From assembly GCA_025917655.1 (NCBI GenBank), contig CP084619.1, positions 4,569,001 through 4,633,000 on the forward strand: a DNA stretch of 64,000 nt. The letters run 5' to 3'. How positions within the stretch are numbered: the stretch's first letter is position 1; each line of letters opens with the position of its first letter. Source of the DNA: Chlorella sorokiniana (Eukaryota > Chlorophyta > Trebouxiophyceae > Chlorellales > Chlorellaceae). Positions 1 through 64,000 of the stretch are shown here, piece by piece. The position numbers and the translations under genes are program-made. The notes below the pieces were generated by a model. It did no database searches, was not told where the DNA came from, and saw nothing but the letters and a program-made list of their open reading frames with translations.

Positions 1-3000
1 GATCTGCACCTCCACGCCGCTGCCTTGCTGCTGCTGCTGCTCCGGCTCGTGCTGCTGCTCCTGGTTAGGCTGCTGCGCAGGCCCCGGCTGCTTCACAGGC
101 TGCTCTGCTGATACCTCTCCTAGATCCAACAGGGGCGGCTGCTGTTCCACCTGCTCCCCAGGCTGCTGGCGCTGCCGCTCGGCAGGCGGTGGCGGGCCTG
201 CGCCCAGCTGGAGCGCCGGCGGCCGCTGCTCATCCAGCTGCTGGTCAGCGCTCGCGTGAGCTGCTGCAGGCGGAACGTCCCCAGATCCACCAGCGGCGGT
301 TCCCACGCCGGGCCAGGCGCCACTTGCTCTCCTCCCTGCCGCTGCTCGAGCTGCTGCAGCGGCGGAGAGATGGCAGGAGGTGCGGGGCTGCCGGCCACGG
401 CGCTAAACCCGCCAAGCGAGGAGCCGCTGGCGCTGCGTGTGTGGGCCGCGCGTTGCGGCCCCGCCAGCGGGAAGCCCTCGGGCGCCAGCAGGGCGGCGCT
501 GCTGCTGGCGGTGAGGAAGCTGTCGGCCTCGCTGCTCGCCTCGTCTCCGTCCCGCGCCGCCGCCGCTGCTGCCCGCTGCCTGGCCGCCTGGCAGCGGCGT
601 CGCTGACCCCTTCGCTCATGGCTGTGGAAGGTGGCTGCAGGCCTCCCTCACACAGCTGCTCCAGCTGCTGCGCCAGGCGGGCGCCGGGGCTGGCGACCGC
701 GCTGCGCAGCCGTGTAGGCGTGAAAACGGCGTTGCCCCCACTGCACTTGCCGTCCCTGCACGCTCAGGAGGCGTGGCGTAACCGCCGCTGTTGCCTTCTT
801 CGCCCTCGCAAGCTGGTGTTGCGGCAAGGGGGCTTTGAAAAGTGTCAGCAGCATGTTCCTGGTGCACAGCTGCAGCGGCTGGGTCATATGCCGAAACTGG
901 AGGCTCGGCTGGGCAGTGCGGGGACACCTGAGCCATCCTGCTCGGCCGAGGCGGCTGGGCAGCTGCGCCCAGCTCGAGCTGCGACAGCTTGGCAGCCACA
1001 TCAGCTTGCTGCTGCTGCTGCTGCTGCTGGTGTTGCTCTGGCTGGGGTGGGGCCGCGGCTTGCTGCGCGAACGGGTGCAGCAGCGCAGCGTCGTCCGCCG
1101 CGCTGCTGCCTTCCGTCCAGCGGCGGCTGCTGCTCGGAGCCGCCAACCTCGCCGCCGCCCGTGCCTGCTGTGCCCGCTGCGCTGGGCACGCTGCCGCTGT
1201 CGTCCTCCCCCTGCCCCACGCTCGGCGAGGGCGAGGCAGAGGTTGGGCCGCCCGCAGAGCTGGCAGGCAGGGAGGCGGTGGCGGGCGGCACACGCCCGCT
1301 CCGCTCGCCTCCAGCCCCGCCACCTCAGCAGCAAAGCTGGTCATGCGCTCGAGACGCTCCAGCCCTAGAATGGTTTGGAGAACCTGCAACGCAGCAGCGG
1401 CGCACAATTACTGTAGAGACTGCGATAACAGAAACAGATTTGGCACAAGCGTGGCCAATACGGCCACACCACACTGCACACACAGGCGCAGATATACACA
1501 CCCACACTCACAACACCCGCACCCTGAAATGTAGGGCGAAGAAGGGGTGGTGCGTGAGCAGGCAGTAGCAGCGCGGCGCCACCACAAGGTAGCGACGCAG
1601 CGGGGCGGTGCAGCCCGGGAAGGCCTGCGGGGGTGTAAAGGGAGGTCAAGCTCAGCGTGTCGCTCCGACGAGCCCGTTGAGATGAAGCAGGCCACAGCCC
1701 TGGGTGGTGGCAAAGCCTGCCGCCATGCTGTGGGGCCGGGCGCCGCCGCAGCCCGGCCCTGCCGCCCTGGGCAGGCTGCAGCCCACCTCCTTGGCCAGTG
1801 ACGGCGGGCGGTGCACCAGCTCTCGCACGTAGCAGCACACGCCGTACAGGGTGCGTGGAGCTACGCTGCCGGGATCGGCCACCTGCGGCGAACAAGCCGG
1901 GCGGTGGGGTGTAGCGGCGAGGGCCGCACTGTGAGCTGACGGCGCAGCAGGACAAGGTACGTGGCAGCCCGGAGTCGGCCCACGCCGCACGCCTTTGTTG
2001 CATTCCGCCTCCCTTTGTTTCATTGGCAGAGTGTTGCCCCAGCGTCAAACTGCTGAAGCCTGTACACTCCTCCACCCCCGCCCCCGCCCCACCTAACCCC
2101 TACCCGCAGACACGGCACATGCACGCATACTGCCCCCCCCTCACCACACAAACACACACACACCTTCATGAGGAAGACGAAGGAGTGATCGTCGTGGGTC
2201 TGGTAGGGCTGGCTGTAAATGACCTCGTTCAGGGCTGCACGAAACAAAACATGGTTGACCAAACAGGACCAGACAGCGGGTTCGCGCGGCACATGTGTGT
2301 GTGGGTGGGTGGGTGAAGGCGGCGGGGGAACGGGGGCGCGCGCCAGGAGAGAAGCAGATCGAGCGGGGCTATTGGAAAGCTGCAGCAGGACGCGATGGAG
2401 GCAGAAGGCCCCAGCCCCGCCCATGCAGTCTGTTCTGACCAACTGCTAGCACCAGGAGGGCCGGGGGCAGCAGCGGCGGCGCAGCGCAGCATGCATCGAC
2501 GTGCTGGCAGCAGCAGGCGGGGTCGAGCGGCGCACCGGACATGCTCGGGGTGCGCTCCAGCAGCTCCGGGCGCACGCCGTGCGGGAAGCAGAAGGCGGCC
2601 AGCGAGTCGCGCAGGTCGGCGGGCATGCCGGGTGGGGGAAGGTGTACAGGACCTGAGGCACATGCCAGGGCGCAGGGTGGGGCGGGCCTTCAGAGATTAG
2701 AGAAAAGGCGACAGAGAGAGAGCGTTGCGGCAGCGGAGGGACACGGTGGGTTGGCTGCCGCCCGGCGATGCCCGGTTGTCGGCGGCACTGACGCAGGCAG
2801 CCGCCTTTTGGTCCATGCACGCAAGGAGCGTTGCACACCAGCTTCTGGAGCTGCTCAGGCCCGCCCGCCTGGCTCACCTCGCCCCCAAGCGCGGGCCCCT
2901 TGAGGCCGTACTGGCGCTGGCGCCCCTCGCGCGGCGTGTCGGCGGTGACGTGCATGCCAGCGGCGCCTCCCCCTCCCGGCTCAGCCGCTGGTAGGTCTTG

Positions 3001-3653
3001 ATGTCGGCGGCCACGGCGCGGATGTTGGTGGTGGGGGAGGCCCTGGCAGAGGGTGCAAAAAACAAGTGTGGGAGATGGGGGCCGCACGCAGAGAGGGGCC
3101 AGAGCTGGCCCACAAAGCGCCCCCATCCAGTGGCGGCTGCCGCCCCAAGGACAGTGCTGCGGGAGCACGCAAGCAGAAGCGACGCCTATAGATGCCTATT
3201 GATACATTAACAGCAACGAGCATCCCTGCCCCCGTTGCCAGCCCTCACCACCACGGCAAAGTGCTCAAAGAGGCGGTCGGGCTGGGGCTGCAGCCCCGCG
3301 GTACGCCGCCCCCGCCGCAGTGTACCGCCGCGACCACGCCCGCTTCTCGCTGATGTGCTCCTCGGGGTTGAAGAAAGCGCGGTCCCTCTCGGAGCTCCTG
3401 TCGCGCTGCAGGGCAAACAAACCAAACGCGTCGCCCCGCCGTCCGCCGACGGCGGCGTGATAGCCTGCCGCAGCCACCCAGCATGCTGTCGCTGCGTGCA
3501 CTCATGCCAGCCTCTGCGCACCTTCATGCCCGGTGGGAGCAGGGCTCGGACTGCCTTGGTCACCATCTTGTCCAGCTTGTCCGCCTTGCCGCTGTCCCTC
3601 CTGCCAGGCCCGCCGCCACTGCCGTCATCGCGGAAGAAGCCCTTGAGAGGCAT
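1..3653 (-). CDS. Plant-type DENN-domain protein, 5' part (3' end off the left edge)
   Basis: DENN proteins are usually Rab GTPase exchange factors in membrane traffic. The start codon is at 3653-3651. Exon 1 (3653-3522) encodes MPLKGFFRDDG and ends at AAG|GTGCGC; exon 2 starts at 3405. Separate exons then give LFEHFAVV, an ADIKTYQRLS stretch, PHGVRPELLERTPSMS, LNEVIYSQPYQTHDDHSFVF, LYGVCCYVRELVHRPP, APRCYCLLTHHPFFALHF and LERLERMTSFAAEV. This order matches the upstream-DENN half of plant DENN (AEX-3) proteins of the At2g20320 type. About 1.3 kb of low-complexity, Gln/Ala/Pro-rich linker follows, with a polyQ run near 1009-1030. The reading frame is still open at base 1 (ending GSGVEVQI), so the core DENN and dDENN parts should lie outside. 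Frame changes in exon 2 and in the linker look like sequence errors. Exon ends in the linker are uncertain. Confidence 0.82.
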
Positions 3654-4101
3654 GGGGGCGCCCCTGCGGCTCCGCCGCCACCCTGTCAACAATGTGTCCG
3701 CCCCCTCCTGATAAAGGCCCGCAGCTGCGCTCTCTGGCACCAGTGCGGCGAACCGGCGATCGAGCTGCTATTGACAAAAGGCGAGGCTCGCGACTCCTGC
3801 CCTTTTGTTTTCAAAGTTGGATTTAGTACAGCAGAAGGTTAATGGTGGCCGTCGTTCCAAGGTCATGTACTTCACTTCCCGTGACCTGCGTGCCCGGGCT
3901 GTTTACCGGCGTGCGTCAATCCGTTACCCGTCCTGCAGTGCCTTGCATGCCTATTGGAACACCAAGATCCATCACGGCTCTTCACTTTGCAGCACTGAAC
4001 ATCCACTTCTTCCGCAAGCGCGAGCAAGCCCACGCAACTCAGCAATTTCGCCTGCAACAAGGCTTCTGTTTTAGTCGCTGCCGACAGTGGCCTCTCCTCG
4101 G

Positions 4102-4647
4102 ATGTTTGGGCCGGGTGGCGGAGGCGGCGGCGGCAGGGGCGGCGCACCGGGGCCTGGGCCGTGGGGCAGAGGAGATACGGGAGGTCGCGGCGGGGGGGGC
4201 GAGGTGGCGGGAGGGGCGGCGAGGGCCGGGGACGGCGCCCCACGTTTGAGGAGAAGATCAAGGAAGACATCCAGTACACACGCGGCAGCGCCTGGCCAAG
4301 CTGCAGGAGCGATACAAGCGGCGGCAGGCGGCCCTAGGTGCGTCATGTATTGAGTCGATTTATGCATGCTTTGCCTTCCCAAATTGCCATGCATGAAGCT
4401 CAATGGCTGACAACGGAGGGATGATGGACGGGGAGGGCAGGGGGAGAGAGGCGCGGGTGACGTGCAGGTGCCGACCGGTTGTGCTGTGCCTGCTGCAGCC
4501 CAGGTGCGCAGCGAGAACGAAGCCCGAGCACTTAGCTATTCCAAGCGACTGGCAGCTGAGCTTGGGATAAAAGAAGAACAACAGACCGCAGCAGACAACC
4601 AGCAGCAGCAGCAGCAGCAGCAGCAGCCGGGCGATGGGGACGGATGA
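4102..4647 (+). CDS. Small Gly-rich, coiled-coil protein with C-terminal polyQ (unrecognised)
   Basis: I do not recognise the family. Exon 1 (about 4102-4337) starts MFGPGGGGGGG, runs through a Gly/Arg/Pro-rich stretch, and then enters a charged helical segment (TFEEKIKEDIQYTR, then QRLAKLQERYKRRQAAL). The two halves of that segment are in different frames, separated by a one-base discrepancy near 4280. The intron has donor CTAG|GTGCGT and acceptor CTGCAG|CC. Exon 2 (4499-4647) joins in phase and continues the helix (AQVRSENEARALSYSKRLAAEL). It ends in nine glutamines and a short acidic tail. The junction reads QAALAQVRSENEAR without a break, which supports the model. A nucleic-acid or complex-assembly role is possible but not shown. 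Confidence 0.55.
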
Positions 4648-5164
4648 TGCAGCAGCCCAGCTGCTTTTGTTCTTTTAACTTGGTATCAATTACAGCAGAA
4701 CCTCTTGTTAGGCATTACAAGCTCTCTTATGCGACAGGAGCGGGTGCTCAGGCATGATCAGTACAGCAAGAAATCAGCGAGGAAGCAGCAACCTTGTGGT
4801 GTAACAGGGGTGGTCGGTGAGTGCAAGTAACGGGTAGGCAGAGAAAACTGCGGGACTGTTTAGGAGCGGAGGCCAGGATTAGTAAAGAAAATCGGATGAT
4901 GAAAGGCAAAGCCGCCGAGGCCAGGTCAGTCCAAGAGGGAGGAGGTGCAGTGGCGACGAGCACCCAGTGCTGCACTGGCCTGGCCTGGGAGTAAGATCGG
5001 GAACCCCTGCTGAGATTGCAAAACCAAGGGGCCACACGCTGGCAAAATAGGCGGCACCGGCGCTGGCTGAACGTGCAAGCCTGCGTCGTGTGTCGCTCAG
5101 GGCGGATAGTTTGGCAGTGCAGGGCTGCAGCCCTGCGCTCTGCTGCTGAAGTTCACACGCATGC

Positions 5165-6090
5165 CTAGCACCCCCAGCCTCGTGGCCCTGCGGGCTGGGC
5201 CGGCATCGCCCAGCCTCCATACTGCTGGTGCTGCAGCTGGTGCTGCTGAGCAGCGGCGGCCGCCGCCTGCTGCAGCGCCTGCTGCTGCAGCACCTGCTGC
5301 TGGTGCTGCCAGTCGACTGAATGTGTCCTCTTCACCATGTCAGGTGCTGCATCCTCTCCACTCCGCTTCCTGCACAGCAGCAAAGAAAAACAGATGGAGA
5401 CGAGATGGCGAGCGAAGCAGCGCCACCTGCGCGCCGGAATCTAGTGCATATCACCGCAGTCGCTGTTCAGCAATCGTTAGACTTTCGTCAATGCGAAGCA
5501 GATAGAGAGACACAGGAAGCGGCTGCAGGCGGCAGCGTGAGGCACCTGGCCATGTCAGCCATGGGGGCCTCGGCGCGTGGGAAGACGCGGCGCGACAGGC
5601 GGCAGATGTCGGTGTGGTTGTCGTAGAAGATGCGCTGGCTGCAGTTCTGGTCGCACACGTGGGCCTGGCCGCTGGTGGCGCACAGATACAGGTTCCCCAT
5701 CACGTGCTTGAACTCGCACTGCATGGTGCAGCGGGCCCAGGCGACAAAGGAGGACGTCGGCAGGTAAGCGGACAGCAGCTGCTGCACGCCGCAGGTGCAG
5801 ACCTAGCATGCCTCAAGGCCCGGATACAGTGGATGGTGCTGGAATTGAATACATTCGCGCGCTGATCGGCAGACCCACAGCCGGATGTGGCGGGCAGATT
5901 GTTGCATGCCACCGCTGCCCCGGCGCCGCTAACCAGCAGAGGCTGGACACACCGTTGCACCGCACGAGTATCCCAGCGGCGGACTCGATGCGCTCACCTG
6001 CCGGCTACAGACGTGGTTCTCCTGCTGCTGCAGGCTGTTCCAGAGGCAGGAGTACTCTCGGTCGCTGATGGAGACATCGCCGCCTTTCAT
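5165..6090 (-). CDS. Conserved Cys/His-rich protein with HVCDxNC motif (177 aa)
   Basis: Three exons give an intact 178-codon frame including the stop: 6090-5998, 5781-5546 and 5369-5165. Donors are CAG|GTGAGC and CCAG|GTGCCT, and the acceptor of exon 3 is GTGCAG|GAAG. Exon 1 has a Cys pair (EYSC and NHVC). Exon 2 has ARCTMQCEFKHVMGNLYLC, then HVCDQNC, then IFYDNHTDICRLSRRVFP. Regularly spaced Cys/His residues suggest a zinc-binding fold. Exon 3 starts MARKRSGED and ends in a Gln/Ala-rich tail. I have a general memory of plant proteins with the same KHV-GN-Y-C...H-CD-NC-QRI-YDNH-CR-SG-VFP pattern followed by an RKR stretch, but I know no assigned function. The exon 2 start could be 5778 instead of 5781. 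A TTACA (antisense TGTAA) lies in the 3' flank near 4711. Confidence 0.75.
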
Positions 6091-7256
6091 GCTGCCACAA
6101 GGTGCAGGAAACAGGAAGAAGCGGACTCCCGACGCCCAAGGGGAGAGGCACACACGCAAGGGACCCTTTGGAGGTGAGCGTGCGCGCTCCAGCCTTGGGA
6201 AGGACAACACCGGCAGACGATTGGTTCAGCAAGCGAAGAAACGGACGATGACAGGATGCCAAAGGCTGTTGGCCCTCAATAGGCCGTGTCTGACAATTCT
6301 CAGGACGCAGCAGGGACCCAGCAGGCTGGCGCAACCGCAAGCAGGACTACCTTGGGCGCGGGTTGGTTCCTCGTCGCGATCAACTGTACAAAGTTACCTT
6401 CAGGCGAAAACCCAGCTTGCGGGCCATGTTACCCGGGGAGGCACCTGGGCACAGCGCAAGGACTGTGCAGGGCGGGCACGAGCGGCCTGGCTGACAAAAG
6501 CCTCATGTGCCCCAGTTAAATGGGGGCAGGCTGCTGTATGGATGAATTCTGTAGTTCATTGCAGCACGTAGAGACATGGAAGCTGAGGGTTTTGGTGGAT
6601 GGCAGCCTACCCCAACCGGCGGAGGTGAGCAGAAACACACCGCCAGCTGCAGGCATGCTTTCGCCCAAACCACACACCTTTTGAAGTCCAAGCCTTCATT
6701 ATCCATAACACAACATGCGAAATTGTCTGTAGACCGCAAGCTGACCCTCCCCATGCACACAGGAACACAGGGTCCAGAATCACAGGATAGTACAGACAGC
6801 TAGCGTGACTCCCCACTTAGCAGCGATGGCCACAGTACTCAGTGTTGGCTCATGAGGGCCAATCTTTCAATAACCACGAGGCAAATGAGGGCCTCGTGCT
6901 TCGCTGATGCTGCTGCTCGTCAGTGTGCCATTTGTGCGGGAGCGGTGAACATATTCAGTGCAGCAGCAGTAGGTACGATTACACAGGTGCCTATCATGGT
7001 TTCTACAATCCAGCTTGTTCCGCTGTCCAACGTTCCGGGCCTATGATGATGTCTGGGCAGGCTGGGTCGTGCTGCTGGGCACGGTCGCCACCGCCGCCTC
7101 AGCATGGAAGAGCAGCAGAGGGCACAGACAGGCGGACGCAACTACGCTTATTCCTGTGATACAGCTATTGCCTGTGACCTGTCTGCCGCCTTTTGAGCAC
7201 CTTGAGAGACTGTCGATCACCGACTTTTGGCCCGAGGTGGTCACGGCGGTGGGGCA
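6091..7256. promoter_or_regulatory. Divergent intergenic region, no gene seen
   Basis: About 1.2 kb between the start codons of the Cys/His protein (minus) and RPT1 (plus). Open frames here have no recognisable motifs or consistent splice sites. It should contain both promoters and 5' UTRs. Confidence 0.4.
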
Positions 7257-10200
7257 ATGACGGACAAAAAGGAGGATGACAAGCCTATAAAAACACTGAC
7301 AGCAGAGGACATCCGGCTGCTGAAGACGGTGAGTGGTGACTTCCAGCGATCAGGCTGAGCCCAGCCTCAGCCTGCCTGCTGTGTGCAGCACGCGCCGCAT
7401 CGCCTTTTGGGCCGCCGAGGGCGCTGCCCGAGCGCTGACATGCCCCGCTCTTAGGCGGCGGGTATGGCGTCGGTGCCGCCAACCAGGGCCCGCCCGCCCA
7501 CCACCTCGTTTGCGCTGCCTGACACTGCTGGCCGCAGTATGGAGCGGGCCCATACTCCAGCAAGATCAAGAAGCTGGAGGCCGACATCAAGGAAATCGCA
7601 AAAAAGGTGTGCAGGAGCTGCCGGATGGGCCCCACAGCTTCTTGCTCTGGACTGGTCGACACCTGCACATGCTCCGCACGCCCTTCACTCCGCCGCCGCC
7701 GCCGCTGCTGCACGCCGCCGCAGGTCAACGAGGTGTCGGGGGTGAAGGAGAGCGACACGGGGCTGGCGCACCCCTCGCGCTGGGACCTCGTTTCCGACAA
7801 GCAGGCGCAGCAGGAGGAGCACCCCCTGCAGGTGCGGGCCCCTGCCTCGCCGGCGCCAGGAGCCCAGCCAGCGTTGGCGGCCAATGCGCAGCCTTGGCCG
7901 GCACGCAGTGCATGCGCAGTAGCAAGCCAGGCTCTGACGCTGTGTTTCTGCTGGCCGCAGGTGGCGCGCTGCACCAAGATCATCAACCCCAACACCGACG
8001 ACGCAAAGTATGTCATCAACATCAAGCAGATCGCCAAGTTTGTGGTCGGCCTGGGGGATAAGGTGGGCGGCTGGCGGAGAGGGGTGGGGGTTGCAGATGG
8101 TTGGGTACCTGCTGGCGGGTGAGTGCTGGCTTTGTTGTGGCCGGCACTGAGGCAGAGATGCGAGGTGCGGGCCTGGGATAGCCTGTGCGAGCAACCCTGT
8201 TGCCCCCTCCCCCCAGGGAGAAAAACAACAGCATCCCTACCCCTCGCGCATGGCCCTCCCTGCCGCCCACCCATGACAGCCTCCCTCCCCCTGCCGCCCC
8301 CGCAGGTTGCCCCGACCGACATCGAGGAGGGGATGCGGGTGGGTGTGGACCGCCAGAAGTACCAGATCCAGATCCCGCTGCCGCCCAAGATCGACGCCAG
8401 CGTGACGATGATGACAGTGGAGGAGAAGCCGGACGTGACCTACGGGTGGGCATTCCACAGTTGTTGTTGTGTGTGAGGGAAGGGGAGTCGGGGGAGGGGG
8501 AGGGAAACAGAGGGGTGATCGTGGAGGACGACACGGATGCCTCGCATCAATGGGCGGTTGGTGGGTCGGGGTGGGGTGAGGGTGGGGAAGTACGGCTGAG
8601 GACGGGTGCCCTCGCGTGCTGGAACGAGGCGCAGTGCTGGGCCAGCGCTGCTTCCCGCCCGCGTCATCCCAGTGGCTGCCGTGTCAGGCACATGCCCGCC
8701 TGCTGAAGCTTCCGTCCTTGCTGTTCCACCGCCGCAGCGACATCGGCGGCTGCAAGGAGCAGATAGAAAAGATGCGAGAGGTGCGTGCAAGGCTCCAGCA
8801 CCACACGCCTGCAACTGCTGTGCCAGGGCTCTCTCCCGCCCGCCAGCGCCCGCTATTGCAACCCCAGGTTGCCTGCTGCCCACACATCCCCCATCCCCTT
8901 TTTCTGAACCCGCCCCCTCTCCTTTCCCCATCCCCCAGGTTGTTGAGCTGCCGATGCTGCACCCAGAGAAGTTTGTGACTCTGGGCATAGACCCCCCAAG
9001 GGGTGCTGCTCTACGGACCTCCCGGAACAGGTGAGAGCAGCGCTGCAGCGTTGCCGGGGACAAGCGATAACGGGGGTAGGGGTGGGGGTTGAAGGCGGGA
9101 ATAAGTGGGGCGATGCTGGGCGCGGCACTCTGCTGACCTGGCTGCCAGCATGAGCCCAGCCACTAAACTTGCATCAACTCCAGTCGCTGGATTTGCTCCA
9201 GAGGACGCCACCACCTGCTCTCCACCTCCCCCGCTCTCCCGACACCTTGCCGCCTGCAAAGCCACCCAGCACCCCTTCCACTCGCTTTGCCGCCGCCGCC
9301 CCCACCCCACCCGGGCGCGCAGGCAAGACGCTGCTGGCGCGAGCGGTGGCCAACCGCACCGACGCGTGCTTCATCCGCGTGATTGGGTCGGAGCTGGTGC
9401 AGAAGTATGTGGGAGGGGGCGCGCATGGTGCGCGAGCTCTTCCAGATGGCGCGCGCCAAGAAGGCCTGCATCATCTTCTTCGACGAGGTGAGGCCGCGGC
9501 AGCGGAGGATGCGGCTCACCACACATGCTGCTGAGCGGCTGAGTTTGCCCACTGAGTGGGGCAGTGCATGGGGATGGGGGGCCTGCTGCTTGGCATCGCC
9601 GGGCACCGCCCTGCCTGCTCCCTGCGGCGGTTGCTGCTGGGTGTACCGGGCAGCGGCTGGCGCGAAGCTGTAACATCGACGGGCTTGCTGCTGGGGCAGC
9701 AGGCTTCTCCTGACTTCCCTGCTGCAAAGCCTCGCACTGGGGCCTGCTCTCCACAACAGCACCCATTTCACACAATCCCACGCTCCTGTATGTCTGCACA
9801 CCTGCTGCAGGTGGACGCCATCGGCGGCGCGCGGCACGACGACGCCAGCGGCGATAGCGAGGTGCAGCGCACGATGTTGGAGATTGTGAACCAGCTGGAC
9901 GGCTTCGACGCGCGCGGCAACATCAAGGTGCGCTGAACGGAAGCGCGCAGCGCTGCGGGCCTCCCAGCAGCGCTTTTGCATGGCGCCAGCGGTGCACCTC
10001 TCTGTTCCTCCCGCACTCCCCGGTTGTGCTGGTTGAGGCGGTGGAGATGCCATAGCTAGTTAAGACTGGGCGGCCAAGAGCCGGCCTTGCGGCGGCTAAC
10101 ATCTTGTCCCCCAAGATTTCAAGCCAGATTCCTACCGTTCACGCCGCTATGCAACATCCCCGCCACGGATGCTCGACGGCCATGCAGCCGACTGGCATCA

Positions 10201-11405
10201 TTTGTTCCCCCTGATTTCATGAACTTCAGGTGCTCATGGCCACCAACCGGCCAGACACGCTGGACCCTGCGCTGCTGCGCCCGGCCGCCTGGACCGCAAG
10301 GTGGAGTTTGGGCTGCCTGACCTGGAGTCTCGCACGCAGGTGAGGGTGTGGGGGCGGTCAGGGCACATCGTGCCCCGCAGCCCTTTGCATCGCCAGCTGC
10401 CAGCGCTGGGGGCAGGTGCAGCACCGGATGCAAAGCCCGCGACTGCCTGCGTTGCCTGCCGAGCCCCGTCATGCTGTGCTGGCAGCCGCAGCATCCACCC
10501 TCTGCCGCTGCATGCTTTGTTCCGCCCGCCCATCTTGCCCGCCCTGTGAGCTGCTCTTTGTTTGTGGTTGATGATTCATCTTGCGCATACTGCCACGCAG
10601 ATCTTCAAGATTCACACCCGGGCGATGAATGTGGAGCGGGACATCCGCTTTGAGCTGCTGGCCCGCCTCTGCCCCAACTCCACCGGCGCAGACATTCGCA
10701 GGTGTGTGGGCGTGGGTGTGGGTGCGTGGGTGGGTAGTGGTCGTGATATAGGGGTTGAGATGTATGGCAGGGGTGGCTTAGAGGCGGGCATGCCGTGTTA
10801 CTCTGCCTGTGGCAAGCCCTGGTTGGGGCTCACCGCCTGTGGTGTGCCCGGCTGCCCTGTCTCGGTTCATCCTCCAAATTGCACTGTGCCATGTTTGCTG
10901 GCTGAAATTCTCGTTTGGGAGCTCAAGGGTGATGCAATTTTCTGTTCTGGAGCGCAGCGTGGCCACCGAGGCCGGCATGTATGCCATCCGGGCGCGGCGC
11001 AAGACGGTCACGGAGCGCGACTTCTTGGATGCAGTCAACAAGGTGAGAACGAGGGTGCTACCCCACGCTCCTGCTGCAGCGATCCTCTGCAGGCAGCGGA
11101 TATGCACGGGGAAAGGGTGATGGTCTGGGTCCCACTCTGGCTGGGTGGCCCCGGCTGTGCTCCCTGCCTGCAGGTCATCAAGGGCTACCAGAAGTTCTCC
11201 GCCACGCCCAAATACATGGTGGGTTGGCACCGCGCGGCGCTGCATGACGCCAGCTGGGCGCAGCCTGGCGGCTAAGCGCCGTGCAGCCCTGTAGCCGCTG
11301 GTCAATGGCAGGGGCTGTGCTGGCTGGGCTTGCTTTTTGGGTGGTGTGCGCAGTCTGGGTGCCTAACGTCGCTCCCGCCCCGTGGCTGTGCAGGTGTACA
11401 ACTGA
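7257..11405 (+). CDS. RPT1: 26S proteasome regulatory particle AAA-ATPase subunit RPT1 (S7)
   Basis: RPT1 is one of six ATPases in the proteasome base ring that unfold ubiquitylated substrates and pass them into the 20S core. Fourteen exons: 7257-7328, 7538-7606, 7724-7831, 7961-8062, 8306-8445, 8738-8780, 8939-9030, 9323-9487, 9811-9927, 10230-10339, 10601-10701, 10958-11042, 11174-11218, 11394-11405. The product is about 421 residues, the normal length. It shows the RPT1-specific stretch [34 protein letters not shown], the Walker A region (GPPGTGKT), Walker B (IIFFDE), the pore-loop motif [21 protein letters not shown], and the C-terminal KYMVYN. Phases agree only if two bases are restored in exon 7 (C and G runs at 8992-9004), two in exon 8 (9411-9420) and one in exon 10 (near 10280). 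All three sites are short runs, so I read them as sequence errors in a working gene. Confidence 0.97.
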
Positions 11406-11476
11406 TCTCCAGCTTGTTTGGGCGGGCACGTGCGATTGGTGCAACGCTTACATGTGCCGCTGCGCAAACCGCCGCT

Positions 11477-11481
11477 TGTAA
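11477..11481 (+). terminator. Probable poly(A) signal TGTAA for RPT1
   Basis: TGTAA, the usual chlorophyte polyadenylation signal, lies 72 bases after the RPT1 stop codon. Confidence 0.45.
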
Positions 11482-12068
11482 CAAAAGATTTGGCAGGCCT
11501 GCTGCAAGCGTTTGGCTGCGGCATGCATGGGTGGCCTTTGGCCAATGATTCATGACTGGCTGTTCACATAGGACCCCACGCCGTTCGTCGGGGACTTTCC
11601 GCGTTCATCAGTCGTTGCGGACGGCAATGGCCGTTCATCCAGCATACAATGGTGCGAGCAGTATTGCCATCAGTGACCTCTCTCCGCTGAGTTTACACCA
11701 AAGGCAGCCAAAAGATCTCAAAGAAGTTCACAAACCCACGGCTTAGTTGAAGGTGGTTGACTCTGCAAAGCTGCCGGCGCGCATGAGAACGGCAAGAAGC
11801 AGCCTCAGCCTGCCTCCGCCTCTGCTGCCGCCGCCGCCACAGCAGCCTGTCTTGTCGCAAGCGCCGCTATCTATTGCAGAACTATGAATCGGTCTATGAT
11901 GACCCATATGCGGCAGGTAATTGTGCAAAAGAGAGCAGGCAGGGGCAGACACATGGTGGTAGAGGGCTGCTGCCGTGGAAGAAACTAGCGGCCTCCAATG
12001 CCGCACCATCTGCCGCTGTGAACGTGCGAAGCTGTTGTTGACGGTTGTGATTATCCCAGCACGCAGCA
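11482..12068. other. Intergenic, no gene seen
   Basis: About 590 bases between the RPT1 3' end and the proposed first exon of the repeat protein. An alternative first exon for that gene could start at the ATG at 11884, with donor CAG|GTAATT. Otherwise nothing is recognised. Confidence 0.35.
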
Positions 12069-15000
12069 ATGCAGCGCACTGTAGGTGTGTCGCTGCCTCA
12101 AGGCCCCACGCTTGGGGCCCGACAGGCCCCCTCCAAGGGGCTTGGCAGGCAGCCTCACAAACTCAGGGTGAGTTGAAAGCTTATGAACAGCGTGCCTGGC
12201 AAAATGGACTGCCGCAGGGAACCCCCGACAACTGCTAGCCGCACTGCCTCACACAGCCGTTTGTTGGGCTGCGGAGACCTGCCGGCCTCCCTGCACGCCT
12301 CGGGCGCTCAAAGCACGCTGCTGAAGCCGGCACATTGCGCCATTGAGGCAGCACAGCGACCTCCAGCTGCGCGGTCGTTGCTGCAAGCTGCCGCCAACAG
12401 CCGTGATCGCGCGCCCGTGTGCAGGCCTTCCCTCAGACGGTCAACGGTACTCTGAGCAAGGATGAGGCCTCGAAGTACTCCCCAGAGCAGCTGAATTTCC
12501 TGATGCGCAAGCGGTCCGCTTCGGTGAGCGACGGCCACGTGATGGACGGCGCCGCCGCCGCCGCCGCCAACGTCTCCGGCCTCTCCCCGAGCAGCTGGCC
12601 TTCTTGGAGCGCAAGCGCCAGGAGACGAGCGTGTCGCCCACCCCCGCCGCCCCCAGCCGCGGGCGCAGCCGCAGCCCTGCGCCGCGCGCCACCAGCCGGC
12701 AGCCGGGCGCCGCGCCGCGCGCCGCCCAGCAGCGCCGCTTCGTCCTCCCCCGCGGCCGCGGACGGTCGCGGCCTGTCCCCCGAGCAGCTCGCCTTCTTGG
12801 AGCGCAAGCGGCAGAGCTCCGGCTCTCCCCGCCGCCGCCCGAGCCGGCCGCCAGCAGCGCCCCGCTGTGCCGGGCCTCTCCCTGAGCAGCAAGCATTTCT
12901 GGAGCGCAAGCGGCTAGAGACCAGCGCGTCGCCCGCCCGCCCCGCCCCCTCCCGCGGCCGCAGCCCCACCCCCGCCGCCCCACCAGCCGGCCGCCGCCTC
13001 CCGGACCTGCCCGCGGCGGCGCTGGCGCCCCCGCTGGGCTGTCGCCCGAACAGATGGCGTTCCTGGAGCGCAAGGGGCAGGGCTCTCTCTCGCCGCCCCC
13101 CGCCGAGGAGGCCAGCAGCGCCCCCCGCCTCCCGGCCTCTCCCTGAACAGGTTGCGTTCCTGGAGCGCAAGCGCCGGGACACCAGCGCGTCCCCGCCGGC
13201 GCAGCCCAGCCGCGGGCGCAGCCGCAGCCCCGCCCGCCGCGCCGCCAGCCGGCAGCCCGCCGCCGCCTCTGCCGCGCGCGCGCATGTCCCCGAGCAGCAG
13301 GCCTTCCTGGCCCGCAAGGCGTCTGGCTCCCGCGGCAGCGGTACCGCCGCCAACGGTGCCGCCGACCTCTCCATGTCGGCCTCCTCGCTTTCCAACGACG
13401 GCATGCGCCCCATGGAGGAGCTTCTGGCTTCCCTGGAAGCTACTATCCAGGCGTGCGTCGCCGACGGCCTCATCACGCAGCAAGAGGCCGCCTCCTGCTC
13501 CCCCGAGCAGCTCGAGTTCCTGGTTCGCAAGCGCACCGGCGCCCCCTCGCCCCTGCCGCCGACAACCGCGCGGTGAGCGCCGCCGCGGATTGATTGCTGG
13601 GGAGGGCTTTTCTAGGCTGGCTGGGCCGCCGCCAGCCGCCTTCCCGGCCTCCTCCCACAGCCCCGCCCCGCCTGGATGCGTCCTGGGACGCCGTGTGTGC
13701 GCGCAGCCTGACCCCACCACCCCACCTGCCTGCTTTGTTGTTCTGCAGGGCGGCTCGCGGGAGCGGTCGTCTCAAGGCGGCGCTGCCTCCGGCGGCAAGA
13801 GCAGCTGGGTGAGCTTGCGGCGCGTGTCCGCAGAGCCTGCACCGCCCCACCGCCTGCCGTGCTTGGCTCACCTGGGACGCGCATGCGCATGCGTGCGCGC
13901 TTGCACGTGTTTCCGCTGCACTGGGCCTCCTGCTGCCCGGGATGCCCAACCCCCTACACCTGCATGCTGCTTCTGCTGCTGCTGTTACACCCGTACACAT
14001 CAGAATAGCGATGGCAGGCCCAGGGTGGCATGCTTGCTGAACACGGCGCTGAGCCCCCTCTGCCTTGTGTGTGCGTGTGGTTCCCACCTGCAGGGCAGCG
14101 TGGCGGCCGCCTCGCTGGCGCTGCTGGGCGTCTCCGCTGGCGTCTTCCTCTCCCCGGAGGGCCTGCTGCCCAAGGAATCGCTGCGCATGCTGCCCTCCGC
14201 TCTACAGCCCTCCGCAGTGGAGGCCCCGGCGCCGCCCAGCGCGGACGCCGCGCGGCTGGCCGAGCCGGCGGCGCCGCAGCCCCCTCCGCCGCCGCCGCCC
14301 GCTGCCGCCGCTCCCAAGGCGGAGGCGCCCAAGCTTGCGCCCGCGGCTCCTGCACCCCTCCCCAGCCGGCTCCCAAGGCTGAGGCTCCCAAGGCCGAGGC
14401 AAAGGTGAGTGGGTGGGGGCTGTGGCTGCCGTCACTGCCGCCCATACCCAGGCTCTCAAATGTCTTTCCAAGTCATCCTTCAGCGGGACAGCTTCCCTTC
14501 CAAGACACCGCACATGGCCTGCTCTGATGGTCCTGAATCAGCCTTGATGCACCGGCGCAGGTTGACGAAAAGAAGGCCGAAAAGAAGGCTGAGGCCCCCG
14601 CTCCCGCCGCCGCTGCGAAGCAGGCAGAGGCCAAGGCCGAGCCTGCTGCCCCCAAGGCCGAGGCAAAGCCAGCCCCGCCCGCCAAGGCTGAGCCCAAGCC
14701 TGCGCCGCCAAAGGCGGACGAGGGCAAGAAGGCGGCGGCAGGGGCCGCCGCCGCCGCCGCGAGCGCAGCGGCACCCAAGCCTGAGGCAAGCGATGGCGAA
14801 GCACCTGCTCTTGCTCCTGCGGCGGCTGCGGCTGCGGCTTCCACGGCTGTTGCTGCGGCTCTCACGGCTGACTCTGCGCCGCCGCCCGCTGCCGCGGCTG
14901 CCCCGGAAGCACCCCTGCCCTCGCTGCGGCCAAACGGCACCGGCCAAGGCACCCGCACCAGCGCCCCCTGTGGCAGAGGCAGCCCCTGCCTCCGCGCCCG

Positions 15001-16891
15001 CTCCCGCTGCTGCTGAGGCTCAGCCGCTGCCGGCGCCTGCTGCTGATGCCAAATCGGTCCCTGCTCCCGCCGCCAAGCCTGCCCCTGCTGAGGCTGCTGC
15101 CCCTGCTGCCGCGGACAAGGCCCCGGCTGCTGCGGCCGAGTCGGCACCAGCCTCTGCCTCGGCCGTTCCTGCTGCTGCGGCCAAACCGGCTGCAGCTACT
15201 GCCCCTGAGCCTGCGGCGAAAACGGCGCCGGCCCCTGCTTCTGCTGCGGCTGGAACGGCCACTGCACCTGCCCCCGCTCCTCAGCCCTCGGCAAAGACGG
15301 CGCCGGCCTCTGCTGCCCCTGCTGCGGCTGACGCGGCGCCTGCGGCTGCCCCCGCCTCTGCGGCAAAGCCGGCCCCCCACCTGCCGCTGCGGCTGCCCCT
15401 GCTGCTGCCCCTGCCCCCGCTGCCCCAAAGGTACCTGCCAGCATCAGCAGGAGCTGCGCTTCGGCACTTTTCTGGCACTACTGCTGCCCTGGCTCTCTTC
15501 CTAAGACGCCAGAAGCAGTCCCTCCCGCCCTGATTACCCCCTGGAATGCCGCCCCTGCTCCCTCTGCAGGCTGAGCAGGCGAAGAAGACTGAGCAGGCTG
15601 CCGTGCCTGCTGCTGCAAAGAAGGTTTGTGCCCTGAGCGCGTGCTTTGCTTGTGCGTCGTGCTCTGCCTTCCGCGGCGGCTTTGCTCCTCCCCTTGCCAA
15701 GGCTGGATGACTGTCCCTGGATTTCCCAGCCTGAGCTTGATAACTCTACTGATTTTCATGCCATTTTTTGTTTGTTTCTGTTCCCGCAGGATGACAAGCC
15801 CTCGATTGCCTCCGATCTTGCGGCTGAGCTGGCCTCCAGCCTGGCCGCTGCCCAGCCCGCCGCCGCGGCCGCGCAGGCTGAGCTGGCCGCCGCCGCTGCC
15901 CGCCTCACCGCCAACGGCGGCCTGGGCGTTGCAGCCGCCGCCGCGGTTGCCACGGTTGCGGCGCTGCTGCCCGGCCCCGCGAGGCCCTGCTAGCGCGCAT
16001 CACCGGCAAGACGCCAGCTCAGCGCGCCGACGACCTGCGCAAGCAGCTGGCGGGGCAGCAGAGTGAGGTGTCCCGGCTGCAGGCGCAGGCGCAGGCCGCG
16101 CAGCGCGAGTTTGAGCGCAGCCAGGCGCGGCTGCGGTCTACTCGTGACACGCTCAACAGCCTCAGCAACCTGCTGAACCGCAGCCGCCAGCAGCGCAAGG
16201 TGGGGCCGGGGGCATTGCATTGCCTGACAGCGCTGCTTGATTACCGTCTGCCACTGCTTGATTCACGTCTGCCGCTGCTTGGTTCCTGTCTGCCAAGCAG
16301 TGAACAGTGTGGCACTTTGGCTGGCATGCAGACCCTGCTCAGCAACAGGTTGATCCGCTGGCTGTGGCCCCCCTTGCGTATGGTTGCAGTAAGGAGCTTG
16401 GCGGCCAACCTTCCCACCACCCCACTCAGACGCTGCCATCTCCCAACACTCTGAGAGACATTCGATGCCTATCTCCCAACCCAGTCCAACACCCTGTGCC
16501 GTCTTTGCACCCCCAACAGCCCTGGGCAGCCTGCGTGCTTTGCATCACACAGCTGCAAGGCCCCAATCCCATCTCGTCGCTTTCCTGCTGCCGCTGCCGC
16601 TGCTGTCTGTCCTGCGCATACTGCCCACATTTGCCCCTTTTGCCGTTTGCTGCCTCGCCCAGCCTTGTGCTTCCAAGCCGCCCGCTGGAAGCGGCACTCG
16701 AACCGCACTCACCGCTGGCCGTTGCCGCGTCGAGCCCCTCAGCCGCCACTGTTTGCGCAGTGCGCCCCTGCAAGTCGTGTCGTAATGGACACTTGTTCAT
16801 CCCTACATACTATGTTCTTGTTGTGCGTGTGTAATGTCTCTGCACAGAGTTGCGCCAGCTGGCGAGCAGGCAGTCGGCGGCGGCCTCCTGA
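12069..16891 (+). CDS. Repeat protein with eight PEQxxFLxRKR motifs, hydrophobic segment, Ala/Pro/Lys-rich tail and coiled coil; probably plastid
   Basis: No known family recognised. Exon 1 (12069-12167) is inferred: MQRTVGVSLPQGPTLGARQ onward, basic and Ser-containing with no acidic residues, like a plastid transit peptide, ending AGG|GTGAGT. Exon 2 starts at 12425 in phase and carries eight copies of a motif of the form SPEQLAFLERKR, at about 12479, 12581, 12773, 12876, 13039, 13138, 13285 and 13498. Linkers between them are Arg/Ser/Pro-rich (PSRGRSRSPAPR). Next come a Gly/Ser exon (GGSRERSSQGG), then a segment SVAAASLALLGVSAGVFL long enough to enter a membrane, then SPEGLLPKESLRMLP. A long Ala/Pro/Lys region follows (units like PKAEAK). 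The end is a coiled coil (QSEVSRLQAQAQAAQREFE onward). The last exon probably ends LASRQSAAAS. Length is roughly 1,000 residues. The frame jumps several times in exon 2, where C runs are one base short. It could be two genes, and the first exon is the weakest part. Confidence 0.6.
12479..13533 (+). repeat. Eight coding copies of a PEQ-FL-RKR motif
   Basis: Consensus (S/L)PEQ(L/Q/M/V)-x-FL-x-RK(R/G). Copies are spaced about 102, 192, 103, 163, 99, 147 and 213 bases apart. The DNA between copies is not conserved beyond Arg/Ser/Pro bias, so the protein motif, not the DNA, appears to be what is kept. Confidence 0.8.
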
Positions 16892-16994
16892 AGCACGCTG
16901 ACCGGGCTGGTGGAAAGCGCGGCGCCTGAACCCTCTTGTCACAACCCTGCCAGAATGTGTCATCTTGTTTGGTCTGAAAATTGTTCTTTCCAGC

Positions 16995-19900
16995 ATGCTG
17001 CGCTGTGCAAAGCTAGCCCTGAGCCTGGCGGGCTGCCTCGCGGCGCTGCTGGCGGCAGGCCCTGCCGCCGCCCAGCCCCCCGGCAGCAACCCTGGGCTTC
17101 CCCCTCTGCCACGGCCACTGGGCTGGCGCCCCAGATGATCACTGACATGGCAGGTGGGCATTCGCAGAACTTGCTTGGCATTTTGGCATTTGGAAGAACG
17201 GTTTGGGGTCGTGGGGGATGTCAGAAGTTGTCACTGTTCACTGCCGCTCGTCAGCCACAAGTTTGGCATCCTTGGAGCGTGCGGCGGCTCAGGGCGGTGC
17301 GCCCGGGCCTCCACCAAGGCTCATCATTACCTCTTCACCGCGCCCCACCCCCACCCCGGGTGGGGGCGCCTGCGCTGCCTTCCCCCAACCTTCCGCCGCC
17401 CTGCCTCACGGCAGCTGCTGACTGTGCCGCCGCCTGCAGTGCGGGAGCTGCAACGCAACTTCAATTACAGGTGAGGCTTTAGTGATGGGGCTTGCGATGT
17501 GCCTTGCTGGAAAAATCAAAGCGGCCGCCAAGCCGGTTCGCTGAATGATGCAGATTCCCCCAGCGAGGGCAGCATGATGCCTTTACCGCCCCTCCTGGCG
17601 GTAGGCCGTGCACTTAAAACACTGCTCCTTCCCTTTCGAGGTCCTGCCCACCTCTCTTGTCCGCCACGTCCAACACCCCTGAATGCCATTTTTATCATCT
17701 CGTTACCATAATTCCACCCTCCCTTTCCTTCATCCTCCCAGCGATGTGGACCTCTTGGGGTTCCTCATCAACGGCGAGTGCCTGGAGGCCACCTTCGACT
17801 CGTTCGCCGCCTTTGGCCAGGGCATGAACCCCGACATCTTTGGCGGCGGCCCGCCTCCCAGGGGCGGGCGCAAGGCCAACCTTAGCGATGAGATTCAGGC
17901 CTGGGCGGAGGAGGTGGGTGGGTGGGGCGGTGAGCACTGCCACTGCAGGGGCTCCTGCCCTGCCGTTTGCAGGTTGAGCGCAGGAAAACACACAGGTCAT
18001 ATGCCCCTGGCTGTACAGTGCTGCAGCAGCTGCGCAGAGAGCTTGTGGCAAGGGGCCGTTGCAGCACACTCCAGCCAGTGGTCATGACGGTCAAGCGAAT
18101 CTCCCTCTCCCCTCCATTCTTTCTTTCTGTGTTTCTTCAGGTGGCCCGCGACGAGATTGGGCATGTGCGCATCATTCGAGAGGCGCTCGGGGCAGGCCTG
18201 TGCCAGCGGCTGCCGGCATGCCAGTCATTCATTTTGTACTGGCAGCCACTCAGCAAGCAGTGCATCGAGCTGGCCCGTTTCTCACATTGCTGTTCAGACG
18301 CAAGTTAGCTGCCCGCCTGGCTCACTGCTTGTCTTGTGCTCCACTGCCTGGCTCACCGCCGCATGCGTGCCTGGCACCGCAGATGCGCCCCCTGCCCCCA
18401 GCTGGACATTGACGATGCCTTTGGCAAGGTACCGCCCGCCTGCTTAGCCCACTCCCCGCTTTAAACAAACAGCGGCTCCGGCCGCACGCACCTTCATTGT
18501 CCGTAGTATCCCTCACCTACCCACGCGGAAACAAGCATGGCTGTTGCTGTTTGCTTCGCATCCATCCATTCAATCACACGGGCAGCTGCGCCGACCCACG
18601 CCTACCCTCCCTGCAGTTCTTCAACGCAGCGTTTGGCACAGAACGTGTCCTGGGACCCTTACAAGAACGACATCAACTTTGTGCTGTCCATGTTTGCTCT
18701 GGAGGAGGTGGGGGCCACCGGCGACCAGGGCGTCACCAGTGAGCGGCGGGGTGGGCTGAGTGAGGGCGTGGGTGTGCGCGGCGTGTGCCAGCGGCTGGGT
18801 CGGAGCGTGAATATTCATTAATGAGGTGCACACGTGTTGCTTCCACGTGCACACATGTGTGTTGTGGGGTAGTCAGGGCCTGGGCAGGGTTTGACCGGGG
18901 TTGAGCTGCTTGTGGAGCGAGACGGTGTGGGTGCCCGTCTGGAGGGGACAACCACTTGAGCCTGTTCCTTTTGACGGCAAGCTGTGCAAGGCAGCGGTGC
19001 CGTGATGATTTGCGCTGCGCTCCCAACGCAGTCCTGACCTCCACCAACGGGAACCTGACAAACGTCGCAGTTGCGGCGGGACTGGCTGGCTCTGCAGGCG
19101 AGGAGAAGTCGTGGTCCCTCCACAACACCCGCTCTGTGGTGCAGCTTCCACTGGTTGACTGCAGTGCAGCCGAACATTGCCTTGCATGTGCAACCTAACA
19201 GCATGCAGCGTGCACGCGCTCTGAACGCTCCTGTGGCGGCCTGTTCCCGCCGATGCAGGCTACCAGTCTGCTGCCGACCGGTTCATCCTGTGGGAGCGGC
19301 GCAACGAGACGGGTAAGGCGGGGGTGGGGAGGGCGGAACAGCCCCTGTACAAGTTGGCCTGAGACCGCAATGCAAGTCATGCCGGCTGCCACGGCTGGCG
19401 GCGGGCACCCAGTTGTGGAAAGCTACGCATCATCAGTCTCCCAGCAGCCGCCTCATCAATGTCCCTGCTGCTGCGCTGTCACATCTTTCATCGCAGTGCC
19501 CGAGTTCAACGTCACGGTGCTGGAGTTCTTCGAGAAGATGAGCGCCCTTCGCCAGGCGAGCAAGCTGCCCTGTTCGCCGCCGCTGCTGCAGAACGCACGG
19601 GTCAGCCGCGAAGCAGGCAGCAAGCGCCTGGCACCCCGCCTTGGCGATTTGGTTTCAAGTCCAGCAAGGTTGTCCTGTCCTTGCAGCTCTTCACCGGCCA
19701 GCTGCACATCGACCAGCCCTTGGAGCAGCAGGGCGGCATCAACATCGTCCCCACCGACGGCAACGGCGTCACGCTCGCCCGCACCCCGCAACAGGTGCTG
19801 CCGGGGGAAGGCGATTCCCCTGCCGAGCCAGCAGCCCGCTGCCCGCTGCCAGCTGGCATTGCATTGTGCTTGTGCGAGGCTGGGCGCGCAGCCACGCAGC

Positions 19901-20573
19901 CAGGCGGCCTCCGCTGCGCTGCCTGGTTTCTGGTACCGAAGCCGATGGACACCCACTCCCTGTCCCAACACTCGCATGGGGGCAAGGCTTCTTTCGCGGA
20001 TAAACCTTGGTGTGATGTTTCTTGTCATCTCCCGCCCTCCTTTCTCACCCTGCCAGGTGCTCAACATCTTCACCGGCGGCGCTGCCGATGGCAAGGGGTG
20101 GTTCTTCCCGTCCGGAGTGAACGGCCGCATCAACACCCCGATCCACTCAACCCCACGGTGGGTGGCCCCTGCATGGTTGCAGCAGGAGTCACTTGCGCTG
20201 CCGGCACCAACCCCAGCTCTGACGTGCACAGCCGCTTGCCGCCGGGGACAGGCTATGCTGTGGCTGGCAGTCTTGGTCGGCCTTGGGCCCCGCGTCCCGC
20301 GCCAGCCGTTCACTCAAGCCCCTGCCGCTCCGCTGTCTCCGACCCGCTGGCTGGCAGGCCGCCAAACTGTTCAGGCCGCCAAACTGTCCTTTTCAGCCCC
20401 AGTTCTTTCTTCACACCTCGCAGGTTGGGCAGGAGCTGCTTGCCCAGGCAAACTCCCCTTACACCATCGTGGACAGCCGAGACGCTGTGGACCCCCTCAC
20501 GGTGGCGCCGCCCTCCGGCAATGCCACGCAGCAGCTGCTCGACCAGCTGGGCTCGTCCAGCACGGCGGGCTGA
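16995..20573 (+). CDS. Secreted ferritin-like, desiccation-related protein (PCC13-62 type)
   Basis: PCC13-62-like proteins carry a ferritin-like four-helix domain and are linked to drying or stress responses; the reaction, if any, is unknown. Twelve exons: 16995-17153, 17440-17470, 17742-17913, 18141-18199, 18383-18428, 18617-18738, 19032-19097, 19259-19312, 19497-19555, 19687-19794, 20057-20157, 20424-20573. The total is 376 residues once four missing bases are allowed for: one in the C run near 17100-17104, two near 18640 and one near 20136. The N-terminus (MLRCAKLALSLAGCLAALLAA, then AAAQPP) is a clear signal peptide. Family features are DVDLLGFLINGECLEATF, GGPPPRGGRKANLSDE, EEVARDEIGHVRIIREALG with the E-x-x-H metal-ligand pattern, FFNAAFGT, and SMFALEEVGATG. 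The intron after exon 7 begins with GC instead of GT; the one after exon 9 may do so too. Confidence 0.9.
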
Positions 20574-21085
20574 GAGCGACACAGTTGTGGGTGCAGCGAG
20601 ACGGTTGCTTGAATGGAGAGAGCTGTATAGTGGTCGGAAGAGTGCTCGTGTTGCTGAGCGGACAAGACCCCCCCCACCCCCACCCCCAGTATACACCAAA
20701 ATACCATCATCACCACACAGAGCACCCCACATCACCTGGCTTTCATGGCTGTACAGACTGGCCACCCTTCTGAAGGACGCTGTTGCAAGGTCGCAAACCC
20801 TTTTTCCTCTCCAGTTGCTGCAATTCATGGCTGCACATGCCGACAACTCCCTTTCCGCCTCCCCGAGCCGCTGCACATTTGTGATTAACTAGAGGCCTGC
20901 TTGGGCGACGTTCCAGTGTGCAAGGTCTGTCTGACAGATCAAAGGTAACAGGTGCAAGAGCATGGAAAGCAGGGAATCAAAAGAATGCTGCGAGGGGGCG
21001 GGTGGGCTGCACGCCTGTCCCCGCACTAGCGAGTGCCGGCACGGGTGGTGCTGCTGCTGCTGCTAGGAGGCGAGGGGGCACAGGC
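20574..21085. other. Convergent 3' regions
   Basis: About 510 bases between the stop codons of the desiccation-related gene (plus) and ribose-5-phosphate isomerase (minus). I see UTR-like sequence only. Confidence 0.4.
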
Positions 21086-23772
21086 TCAGGCCTTGGCAGG
21101 GCGCTCCTTCACCTGCACCAGCACCAGGCGCGGGCCACGCAAGCGGGGTTACATGACGGCAGGGCTCCCTTGCGCACCAACACCCTGCCTGCGGTTTCTG
21201 GCGGGCCCAGCAGGTCGCCCTCAGGGCGGATGCAGGAACCGGCATCAAAACAGGAAATGAACAGCTGCTCAACCGGCAGACCCCTCCGCCCACAAGTGCC
21301 CCCCTTTCACGCGCTACCAGAACCCCAAAACCGTTGCTGCTGGCCTCATTGCACACGCATTCACTCACATACACGCGCCCCCCCCCCCCACACACACCCA
21401 CACACCCCACACCCCCACACACAAAAAAAAAAAAAAAACGCAGCCCACCCACCTCCACGCCGTTGCTGCCGGCGATGATGCAGACGTCCACCATGTCCAG
21501 GAACAGGCCGTGGTCCACCACACCCTCCAGAGCCAGGATGGCCTTGGAGGCTGCGCGGGCGGGGATGTGCGTGTGTGAGTGTGTGAGGGTGCGTATGGTG
21601 GGGGCTGGGTGAGAGTGAGGGCACGGCGGTGGTGGCGTCAGGGGTTCCCGAGCGCTGAGGGTTTTGGCAACGGGCTGGGGTTCCCAGGGTGCGTGGGTGG
21701 GCGGCAGCGGCTTGGAGCGGCGGAGCATGGTTCTCGCAGCGCATCCCCGCCACAGCTCCACCCCCGGCTGCACCTACCACCCCACTACAGCCACCACCAG
21801 CGCCTACCCTTGCTGCCATGCAGGTGCGCTCAAGCGCTGCAGCTCTCATGGTGCCCTCCAACCCCCGCGGCCCTGCCTCCCGTCCTCCTGCTGCTGCCAT
21901 GTGTGCCCCTGCTGCCGCCCCCCCCGCACGTTCTTTCCAACGCACACAACACTGGCAACACAAAACCCGCCCTCCCCAGCGCCGCCGCCGCCTCCCACCC
22001 GCATGCGCGTCCTTGATGGGCTCCTCGAAGTACAGGTCGACGATGTAGTTTGAGTTGTCGGTGACGTAGGGCTTGTCGCCTGGGGTAGGGAGGAGGGGAG
22101 CATAGGGGAGGGATTGAAGGTGGGGGTGAGGACGTAAGCGCGTGTGTGGCAGCTTGGCCCTGCAGCGGCACATGTAACCCCGCAGGCACGCCCTCCCCCT
22201 CCCCCTCCCTAACGCGCAACCCCGCAAGCCCCACCACCTCCACCCCTACTCACACACCCCAACGCACCCTCCATGCGCAGCTTGGCCTCGCAGCCGGCGA
22301 CCTCGGGAGGGCCTGCAGGCGGCGCAGCGTGTAGGTGTGGCAGAACTGCACGATCTCGACGGGCATGGCCAGCTTGGAGCCGCCCAGGCCGGCCACCAGC
22401 TTGGAGTCGTCGACGATGCACACAAACTTCTCTGATGCCATCTCCACCATCTGCATGCGGATGGACGCACGCGCGCACGTTGATGGGTGGTGCATGCTGG
22501 GAGGGCGCCACGAACATAAGTGTGTGTGTGTGTGTAGAGCGGGGGGACGCGGGCCCTGCATGGCGCCATTTCGCCCCACTCCTTCCCCGCCCTCGCCCCC
22601 TCGCCCCTCCCCCCACCCACCCCACTCCGCCCTGCCGGTCCGCCCCCGTGCGCCGCGTTGGGAGTGGCTGCGCACCTTCTCGCGCAGCAGCGCGCGCCGC
22701 GCGGCCCTTGACGACATCCAGGCTGGGGTCCACCTCGTCGGCGCCGTCGATGGCCACATCCAGCTTGGGCTGCTCGTCCAGCGTGGCAAGCGGGATGCCG
22801 CGGGCTGCGGGGGCAGGGAGCCCAGCGGGGAGGCGGGGCGTGCGTGGGCGGGGGTGAGGTTGCGGTGGGGGAGGCGCGCGCCTGGCCCGCAGCCTTCCCC
22901 AGGCTCCTGCAGTGCAGCATTGCAGGCTAGCGCCGCCGCAAGCCATGTTACTGCACATCCCAAGCCCCGCATGTTTGCTGCAATCAGCCCTCGAGTTTTG
23001 GGCAGAGGAGCAGAAGCAACAAGGGACGCCTAGCAAACTTGTAAACAAACAAAAAAACACGCACACTTGGCCTGCTCGTAGGTACGGATGGAGGTGGGCA
23101 CGCCCACAATGTCCTTCAGCTCGCCCGAGGCTGCAGCGGGGCACAAGGGGGCGGCGGGGCAGGCAGGGCGACAAGCTCAGCAGACGCGCAGAGCAGCTTT
23201 CGCTCAGCAGACGTGCAGAGCAGCTTTCGCTCAGCAGACGCACAGAGCAGCTTCTGGCTCAGCAGACGCACAGCCCAGCTTTCGACCTTTGGCAGCTGGG
23301 CCGACCCGAATGTGGGCAGGCAGCGGCCGAAGCAACGGGGACCGCCGGCTGCTGCATGATCGCAGGCCCCCCGCAGCGCACCCGCTTCACCAGCCCGCAC
23401 AGAGCCCCCACCCACCCAGCAGGTCGCCGATGCGGTCAACGGCAAAGGCGGCGGTGGATCCGGTGCCAAGCCCCACCACCATGCCGCTCTTCACATAATC
23501 CACCGCCTTCCAGGCTGCCTGCAGAACATTGGAAAGAGTGATGCCTTGGGTTTGGGAGCACTGGAAGCGGGGCGGCGGCGGAGGCGGGCGGAGGCGGGCG
23601 CTGCCGCAGAGCATGGGACGGGCGCGCCCCGCACCTGCTTCTTCAGCTCGTCCTGGGACAGCTGCGCCATGGTGACCAGGCGGGCGGCGCGGACCGCCAC
23701 GGGCTTGCGGGTGAAGAATGCGCGCTGCACGCCGGCCTTGGAGAACACCTGCTGCTGCACTTGGGCGGACAT
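21086..23772 (-). CDS. RPI: Ribose-5-phosphate isomerase A, probably plastid
   Basis: Interconverts ribose 5-phosphate and ribulose 5-phosphate in the Calvin cycle and pentose phosphate pathway. Exon 1 (23772-23635) begins MSAQVQQQVFSKAGVQRAF, a basic, Ser/Ala/Val-rich leader consistent with plastid import. Exon 2 (from 23518) has GMVVGLGTGSTAAFAVDR, the phosphate-binding Gly-rich loop. Later exons have ASGELKDIVGVPTSIRTYEQ, LDVAIDGADEVDP (catalytic Asp region), the KGR...LLREK segment, VCIVDDSKLVAGLG, DNSNYIVDLYF, LEGVVDHGLFLDMVDVCI and IAGSNGVE. The last exon (21112-21086) is nine codons, VKERPAKA and stop. The normally invariant KGRGGALLREK is disturbed by an indel near 22695-22705. The exon joined just before RGIPLATLDEQ has an unresolved phase. 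A 27-base tandem repeat sits in one intron. The gene is head to head with eL36, 224 bases apart. Confidence 0.94.
21423..21438. repeat. Poly(A) run of 16, flanked by CA-rich tract
   Basis: A run of 16 A follows a C-run/CACA-rich stretch (about 21380-21422) in the last intron of the isomerase gene. On the gene strand it is a T run next to the donor side. Confidence 0.85.
22520..22535. repeat. (GT)n microsatellite
   Basis: Eight GT units in an intron of the isomerase gene. Confidence 0.85.
23174..23282. repeat. Four tandem copies of a 27-base unit
   Basis: Copies begin at 23174, 23201, 23228 and 23256, each starting GCTCAGCAGACG and ending CAGCTTTC or a close variant. The third copy is one base longer. 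They lie inside an intron of the ribose-5-phosphate isomerase gene. Confidence 0.9.
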
Positions 23773-23996
23773 GATCCTAGGCCGGCCCTTTTGCGATGAT
23801 CCGAATGAAGCGCACGAACCTTCGCAATGGCACCGATGCAGGCGATGGCAGAGGGGCGAGAGTGGGCTGCCACCTCAACCCAGGGACTCAATGGAAAGGC
23901 GAGGAAAAACTCCTGCAAGCCGCCGTGTGGCGCCGGCAGCGGTCCTTTTTCAGGGTCCAACCACCAGGAAAAGCTAGCGCTCAGCAGCCAGACACA
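23773..23996. promoter_or_regulatory. Compact bidirectional promoter region (RPI / eL36)
   Basis: Only 224 bases separate the two start codons, so both promoters and 5' UTRs must fit here. I saw no convincing TATA box. Confidence 0.5.
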
Positions 23997-25180
23997 ATGG
24001 CTGGGAGGGCTGGCATCGCCGTGGGCCTGCAGAAGGGCCATGTTGTGACCAAGCGCGAGAAGACCGTGCGCCCCGCCAGCCGCAAGGGCGTAAGTCTCGC
24101 TGCCGGGCGGCATGCAGGAGGGGGAGGGTGGCTTGCAGCACGGCAAGGGGTCCAGCCCGGCGGCGGCACGTTTTAGGCAATCAAAGCAGCCGTGTAATGC
24201 AGCCGGTGCAGCGCCAGTCCCGATACAGCGCCCTGAGAAGCAGCGGCCCACCATGCAGCCGATGCTGCATACGAGCGCTTAGGGCCAGCAGGGCTGTGAA
24301 AGCCTTGAGTATTGGCGACGTGCAGAAGTTCGGGCTGGCCAGCGCGCGCTCTGCAGCCGACAGGCGGGCTGTGGCGGCCGCTCACCGCCCTCCCGCCGCC
24401 GGCTCCCTCTCACGCTGCCTGCCTGCCCCCCACCCCACTTTTTGCAGCGCCTGTCCAAGCGCGTGAAGCTGGTGCGCGACATCGTGCGTGAGGTGGCGGG
24501 CCAGGCGCCGTATGAGAAGCGCCTGATGGAGCTGCTCAAGGTCGGCAAGGACAAGCGCGCGCTCAAGGTGGCCAAGCGGAAGGTGAGCCCCACGCCCTCC
24601 TCTTCTCTGTATATTGCTGTTGTGGTTGTTGTTTGCGGGGAATGGAAGGAGTGCATCAGGCGGCTCGTCGATGGGCCATCAGGCGGCTCCCAGCATCAGC
24701 ACGCCATTGAGCCAAGCAGCATGGGGCTGTCGAGCAGCAGCCCGCGGCTCTTGCCAGGCTTTGGCTTGATGGTGCCTGGCAGCGCATCATGCGGGGGCGG
24801 CGGCAGCTTTCGCGGCAAATCCAGGGCGACCTCAGCCTGGGACAGCCATGCAGCTGTTGCCTGCGGGTGCCAGCTTGGCAGCTGGTGCGCGGCAGCATGA
24901 GGAGCCCGCGCAGGAGCTGGTCCGTGCTGTCAAGAGGCAGCGCAGCGGCGAGGTGCCAGCACCCTTGCGGGGGCTTGCAGCTGTGGATGGCTTGCCGCCC
25001 TGCTGCGCTCCCCCACCACCCAGCTGTTTCTGAAAGGCGCTGTCCAGGCTGCCCTGCTGACCCAGGCTCCCCCTTCCCCCTCCTGTTGTGCCACCTCTGC
25101 AGCTGGGCACCCACAAGCGCGGCAAGGCCAAGCGCGAGGAGATGTCCGCGCTGCTGCGCAAGATGGCGGCCAAGAAGTAG
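23997..25180 (+). CDS. RPL36: Cytosolic 60S ribosomal protein eL36
   Basis: Structural protein of the large cytosolic ribosomal subunit. Three exons: 23997-24089, 24448-24582 and 25103-25180, all in phase with no frame errors, giving 101 residues, close to the usual 100-110. Introns use GGC|GTAAGT, AAG|GTGAGC and TTGCAG / CTGCAG acceptors. Family features are [54 protein letters not shown], and the C-terminal [13 protein letters not shown] and LLRKMAAKK. Strong codon bias and short size fit a highly expressed gene. It shares a short promoter region with the isomerase gene. Confidence 0.98.
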
Positions 25181-25258
25181 GCTGCTCCCATCCCAGCAGC
25201 TTCTTTGCAGCCCGTCTCCCTTGCCAGAACCATCCTGCTTGCAGCAGCACCCCCAGGA

Positions 25259-25263
25259 TGTAA
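25259..25263 (+). terminator. Probable poly(A) signal TGTAA for eL36
   Basis: TGTAA 78 bases after the eL36 stop codon, the chlorophyte-type signal. Confidence 0.45.
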
Positions 25264-25751
25264 CCAACGCCTATGCCGAGGGGTGCTGCCAGCTGGCAGG
25301 CAAGGAGGGCGGAAAGGAGGAGCATGCAGCCGAGTATTGCGGAGTCAGGGCGGCAGCGGGGCTGTCGAGAAGGGGCACCATGAGTTTGCCCACAAGGGGC
25401 TCCTTGAGTTTGCCCACACAGCCAAGATGTCCGCAACTGCAGTGCCATCCTGGCAGAACTGGGAGCAGTGCATGCAGCGAGCCAGGAGTGCGTCTGATTG
25501 CAGGGAGGGCCGCGGCAGCATGGCGCCAGCTGTGCTTGCAGGGGGCCACGTCAGCAGGAACGCCAGAGCAGGGGCAATGTGTGCACATTGAACTCACAAA
25601 GGGTGTCCAGCTGCCTTGGCCGCGCCCGGGTCAATTGCTCGAGATACGCCGGTGGCTAGTTACACGCGCTTGTTTGCAATGAAAGAAATCAAGTTATGGG
25701 ACTCCAACAAACATAAAAAATGTGGGATCCTTGCCTCCTGCCTTGCGCCGC
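25264..25751. other. Convergent 3' regions
   Basis: Between the eL36 3' end and the stop codon of the MATH protein. A short direct repeat (GAGTTTGCCCACA twice, near 25383 and 25408) is present. TTACA at 25660-25664 is a TGTAA signal on the minus strand, about 90 bases past the MATH gene stop. No gene seen. Confidence 0.4.
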
Positions 25752-28700
25752 TCACTCCAGCAGGTCGGAAATGAGGCCCATGTGCGCAAAGTCGTCGAAC
25801 CCAGGCGACTCGAGCGCCGCCGCTGCTGCCTTGCCCGCTGCGAGCCCCGATGGCAGTACGACCGCAGGCAGCCGGCCGTACAGCCCGTCGCCGCCGCCGC
25901 CGGTGCCATTGGGCAGCTGCAGCCCTGCAGCGGCCAGGCCGTCAATGCTGTTGTGGCTGCTGCTCTCGTCGCTGGGCGCGCTGGGCTGGGTGGCTGCTGA
26001 CGTGGCGCCGCTGCTCCTGCTGCCGCTCAACCCCAGGGATGGCAGGCTGGGAGGCAGGCTGGCCCCTACCACGGCGCTGCGGTACGAGGCAGTACCGTTG
26101 GCCGCCACCGGGGTGGCCCCACCGGCTCGCCTGCCGCCGCAGCTGCATAGCCCGCACGCTTGGGGCCCGGCCCGCCGCCAAAGCCGCCGCTGCTGCTGCC
26201 GCCGTTGCTTGCGGCGGGGTTGAACTGCTGCGCAGCAGGGTTCATCACTGGCAGGCTGGCCGCAGCGCGGAGGCGGCCGCGGCAGACGAAGCCGAGCTGG
26301 CGCTGCCGCCGCTGCCGCTGCGTGCCACGAGGGCCGGCGAGCCGTGCTGCTGCGGCTGGCGCGCCGACGGCGGCCGCTGCGGCGCAAGCTGCCCGGCCGC
26401 GGAGCTGGGCCGGCGAGGGGCAGGCGCAGCGGGAGGCAGGGAGCTTGCGGGCAGCGAGGCCGCGCGTGCTGCAGGAGCTGCCGCCATGCCCGCGTGCCCA
26501 CCCACCCCGTTGGCTGCCGTGGCCTCCAGAACACAGGCGGAGGAGGACGGCGGCAGCGGGTCCCCACACGCGCTGCCGCTCGCCGACGCCAGCTTCCCCT
26601 CCAGCTCCGCCACCCGCGCCTGCAGCGCCGCCAGCTGAGCCTCCCGGGCCGCCAGCTGGCCCTCTGCCGCCGCCAGCTGCCGCCGCAGCGCCGCCACCTC
26701 TCCCTCATCCTCCTCCTCTCCCGACAGCTCGCTGGCAGGCCCTGAAGCGGCGCTCAGCAGGCTGCTTTCCTCGGTGAGCCGTGAGCTGGCGGCGGGGTGG
26801 CGCTGCCGTCGCCGCCCGCCCCCGCCGCTTCCAGCTCAGGCGTCGCTGTCGAGGAAAGCGCGCTGCTGCTGCCGCCGTGCTGCCCCGACGCGTCGGATGC
26901 CGCGCTGCTGAGGGACGCCGCCACGGCTGAGGAGGCGTCGTCGCAGCCGCTCACGCTGCTACTGCGGCTGCCGGCTGGGCCATCCTGCTGCTGCGGCTGC
27001 TGCTGCTGCCGCGCCACTGCCGCTGCCGCTGCCTCCTGCTGCTGCCGCGCGCGGCGCTTGGCATCCGCCGCCTGTCGGGCGGCGCGCTGCCGCTCCCGCT
27101 CAGCTTCCCGCTCAGCTTCCTCCCGTCGCCGCCGCTCCTCGGCCTCCGCCTGCCGCTTCAGCTGCTCTTGCCGCCGCGCGGCTTCCTGCTCCTGCCGCTC
27201 AGCCTCCTCTGCAGCACACAGCGGGGCCAGGCGACCACCATCAGCGGGCCAGCGCTCAAAGATGAAGCAGCCACCATGCCAAACTCTGAAGCAATGTCCA
27301 CGCCGCTGGCTGGGCTCCGCACCAGCCTCTCGCTTCGCCCGCTCCGCCTCCTTCTTCTTCTTCTGCCGCTCCTTCTTTTTGGCGCGCCGTTCCCGATCCG
27401 CCTGCGGGAGGCAAACGCAAGCACGGCGTGCAGAGATGGTTCAGCCAGCGGCGGCACAGCAGCCTTCGGAGGGCTGCGGGGAGCTGCGGCTGCCAGCGCT
27501 GTCTGCTGGGGCGCCTCCGCAGCGTGCTGAGCTGGCGAGCGGCGCATGGTGCCGCTCGGCCGGCCGGAGTCACCTCTGCGCGTGCCGCCTGCCGCGCCTC
27601 CTCCGCCGCCTCGAGCAGCTCCTCCTCGGCCAGCAGCGCCTCCTGCCGCTTGATGGTCTCCGCCTCCTGGAAGGCGGCCTGCAGGGGGACAGGGGAAGGT
27701 GTGAGGGGAAACCATGGAGGCAGGGCAAACGGGCAGTGAAGGAAGGTAGCCGGTGCTACGTGTCACCAGGGCACGCAGGATGTGTGCGGGTTGCACGGAA
27801 TGTGCAGTACGCGCGTGGCAGGGGCTGGCAGCGGGAAGCCAGGCCGGGGGTGGCGGACGGCCTGCCAGGAGCGGCTCTTGGCGGGCCTGGCAGGCGCGGT
27901 GGGCTGGATCAGGCAAGCGCTGCAAAGCCTGCCGTTCTTTCAGTCTCCGACAATCGCAGACTCGCCTCGATGCGCGTGGCGGCGATGTGGGTAGCAGCGT
28001 ACAGCTCCACACAGCGGCGGCCGAGGTCGGCCAGGCGCCGCTCATCGCGCTCCACGGCGTCCCGGCAGCACTCGTCAGCTTCCTGCTGGGCACACAACGC
28101 GCTGGGGTAAGCGCTTGGAAACCGAAAGAACGGCAGATGCGCCAGGCCAGCAACAGCTGACCGAACAAGGCCGGGAGGCGGTCGGCCACGCAGAGGGGCA
28201 ACCCAGCCGCATCAGCGCGCCGCAGACGGGCAGCAACGGGGAGTGGGTCGGCAGCACAGGCCGGCGCGGCGCGTCACCTGCGCCATCCGCAGCGGCAGCT
28301 CCCCCTGCTGCTTGTCCGACTGCCAAGGGGGATGGCGTCGGCGGCGGCGCGCTCCAGCACGCTGCGTGGCACAGCACAGCACAGGCAAGCCGATCGCAAG
28401 TGAAACATCGCAAAGGAGAAGGTCAGGGTGCACGATTGCGGGCGCTTGCTCACCCTGTGCAGCCACCCAAATACAGCGACGGTTTGCAGCAAAAAACACA
28501 ACCCAGGGAGGAGACAGTATGCATCCACCCTAAATGCTGCCTGCCGGGCCCTACAGGGCTCCCACCTGATGGCATCCCCCGCGAAGAAGAAAGCGCCGCG
28601 CCGCGCATCGATCAGAACGCCCGCAGGCTCGCCCAGGCGACCGTCTGCACCCATGCCGTTGGCAAGGGCTGTGCCGCTGCCGCTGCTGCCGCTTCCGCAC

Positions 28701-31297
28701 GCTTCCGAGGCCTCCTCGCTCTGCACAGGCATGCCAAATGGTAGCGGTTAGTCGCCAGTCTAATACTTCCTCAGTGGGCCCCCCCGCCGCCCCCACCTCA
28801 CCCCACCAGCCAACCACTGCTCATGCGCCACACGTGCCTCCCCCTTCTGCCCCCAAGGCCGCGTTTGCCGCTGCCTTGCCTGTAGGCACCTCCGCCCCGC
28901 GTCCTCCAGCAGCTTGCAGCCGCAGTAGAGCGCATCCATGACCAGGGTGGAGGTGACCTCCTTCTCGTTGAAGAAGCGCTTGACCACGCCCTGCAGGGTG
29001 GGAGCGTGGGAGGGGGGTTGCTGTGAGTCGATGCATGTGCAGGAGTGCAGGATCGGGGGAGGTAGAGGGGTGTAAAGGGTGGGTGGCTATGAGTGAGAAA
29101 AACTAGGGCAGAGGGCTGCAACAGGCGGGTGGTGGACAGCAGCCGCACAACAATACCGCCGGGAGGAGCGACGCCCCAGGCGTGCAAACTGCTCAATATG
29201 AGTCACCACACCTAAGGGAACGAGCAAAGAAAGGGGGAGCGGCCCACCTTGAAAATGGCGGGGGCCGGTTCGGTGGTGAGCTCGCGTCGCGCCGCCGGCT
29301 CCAGCCTATCCCAGAACGCCCGCAGGCCGCGCCCGTCTTCCAACAGCCGCTGCAAAGCAGAGGCAGAGGCAGGGCCAGGCGGCCTTGGCGCTGGTGCGGT
29401 CGGGTGCTTGTGCCCGCTGGGCAAGGCCCCGCCAGCCGCTGTCGCAGCTCGTCTTGGCGTGCGAGCGGCAGCCGCCGCCATCCGCACGGGCAGCACGCCC
29501 GGTTGGCATGTGTAAGCCCGCGTGGCAAAGGCCTGAAGCCTCAAAACAGCAGCGAAGCCCCTGCGGTTTCTTGACTCCTGCCCCCAGCTTCCCTCCGTTG
29601 TTCCGCTGAGCCCCGCCCACCTGCAGCTGCTCCCTTCTCGTCCACAAACCGGCGGGCGAGCCCCTCAACGTTGGCGAGGTACACCCGCGCCAGCTCCCGC
29701 CTGTACTGCCCGTCCAGGCATCGGAAGGGGCGCTGCGGGCGGTCCCGGATCACCTGCACCTGCGCCTTAATCACCAGCGAGTCGTCCAGGGTGAAGCCGT
29801 CCAGAACCTGCACAGTACAGGAAACAAGCCGGCTGGTGGTTGGAAGAGCGCCGCGTGTTGGGGCTTGGTTGAGGCGTGTATTAGGCAAGAGACTTAGGGG
29901 GCAGGAGAGGGGGCTGCTGCTGTGCCCCTTCGATGCCCTCCTTCCCAGCAGGCACGCTGGCGCCACATCACACAACAAATGCACTGCCTGGCCGCTGCCC
30001 TGCGCAACACTACAGCCCCCTCTTTGCCGATTGTTGCAGGGAGCCCCGCACGTTGCTGCGTGCCCGGGCCTCGGCAGCATGGCCCGCAGCTCTGCCTTCC
30101 CCGCCGCAGAGCCGTCCTGTGCTCACCACAGCCCACAGACAGCGGCAGCCGGCGGCAGCACCCACCTTGGACAGCTCCATGAACTTCTTCCAGCCCCAGT
30201 CGTGCTCCTTCTTGCAGAAGCGGTGCAGCGTGTCGCTGTACTTTGACTTCTTGGGGTCGGCATTCACCACGGAGATTGTGAACTGTGGGGCGGCAGGCAA
30301 GGGAGGCAGGAATGAATCGGCACGGGAAGGATCACAGGGAAAGCGCGGGTGGCGCCATGCAGGTGCCTGGGACAGCACGGGGCGGGTTGCGGCCGCGGCT
30401 GCTGCAGAGGCCCCAGCTGGGTGCTCGCCTGCGCAAAGTGCGACCACCCCGGCAGGAGCTTGTCGTAGTCGGCGACGCAGAGGAAGAGGGAGAGGTGGTT
30501 GGCGACGTCGCAGCCCTGGGGGTAGACGAGCAGGTACCTGTGGGGGCAAAGGAGGGAGAGGAGGACAGCAACTGGGTGCAGGGAGCGGTGTTGGCTCGAT
30601 AGAGATGGTGCGCCCGGGCGGCCAACACCCCCTCTGATCCATTTGACCAAGTCTGTGACAGAGCGCAGCGCTGTAAACGTCCCGCTGGCCTGTGCTTGCT
30701 GGCAATGCTGCTAGATGGCATGCAAGGCGCAGCGCAAGGCGGCAGCGCACCACTTGAAGCTGCCCACTTCAAACACGTTGCTGCGCAGCTCGCGCTTGCC
30801 GCTCTCGCCAAACTTGTCCAGCTGCCAGGTGAACTTCCCGTACAGTTCGCATGTCGGGGCCCTGCACGCACACCCAAGCACGCGGCGACAGCATGGCAAT
30901 CATTGGCCAGGCGAATGTCGCCCGGCGACAGCGGAAGCGTGCTGGCAGGGCGCTCTGCAAAGTGCAGGCGATGAACACGAGTGCCCGACGCAGGTGTCCT
31001 GCACAGCTGTCAATACCGCTACATACTAGCTGGTCTGCATCCGCAAGGTGCAGCTTGGGCGGACACCGGCAGCAGGCGGGCGCACCCTCGTCGTCGTCGT
31101 CAAGGGAATGTGGAGCAAGAGGCGATGGTGTCCACCACCGACTTTCTGCTTTTCCACTCGATCGCCTCGGCTGTGTCTGGGGTCACTGAGAGCACGCCAT
31201 CGGCCACAGGAGGCCCCTTGGCAGCGGTGGGGTTGCCCGCCGTCAGGGCTTCACGCAGACGGGCCTGCGAGCTCTTAGATCCGCTTGATGAGCCCAT
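25752..31297 (-). CDS. TRAF1/MUSE13-like MATH-domain protein
   Basis: In land plants these MATH proteins (TRAF1a/b, MUSE13/14) act with ubiquitin ligases in turnover of immune receptors and autophagy factors. Probable exon 1 (31297 to about 31081) starts [18 protein letters not shown] and ends in a DDDDE stretch; frame and end are uncertain because of an indel. Clear MATH exons follow: 30861-30751 ([20 protein letters not shown]), 30537-30429 ([29 protein letters not shown]) and 30282-30166 ([31 protein letters not shown]). The next exon has [21 protein letters not shown], then [17 protein letters not shown] and [19 protein letters not shown]. The rest is charged coiled coil ([17 protein letters not shown]) and a Ser/Ala-rich tail ending [15 protein letters not shown]. 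The intron after WSHFAQ begins with GC. C-terminal frames break several times. Confidence 0.88.
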
Positions 31298-31739
31298 GCT
31301 GCGTCGCCCTGGTGCCGCAACGTCTGCTTGCGACGCAGCCCGGCGGGCCACAGGCACCGCTCCCTTTTCGGCCTCGACCGTGGGACGCTGCGAGCCCGCA
31401 ATCCGATTTTGGCAATTGATTTATTCCACTCAGCACAGCGTCCCTGAGCTGCAGCCGCTTCTTAGCTGGGCCGTCAGTGTGAGCAGGTCTGTGGTGGGAG
31501 ATGAAGAAGCAGAAAACCAACTGAGTGGCAATGGATTTTGTCTCCTCCTCGGCCGGCGGGGCGTCCCACTGGCCCATGTACTGCTCGCCCAGTACTGTCC
31601 CCCTTTTCTCACACCTGCACAGCCCTGGCGGCCTGTTCACGCACCGCGCGGCCAAGAAAGTAGGTTGCAGTCGTTGGCAGCCCGTCACGGCCAGCAGCCA
31701 GCCGCTAGGCGATCCCAACAGCCAATCGTTGCTCGCAAC
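31298..31739. promoter_or_regulatory. Bidirectional promoter region (MATH protein / Aurora kinase)
   Basis: 442 bases between divergent start codons. Open reading through from the left into Aurora exists on the plus strand but has no supporting motifs. Confidence 0.4.
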
Positions 31740-34655
31740 ATGGCCAGCGTGGGGGTGGCGGCAGCCCTCCTAGATAAGGTGCGTGACTTGAAGTGCTTTA
31801 ACAGCGGCCCTGGGCTCGGGAGCCGCAGTTGGCCGTTCCAGGCCTGGGATGGCAACACCACGCCAGGTAGGGCAGCCTGCTGGCAGCTGCTCTCCCGGCC
31901 ACGGCTCACATGCCCTCGTCTCCCTCTGTCATCGCAGGAAAATGTGGGCGCAGCGGGCGTCAAGTCGATGGACGGCAAGCTGGGCGGCAAGCGCCCGCTG
32001 GGTGACGGCGGCGCCGACGGCAACGCTGCCAAGCTCCCTCGCAAGTCGGCCCTGCAGCCACTCAGCGCCAACACAATGGCGGCCCCTCAGCAGACGGCAG
32101 CAGCCCCGGCAGCACCAGCGCAGCAGCCCCTGGCAGTAGCAGCCCCAGACAAGCTGGGCAGCATGGGCCCACCACCGCCTCGGGCCGCGGGCGGCTCCGG
32201 CCGCGCCGCTTCAGGGGCTGCCGAGGCCAGCGCCGCCAGCCGCGAGCGCTCTGGCAGCGGCCTTGCCGCCGCGCGGCGCTGGCAGCTGACCGACTTTGAC
32301 ATCGGCAAGCCTCTCGGGCGCGGCAAGTTTGGCAACGTCTACCTCGCTCGCGAGCGCAAGAGCAAGTACATCGTGGCGCTCAAGGTAGACCGGGCCGCCT
32401 CCAGATATGCAACTTGCACGGCTGGGCCACCTGCCTTGCCTGGTGTGGGTTTCAGGGTTCTGGGCGCGCCGATGCAGCCAAGGTCTTGTGGCAGGGCTGG
32501 CTGACGGCCACCCACGCATGCAAGCCGGAGCAGCGGCGGGCATCCTCTGCCCGGGCCCCTCCCATCTCGTCCCTCAACCCCATCACCTCTTGACGTTGTC
32601 TTCACATGCCGCCGCCGCAGGTGCTGTTCAAGAACCAGCTGCAGCAGTCCAACGTGGAGCACCAGCTGCGCCGCGAGATCGAGATCCAGAGCCACCTGCG
32701 CCACCCCAACATCCTGCGCCTCTACGGCTACTTCTACGACCAGGTGGGGGCCTGACGGGGCTGCGTTCGGGTGTCGTTCCATACATTGCTGGGGAGGAGT
32801 CAGGGAGAACCATCGTGAGGGCCTGGGCGGAGTGATCCATTAGCAATCCAGCATGGGGAGGGCCTGCTGCCACGGCGCCGGCTGCGCGCTCCCTGCTCTC
32901 AGCGGCTGCAACCGGCCATTTCTTCTGGCGTTTCAGGAAGCAAAGCTGCTGTGGCCATCTCTCTGCCTGCTCCTGCGCCTGCGCCCTCCTGACTGTGTCT
33001 GCTGCGGCCGCACCGTACCGCCCCGTACCTGCAGACCCGCGTGTACCTCATCCTGGAGTACGCCGCCCGCGGGGAGCTGTACAAGGAGCTGCAGGTGGGT
33101 GCTGCGCGGAAGCTGAGCTGTGTGGCGCAGCGCCTAGCAGTGCCGCCGGTGCTGCCTGCCGGCACGGCGCTGAGCCTCCCTGCTTGCCGCCCTGCTGCTG
33201 CTGGGTCTGCACTCATGCGAGTGGTGGTGCTGCCCCGCTTTGTCTGCACCCCCTCCAAACGCGCCGCCATCTCCCAACCAGCAAACACATGCTTCATTCA
33301 CACTCAGAATTTGTGCACCGCCTCCCCACCCACACACACACCAAACCTGCACCTCGCGCCTCCGCCGCCCGCCCGCAGCGCGTGGGCACGTTTGACGAGC
33401 AGCGTACCGCCACGTACACATCGCCTCGCTGGCGCTGGCCCTCTCCTACTGCCACTCCAAGAACGTCATCCACCGCGACATCAAGCCCGAGAACCTGCTG
33501 CTGGGCCTCAACGGCGACCTCAAGATCGCCGACTTTGGCTGGTGCGCTGGCGTTTTGATGTTGTTGGGGTAGGGCAGAGGGTGGGTTGCGGCGGTTGTAC
33601 TTGGAAGCGGTGCGCCGCTGTGGGGGCGTGTAACGCGGTGCATTCTCTCCGATGTGCAAGCGTGCTTGTTACTGTACGCTACTGGGTGCCTGGGGCTGGT
33701 AAGCCACGCCCGACACCCACACGCCCCTGCCTACCAACCCACCCCGCAGGTCGGTGCACGCGCCCAGCGGGCGACGCACCACGCTGTGCGGCACGCTGGA
33801 CTACCTGCCGCCTGAGATGGTGGAGGGCAAGAAGCACGACTTCCGCGTGGACATCTGGTCACTGGTGGGTGGGGCGGCGGTGGGCTGGGCCAGGGGGCGG
33901 CGGCCTGGGGCGGCGGCCGCATGGCGCCTGCCGGGGTGGGCTGGCGCTCTTGTGGTCAGCCGTGCGCTGTGTCTTTCACACACACCCAGGTAGTTTCCAC
34001 CTCGTTCCATCTCTGCCCCCACCACCACGATCTCCCCTACCCCTCTCCAACCCCTCCCCTCCCACGTTTTAACCTCTCACACCCACCCGTATCCCCCCCA
34101 GGGCGTGCTGTGCTACGAGTTCCTGTATGGCCAGCCGCCGTTTGAGGCGGCGGGGCACACCGACACGTACAAGCGCATCATGCGCGTCGACCTCAAGTTC
34201 CCGCCCGCGCCGCAGCGCTCCGAGGGAGCCAAGGACCTGATCCGCGGGGTGAGCCGCCCTGCGCCCTGCACCATTGCTGTCGCGCCTTGTCGGGCTGGTT
34301 TCGAGAAGCGGGCTTGCGCTGGTCTGCTGGGCCAGCTGCCGCTGGGTACACGCTAGCGTGCCGCCTTGAGGCCGCGGCAGAGGGCCCGAGGCGGGGGCAG
34401 CTGCTGGTTGTTGGTGAAACGCCCAGCCAAGCTTTCCGTCGTACCCTGCCGTGCTGCTCACCCCAATCCACTCACCCCTCGGCCGCCCTCCCCTCCCTCC
34501 CTGACCCCCAAAAAATAACTCACCTGCCGCAGCTGCTGGTGAAGGACCGCGAGCAGCGGCTGACGCTGGATCGGGTGCTGCAGCACGAGTGGATCCTGGC
34601 CAACGCAGACCCAGCGGTGCTGGCGCGGCACAGCAAGCAGCCGGCGGCGGCGTAG
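31740..34655 (+). CDS. Aurora-type mitotic Ser/Thr protein kinase
   Basis: Aurora kinases control spindle assembly, chromosome segregation and cytokinesis. Eight exons: 31740-31778, 31938-32384, 32621-32743, 33035-33094, 33379-33541, 33750-33864, 34102-34248, 34533-34655, for about 404 residues. A Lys/Ala/Pro-rich N-terminal tail of some 125 residues precedes the kinase domain. Motifs in order: [14 protein letters not shown] (Gly loop), VALK (ATP Lys), [43 protein letters not shown] (catalytic loop), ADFGWSVHAP (DFG), [16 protein letters not shown] (activation loop), [16 protein letters not shown], and [12 protein letters not shown]. The DFGWSVHAP and [10 protein letters not shown] signatures separate Aurora from other kinases. 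Exon 5 has two extra bases at 33413-33421, where an AC pair seems duplicated in TAC-ATC; the phase is right without them. Confidence 0.95.
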
Positions 34656-35313
34656 GCGCTCGGCGGCGCACCTGGTGGCGCTGGGGTGGGCCCCAGACGC
34701 CCGCCGAGCGACGGATTCGCCGGGCACCCCTCGACAGCCGGACTAGCAGCCCTCCTTTCGACCGCCCCTCTAGGATAGATGAATGTATGTGTCACCAGTA
34801 GCTCCCCGCAGGCGGGCTGTGCTGGGGCTGGGTATGGAGCACCTGCCCTGCCTCTGCTGCCGTGGCCCGCGTGCAAGCGATTCCTCCCCCTATCCTCGAT
34901 TTTTGCCCCCTATCACACGACGCCCATCTGACACTGTTTCCCTGCGGCCAGAGCCCCCTCTTTCTAAGCGCCCCACTGTGCCAAGTGGCGCAAGGCCCTC
35001 GACCTCCCGGTCCCACCTGACAACCCGCTCCTCCCCTACACCCCCCGCCTGCTCTGCAGCCGCCTCTTCTTCCTCCGCTGGCAGCCTGAATGTGCTGCCC
35101 TGCTTCGCTTGCCCTGTAACACAGCCTCCTCTGTTCCAACAACCAGTTCTCCAGCAGGGGTGGCAACAGCAGGCAGTGGTATCGACCAGAGGGGCGCAGG
35201 CTTGGGCGGGCCTCTTCACATGAAACCGCCCAGACATGGAACAGCGGCGACAGTGTCGGAAAACTGTGCGTCCGACTCCATGGCGCCCTCCATGGCGCCC
35301 GGCATCGCTGCCG
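34656..35313. other. Convergent 3' regions
   Basis: About 660 bases between the Aurora stop (plus) and the TTM3 stop (minus). TGTAA near 35114 is far from either stop. No gene seen. Confidence 0.4.
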
Positions 35314-36859
35314 CTACTCCAGGGTGCGGTTGCGGAAGTTGGCAAACTTGGTGGTGGTGCTGTACTTGTACTGCACGCCCAGCTGGGTGAGGTACTGCTC
35401 CAGCTCAGCTCGCAGCCGCTCCGGCTCAGCCTGCAGGGGGAAGCCCAAGGGCAGCGACGAGAGGCAGTGAGCCAGGCGGCACTCGTGAGGCTGCCCCAGG
35501 AGCGACTGGACTGCCGGCCCACATGCCCCACCTTGCAGCGCTGAGCGCAAAGGACCGCTGGGCGCTAGGGAGCGAGGCGGCACCAAGCGAGCGGCTGTGC
35601 CCGGCCGGCTTCCGCAGCTGCTGTTGGAGGCCGCGGCGAGCGCTTGCGAATGCGGGGCCCTCACCGTCTCACACTCCAGCTCGTACAGCGTGCCCCACTC
35701 GTACCGCGTCTCATCCAGCTCCAGCACGTGGCCCCGCCACTGCAGGCAGCAGGCGCAGCATGGGGAGGCGGAGCAAACACAAGGGTGCGCCGGGTAGGGG
35801 TGGCAGGGTGCGCGTGTGGATGGGGAAGAGGGGGAGGAGCTGCCAATCAGTAGCCGTCAGCGGGCTGGGCTGGGAGTGGCATGTGTTCACAGCATGCCCC
35901 TATACGCCCCGCCCCCAACCCCTCCAAACACACACACAGTAAACAACACTATGCGCATATCCCGCGCACCCCAAACTCCTGGCGAGTGTTGTTGAAGCCG
36001 CCCAGGCACACCAGCTGCTGCACGCCTGTGGAGCTGCGGGCAGGGAGCGGAATGCATGAGAGAAGGTGTTGTGGGGCCAGCCGCCAGCATGGAGGGCGGC
36101 GAGCTGAGCCTGGACCCACAACGGGCCATTGGTTCAGCCGCCAGCCGCCCTGCTGCGCCTCGGTGCGGTCATGCACAACCACACGCGCGCCCCGCCGCCG
36201 TGCCCCCCCCGGCCGCCCCTTCCCCCATCTGTGCTTTTGCTGCGCCTTGCAAGCGAGCGGTTCGCTTGCCTTTTGAGGCTCTCCAGCAGCGGAGTGCCCA
36301 GGTTCAGCAGCTGGGCGGGGTCTGACAGGAACGAGCGGGCCGCCGCCGGGTCCACCCCCTCCTCCTCCTCTGGAGCGCGGCCGATGCCGTCCTGCAGCAC
36401 CTGCTTGCCCTGCGAGAGCAAAGCGTGGTTGACAGGGAGCGGGAAATCAGCGTCCACGGCGCGTAGGCTACAGGGAAGGGGCCGAGACAGCGGCAGAGGC
36501 CAAGCAAGGCGCGCATCTGGGTGGCTGGGGCGGCAGGTGCGGCCTGCTGGGCTGACAGACCAGCCACCTGCAACCAAGCTGCCGGGACGGGCGGCGTGGC
36601 AGCAACGCCGGCACCCATCGCCCTCCTTGGTGTGCCACTCTGCCCCGCCCAGCAGCCCACCTTCACCGTGATGACCGCCTTTGCGTCTTTGTCGTAAAGC
36701 GCACGCGCAGCACCACCCGCCTGCTGCTCAGCTCCTGCGCAGCGCCGTCGAAGAAGTAGTTCTCCTGCTGGTGGGTGGCGCGGCGGGCGGCAGCAGCGCG
36801 GCCGCCAGTGAGGCGTGCGCCGCCGCGTCGGCCAGCCGCAGCTTCACCTCCACCTCCAT
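35314..36859 (-). CDS. TTM3: Triphosphate tunnel metalloenzyme (CYTH family), downstream cistron
   Basis: CYTH triphosphatases hydrolyse inorganic triphosphate using metal bound in a beta-barrel tunnel. The start MEVEVKLRL holds the diagnostic ExExK motif at residues 2-6. Further parts: ENYFFDGAAQELSSRR, VVLRVRFYDKDAKAVITVK, a loop with EEEEGVDPAAARSFL, STGVQQLVCLGGFNNTRQEF, WRGHVLELDETRYEWGTLYE (LECET follows), AEPERLRAELEQYL and the end TKFANFRNRTLE. The order matches plant TTM3. Two frame breaks occur in the first exon, one in a T run at 36695-36699 that should read TTTTAC. The start codon overlaps the stop of CDC26 in TGATG, so it has no promoter space of its own and is most likely translated from a shared mRNA. 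Confidence 0.92.
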
Positions 36860-37253
36860 CACTGCTGCAGCCCGATCCGCTGTGCCACGGTCGGCTTCTT
36901 GGCCTGCGCCTGTGACATTAAGGCAGGAGGGAGGGAACGGTTCACCGACAGCCTTGCTGGCGGTTGCAACATAGGGGGCCTTAAAGGGGCTGCCCGCACC
37001 GAGAACAGCGGCGACAGGGGCGCCTTGCCGGCCTGCTGCGCGGCTGCTTGCAGCTCCGCCTGCCGACGCTCCGCCCTCACAGCCTCGTACTGCACCAAAC
37101 AAAAGCATTCGGAGCGTGTGATCGGTTGCATTCTGTGTGAAGTGCTGTCAGGAACCTTGCGCACGATTGTGGATGAACGCTGTTACATAGACAAATCACC
37201 TCCTCTTTGTCCTCCGACTTGAGCTCGACGCGGGTGGGCTTCCTTTGGAGCAT
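36859..37253 (-). CDS. CDC26: Anaphase-promoting complex subunit CDC26 (APC12), upstream cistron
   Basis: Very small APC/C subunit that stabilises the TPR subunit APC6/CDC16. Exon 1 (37253-37200) is MLQRKPTRVELKSEDKEE, the conserved N-terminal motif (human: MLRRKPTRLELK). Exon 2 starts at 37089 (YEAVRAERRQAELQAAAQQ). Exon 3 (36909-36859) is AQAKKPTVAQRIGLQQ and stop; the RIG near the end is also conserved. The exon 2 end is either 37000 (TCG|GTGCGG, 64-residue protein) or 37024 (a GC donor, 56 residues); both keep the frame. The stop TGA (36861-36859) overlaps the TTM3 start ATG (36859-36857) by one base. Land plants are known to make CDC26 and TTM3 from one bicistronic transcript. Confidence 0.93.
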
Positions 37254-37973
37254 AAGGCTGCAGCCGCAGGAAGGCTCGGGACAGGCGCCCAGCCAGCATC
37301 CGACAATGGAGACTGAGTCGGTGGAGTTACACAGGCAATTGAGGGCGCAGGCAGGGCGCACACGTCACGCCAGTTGGGCGCCGCCCCATGGGGCCCCACT
37401 GCACAGCGTCACAGGCGCCACTGGCCGCGACGTAGGCAGCACAGTTCATCGCCCTGCCATGTGCTAACACTTCATTGGCCGCACATCTTGCATGAAATGA
37501 CAGCAGGCAGGTGCATAGCACCCAGCTGGGGCTGTGTGCATGGCAGGGCAAAAGCTCCCAGCCATCATCCAGCAGGCCGCCATCCAAAGGCCCCACGCAA
37601 CTCCCCATCCCGCTTCCTGGGCCCTGCAGCGCGCTCTGCCAGCCCCAGGATGTTTTCACACCCAGGAGGGCAGGGAAGGGGGCCGTTGGCCCCCACCCTT
37701 GGCGAGGTCCCCACTCGGAACATCAGCAAGGCCGCAAGCTAAGGGCCGCTCCATAGCTGGCCACCACCGCATGCCTTGCTTTTCACACGCTGCAGCAAGC
37801 CTGTGTGCCGATCAGGTATGGGTCTTGCAATTGTTAGCAAACGGACCAAATAGTGCGTTCGTAAGGAGGGAAAGGGAAGCGAAAAGAAACACGGGGGGGG
37901 GGGGGGGGGCACGTCGGCCTGATGCTTGCACGCCCGGCTTCGCCTGCAGCCGGGGCAACGCGCCGCCAGCTGC
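37254..37973. other. Intergenic region with long G run
   Basis: About 720 bases between the CDC26 start (minus) and the plastid S20 stop (minus); it should hold the CDC26-TTM3 promoter and the S20 3' UTR. A 17-base G run lies at 37893-37909. No gene seen. Confidence 0.4.
37893..37909. repeat. Poly(G) run of 17
   Basis: Uninterrupted G17 just downstream of the plastid S20 stop codon; on the gene strand it is poly(C) in the 3' UTR or flank. Confidence 0.9.
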
Positions 37974-39179
37974 CTACGGCTGTGCGGGGGCGCTCACTGA
38001 GCGGGGGGTGTAGAGGCCCGCTGCAACCAGGATGTTGCGGCGGGCTGCCGCCAGGCGGGCCTTCCGCCGCGCAGCAGTGTTCTGGTGCAGCACGCCGCGC
38101 TGCACCGCCTTGTCAATCACTGCGACAGACGCAACGGGAGGAGGCCGCCAGGGCGCGTTGGTGCGGCCCAGCAGATGCTATTCAGCCGCAAGGAAAAGCA
38201 ACCGGCTTCACCCTTGGTTTTGCCCAGCAAACTGCCCATTCGCACATCCATACACAGGCTGCTCTGCCCCCAGCAACCATCGTTCACATCATCCCAGAAA
38301 CGTGCCTTGCCATGCCACACCTTTTCCCATCCTAGCAGCAGCAGCAGCAGCGGCGGCGGCGGCGGCGCGGCGGCGGCGGCGGCGGCAGCACCCACCCTGG
38401 TAGGCCTGGTTGATGAGCGCCTGCACGGGGCCAGGTCAGCCTCTGCCGCAGGGGGCCGTCTTGAAGGGCTCCAGCGCCGCAAACACCTGCGGCGGCGGAA
38501 CGACGGAACGCTGGGTGCAGCGCTGGGTGCCCGCACGCTTGAGCGCGGCAGGCCGCCGCCCAGGCCTGCCTTCCACCTCCCCGCCGTTGTGCCCCTGTCC
38601 GAGCTCGCATGCTGCCAGTCTTGAGTCATGCCGGGCAGCATCACGCCTGCTGCAACCCTGGAAGAAGAGCCGGCTGCGAAGTGTGCCCATCCCACCTTCT
38701 TCATGCGCGTGGCCACCTCGCTCTTGCGGCTCTTGTTGTACACGCGCGCCGTCTCCGCGGTGCGCTGCCGCTTGAGAGAGTTCTGCTTGGCCTCCACGGT
38801 GAAGGCCGCTGCCGCAACCGCGCGCTGCGGACGCACTGCTCAGAGGACAGGGGCAGGCCGTGCAGGGGGCTGTCAGGATCGGCAGCCGCACTGGCTTGCT
38901 GCACCGGCCGGGCGGCGGCTGCGACCAAAAGAGGCGGACATACGCTGTGCTGGCCGCAACACCACATGCATTCGCATTGGTATATCATCAGCAGTGAAAT
39001 GCGGCTTAAAGACCGCAACAGTGAGCACGCCGCGCAACAGGGGGCTGCCCCACCCTGCTCAGCCGTGGCCAGCACCACTCACCAGCCACCAGCTGCGGGC
39101 CGCCGACGGCGGACTTGAAGCTCAGCGACTTGCCGCTGAGGTTCATGCTGCTGAACGAAGTGCAGAGAGAGGCAGCCAT
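37974..39179 (-). CDS. PRPS20: Plastid 30S ribosomal protein bS20c (nuclear-encoded)
   Basis: Small-subunit protein that binds 16S rRNA in chloroplast ribosomes. Exon 1 (39179-39083) is a transit peptide: MAASLCTSFSSMNLSGKSLS, then FKSAVGGPQLVAG. Exon 2 (38835-38696) begins VRPQRAVAAAAF and holds the S20 core KQNSLKRQRTAETARVYNKS then RKSEVATRMKK. Exon 3 covers VFAALEPFKTA, then ADLAP, ALINQAYQ. The last exon reads VIDKAVQRGVLHQNTAARRK, then ARLAAARRNILVAAGLYTP, with stop at 37976-37974. The phase needs one extra base at each of two C runs in exon 3 (38451-38455 and 38427-38430 on the plus strand). A CAG/CGG trinucleotide tract at about 38336-38390 lies in the intron after exon 3. It is divergent from the PSR1-like gene. 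Confidence 0.95.
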
Positions 39180-39970
39180 TGCGTCCCGCTCGGTCCTGTC
39201 TCTGCGGCAGCAATGTGCGTCTGTCCTAGCGTCGAAATAGCGTCACAAGGACTGAGGGCGGGCAGTTCCTCGCTTTCCGTGGGTGGCCGCCTATGTCCAG
39301 CTGGCTCGCCGACCCCGGCGTGCACGCCGCGGCGCCTGCCGTTAAGCACAACGCTAAAGGGGTGGAATGGCGATTGACAGCATTAGTGCCGTTTATGATT
39401 GAGAATACTTATGATTTTGTAACTTGTTGCAATCACTCGACGTCCGCCAAGACGCCTCGGCCGACTCAGCCAGCAACCGAGACTGGCCCCAGGTGGGCGT
39501 CCCGGCGCGTAAAATTGAGCAAGGCAGCAGCCTTGGCGAGGACATCCAGCCTGCAGCTGCCGCCGACAACTGCCACAAGCATTGAACCATAGTGCTTGCC
39601 AACACATGCAGGAAACCCCAGCCTGGGGTCGAGTTCTCCCAAGTGACGGCGGAGAGCGGTGGAGGGCGTGTCTCGGCCGTGGGCTCTGTCGTGCGAACAG
39701 AACGCTCCTTTGTAACTGGAAATTTTTGAGGAATGAGAATGGAGCGGAGCCAAGACGCGGCCCGGTTAACAGGCAATTCCTCCCTTCCTCCTCTGCGCTG
39801 TGCGCTTCGGCCAGGACAGACACGTCCTGATTCGCCGCTCACGTGCTCCATCCACACCATCCGGTTGTGTGAGCAGTGTAACGAGCCCCTGCCACCCTCT
39901 TGCTCGCTGCTTCAGCCCGTCCCGCGCATGGGAGGCCTTGGCCGCGCGTTCAGGGCGGAAACTTCCCGTG
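39180..39970. promoter_or_regulatory. Divergent intergenic region (plastid S20 / PSR1-like)
   Basis: About 790 bases between start codons. Less GC-rich than its surroundings around 39380-39430. No coding motif recognised. Confidence 0.4.
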
Positions 39971-42498
39971 ATGGACACACCCAGCAGCGGGAAGGCCCAT
40001 CAAACGCAAGCGCAGAGCCCTCTGTCTTTGCAGTTTTGGCCCGAGCCCCAGGCGCTCGACCTGGACGCCATGAACACGTCTCTCGACTGGCTGGGCGAGC
40101 TGGGGCACGGCAACGCAGGCAACGCCGGGCCCCAGCTCCCGCCAGGTGCCCAGGGCGCCAGCAGCAACGGCGTCCTGCCGGGCCTCCCGCACGGTGGCGG
40201 CGGCAGCAGCACCCAGCTGCACCATCAGCAGATGCTGGCCGCCCCCTGCAACCGCTCCATCCCATGATGCCCATAGACCCGTCCGCAAGCAATCCGGTGA
40301 GCTTTCAAGTCGGGGCCGCGCTGCTATGCTGGCCGTGCCACCCGCCCGCCCGCCCACCGCCGCCGCCGCTGCTGGCGCTTGCCCCGGGGGCGCTGCCACG
40401 CATGTGCGCCTTCGGTGCGCACGTCCATGCTTTGGCTCCAGGGCGGCATCAGGGCAGCAGGGCGGCCGCCGTCTCTTGATGGTCCTTGCCCGTGCTCTCC
40501 TGCTGCCACAGATCATCCGTGGCGGCAGCAATGGCGACATTTACGGCGGCAGCGGCGACTTGGGGCCCCTGCACCTGCACCTCCACTCCCAGCTGCACGC
40601 TGGCGGCCTGCCCACCCCGCAAGACCCCTCCCTGGCGCACCTGCCGCTCGATCCGGCAGCGGCGGCGGCGGCGGCCAGCGGCGGCGGCGGCCTGCACGGC
40701 GGCCTGGCCTTTGGCCAGGACCTGTCGCACCACCCGCAGCACCTGTACCAGCAGCCGCCGCTGATGCACCCGCAGCAGCAGTTCCTGCCGCCTTTCCCGG
40801 GTGCGTGGGAGGGGCAGCGGGCGGCCGCGCTTGAGTTTGTCGCGCCCATCCCGTCTCCCCTCAGCTGGACCGTCTGCCTGGTCTGCCCTTCAAGCCAGCC
40901 CCCCGCCTCTTCACCCGCCCCGCCCTCCTGCTTCCGCCTGCAGCCCCCAACCCCGCCGCCAACCAGAAGTCGCGGCTGCGTTGGACCCCGGAGCTGCACG
41001 GCCGCTTTGTGGCCGCGGTGAACGAGCTGGGGGGCCCTGAGAAGGCAACCCCCAAGGGCATCCTCAAGCTCATGAGCGTGGAGGGTGAGCGACCTGCTTG
41101 CGGCAGGGCAGAAAGCAAGCGGGGAACAGGCAGGCTTGTTGGAACGACCGCCAGCAGGGCAAGGGCAGCGAGCGCAGCGTGGGCGCGGGTCGGGCGCTGC
41201 CTTGTGGTAGCGCTTGTCCGCGCGAGCCCATTATAGCCACCCTTGATCGCTTCTCTCTCACACCTGAGCCTCTTTTCTCCCTGTCTATCTTTCCTCATTG
41301 TTGCAGGCCTCACCATCTACCATATCAAGAGCCACCTGCAGAAGTACCGGCTGAACATCAAGCTGCCCGGCGACGGCGACGGCGACGAAAAGCGGCGCGG
41401 CCGCCGCCGCCGCTCCTCCCGCAGCAAGAGCGATTCCATGCTGGGTGAGGACGACGACGATGACGACGAGGACGAGGAGCCAGCAACGCGGCCACCCCGC
41501 TCGGATCGGCGTGAGGGCGGGCAGCCCGCTGAGAGCGACGGCGGCGCGGCGGCGGCGACGCCGTGCGGCGGCGGCGCGGGCGGCGAGCGCGAGGGTTGCG
41601 GCGGCGCCAGCTGGAGGAGGCATTGCTGCTGCAGATGGAGATGCAGAAGAAGCTGCACGAGCAGCTGGAGGTGCGCGGCGCCCCACCTCGTCGCTGCCGC
41701 TGCCGCTGCACAGCACTGCACCGCTGGTCACACGTTGCCCGCGCATGCTGCAGTTCGCCAGCACTCACCTGCCTGCCGCTCGGCTGCAGCCTCCTTCTCG
41801 CTGCGCACCTCCCCTCACGGTTTGTGGTGCCCTGGCTGCGCTCGTCTCCCCTCATTGCCATCGCAGGCGCAGCGCCAGCTGCAGCTCTCCCTGGAGGCTC
41901 ACTCGCGGTACATCACCTCGCTGCTGGAACAAAGCGAGCTGCGGGACCGGCTGCCCGCCCACCTGGTCACCGGCAGCAGCAGCGGCGCGCAGGCTGCCCT
42001 GCAGGCCCTGAAGCGCGACCCTCCCCCCGCCAGCGGTGAGCCGGCGCCGGCCGCGGCGGCGGCGCCGCCGGCATCTGCTGGCGAGGCCGCGCAGCAGCCT
42101 GCGCTGGCCGAGCAGCGGGAGCAGGGGGCAGCCCAGGGTGTCCCCCGCAGCAGACGCAGCAGCAGGAGCAGCAGACGGCGGGCGGAGAGGCCGGTGGGGG
42201 ACCGTCGCCACCGCGGCCACGGCGGGCACCGCCAGCCTCACCGGGTTTGACGCCCCTGGCACGACGGTTGCCTCGGTGTCTCCGCTGGCTGGCGGCGCCA
42301 GCGTGCAGCCCCCTCTCCAGCATTCTTGGACCTGGATGCGGCGACGGCTTGGGAAACGGCCGTGGCAGTCCAGGCTGAGGCGGGCGGGGTGAGCAGCTTA
42401 CGACTGCAGGCGCGGGCTCAATGGCGACAGGCGGGGAGGCTGCGGCGGCTGGCGAGGGGCAGGCGGGTTCGGAGGCCAAGCGCCAACGCGTCGCGTGA
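39971..42498 (+). CDS. PSR1: GARP MYB-CC transcription factor, PSR1/PHR1-like
   Basis: MYB-CC factors bind P1BS-type sites and drive phosphate-starvation responses; Chlamydomonas PSR1 is the founding algal member. Exons: 39971-40296, 40512-40800, 40944-41084, 41307-41670, and from 41867. The N-terminus [20 protein letters not shown] is followed by Gly/His/Gln-rich activation-type sequence. The MYB repeat spans exons 3-4: [20 protein letters not shown], then [20 protein letters not shown] and [11 protein letters not shown] Lys/Arg cluster (KRRGRRRR) and an acidic Asp/Glu run follow, then the coiled-coil (CC) part [36 protein letters not shown] and LLEQSEL. One C is missing near 40242-40246 and one indel lies in exon 4. 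The 3' end is uncertain: the most protein-like ending is KRQRVA and stop at 42498, another is 42250. Subfamily placement within MYB-CC is inferred. Confidence 0.85.
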
Positions 42499-43383
42499 CC
42501 CTGGCCGTGCATCACGCCGCCCATCGCTGCTGCCGTCTGTTGAGTGGAGCTCAAGTCTTACCACACACAACGCAGCCATGCCATTTTTCTTTCAGGAGGG
42601 CAGCCCGTCGCATCGCTCCCAACCAAACACACCTGCATTTTACTCTGCTTGATTTTCCTGCTGGGCTCGTTGCGCGCACTCCGGCGCTAGCGCTTCTTCG
42701 GTTCTTGCTCTAGGTGCCCTGCTGCCTTCACCTCCCTTCTCTCTCCTGACGTGCCGGCCCTCCAGCCCCGGTCCTGTCCCCGCCACCTTTCATGACAGAC
42801 CGCCTTTTGGCATTGTATGCTTGCGGTGTACTGCTGTTGCAGCAGGCGCGCCTGCCATGGCAGGGCCCCGACTCTGAACTGACCCTTCACCGTCCGCCTT
42901 TTGTGCTGCCGCGGCTTGTTGTCTTACCCCCTCTTCCTGCAAAGGTATACGTGTTTCGCTGCATCCTCATCCCAACTAACTGCAACTGGAGGCTAATGAA
43001 GTTGCAGGCGCAGAATGTAGCAAAGAGTATCAGCCCAGGGCATACGCGTACGTACTGCTGAAATGCTCACACAGCCCTTCAGCGTGCAGCGTCCAACACT
43101 GCCAGCTTGAAACGGTTATGAGCAGCATGATAGGCTGTCTGCTGCCGCTTGGGCTCTTCTGCTATGCGGTGGCGAGCGGCGTGCAAGGCGTCGCAACAAG
43201 GCTGTCGACAGCGTGCGAGAAGAAACCAAAACCTCGACGGTATTTCTTTCGTAAAGCTGTGGCCAACAGCAATTCAGAGAAGGATGCAGCAGTTGAAGCG
43301 GCGCTCATTTTGGGGGCAGCGCCTTAATCACAGTCGGGTTGTGGCGATTGTACAAAGCCTGCAAGCATGTGCATTTCCATAAA
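42499..43383. other. Intergenic, no convincing gene
   Basis: Holds the 3' UTR of the PSR1-like gene and the upstream region of the next gene. A 69-codon frame at 43118-43327 has no family resemblance or splice support. Confidence 0.35.
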
Positions 43384-44975
43384 ATGCTAGCTCGGCTGCC
43401 GGACGGCGTGCAGGACAAGATTGGAGTGTGCCTGGTGCGGCGCTTCCCGCCCCTGCCAGCCTGCTCAACTTCAGCTGACGCCGCTGACGGCTTGCCCTGC
43501 AGGAGGCCCTGCACACGTTGGAGCCATTCTGCAAGCAGCCCGCAGACTGCCTGCAAGTCGCTAGGATGCACGGCCGGGTGTCGCTGATGGGGCGGCTGCA
43601 GAAGCGCGCAGCAGACGCAGCGCCCTACCACATCGTTTTGGATGCTGTGGCGCTGAACAGGGCAGGCAAGCTGGATGCCGGCCTGGAGAGGGTTCTGGCG
43701 CGGCGCAGCGTCGTCCAGCTGAGACTCTTGGGTTTCCAGCCACTGGGGCCAACGGTCAGCTGGAGTCGCATTCTGAGTGTGCGGCAGCTGGAGCTCCTGG
43801 CTCTCCTGCTTGATCGGCATCCACGCGCCCTGGCGGCTGTGGTTGAGCTGCGTATCCACACCTGTAAGCTAGGGCAGAGTTTTGACTGTGGTGAGTTTGT
43901 TTGGCTCCAAGGGAGCGGAGGAAGGGGCCATGATGCCGTGGCTTCTTCACCCGCCTGCCGGCCTACTCTCTCTTCTGCAGGCCTGCTGTCTCGTTTCAGC
44001 CACCTCACACATTTGAGGCTGCACGGATTCTCCAGTGCCCTGCTTGGCGGCGCCCCCGCAGCTTGACGGATGTTTTCATCCAGTTGCCGGGCGCTTGGCT
44101 GGCAGATCGTTACCACAGCCTGGCAGTTGAGCAGTACCGCGTTAGGCGGGCAGCGCTGCCGTTGAATGCCGGCGGGCTTGCTGACCGCCAGCCGCAGCAG
44201 ACCCCGCATGCAGCATCGCCACAAAGCGCTGACCTCGGCCGCCTGGACTTTGCGGCGGCGGCAGACGCTGCAGTTGTTGCTGCCCTGGCTGAAAGGGACC
44301 CGGCGCAGGCAGAGCAGCATTTGGAGACGCTGCGCACAACGTTCCAGCTTGCTCTGGATGCCCAGGACCGCCGGCGCTCACTGTCCACCATAATTTGCAG
44401 CCAGGTACGGCCTGCTGTCCATGCTTAAGCCTCCCTCGGCCTACCTTGGGCTTGAACCTCCCTACTTGTTTGGATGGAACTGCATTCGCTGCAGCGGCCG
44501 ACAGTCAGGCTGGAAAGCCTGGTCATCAAGGCGGCAGAGATTGAGGTGGAGCTCGATCGCGATGGGGTTCCACGAAGCTCGATAGCAGTCAAATGGAACA
44601 TCGATGCCCCTGTTCGATTCCCCCTACACCCCCTTTAACGATGTATGGCATGACATATTCATATTCGTATGTACGATGAAGTGTGAACAGGCTGCACACC
44701 CAATCCTGGCACTTCACACAAGCGCGTTCGGAAGCAGCGTTGCAGCCGCCGAGCCGCCGCTAGGCTGGCTGCCACCCTGTGTCGAGCGGTCCTTGCAGGC
44801 GGTGGTCTGTTTGGGCTGGAGGGAGTGGCTCTGACTGCCCCTGCAGGCCTGGCAGCGAGAGCTGCGCCACCTCATCAATCGCGCCGAGCGCAGCGGGCAG
44901 CCAGCATGGCAGCCTGGGGGATCTGGCGGCACAGGCTGCAGGTGGAGCCGGCGGGCGCGCGTTTCTGAGGGCTAG
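43384..44975 (+). CDS. Unrecognised leucine-rich protein, possibly F-box/LRR-like
   Basis: I do not recognise this gene. Exon 1 (43384-43434) is MLARLPDGVQDKIGVCL, which resembles the start of an F-box (LPDxxxxxI) but is too short to prove it. Exon 2 (about 43502-43891) has EALHTLEPFCKQPADCLQVA, then SVVQLRLLGFQPLGPTVSW and RQLELLALLLDRHPRALAAV, irregular leucine-rich repeats. Exon 3 (from 43981) continues LLSRFSHLTHLRLHGFSSAL and needs one extra base in a C run near 44052 to carry on as LTDVFIQLPGAWLADRYHSL. A later exon starts RPTVRLESLVIKAAEIEVEL. It either stops at 44638, or splices at CCT|GTTCGA to an exon at 44847-44975 (AWQRELRHLINRAERSGQ). Splice phases are consistent, so it looks like a real gene, perhaps lineage-specific. 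Confidence 0.55.
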
Positions 44976-45395
44976 TGCAGCTGGCGCTGCAGCGCAAGGG
45001 TTTGGACCTGCGCACAACCCCCAGCAATCGCCAACAATCGCAGATCAGATTCTGGACTCATCAGGCGGAAGCCGCAGCAGCCAGCATTGAGGGCCCTTCA
45101 GTAGGCAGGGAGTCGTTCGCTGCTTGGAGTAAAAGACAGTGAACAGACAGATCGAAGTCAGCAGATGAGCATGCGTGCCATAGGCTGCCAAGGGGCCCGA
45201 GGGCCCAAGCAAAGGGCGAGCAAAGGGGGAACAACAGAAGCAAAGCGAGGAGAGTCAAGCGGTCAGCGGGGGGTCAGAGCCGGGCGGGAAAGGGGTGGTG
45301 GGGTTGGACCGCCGCCGCTCAGCGTGCAAATCACAGTCGCAAGCGGCGAGCTGGCGGCTGCTGGGCTGGCCGGGCGCAAGGCGCACCGCCGCAGT
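44976..45395. other. Convergent 3' regions
   Basis: About 420 bases between the leucine-rich gene and the stop of the GT61 gene (minus). No gene or clear TGTAA signal seen. Confidence 0.35.
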
Positions 45396-48300
45396 TCAGT
45401 TGAGCATGACCGGGATTGGGTTGGCCACCGGCTGGATCCCCGCCACCCTCATGGCTGTATCGATGTACGGCCCGAAATGAGCCATGTCCACATACGTGTT
45501 CTGCAGGTGGAAGGCAGGGGCAGGAACGGATTTGTGGACCACAGCGTAATACGACGGGGGGAGGGGGGGCGGGCGGGCGGGGGCGCGGCAAAGGCGGAGG
45601 GAGGGAGCCGACGTGTCCTGTCCATATCCCCGCAGGCTGCAGTCCCCGCCGTGCACGGATAGCCCTCGCAGCAGCCCCCAGCACCCCGCCTGCCCTGCCC
45701 CTGCCCTGGCCCCGGCCCGCCCCAGTGCCCGGGCGTGGGTCGCACCTGGTAGATCCACGGGTTGCCCGGCCAGCCGTCCACGGGGTGGGGGCCGTGAGGG
45801 TCCGGGTGCAGCACGTACTCCATCCTGAGGCGGTACGGGCGGCGAGCAGTACAGCAAAACATAAGCGGGAAGGACCAGAGGAGCGCGCAGGAGGGCCGGA
45901 GGGCCCTGGCGGGGTAGGGAAGGGACCGGCGAGGGGCACGCGGCTGCGCCTGTGCCACCAGCAGCTCGCCGACACACAGCTGCCCACATCTTGCCTGCGC
46001 CCCCGCCCCCTCGCTTGACCAAACACCATCCCGCTCCGCCACCCACACACGGCCAGCAGGCCGGCTCACTTGACGCGCTTGTTGAAGTCGATGCGGCGGA
46101 AGAACGCGTAGTCCCAGCGCTGGCTCACCCACTCGATGTAGCGGCACTCGGAGGCCAGCACGATCTCGCGGTAGTTGTAGCTGAACAGGGGCGGGGGTGG
46201 GGGTGGGGGTGGGTCGGGAGTGGGGGTGGGGGCGGGGTGGGGGTAGGGTTGGGGGATGTAGGGAAATGGGGTGGGGGTTGGGTGCAAGGCAGGTGCGAGT
46301 TGCTCTAAAGCTCGGTGCCGGGTGCTAGCCATGTGCGAGTTGCTCGAAAGTTCAGTGCAGAGAGGCGTGGGGGCGGCAGCAGCAGCAGGTCGTGTTCCGC
46401 AGAGCCGGAGGGGCTCGCCGAGCATGCGGCGCTCACTGCCCGCCTTGGCACACACCATGCCAGCCGTAGAGCAACCACAGCCTCCCCTCGCTGCCCAGCC
46501 TAGCAAACACAGAGGCGCCCTGCCGCCGCAGGGCCCCACCCGCGGATGGTGGAGTTGTCGGGCAGGCGCCAGCCGTAGGGGAACATCTGCAGCGCCACCG
46601 CGCCGTGCTTGACAAACATGCCATTGGTCCAGCCCGCGCCGTGCATGCCGATCACCACGTCAGCGTGGCGCAGCAGCTCCATCGCCTCCAGAAGCGGCTC
46701 CTGAGGAGGAATGCGGGGTGGTGGTGGTGGTGGGGGCAAGAAGTTATGGGTTTGAGGTGTGGGTGGGTGTGCTGGCGGTGCACGGCAGTGCCTTGCTTGC
46801 GCGTCAGCACGGCAGCGGGGCTTCGTTGCTTGCCGGGCAGGCCGGGAGGTGATGGGCCGCGGCGTGCATCTCCCAACCTATGCCCCGCCCCATCCTGCCC
46901 CTCTGCTCTTCACCAGCGCTTCAGGGACCCCCCCCTTCCCGCACACTCACACCCCACCCCACCTCGAAGGTGGTGACGCGCAGGGTGACATTGTAGCGCG
47001 ACAGGATGTAGCGCAGCACGTCGTGCTCGTTCAGCACGCCGCGCGAGAAGAAGTTGCGCGACATGTAGGCGACCACGGGGCGGGGGCCCTCCAGCAGGAA
47101 CTGGTCGCTCTGCGGGGGCGGGCACCGGGAAGCCGGGGGCACCTCGGATCGACTGCTTGTTGGGCTGGGGTTTGAGCCTGGGCGGCCGGCAGCGAGGGCC
47201 AGGCGGGCAGGCGACGCAGGGCAGGCTACGGTGGTCCCGTGGCGGGATGCCAGACCCACGTGTTGACCCAAGCATTGCCTAAAAAGCCACTCGCGCAGGC
47301 CGCGCCCTCAATGGAAACAGTGCAGCCAGGTGCAGCACGTTCGCAGTGTCTGTTAGCGCTGCCGCAGCCGCGCTCAGCAGCAAGCCGGGGCAGCCAGCAG
47401 CGCAGCCAGCAGCGGCAGCCAAAGAGCAACACCAACAAAGGCGAACCCGCTTGACGATGGGGGCATGGCGGCCAGGGCGGCGCGGCGCTCCGCATCATCT
47501 CGGTCGACCTCGGCGGCCTCCTCGCTGCCCTCAGCCGATGCGTCCGCTGCCACAGGCTCATCGGCGGCCTCTGCCACTTGGTGGATGTGCTGCACGGTGA
47601 TGGGCTCGCTGGCATTGGCGGCGGCGGCCGCCTGCTCGGGGTCTGCGGCAGCGTCCGCCTCCAACAGCGCGCGGGCGCTGCCGCAGCCGGCGGCTGCGGC
47701 CCTCGCCAGAGGCGGAGCTGCCGCTGGCGGGGTCTCGTAGCCGCCGCCGCTCGCGGCCCTCGCCGCTGCCGCCAGACGCCAGGCCGCGCTTCTTGGCCTT
47801 GCCGCCGCCGCCGCTGCCACCTTCCTCCTCGTCCGCTGCATTGCTGCTGCCCTCCTCGCCAACATCCTGCTGCTGCCCCTTTGCCTGCAGGTCCACCGGT
47901 CCCTGGCCGCCCTTCAACGCCGCCTCTATTTTGGCCACTTCCTGCCGTCGCTTGGCCCACATCCTGCAGCGCAGCGGGCACAGCGGGCAGGCCATACAGC
48001 TGCTGTCGGCGCAACTGCGGCCCTCAGGGATGCAGGTACCAGCTTCCCAGCTGGCCCGGCGCGAGCAGCCGCCGCCGTCGGGCCGCTCGATTGATGCTTG
48101 CAACACGCTATGAGCGCGCGTCCCCACCTTGAACTCATGCACACATACCGACACAGCGGAACGCCACTCCCCAAGCAGCCAACCACTGATACGACACGCG
48201 CACACGACACACCCCCAAGAGCGAAAGACAGGGAAACATGTGCCCCCTGTCTGCCTCACCACCAGCCCCAGCCCCAGCCCGCCCGCTTACTCTTTCAGCT

Positions 48301-51300
48301 GCGGCAGCTCCTCGCGCAGCAGCCCCGGCACCTCCGTCGGCGCGATGTTGTCCACCAGCCCGATGTCCTCGGGGCCGATGCCGCGCCGCAGCTGCTCCAT
48401 CTTGGGGTTGGGGTAGCCCTGGAGGGAGGGGGGCAAGGGTGTGTGTGTGTGTGTGTGTAATCTGGGTGGGTGGGCGTGGGTGGGACGCAACACAGTGGGC
48501 ATGTGTTTCTGAACAAAGAGCGAGCAGTGTGGGGTGGCAGAGTTTCTGGAAGCCCCCTGGGAACCATCAGCGCGTTGCAGGCCAAACCTTGTGCTGCTCA
48601 GTGCTGCAGGGTAGAACAAGGGGCCCCGAGGCAGCCCACACGCGGCAGGCAGCACAGCCCGGAGGCGGGGCCTGCGCAGCAGCCCCGCACCGCAAACTCC
48701 GCTGCCGCCGGGTTCTTGGTGCGCTCCGCCGCCACAAACTCGCGCTGCGCCGTGGCCACAAACTCCTTGAACACCGCCATCGCCTGCACCCGCTCCGGCA
48801 CAAAGGGCTGCACAGGGGGCCGCGGGAGGCAGCATGGGGTGGGCAAGTCAGTGCATGCCAGCGGGGATAACAAGAGGCATCTTGGCCGCCTGCTGCGGGG
48901 CAGGCGGCCAGACTTGCATACCAACAAAGCTACACCCCGTCAGCACGCATGGGAACCCGACCCACACACCGCAGCCACTACCATGCAGCACGTTACATTA
49001 CCACCCGCGCCGCCGCCGCCCCCCCCCCCCCCCCCCCCCCCACCCACCCCCCCCACACACACACACACACACCGCCATCCACCCACCCACCACCACCACC
49101 CACATTGTGCGCCTCGGTCTGGTTGATGGGCTGGTAGTAGTTGAGCGTGTTGGTCTTGCCCACATACAGCGCCTTGAAGCAGTGGCCATCCACAAGCGAA
49201 AAGTCGCTGCAGGACAGGGCAGCAGGGGGAGCAGAAGGGGCGGGCGGCGTTTTGGCACAAGCAAGTGTGGAACGAGTTTGGTGAAGCGAGATGGGCAGTG
49301 GCAGAACGGGAAAGGTGGGAAAACCGCGGAAACAGAGGTAGACAGGAGAAACAGAGCAGGGTGGCCGAGCAGGCAGCGCCCCGCCCCCACCGTATGTCTG
49401 TCGTCATTGCGTCGTACACCTGCGCCCAGCGGTTCATCACCGAGGCGGCGGAGTAGGGCAGGATGATGGGGCCGTCGTAGCGGCGGTAGCTCACCACGCC
49501 GGGCCGGCACCATGCCTGCGGAATGGGGGAGGGGGAGGACAATCCGCAACAGTGACTGAAAACTCCATTCATGTAAGCAGACGGGGGGGGGGGAGGGTTT
49601 CCGCTTCCGTGGCCCTCGCGTGGAGACGCCGCATAAAACCGCCGGTCACGCTGCGAGCATGGCAGCACATGCGGCCTGCGACTTCAGCCCCGCCTAGCTG
49701 GCAGCCCACCTGGTTCTTTGCGTCGCATTGGGTGCCCTCCACCAGGCCCACCCGCGGCGCGCAGCCGTCCTCCTCCCGCGTGGCATTCAGGACGGGGTCG
49801 AAGACGAGGGGACAGTGCGGCGACAGGCCCTCTGTCACCTCCCTGCAGGGGGCGGCGGAAGCATCGGGGTTGGGAGGCAGGCAGGCACCGCTGGGAGCTC
49901 ACACCAGGAGCATGCGTAGCCGCTGCGCTGCAGCAGCCTGCGGCACTCACAGGTCCGTGACCCTTAGTAAAAAGCCGCCAGAAAAACTCTCACCCCTCCG
50001 GCACACCACAGGCACGGGACTCCTCCTCTGCCCTGCCCCCCCCCACACACACACACACCAGCTCTGCTGTCCCCTCACCGCATGTTGCCGTCGCCGTCAA
50101 CCTGCACCAGCGGCAGCAGGCCCTGCTCGCGCAGAGTCTGGAAGGCGCCCATCAGCCCCTCGTTCCACGTGTGCCAGATATTGTAGCTGCGGTTGGGGTG
50201 AGGGGTGGGGTAGGGGCGAAGGTGGCGGGGCGGGCAAAGTGGGCATGTGTGCGTGGTTAAGCAAGAGGGGTGGTCGCGAGGCACACGGGGGTTGACTACC
50301 GCTGCTGGATGGATGCAGGGCGACCGCAACGAGCCGCTTGCGACGCAGGCGGTCGGCCCCAAAGGTATGGAGCCAGCAGGCGGATACTGCCATATCCCGC
50401 TCTCTGTTCACACCTGTACCGCACTTGCAGGAAGTACGTGGGCTTGTTGGTCCACGCCGCGCAGTTGCTGGGGGCCTGCGCAGCGGAAGCAGCCGCGTGA
50501 CACTCCAACCGCCGTTCCCCATCAGCCGCCAATGCCTCGCCCAGACGCAAGCCCCAGACACCATGCAAGCACCCCGCCGCCCGCTGCCGCGGCGCCGCCA
50601 CCGGCTCGCCTGCGTGTACTTGACGGGCAGGTAGAACCACTTCTGCCGCTGCACCTCCCCCTTGATGACCACCATGGTGGGCAGGCGCGGCTGCGTGGCG
50701 TTGCCGCTGATGAAGTCCACCCACAGCTCCTCGGGCTTGTGCATGCCTGCGGGGGCGGCATGCACAGGCACGCAGGCTTGAGGGGAGGGCGGACGCACAT
50801 GCACGGCACGACGATCGAGGGATGACGTGCAGGTGGGTGGGCGGGGGAATGGATAGGTGGAGGAGGGGAGCAGCAATGTGCATGCAACCAAGCCAGCTGT
50901 GCACTGGAGATTGAGAAGTCTGGGGTTGGACGGGGGACAGTGCCGCCCTGCACTGCGCCCGGGCCGGCTGCAAAACGCAGCTCCCCCTCTCCCCACTCCC
51001 ACACTGAGGCTCTGCAGCGCGAGAGCTGCCTGGAGGGCAGCTGCCCGGCGGCCCTCGTGCACCCCCTCTGCAATCAGCCGCTCACCGGGCGGCATGAAGA
51101 AGTAGAGCGTCTTCTTGGTCAGCCGCACGTTGGCAAACTTGTAGTAGTACTTTGACAGCTGGCCGCTGCCGTTGCGCACAGCGTAGATGGTGCAGGAGGA
51201 GTAGACGCGGCCAGAGGCGTCGGTGCCGCCGACCGTCGCGACGGGTTCCAGCCGCTCGTCGTGCCCGCCGTCCCCAGGCTCCTCCCCGCTGCTGCTCGTG

Positions 51301-51991
51301 GGCAGTACACTGCTGCCATCAGCGTCCCACCCTGCTGCAGACGTTCCATCGCCATCGGCCTGGCCGGGCTGCTGCGTTTCGCCAGAATCGCCGCCGGCGC
51401 CGACGGACAGCGTTTCAGCGCCGCTGCCTGCCATTTTAGTGTCACGGCCAAGCGGGCGCAGCTCTGCGGGCAGCATGGTTGGCGGTGCAGGCAGAAGGGT
51501 AAGTGCTGCACGGCAGTGCAGTGTCGCTCACAGGTCTGTGAGAATGTGCGCTGGCCGCTGCAGAGGCTGCAGAAGTGGACGGCGAACCCATCCGGCTGAC
51601 GCAGACCCAAACAAGGGAAAACATGATCGGATCCGTTATGATGATGACAGAAACAAAAAAAGAGCAACCTCAAACCCTTAGTGGCAGCGTGCCTGTTTGC
51701 AGCTGCCCCGCCGCCGACTGCCTGCCGCCGGGGTAGGAGTAGAGCACCCACAGCACCAGCATTGGCCAGAAGGCGTACGCAGCATACTGGAACGCCTTGC
51801 GTGGCCATGGTTTCTGCTGCAAGTGAGCCTGCTGGGGCAGAAAACGCAGGTGGCCAGCATTGTGACCAGGGCAGGGCGCCAGCAAGTTGAACAGCGCCAG
51901 ACGGGGCAGCTGGTGGGGGTTGTTAGCCGCCGCCGCTGCAGGCAGGCAGACCTGCCTGTCACCGCCCCATGCCACGCACCTTGGGCCGCAT
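45396..51991 (-). CDS. GT61-family glycosyltransferase, predicted type II Golgi membrane protein
   Basis: GT61 enzymes transfer sugars such as xylose, arabinose or GlcNAc to glycans or proteins in the Golgi/ER lumen; the substrate here is unknown. Exon 1 is MRPK (51991 inward, AAG|GTGCGT). Exon 2 has KAFQYAAYAFWPMLVLWVLY, a single N-terminal membrane anchor. A Ser/Gly/Asp-rich stem follows (ELRPLGRDTKMAGSGAE onward), then lumenal exons KFANVRLTKKTLYFF, MHKPEELWVDFISGNATQPR, SYNIWHTWNEGLMGAF, VVSYRRYDGPIILPYSAASV, DFSLVDGHCFKALYVGKTNT, RPVVAYMSRNFFSRGVLNEH, and the diagnostic GT61 block DVVIGMHGAGWTNGMFVKHG with VALQMFPYGWRLPD. The last exons have REIVLASECRYIEWVSQRWD and end NPIPVMLN. A long Glu/Gly/Ala-rich insert (about 47460-47960) splits the catalytic part. 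About 14 exons; several frames are uncertain. Confidence 0.88.
46188..46283. repeat. G-rich tract, likely G-quadruplex former
   Basis: About 95 bases made almost entirely of GGGGGT-type units on the plus strand, in an intron of the GT61 gene. Many runs of three or more G are close enough together to fold as G-quadruplexes. Confidence 0.8.
48439..48458. repeat. (GT)n microsatellite
   Basis: About nine GT units in an intron of the GT61 gene. Confidence 0.85.
49019..49072. repeat. Poly(C) run of 23 followed by (AC)n
   Basis: C23 at 49019-49041, short C/A spacers, then about nine AC units to 49072, in an intron of the GT61 gene. On the gene strand it is a G-run and GT tract. Confidence 0.9.
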
Positions 51992-52885
51992 GGGCCTTCT
52001 AATCGAGTGAAGGCTGGCCGGCGCCAGCGCTGCTCATCCCCAGCCGAGGGGAATTGAGGGCGAGGTGGTTGTGGCTGTACACGCGGCTGAGCCTTTCCTA
52101 TCCGCTATTCGCAACAGGCCGCCGATTGACTATCCCTATCACTGACAGCCGGCGAATGCGCACCACAGCGCTGCTGGCAGACTGCCGATCGTGGCTGCCA
52201 GGCAGGAGAATGCAGTGCTACACCAACGAATCAAAACACGGATGTGCAAGCAAGCGAGCTGCTCAGACGCAGCCATCATGCGGACGCGCTGTCATTGGCC
52301 CTGCCAGCCGGGCGCCGCCATTCCTGGAGGTGTGCCAAGGTGTGGCTTGCAGGAGGTTCAATTAAACCGTTGTGAATTCTCAATTGGCTCCATTATTGCC
52401 TAAACTGGTGTGTCGAGCCGTCGTAGTCCCAACGCTGCGCTCTGGACGGAATTTCAGGGTGCCAATTTTTCAAACGGAGCGCACCCTCAGCGTGCCGCTC
52501 AACAACCACTGGCATGCACTCCTCGCACGTGTTTCTGTGCACAAGCCGCACAATTCAATCAACACTCTGTTTTTCAATTTACATCGGGCCATCAACATGG
52601 CCAACTGTGGCATGCCCCGCACTGGCAGCGTGACGCCGAGGCCGCGAAGTTGTGCAGATGGAACGGCAGCCTGAGCTACCTCCTGGCTCAGAACCAGGGC
52701 CGTCACTCAGGGCTTTACAGCACAAAAGGTGCCATGGCGAAATTCGGGGGACACGGAACAATATCGTTTCCCCACGCAAGTGTTCAGGCCTCGACCAGCG
52801 CGTTCAACCGGCATGCGGGCAACCGGCGGCTGGCGCCGCCTCCTCCCAGCGCTGGGAGAAGGCTTGCCGTGGCTCCCGAGCGCTG
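51992..52885. promoter_or_regulatory. GT61 upstream region and IspD 3' flank
   Basis: About 890 bases between two minus-strand genes. TTACA at about 52713 is a candidate TGTAA poly(A) signal for IspD. No gene recognised. Confidence 0.4.
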
Positions 52886-55308
52886 TCACTCGTCAAACAC
52901 CTTGCACTCTTTGGCCGAGGGCTCCTCCTCGCAGAATGCCAGCCGCGCTGCTTCAAGAGGGTCCTCGGGAAGAGCCGCCGCCGCCGCCGCCGCCTCCTCA
53001 AGGAACCTCTCGGCCACAGACATGTCGTCAGGGGTGGTCACCTGCATGCCGGCGCAGAAGCTGACAGGGTGCATGAGAAGGCAGGGCCGCCATGCAGGGC
53101 AGGCGGGACGGCGCAAGGGGCGCACGTGCATGATGTTAAGGGCGACAGAGCTGCGAGTGAGGGGGTCCCCTCCTGGGGCAGACTTCTGGGCCTGCCCGCC
53201 CCGCACCCAGGCCAACCCATCACGTCCCGCCGCTCGGCAACCAAGCGTGGCTGCCACATCAGCAAAGCCAACAAGGTCAGGGCAGCAGCAATGCTGCGCG
53301 GCGCGCCGCGCCGTGCCTTGATGTTGGTATAGCTTCCCGGGGTGATGCGCACGGGCTTGCCCAATGCTTCGATGATGGAAACGTCATCCGTCACTTCCAA
53401 GCTCTGCGCCTGCACCAGATCAAAGCCCTCCCGCAGCAGCGGCGGACGGATCACCTGCCGCATGGGGGCGGGGCAAGGGCGGCGCGGCATCAAAAGAGGT
53501 GGGTGTGCGTGGAGTGGCTGGAGCAAGCAGGCGGGCAGGCTGTGCCCATCAGCTGCTGGCTGGGCCCGCGCGGCCCCTGCAGGGCAGCCAGCGGCATGGC
53601 GCCCACCTGTGGCGTCTGGACCTCCCACAGCGCCGCCCGCCGCAGCGTCTTGACCACCGTGCGGTCGGCGGCCACCTCCTTGATCGTCGGCTTGACTGGC
53701 ACGCCCAGCACGGCGGCACCCACCTGACGGTTATGTGGGTGTGTGTGTGGGGGGGGACAGGCCAACGGGTGGTGAAAGCAAGCCCGCGTTCGTGTGGAGG
53801 GAATGAGCCCCGGCAGGTGGGAGGAAGCTACCGGGCAGGCCGCGGCTGCCGACTCAGCTGCCTGCCAGCATGCCATCGTGCCAAAGGCCGGAAGCTGCTG
53901 ACTTCAGCTGCCTCCCCCAAACCCACAGCTTCCTAATCGCCAACTTTGCAGGCATCCCATGCTGCCCCACTCCCCCTCCTCCCAAAGATAGTGGCCCCTC
54001 ACCTCCCAGGCGTCCTCGAAGCACTTGAGCGCATCCTCTGCCGCCACCAACGGCCGAGCAGAGTCATGGATGGCCACCAGCTGCGAGGGGTGGCGGCGGC
54101 GGGAGAAAGGAGGTTGGGCGGGACATGGCAACACACGGCGAGACTGAAACAACAAGCTAGACGCCACGCAGGCACAGCCCCACCTGCGCCGCCGCATCAA
54201 TCCGCTGGAAGCCGTTGAACACCGAGTCCTGGCGCTCGGCCCCCGGCGCCGCAAACTTGAGGGGCAGCTTGCGGGGCAGGCGCGCGTAGCAGCGCTCAAA
54301 GATGTCGCTGCCGGGCGGCAAGGGGAAGCACAAGATGGGGGCACGGCGGCGGGGACTGGTTGCCGCTCATCACGGGGCGCACTCCGACAGCAGCCCGCCA
54401 CCCCTGCATGCAATTCTGCAGGCTTGGCCCCACAGCAGGATCCCTTGTGCTCACCGCCAGTCAGGTTCGCACACCACCACGATCTCGCCAACCTGCGGCC
54501 GGGGGACACAAAGGCGGCAACGCGGGGAGAGGTTGATGTGATTTCAAAGGGCATTGGACAGCAGGGCGGCCGGAAGGCGCCGGGCAATGCTTTGCGCGTT
54601 GGTGAGTTTAAGCTCCCATGGCAGGCAGGAGCATATCGCAGCCACCCCGCATAGCACCTGGGGCATTGCCGCAAACATCTGCATGCTGTAGGTGGCGATA
54701 GGCTGGCCGCGTAGCTCGAGGTACTGCTTGGGGATGGAGGCCTGCGGGATGGGGGGCGGGCGGTACCGCAGCGAAATGGGCCAAGCACACAGGGTCAACC
54801 CAACACAAGCTACCGGGCAGCAGCAGCGCCCAAACAGGATAATCAGACTGGGGTGACGCTGCCATGCACAGGGCAGGCGGCGGCACGGACACGAGCGGAG
54901 GGGCGTGACGCACCCCCATCCGTTTTCCCACGCCGCCTGCCAGTAGCACCAAGCTGACGCTGCCGTCAGGCACAGCGGCGCAGTTGCCATTAGCCTGCAA
55001 TCCACAAACCATGATGCAGGTCAGCCTTGGGGTGTGGGGGCAGCGCAGGGAAATCAGCAGACAACCAGCAGTGCCCCGGCATGGCGGCGGGGGCGAACCT
55101 GAGCGGCCTGCACCAGGAGGGTCCTGCGGTCGAAGGCTGACCCTTGCAACCCATACCGGAACTTCTGCTTGTGGCAAGCACGCTCAGCGAGCCTGCCGCT
55201 CAGCACCGTGCCATCGGCGAAGGGGCGTGCTGGCTGGGGTGCCTGAGAGACGGGGCGGGCAAGCCCCCGCTTTGTGTTGATTCCGCTGAATGTAGCACGG
55301 GCTGCCAT
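52886..55308 (-). CDS. ISPD: 2-C-methyl-D-erythritol 4-phosphate cytidylyltransferase, plastid
   Basis: Third step of the plastid MEP isoprenoid pathway: MEP plus CTP gives CDP-methylerythritol and diphosphate. Exon 1 (55308-55099, 70 codons) starts [20 protein letters not shown], a basic, Ala/Ser-containing transit peptide. Exon 2 (54994-54914) has [16 protein letters not shown], the nucleotide-binding Gly-rich loop. Next come [20 protein letters not shown] (conserved PKQY), [25 protein letters not shown] (conserved RQDSV), [12 protein letters not shown] (HDxARP), [25 protein letters not shown] (QTPQ), [33 protein letters not shown] (TDD), and a C-terminal exon [16 protein letters not shown] ending ECKVFDE. 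All IspD signature motifs are present. The C-terminal Ala/Glu extension is longer than in bacteria. Confidence 0.97.
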
Positions 55309-55568
55309 CGCGCCAATGCGTCACAGAGCTGGACTTTCAGGCTCTGCTTGCACCCTTATCTCAACAATAGGAATTGCGAGCGACTCTGATGTATACTGAT
55401 TACTTTGACAAATCGATCAAGCGCTAGCGTGCTCCCAACCAGGAAGATGTGCTTGCTGCCACCTCACCGCACCTCAGCGCCGGGGCTGCACCTGTCGGAA
55501 AGCCGTACAGCCCAGCAGGCTGCGACCGTGAATGGGAGCAGCATCAACTCTTTAATATCAAGTCAAAT

Positions 55569-57520
55569 TCAACGTTCAGTAAGTCTCCAGGGTCCAGCAT
55601 CCGATGTAAGCATGTCAGGCCTGACCGCCGCCGCTGGCTGTGCGGCGGCAACGGCTTGCCGGCCAGCAGGGGTTGCATGCAGCGCCAGTGCCCGCAGCGC
55701 TTCATACACCTTGAACCGCTGGTCCGCCAGCACCTGGTCTGTGGTGAAGCCGAGGGCCTCCGCAAAGATGCCGTGCTGCCGCTCCAGCGCTCCTACCGCG
55801 GCGGCGCTGCTCTGGGTGGGCCCAGTGGCGCGCGCTGGGTCTCGAACCGCCGCTGGAGCCACCTGCAGCGCCAGCCGCTCCAGCTGAGCCTGCCGCCGCA
55901 GCGCCTGCTGCTGCCGCTGTGCTGCAGCCTGCCGCTGCCGCGCCGCTTTGGCGTCTGCCAGCTGGCGGCGTTGCTGCACCTGCTGGCGTCCTGCCGCAGC
56001 CGCCGCGGCGGCCTCCTCGCCGAGGCTGCAGCCGCAACACGTCGCGCCTCTTCCTCGGATGCTGCCTCCTGCTCAAGCTTTGATCTATGCTGTTGAATGA
56101 GCTGCTTCAAGCGCGCGCGATGTTCTGCCGCCGCCTGTCGCCGCCGTGCTTTCTCTGCCGCAAGCCCGGAGGCAGCGGCCAGCCGTTGCTCCGCTTCGTT
56201 GGCTTCCTGCTCACTCTTCCGCTCCCTGTGCTGCAGCGCAGCGTCTGCAGAGAGCAGGCTGGCGGCAGCGGCCTCCAGCTGCTGCAGCGCTGCATGCATG
56301 CACGGCAGCGCACAGGCTTCCGAGCGGGACAGCGCCTCCGCGGCAGCCGCCTCCACGGCTGCCTGCTCCTGCCGCCACCCGGCCACGAGCTGCGTCGCTG
56401 CGTGCTGCAGCCTCGACGCTTCCTTGTGCCACTGCTCATGGGCCCAGACCTGAGCAGGGCTGAGGTGCGGCAGCAACGCCGACAGCCGCCGCTCCAACGC
56501 CGCCCTTCCACCGCCCCCAGGAGCCAGGCAGGTCTGGCGCTCACGCAGGAAAGTTGCGTGCTCATGTGGCGGCCAGCCATCAGCTGTCGCCTGCTCTCTG
56601 TGGCTGGCATCAGCGCCGCTGTTCTCCTTCCCGCCTGGCATGCTCCCATGGCTGCCCTCATCGCTGCTTTCAGCCGCACTCCTGCCTGGGCGCGGCCCCT
56701 GCTGCGGCCGCCTGCTGGAATGAAACACGCGCAAGGCAGCCCTGCGCTGCTGCAGCTGCTCCTGGAAGCGCTCCCACGCCTCGCCAGCCTGGCGCCGCAC
56801 CTCCGTTTGGCACTCGGCGGAGGCCAGAGGGTGGCGCAAGCACAGCCGGTCAACTCGCTCGAGGAGGCCTTTGGCACCCAGCACACCATCCCTGTGCTCA
56901 TCAGGGGTGGATGGCTGACACTGGATTGCTCTGAACAGCTGGCTCGCGGCCTGCTCCGACGCTGCAAGCTGCTCTGCAAGGGCGCGCTCTGCTGCGGCCA
57001 ACTCCTGGCACGCTTGTCGGGTGCTAGCAGGGGGCATCATCGACTGCATCCAGCAGCAACCCTGCTGCCACCGCGGCTGCTACTGCAGCCTCTGTGGCAC
57101 TTGCGCCGGCGTCCCCTGCAGGCCAGGCTGCTGCGCTTTCGACATCTGGCGCGCAGCTGAGCTGTCCGGAAGTGGTGCTGCAAAGCAGGTCCCTAACCGA
57201 CCAGTCGGCCGCCCCCAGCCATGCAACCAGCTCGCCCTCTGCGTCTGCAGCCTTCTGCTCCAGGCTCTGCTGCGCGATGAGCCAGGCAGCTCGCGCCTGC
57301 TGCTGCTGGCTGGCGCTTGTGCGCCGCTTGACGAACGCCTCCGCCGCGTCGGCCTGCAGGATGCGGCTGTGGGAGTCAGTAGTGGCGTGGCGAGCGTTTA
57401 ACAAGCTGTGTTACTCAGTCACATTCCTTGATTCAGCAAGTAAGTACTGACCCGGTCCAGCAAGTGGGTGTGCCGAAAGTCAGCGGGCGCCAGCTGACGC
57501 CGCATGATCGCATGCGACAT
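55569..57520 (-). CDS. CCDC112/CCDC148-like coiled-coil protein
   Basis: The animal relatives are centriolar-satellite or ciliary coiled-coil proteins. The main open segment (57049-55793) has long charged helices: RQACQELAAAERALAEQLA, WPPHEHATFLRERQTCL, RLSALLPHLSPAQVWAHEQW, HKEASRLQHAATQLVAGWRQ, then EAEQRLAAASGLAAEKARRR. The frame shifts once near 55980-56060 into KAARQRQAAAQRQQQALRRQ, then GFTTDQVLADQRFKVYEALR and ending WRLTER. The E-H-x-x-F-L plus LP-L...AHE-WH pattern and the C-terminal GFT-DQ-L-D-RFK-YEAL block are what I associate with CCDC112/CCDC148. Upstream, a segment with RILQADAAEAFVKRRTSASQ and ELVAWLGAADWSVRDLL belongs to the same gene. The first exon may start at 57520 (MSHAIMRRQLAPADFRHTHL). 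Family recall is moderate, without alignment. Confidence 0.65.
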
Positions 57521-57757
57521 GAATTATGCTGGGTTACCATGTCTCGTCGGTTTGAAGCGGCATTGTCGCGCAATCGTCAAAGGCAGTCCGAATGTACTGC
57601 TCCATGCTTGCAAAAATGTGGGCCAGACAACCGGCAGCTGCCAGTTCGCTTCATTTGCTGAGGACAAACTCGCATTACGCCAGGAGGTTGCCCCTCCTCG
57701 CGCACGCGGTCCGCACCCTTTTGGGCAGTGCTCCTCCCAGCCCATCACGACGCCAAA
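57521..57757. promoter_or_regulatory. Short divergent promoter region (CCDC112-like / ZCCHC10-like)
   Basis: 237 bases between the proposed start codons. No clear motif seen. Confidence 0.35.
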
Positions 57758-58948
57758 ATGAGTGGATTGATTGGATCCGGAGCTCACCAGATGCAGGGCC
57801 GTTACAGGCACCAGGTGGGTTCATCACCGCTGGTTTTGTGTTGCCCGTGCTGTTTGCAGCGCCATCATCTGGCCCCCATCTCGCAAACTGGTCCCAGCGA
57901 CACTATCTTTGTCGGCGCCTTCCGCGATTGCTGCTACGTCGGCACCCTCTCCTGCCCACCGACCTTGCCGCCCGCTCCTTCTGCTGTTCAGGGCGGCTTT
58001 GGCCAGCAGCGGCAGGGCGGCGAGCCCACGTGCCAAAAGTGCCTGCAGAAGGGTCATTACACGTACGAGTGCAAGAACGAGCGTGCATACGTCAGCCGCC
58101 CCACCCGCACGCAGCAGCTGCGCAACCCCGAGTGCGTCGCGGGGCCGCACGGCTGCTTGACTGCCTCGCGCTACTGCTTGGCCTGCCTCGCGCCGGCCGC
58201 TGCAAGGCAGACTTTTCTCGCCACGCGCAAGGCCAGGTTGACGCATGTAGCTGCCGTCCAGGACGGGCATGGAGGCGGTCAACCGCCGCCCGTGCCAAGC
58301 CCTGCACAGGCCGCGGTGTGTGGCATCACCGCCTTGCTCAGTCCCATGCCCTCGCCCTGTTCACGTCGCGGCATGCAGGCTCGTCCCCGCTTTTTAGACG
58401 CATCGGAGCTGCCGCCGGAGCTGCGTGACCGCGAGGAGGCGGCCAAAGAGGCTGCGGGGAAGCCGTCAAAGCGCAAGCGCAAGCACTCTTCCTCTTCCTC
58501 GTCTTCTGGCAGCAGCAGCACCTCCTCCTCTTCTTCAGGCAGCGGCAGCAGCAGCAGCAGCAGTGACAGCGACTCCTCTTCAGGCAGCAGCAGCAGCAGC
58601 AGCGGCGCCTCCGGTTCGTCGTCCGTCCAGCAGCGGCTCCTCCTCCTCCTCCTCCTCCTCAGGGACATCCTCCTCTGGCAGCGGCTCCTCCTCCTCCTCC
58701 TCGGGTTCCAGCGGCAGCAGCTCCAGCAGCGGCTCCGATTCGGGCTCGGGCAGCGGCAGCGACCGCAGCGCAGGCCGGCAGCGTCGCGGCGGCCGGCGGG
58801 AGGCCAAGCGGGACGCCAAGCGGGCTCAGCCGTCCGAGCGGCACGCCAGGACGTGGCCGCAGCCCAATATTACGAGGACGGCGGCAAGCGGAACAGGCGC
58901 AGCCGCAGCGGCGAGCGCGGCAAGCAGCGGCGGCGCTCACCTAGCTGA
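57758..58948 (+). CDS. ZCCHC10: ZCCHC10-like CCHC zinc-knuckle protein with long Ser-rich tail
   Basis: ZCCHC10 proteins carry one CCHC zinc knuckle and a serine-rich tail; they are nuclear, probably RNA-related, and poorly understood. Exon 1 (57758-57814) is [19 protein letters not shown]. Exon 2 (57992 to about 58131) holds the knuckle [14 protein letters not shown], then [19 protein letters not shown]; the human match is CQKCLEFGHWTYEC followed by RPSRT. Exon 3 (from about 58379) has [37 protein letters not shown], then more than 100 Ser/Gly/Asp residues. The frame drifts inside the Ser-coding TCC/AGC repeats (58480-58740). It ends in a basic tail ([20 protein letters not shown]) at 58948. 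The exon 2-3 junction is one base out of phase. Confidence 0.85.
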
Positions 58949-59292
58949 GGGGCCAGCGACGCGTCAGCTTCCCATCCCCTTCATCTGTTGCCCCATTGCT
59001 GTGAGCCCCTGCATGACTGCTTCGCTCCCCCTTCTCCCATCATGCCATGTGACCGAAACACGCACCCTTGGTGTGACTGGATGAGGACAATCGGCAAGAA
59101 CATTACACGTCTGCTGCTTGTGCAATTTGCGCAGCGCCGGAGAAGGGCGCCTCGCCGCTGTTTGCCAAGAAAATAAACAAGATCAGTGCCAAGTGATGCG
59201 AGTGCGGCTGGCAGGCAAGTGCAGGGGGCACGCTCGTGCGCGCACGGGAGCGGCTGATTGCGGCCCCAGCGTCAACAGACGGGCAAGATGCT
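58949..59292. other. Convergent 3' regions
   Basis: About 340 bases between the ZCCHC10-like stop and the stop of the next minus-strand gene. No gene seen. Confidence 0.4.
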
Positions 59293-61507
59293 TCAGCCCG
59301 CGAGGCGCGAAGCCAGGCGGAAGAAAGCCGAGAGGATGGACGGCGCCGGGCTGCCCAGCGGCGCCTCCTCTCCCACCTGCAGCACCACCTCTGTGCAGGG
59401 GTAGGCGTGCTGCGTCTTCACCTCAAGCAGGTGCCGCTGGCGCTGCAGCGCCTCGGCGGCGGCGGCGGCGCCGCCGCAGGGGGAGCCGGGGGCGCCCGCC
59501 CAGGTCGGCACTCTTGCCGCTGGGAGCAGCGGCGGGCGGCACGCTGGCGGCCGACGCGCGGCGGGCCACCGCGGGCAGGTCAGGGGTGGGGAGCAGCAGG
59601 CTGCCGCGCCCGCTGCTGGGAGCGGTGAGGAGGCCGGAGCTGGCGCCGGCAGAGACGGGTGGCGTGGGCTGCCCCGCGGCGCAGGGCGGCGCCAGGCACG
59701 CGCCGCCCTGCCAGCTGAGGCCGCCGGGGGTGGCCAGCAGTGAAGGAGGAGCGCCGGGGAGGCAGCCGGGACGCACGTGGCGTGCGGCGCGTGTGCATGC
59801 GCGTGTGTGGCGGCGGCCTTCACGGCTGCGGGGTGCCGCAGCCACCAGGGCGCTGCCTGGGCCTCCTCCTGCTGCTCGCTCGGCGCCTGCAGCTGCCCCT
59901 GCTGCCCCTGCTGCTGCTGATGCCCATGCTGCCCATGATGCCCCTGCTGCGGCTGCTTGGGCGCGAGGTGCAGGGCAGACGCTCGCCGCACCGGCGCAGC
60001 CTCCAGCCGCGTCCGTTTGGGCTCCTGCTCCGATCCGCTGCTGCTGCGGGGCAGGGCCTCCCGCTTCGCAGCTGCCGCAGGGGCCGCCGCTATCGTTGGG
60101 GCGGTACATTCCGCGGTACTACCAGCTCCAGCCACAGCCTGCCTGGCCCTCGACGGCGGCAGAGGCAGCTCCTCGCCGCAGCACAGCAGCAGCTCCGCTG
60201 CCGCTAGAGCCTCCTCCCGCAGCCGGGCCCTGCGCAGGGCTTGGGCGGCCGCGCCGCCGTCTGTCGCCGCCGCTGCCTGCGCCGTCGGCAGTGAGGGGGT
60301 GGTGTGGCTGTGTCCGACGCTCTTCACAGCCACCAGCTGCGCTGCGGCGTCACTCTGTGGGGTGGGAAGGGGGAAGGGGGCGCTCTCTGGGCTGGGAATA
60401 AACAAAATAAGGGCGCACAAAAAAAAAAACCAAGGAGGTAGGGTTGCGGAATGCAGGGTGCACAGCCCCAACGCGCTCCTTCCAGTCGCCCCCGCCACCC
60501 ATGCACCCCACCCACCCGCCCCCCGCCCCCCCACTCCCACCCACCTGCTGCACGTTGGTGCACTGCAAGGGGACCAAGAGCCCCAAGGGGCGCTGCCGCC
60601 GCGCCGCCAGCAGCTGGCAGGGCCGCCACTCGCCTGGCGGGCGCCACAGCTTGGCTGCGCCCCTGCATGCGCAGCGGGGCAGGGTGCGAGCACAACGTTG
60701 GCGGGTGGTTTTGACCTTGGATGGCAGCTAGGGGCAGGCTGTCAATTGTGGCAAGGGAAGGGGCCACGAGGCGGCGAGCCCGCCGCGAGCAAGCATTTAA
60801 ATTCGACCACCCTTCCGCCGCCGCTCACTCGGGGTTGCGGCCTGTCTGTACTGCAGGTGCAGCTGGCGGCGGCGCAGGTGCAAATAGATGGTCGGACTTG
60901 ATAGCCCGCTGGGCCACCACTCTTCAAGGGCTGGCGGGGTAGAGGCGGGGCGTGCGCTCAAGAGGCCGCCGCTGCCCATGCTGCGAAGGGGGTCGGAGGG
61001 GCGGCGCGGTGCGGCGTGTGCGGCGGGAGCGGGCGACAACGCTCGTGCGCGGCAGGGAGCAATGGCAGCGGGAGGCATGTCTGGGGCGTGCAGGCAGGCA
61101 GGGGGCAGCGAGGGGAGGCAGGCCAGCCCAGCGGGGCTTGCGCGGCACACAGCGCGGCGAGGTATCTGGCGGCAGCTGCGGCGTGGGCGCGGCAAGCTGG
61201 CGCCCCACCTTCTGCCTCGTCCCGCTGTGTGGGCGTGCGTGAGCAGGTCGACGCACGCGATGCAGTGCAGGCAGCCCTGCGCGCCGGGCAGCCGTGTGCG
61301 CAGCTGGGGCTGGCACTGAGCAAGGGCTGGCGGCGGCGGGGGTGCCGGCCGCAGGTGGGCGCCCGGCGGCGGCGCGGCGGTCTGCTGGCTGCCAGGATGC
61401 TGGTCGCCGCTCGTTTGCTGCTCCAGGCTTGCGCTGACGCTGTGCCAGGGCTGCGGCTCCACGCAGGACGGCCAGCAGGGGCGCTCCAGCAGCAGGGCAG
61501 AAGCCAT
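59293..61507 (-). CDS. Unrecognised Ala/Pro/Gln-rich protein
   Basis: I do not recognise a family. The likely start is 61507 (MASALLLERPCWPSCVEPQP) in a Pro/Ala/Cys-rich N-terminus with CLHCIACVDLLTHAHT. A further segment reads SSPTIYLHLRRRQLHLQ. Downstream, VAVKSVGHSHTTPS and ALRRARLREEALAAAELLLC lead into EPKRTRLEAAPVRRASALHL (possible nuclear signal) and a His/Gln-rich run near 59880-59960. A more ordered-looking C-terminal part follows: LEVKTQHAYPCTEVVLQVGE, then SILSAFFRLASRLAG, with stop at 59295-59293. Frames change between segments, so introns and sequence errors are not resolved. The C-terminal hydrophobic block is the best handle for a search. Confidence 0.45.
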
Positions 61508-62045
61508 GGTTGGGTTGGCGTACGGCGGGCCGAGCAAGGGGTTTGGCTAGGAGCGCATGCGGGTAAATACAACGGGGAGCAACAGGGTGCAACAAGCAAC
61601 CGCGTATTGGGGCAAGGGGCGTGGGACGCGGGGTGGCGCTGGCTAAAGGACCTGTCCTGAGAACGCGTCCTCTGCACGGCCGCAGCAAGGGGGTCGCGAC
61701 CCAGAGCGAGAACAAAGGAGCAATAACGCAATGTGTCTTCCCCTCCTGTCTCTCGACCAAAACAAGGGAACACTAGGTGCAACCAACAGGACACCTAGGC
61801 GACGGCAATGTCGCCAAAGTACATCTAACTTGCTGTTTGGTTGACACAAGCCGGCACCCAGCAGATCGGGCTTTTGGAGCGCTGCCTCGATTGAGAGTAC
61901 AGCACAGCACGCAGCAGAGGTACCTTGCAGCCAGCTTTTCGCCTGCATACCGCTCTTTATTTTCCCACAACCGAAATTACACATCAGCAGCCCTCCAACA
62001 CTCTTTATCCTCTCTTTCACTTGTGGCAGCCGCGCAGGAGCAGGT
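61508..62045. promoter_or_regulatory. Divergent intergenic region
   Basis: About 540 bases between the unrecognised protein (minus) and the plastid protein (plus). More AT-rich than average around 61940-62010. No gene seen. Confidence 0.4.
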
Positions 62046-63642
62046 ATGGCTGCCCTCGCTGTGCGCAACGTATCAACATTGTTCCGAGGTGCATCATGCA
62101 CGCGGCAACCAGGCAGACAGCGGCGCTGTCTACATGTGCAAGCCACCAGCTGGGTAAGTGTGGCCGCATTACCCCATTTTGAAGGCTCCCGTGACTGTTT
62201 CGCACTCGTATCTGGACATGCCATGTCGACGCAGCACCAGCAGCACCCTTATCCTTCCAACACCTGCTGGTCGTGGGCAGCGGCGGCGGCGGCAGCGGCA
62301 GCCATCCTCTTCCCTCCTCCACCCTGCCAGCCCTGTTTGTCCTGCGCAGGACCCTGAGGGCCTGTTCAAGAGCGCGCCGCAGCAGGGCCTGATCGACCGC
62401 AAGATTTTTCAGAAGCAGGTGGAGGGGGACAAGGAGTTTGCCGCCAAGATGGCGCAGTTTGCGGAGCAGCAGCGGCTGGAGGTGCAGAAGAAGCGCGAGG
62501 TGCGGCGGCGCTCTGCTCGTGTGTGTCTGTGCGCGTGCAATGGAGGGACGCTCCTTGCGCCACTGCGTGGGAAGCGTACTTGGGCACATGCCGCACGCTG
62601 CCACCGCCTGTTGCCTCGGCTCCCCGGGCTCCGCTCCAGTGCCTGGCTTGGGGCGGGCACGCGCTCCCCGTCTACCCACCCTACCTCCGCAGCACAGACC
62701 AGAACGCAATCCTGGTGTGTGCGGGACGAAAGAAACGCCAAGAAGTGTGCCTCCCGTGCAGGCCCGCAAGGTGCCGGAGCAGCTGGAGGAGCTGGTGGAG
62801 TTTTTCCTGGACACCGAGGCGCCGGAGATGGAGTTTGAGGTGGCGCGCTGCCGACCGCGCCTCACCCCCGACTTCTTCGCCCACCTCGACAAGCGGATAG
62901 GTGGGTGGTGGGGCGGTGGGGTGGTCCCAGGCTGGAGGCAGAGCTTGCATGTGGGAGTGGGTGGGGCGGGCATCTTGGAGCCTGATCGCACCGTGGGGTG
63001 CGCAGGCGGAGAGGCACCCAAAAGGAAGGGACCCATGCTAAACTTTGCCTGCACGTGGAGTGGCGCCCGCACTCCTTTACGCGCCTGCATGCCACCCCTC
63101 GCTTTGCCCCGTTAATGCCTCCCCCTCCCTGCCTCCCTCCTCACAACCGGCGCAGGTCTGGAACGGTTTTCCAACCTGCCGGACGAGGAGCGCCTGGCTG
63201 AGCTGGAAACGCTGCGCGACTACCTGAACGAAGCGGTGGAGGCGGTGGACAAGGCGGCAGCCAGCCTGGCGGCGCCCCAGGAGCGGCTGAAGAAGCTGCT
63301 GGAGGCGCGGGACAAGAAGGCGGTGCTGCTGGAGATGGCGGGTGCGGCGGTGCAGCGCTGCGCCTGTGGGGAGGAGGGCAGGTTGGCCCATTCCTGTGTG
63401 TCGGAATGGGCCGCAATGTCGCCATGCCGCTCCCCGTTGGGCATCCATCGCCTTGCCTTCCCTTCACGCACTGACCAGCAAGTCTGTCTGTTGCCGCACG
63501 CTGCGCAGGCAACAACGAGATCGACCGTGCGCTGATCGACCTGCTGGACCAAAACATAGAGGGCGCCACCGCCGCCAAGAACGAGCAGGCTGCCGAGTTC
63601 ATGCGCAAAGTGAAGCAGGCAGCGCTGCGCTACATCGTGTGA
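62046..63642 (+). CDS. Conserved plastid-targeted protein with WDPEGLF motif (238 aa)
   Basis: Five exons with no frame error: 62046-62153, 62350-62499, 62762-62900, 63156-63341, 63509-63642. Exon 1 (MAALAVRNVSTLFRGASCTR, then QPGRQRRCLHVQATSW) is a typical plastid transit peptide with a likely cut near VQA. The mature part begins WDPEGLFKSAPQQGLIDRK and is almost wholly alpha-helical: FAEQQRLEVQKKREARKVPE, LEELVEFFLDTEAPEMEFEV, RCRPRLTPDFFAHLDKRIG, LPDEERLAELETLRDYLNEA, RLKKLLEARDKKAVLLEMAG, NNEIDRALIDLLDQNIEGAT, ending KVKQAALRYIV. I recall plant chloroplast proteins of the At4g37920 kind with the same WDPEGLF, FFLDTEA-E-EFE-AR-RPRL and LLDxNI blocks. The function is unknown to me. Confidence 0.8.
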
Positions 63643-63899
63643 TACGGCTGGAGGCCCCCAGCTTCTCTTTCTGCTGATGTTTGATACCCTGTGCATTGCT
63701 GCACCCCTCCTGCTGCTCCCTCCCCCGCTCCCCTCTCACCGTTGATTTCTTACTTCTGGCTACTTTTCTTGTTTTACATCACAAGCACTCATTCAAGGTT
63801 GAGATTGATGAAGTGATTAAGACGTGGTCTGGCGGCGCCGGGTCAAATGGGGTTGAGAGGGGAGGATGGGGACAGACGCTCAGCAAGCAAGAGCGCCGC

Positions 63900-64000
63900 T
63901 CAGTAGGGGCGGAACTTGCTGTCCAGGTGGCGTGTTCCGTTGAACGGAAGCGTGACCACCCTGTACCCGAACACGGAGCGCTCTGCAGCTGGTGCGGGCG
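63900..64000 (-). CDS. 3' end of an unidentified gene (runs off the right edge)
   Basis: The last coding segment reads ERSVFGYRVVTLPFNGTRHL then DSKFRPY, with stop codon at 63902-63900. A CTGCAG near 63990 could be the acceptor. Too short to assign a family. It is convergent with the plastid protein gene. Confidence 0.55.
   Translation of the reverse strand, partial: PAPAAERSVFGYRVVTLPFNGTRHLDSKFRPY

Follow-up and report, generated by a model that had tools for sequence, protein, structure and literature searches.

In Chlamydomonas, a single motif brings numerous proteins to Rubisco and thereby connects the pyrenoid matrix, membranes and starch. As far as the accessible text of the sources goes, proteins with Rubisco-binding motifs include RBMP1, RBMP2 and Cre03.g172700, which are membrane proteins or candidate tethers (PMC10473226), and SAGA1 and SAGA2; SAGA1, with MITH1, draws membranes through the matrix (PMC11649565, PMC13167743). 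In Chlorella sorokiniana UTEX1230, CsLinker (CSI2_123000012064; family PF24429; PDB 8Q05) is described, in the accessible part of its report, as having six repeats, regular and about 66 residues long, and as contacting RbcL through Q170, F173, L174, R176 and K177 (PMC11570498).

The locus considered here lies in a 64-kb window, meaning the whole stretch of DNA analysed, from Chlorella sorokiniana (GCA_025917655.1, CP084619.1, positions 4,569,001-4,633,000 of the forward strand). At 12069-16891 on the plus strand, it is best read as a nuclear gene, from a green alga of Chlorella type, whose product has about 1,000 residues (Table 1). With a probability of roughly 0.6, this product is a plastid protein that tethers the pyrenoid Rubisco matrix to a membrane, an RbcL-binding counterpart of the Chlamydomonas RBMP proteins. 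Scans of the whole 64-kb window for tRNAs and Rfam families gave no match.

Table 1. Features of the locus, in window coordinates.
Feature	Position	Strand	Details
Exon 1	12069-12167	+	Start codon and 33 residues
Exon 2	12425-13572	+	Disordered, Arg/Ser/Pro/Ala-rich; eight CSLinker motifs in two frames; PF24429 at E=4.2e-27 on frame 12407-13573
Motif 1, PEQLNFLMRKR	12482-12514	+	Exon piece 18.5 bits to PF24429, under the cut-off of 27; AF2 helix
Motif 2, PEQLAFLERKR, other frame	12586-12618	+	PF24429 49.4 bits
Motif 3, PEQLAFLERKR	12779-12811	+	Sole PDB match 8q05_Z, E=7.7e-5; AF2 helix
Motif 4, PEQQAFLERKR	12881-12913	+	PF24429 34.1 bits; AF2 helix
Motif 5, PEQMAFLERKG, other frame	13045-13077	+	PF24429 34.6 bits
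Motif 6, PEQVAFLERKR	13142-13174	+	PF24429 27.7 bits; AF2 helix
Motif 7, PEQQAFLARKA	13289-13321	+	Piece with motifs 7 and 8, 39.9 bits, best stretch motif 7; AF2 helix of 3 residues only
Extra helical element before motif 8, MRPMEELLASLEATIQACVADGLITQQEA	13412-13495	+	AF2 helices 330-346 and 352-357; nearby block pLDDT 85-92
Motif 8, PEQLEFLVRKR	13502-13534	+	AF2 helix 360-371; alone not above Pfam cut-off
Exon 3, GGSRERSSQGGAASGGKSSW	13749-13808	+	GT-AG borders
Hydrophobic stretch 1, GSVAAASLALLGVSAGVFL	14094-14150	+	Start of exon 4 (14094-14404); mean hydropathy 1.89
Ala/Pro/Lys-rich tail	14184-15623, introns included	+	Some 376 residues, summed over frame pieces; Ala 46%, Pro 22%, Lys 9%
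Tail exons	Rest of exon 4; exon 5, 14561-15430; exon 6, 15570-15623	+	
Hydrophobic stretch 2, GLGVAAAAAVATVAALLPG	15919-15975	+	In exon 7 (15790-16199); mean hydropathy 1.84
C-terminal long helix	15978-16199	+	Heptad pattern, coiled-coil-like; AF2 helix, heptad score
Exon 8, LRQLASRQSAAAS and stop	16850-16891	+	Gene model

Six-frame translation of the window yields eight matches to EQxxF[LMIV]xRK, all on the plus strand with first codons at 12485-13505, and none in the rest of the 64 kb. Neither 150 first-order Markov versions of the window nor 20,000 residue shuffles of the exon 2 open reading frame, which itself holds six copies, contained the pattern; a chance origin is therefore excluded, and the eight copies reported in an earlier note on this DNA are real. 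Columns P, E, Q, F, L, R and K are invariant in all eight, and the positions between them vary. The consensus given earlier, PEQxxFLxRKR, thus holds in its core but not in its final Arg, which motif 5 replaces with G and motif 7 with A. Nor are the motifs evenly scattered, as had been stated: successive spacings are 34.7, 64.3, 34.0, 54.7, 32.3, 49.0 and 71.0 residues, all seven within the 20-120 residues that authors have used as the range for linkers. By comparison of features, as distinct from a FLIPPer score, the pyrenoid-linker traits used by FLIPPer are present, namely a mostly disordered chain and helical elements spaced 32-71 residues apart. AF2, run on one sequence, gave the exon 2 frame a mean pLDDT of 53.9, with isolated helices on five of the six in-frame motifs and no helix at the two out-of-frame sites. 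The additional element before motif 8 has what we take to be a resemblance to SHOCT, an identity that neither PDB nor NCBIfam supported; its PDB sequence search gave two matches, both at E=1.2, and no relative.

The motifs belong to a described family. The exon 2 frame matches PF24429, the "CSLinker motif", at 93.8 bits in four stretches, and five of six motif pieces scanned alone exceed the curated cut-off, the exception being the piece with motif 1. No PF24429 match occurs in two antisense and one out-of-frame open reading frame of the region. In a PDB sequence search, the only match at E<=10 was the CsLinker fragment in the structure of its complex with Chlorella Rubisco (8q05_Z). All five RbcL-contact residues of CsLinker, as listed in the accessible text of PMC11570498, are invariant in the eight copies. 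By homology, through PF24429, PDB 8q05 and the conserved contact residues, the Rubisco reading of the motifs is supported; comparison with the Chlorella linker thus bears out, at the level of sequence, the proposal of a Rubisco linker or tether that may be its kin. The related pattern PEQx[ANE]FLxRK occurs in seven stretches of viral contigs, none a confirmed relative, and in at least 80 stretches of bacterial and archaeal contigs, with no confirmed relative among the matches listed.

The motif had been called unlike that of EPYC1, and this is upheld by a scan with the EPYC1 or Volvocales Rubisco-binding pattern, which we take to be [DN]W[RK]xx[LIVA]: the predicted protein holds no match, its sole Trp being residue 413, and the EPYC1-type motif was rejected as a candidate. 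The likeness to EPYC1 lies in short repeated helices on a disordered chain, at a spacing that could bridge Rubiscos; the motif and the Rubisco subunit differ.

Much is held in common with CsLinker: the motif family by profile, all five contact residues, multivalent helices on a disordered chain, Ser/Arg/Pro-rich linkers and a putative transit peptide. However, the present gene has eight motifs rather than six, SPEQ rather than SAEQ before the helix, and an alternating spacing of 32-71 residues rather than a regular 66. The chosen gene model also adds hydrophobic segments, a tail rich in Ala/Pro/Lys and a predicted coiled coil, which the accessible text does not mention for CsLinker (PMC11570498). 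An ortholog in the strict sense would bind RbcL, condense Rubisco, be induced by low CO2 and reside in the matrix; it would also share the six-repeat arrangement with its regular period of about 66 residues, which differs from the arrangement found. Outside the motif, homology to CsLinker was rejected: the best three of the eight linkers scored 61, 191 and 726 of 2000 shuffles, with weak resemblance in linkers 2 and 6 (61 and 191) and none in the other six. The suggestion that this may be the described Chlorella linker fits the motif family, but repeat number, spacing and C-terminal parts differ, and the gene does not look, from its sequence, like CsLinker itself or a copy of it. Within the gene, the linkers after motifs 2, 4 and 6 are alike (0/1000 shuffles in all three pairs), whereas those after motifs 3 and 5 show no resemblance (715/1000), so that a two-motif unit of duplication is half supported.

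At the N-terminus, the predicted exon 1 and the start of exon 2 encode 45 residues with seven K/R, seven S/T and no D/E. This composition resembles a transit peptide, as noted earlier for the first exon, and the putative transit peptide would direct plastid import.

How far the protein extends depends on the gene model, which in the chosen reading has seven GT-AG introns, all of phase 0, and crosses several frame breaks. The eight motifs do not share a single frame: six are in one, and motifs 2 (12589) and 5 (13048) are in a second. Frame shifts also affect the tail and the C-terminal region. A conserved proteasome subunit 7 gene 3 kb upstream has its reading frame broken within one exon; because this neighbour shows the same kind of break, those in the present gene are taken as assembly errors and a decayed gene is not preferred. 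The explanation that the gene is decayed, or that the motifs bind a target other than Rubisco, draws on these breaks and on the fact that Rubisco binding rests on homology. It is the least probable of those considered, given the state of the proteasome gene and the constancy of the five contact residues amid varying positions.

In the sequence as it stands, the reading frame that holds motif 8 runs into a TGA at 13574-13576. The protein might end there, or its C-terminal half might be soluble, in which case it would be a soluble pyrenoid linker, a CsLinker equivalent or ortholog that condenses Rubisco and does no tethering. This is possible but rather unlikely. The in-frame TGA, the motif family shared with CsLinker and a motif spacing suited to matrix condensation agree with it, but the repeat architecture does not, and the TGA overlaps a GTGAGC donor that is followed by a pyrimidine-rich CTGCAG acceptor. 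Moreover, the frame of exons 3 and 4 holds no ATG at 13577-14186, and hydrophobic stretch 1 therefore needs an upstream exon. Because of this donor overlap and the lack of a start codon in the next exon, the stop is not preferred at face value, though it is kept as a rival. Against the joined model, the phase-0 join needs a different frame for the final ten residues of exon 2, the acceptor of exon 8 is the AG two bases beyond the nearest one, and third-position G+C is 0.44-0.67 in exons 5 and 6 against 0.83-0.98 in exon 2. The choice between linker and tether turns on the C-terminal half, which probably belongs to the same protein but is joined only via a gene model running across these breaks.

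That half contains the Ala/Pro/Lys tail noticed earlier, with tandem repeats at 14648-14709 and 15214-15355. A hydrophobic stretch had also been noted and is present, although there are two of note rather than one. Their peaks were computed over 19 residues, and their join to the motif exon crosses frame breaks. Both are Ala-rich and moderate, and the tail holds a third such Ala-rich stretch with a value of 1.69; hydropathy alone is therefore no proof of membrane spans. The coiled coil noted earlier at the C-terminus corresponds to a predicted 61-residue helix (AF2, mean pLDDT 91.2) whose heptad score was reached in 1/2000 shuffles; against family profiles it recovers only sub-threshold coiled-coil families. 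This heptad helix and the Ala-rich character of the stretches would also suit a Rubisco-bound scaffold with no membrane spans, nearer SAGA than RBMP, whose coiled coil recruits a starch factor, a carbonic anhydrase complex or another pyrenoid protein. Such a scaffold is highly improbable, and the pieces scanned with Pfam contain no starch-binding or other partner domain, the CBM20 domain of SAGA proteins included. Coiled coils link the gene with the pyrenoid proteins SAGA1, SAGA2 and MITH1, as the accessible text presents them, but the motif here is of the CSLinker type.

The tether reading likens the gene to RBMP1, RBMP2 and Cre03.g172700 in proposed logic, in which Rubisco-binding motifs and a membrane part or long helix link matrix and tubule, as given in the accessible text of PMC10473226. 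Their motif belongs to the EPYC1 type, which is considered a binder of the small subunit and does not occur in this gene, and neither a bestrophin nor a rhodanese domain is among the Pfam matches of the scanned pieces. In a Rubisco-membrane tether, each of the eight helices on the disordered chain would dock at the N-terminal region of RbcL as in CsLinker, with the Arg and Lys forming salt bridges to Glu51 and Asp86, the Phe and Leu filling the pocket at Ile87/Tyr97 and the Gln bonding near Glu93/Gln95. Many contacts, weak singly, would sum to firm capture of Rubisco. The two hydrophobic stretches, on either side of the tail, may insert in or lie on the thylakoid or envelope membrane, a putative topology in which the C-terminal coiled coil would pair with another copy of itself or a partner.

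A wider proposal, for which the odds seem about even, is that the CSLinker sticker is a docking code common to the Chlorella-lineage pyrenoid, that this gene encodes a tether wrapping the matrix onto the pyrenoid-crossing thylakoid through eight RbcL stickers, and that a system of motif-based assembly comparable with the Chlamydomonas one evolved independently, using the other subunit of Rubisco. A protein combining CSLinker motifs with membrane and coiled-coil segments would be a joining part of the kind described for Chlamydomonas. It would also lend support to convergent motif-based assembly and offer a candidate tether for engineering pyrenoids in plants.

By its profile score, the protein encoded at 12069-16891 (+ strand), a candidate pyrenoid Rubisco linker or tether, belongs to the Pfam CSLinker motif family, PF24429. 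The earlier note had called for a search against the known Chlorella pyrenoid linker, CsLinker; the 389-residue frame of exon 2, which holds motifs 1, 3, 4, 6, 7 and 8, scored 93.8 bits to this family (E=4.2e-27; cut-off, 27 bits). The solved CsLinker fragment scored 109.5 bits, and three ORFs of the region (two antisense, one out-of-frame) gave no PF24429 score. Units from the other frame scored 49.4 bits (motif 2) and 34.6 bits (motif 5), and the cut-off was also passed by motif 4 (34.1), motif 6 (27.7) and a fragment carrying motifs 7 and 8 (39.9 bits); the motif 1 piece, at 18.5 bits, fell under it. Among 177,635 distinct PDB sequences compared at E<=10, the 25-residue stretch around motif 3 had a single match, CsLinker alpha3-alpha4 (8q05 chain Z, E=7.7e-5), and the full frame again matched this chain alone (E=0.096).

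The motif copies are confined to one place. In the six-frame translation of the window, which is 66% G+C and of nuclear type with introns, EQxxF[LMIV]xRK matches eight times, always inside about 1 kb (12485-13535). When 150 Markov copies were made of the window and the exon-2 ORF, with its six motifs, was shuffled 20,000 times, the pattern never appeared. The motif family, together with the structure of the gene, suggests a Chlorella-type green alga as the source. Successive copies lie 34.7, 64.3, 34.0, 54.7, 32.3, 49.0 and 71.0 residues apart, the first six spacings alternating between short and long; all fit the 20-120 residue range applied in finding linkers, as described in PMC11570498. 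The stretch preceding motif 1 (DEASKYSPEQL) is similar to that preceding motif 8 (QEAASCSPEQL). Motifs 1 and 8 may be a distinct subtype.

According to PMC11570498, cryo-EM of CsLinker with one RbcL bound places salt bridges at Arg176-Glu51 and Lys177-Asp86, Phe173 in an RbcL pocket of Ile87 and Tyr97, Leu174 as a further contact, and a possible network starting from Gln170. By position, these CsLinker residues correspond to motif residues Q, F, L, R and K, all five of which are invariant among the eight copies. The invariant columns number seven in all (P, E, Q, F, L, R, K), with variation between them (L/Q/M/V; A/N/E; E/M/A/V). Since the odds of five fixed positions falling within seven invariant of eleven are 0.045 (by hand), contact-residue conservation alone is modest support. 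An AF2 model of exon 2 from a single sequence has a mean pLDDT of 53.9, and the chain is therefore predicted to be mostly disordered. Helices were predicted at motifs 1, 3, 4, 6 and 8 and a three-residue helix at motif 7; no helix was predicted where motifs 2 and 5, which this frame does not read, would lie, and this serves as an internal control.

Motifs 2 and 5 share one frame and the remaining six another. Ahead of PEQ in motifs 2, 4, 6 and 7, the sequence is, by eye, one base short of a GLSPEQ reading within a C run. In the upstream proteasome gene, the frame that matches 8amz_H residues 214-250 (9319-9438) differs from the one that matches residues 248-270 (9422-9496); this break, within one exon near 9412-9422, is too tight for an intron and lies at G runs, and a second is seen by eye at about 8990-9010. 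These breaks, in the motif gene and in its neighbour, indicate that the assembly probably loses bases at runs of C and G.

The gene model has eight exons and seven GT-AG introns, all phase 0 in the chosen reading, which takes the last ten exon-2 residues from a frame other than that of motif 8 (as sequenced, the latter ends at TGA 13574-13576) and begins exon 8 two bases beyond the nearest AG. Exons 3 and 4 have no ATG in their frame between 13577 and 14186; hydrophobic stretch 1 therefore needs an upstream exon, which favours one gene. Exons 2, 4 and 7 have a high third-position G+C (0.81-0.98, like conserved neighbours), but exons 5 and 6 a low one (0.44-0.67). The frame pieces sum to 969 residues. 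In 19-residue windows, hydropathy reaches 1.89 at 14094-14150 and 1.84 at 15919-15975; an Ala-rich stretch of the intervening tail (Ala 46%, Pro 22%, Lys 9%) reaches 1.69. The last part is predicted as a single 61-residue helix (mean pLDDT 91.2), its heptad pattern recurring in 1/2000 shuffles; Pfam and NCBIfam gave only sub-threshold coiled-coil matches for the C-terminal part.

A secretory-type signal sequence opens the next gene downstream (+ strand, 16996 to about 18760). The gene looks ferritin-like; two of its exon pieces had no Pfam match at E<=0.01.

Features located in the window
Feature	Position	Strand	Evidence or remark
26S proteasome regulatory subunit 7 (RPT1) gene	about 8303-11405 (upstream)	+	PF21236, E=6.2e-14
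Extra helical pair or element, directly before motif 8	13412-13534	+	AF2, confident prediction
Ribose 5-phosphate isomerase A, partial	22212-23258	-	PF06026, E=2e-9
G-rich 23-base tandem repeat (three copies), adjoining two-copy 40-base repeat	46188-46358		
Zinc knuckle (zf-CCHC_3)	57662-58945	+	PF13917, E=3.8e-19
Tandem repeats	58482-58736		within zinc-knuckle region

No EPYC1-type motif occurs in the protein. Strictly speaking, it is not CsLinker itself. In its proposed working it would resemble the RBMP-type tethers of Chlamydomonas, as presented in PMC10473226, but with the CsLinker motif instead of theirs. Among the open-literature passages covered, none describes a Chlorella membrane tether that binds RbcL. 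Because its motif is in Pfam, the protein may already be catalogued. According to PMC11570498, the affinity of a single CsLinker helix is low (103 uM) and that of a pair about 100-fold higher (1.21 uM); eight such stickers would be expected to hold the Rubisco matrix firmly. A thylakoid disc bisects the Chlorella pyrenoid, as PMC13159521 describes. With membrane segments behind its stickers, the protein would be expected to cover a membrane with a coat of Rubisco.
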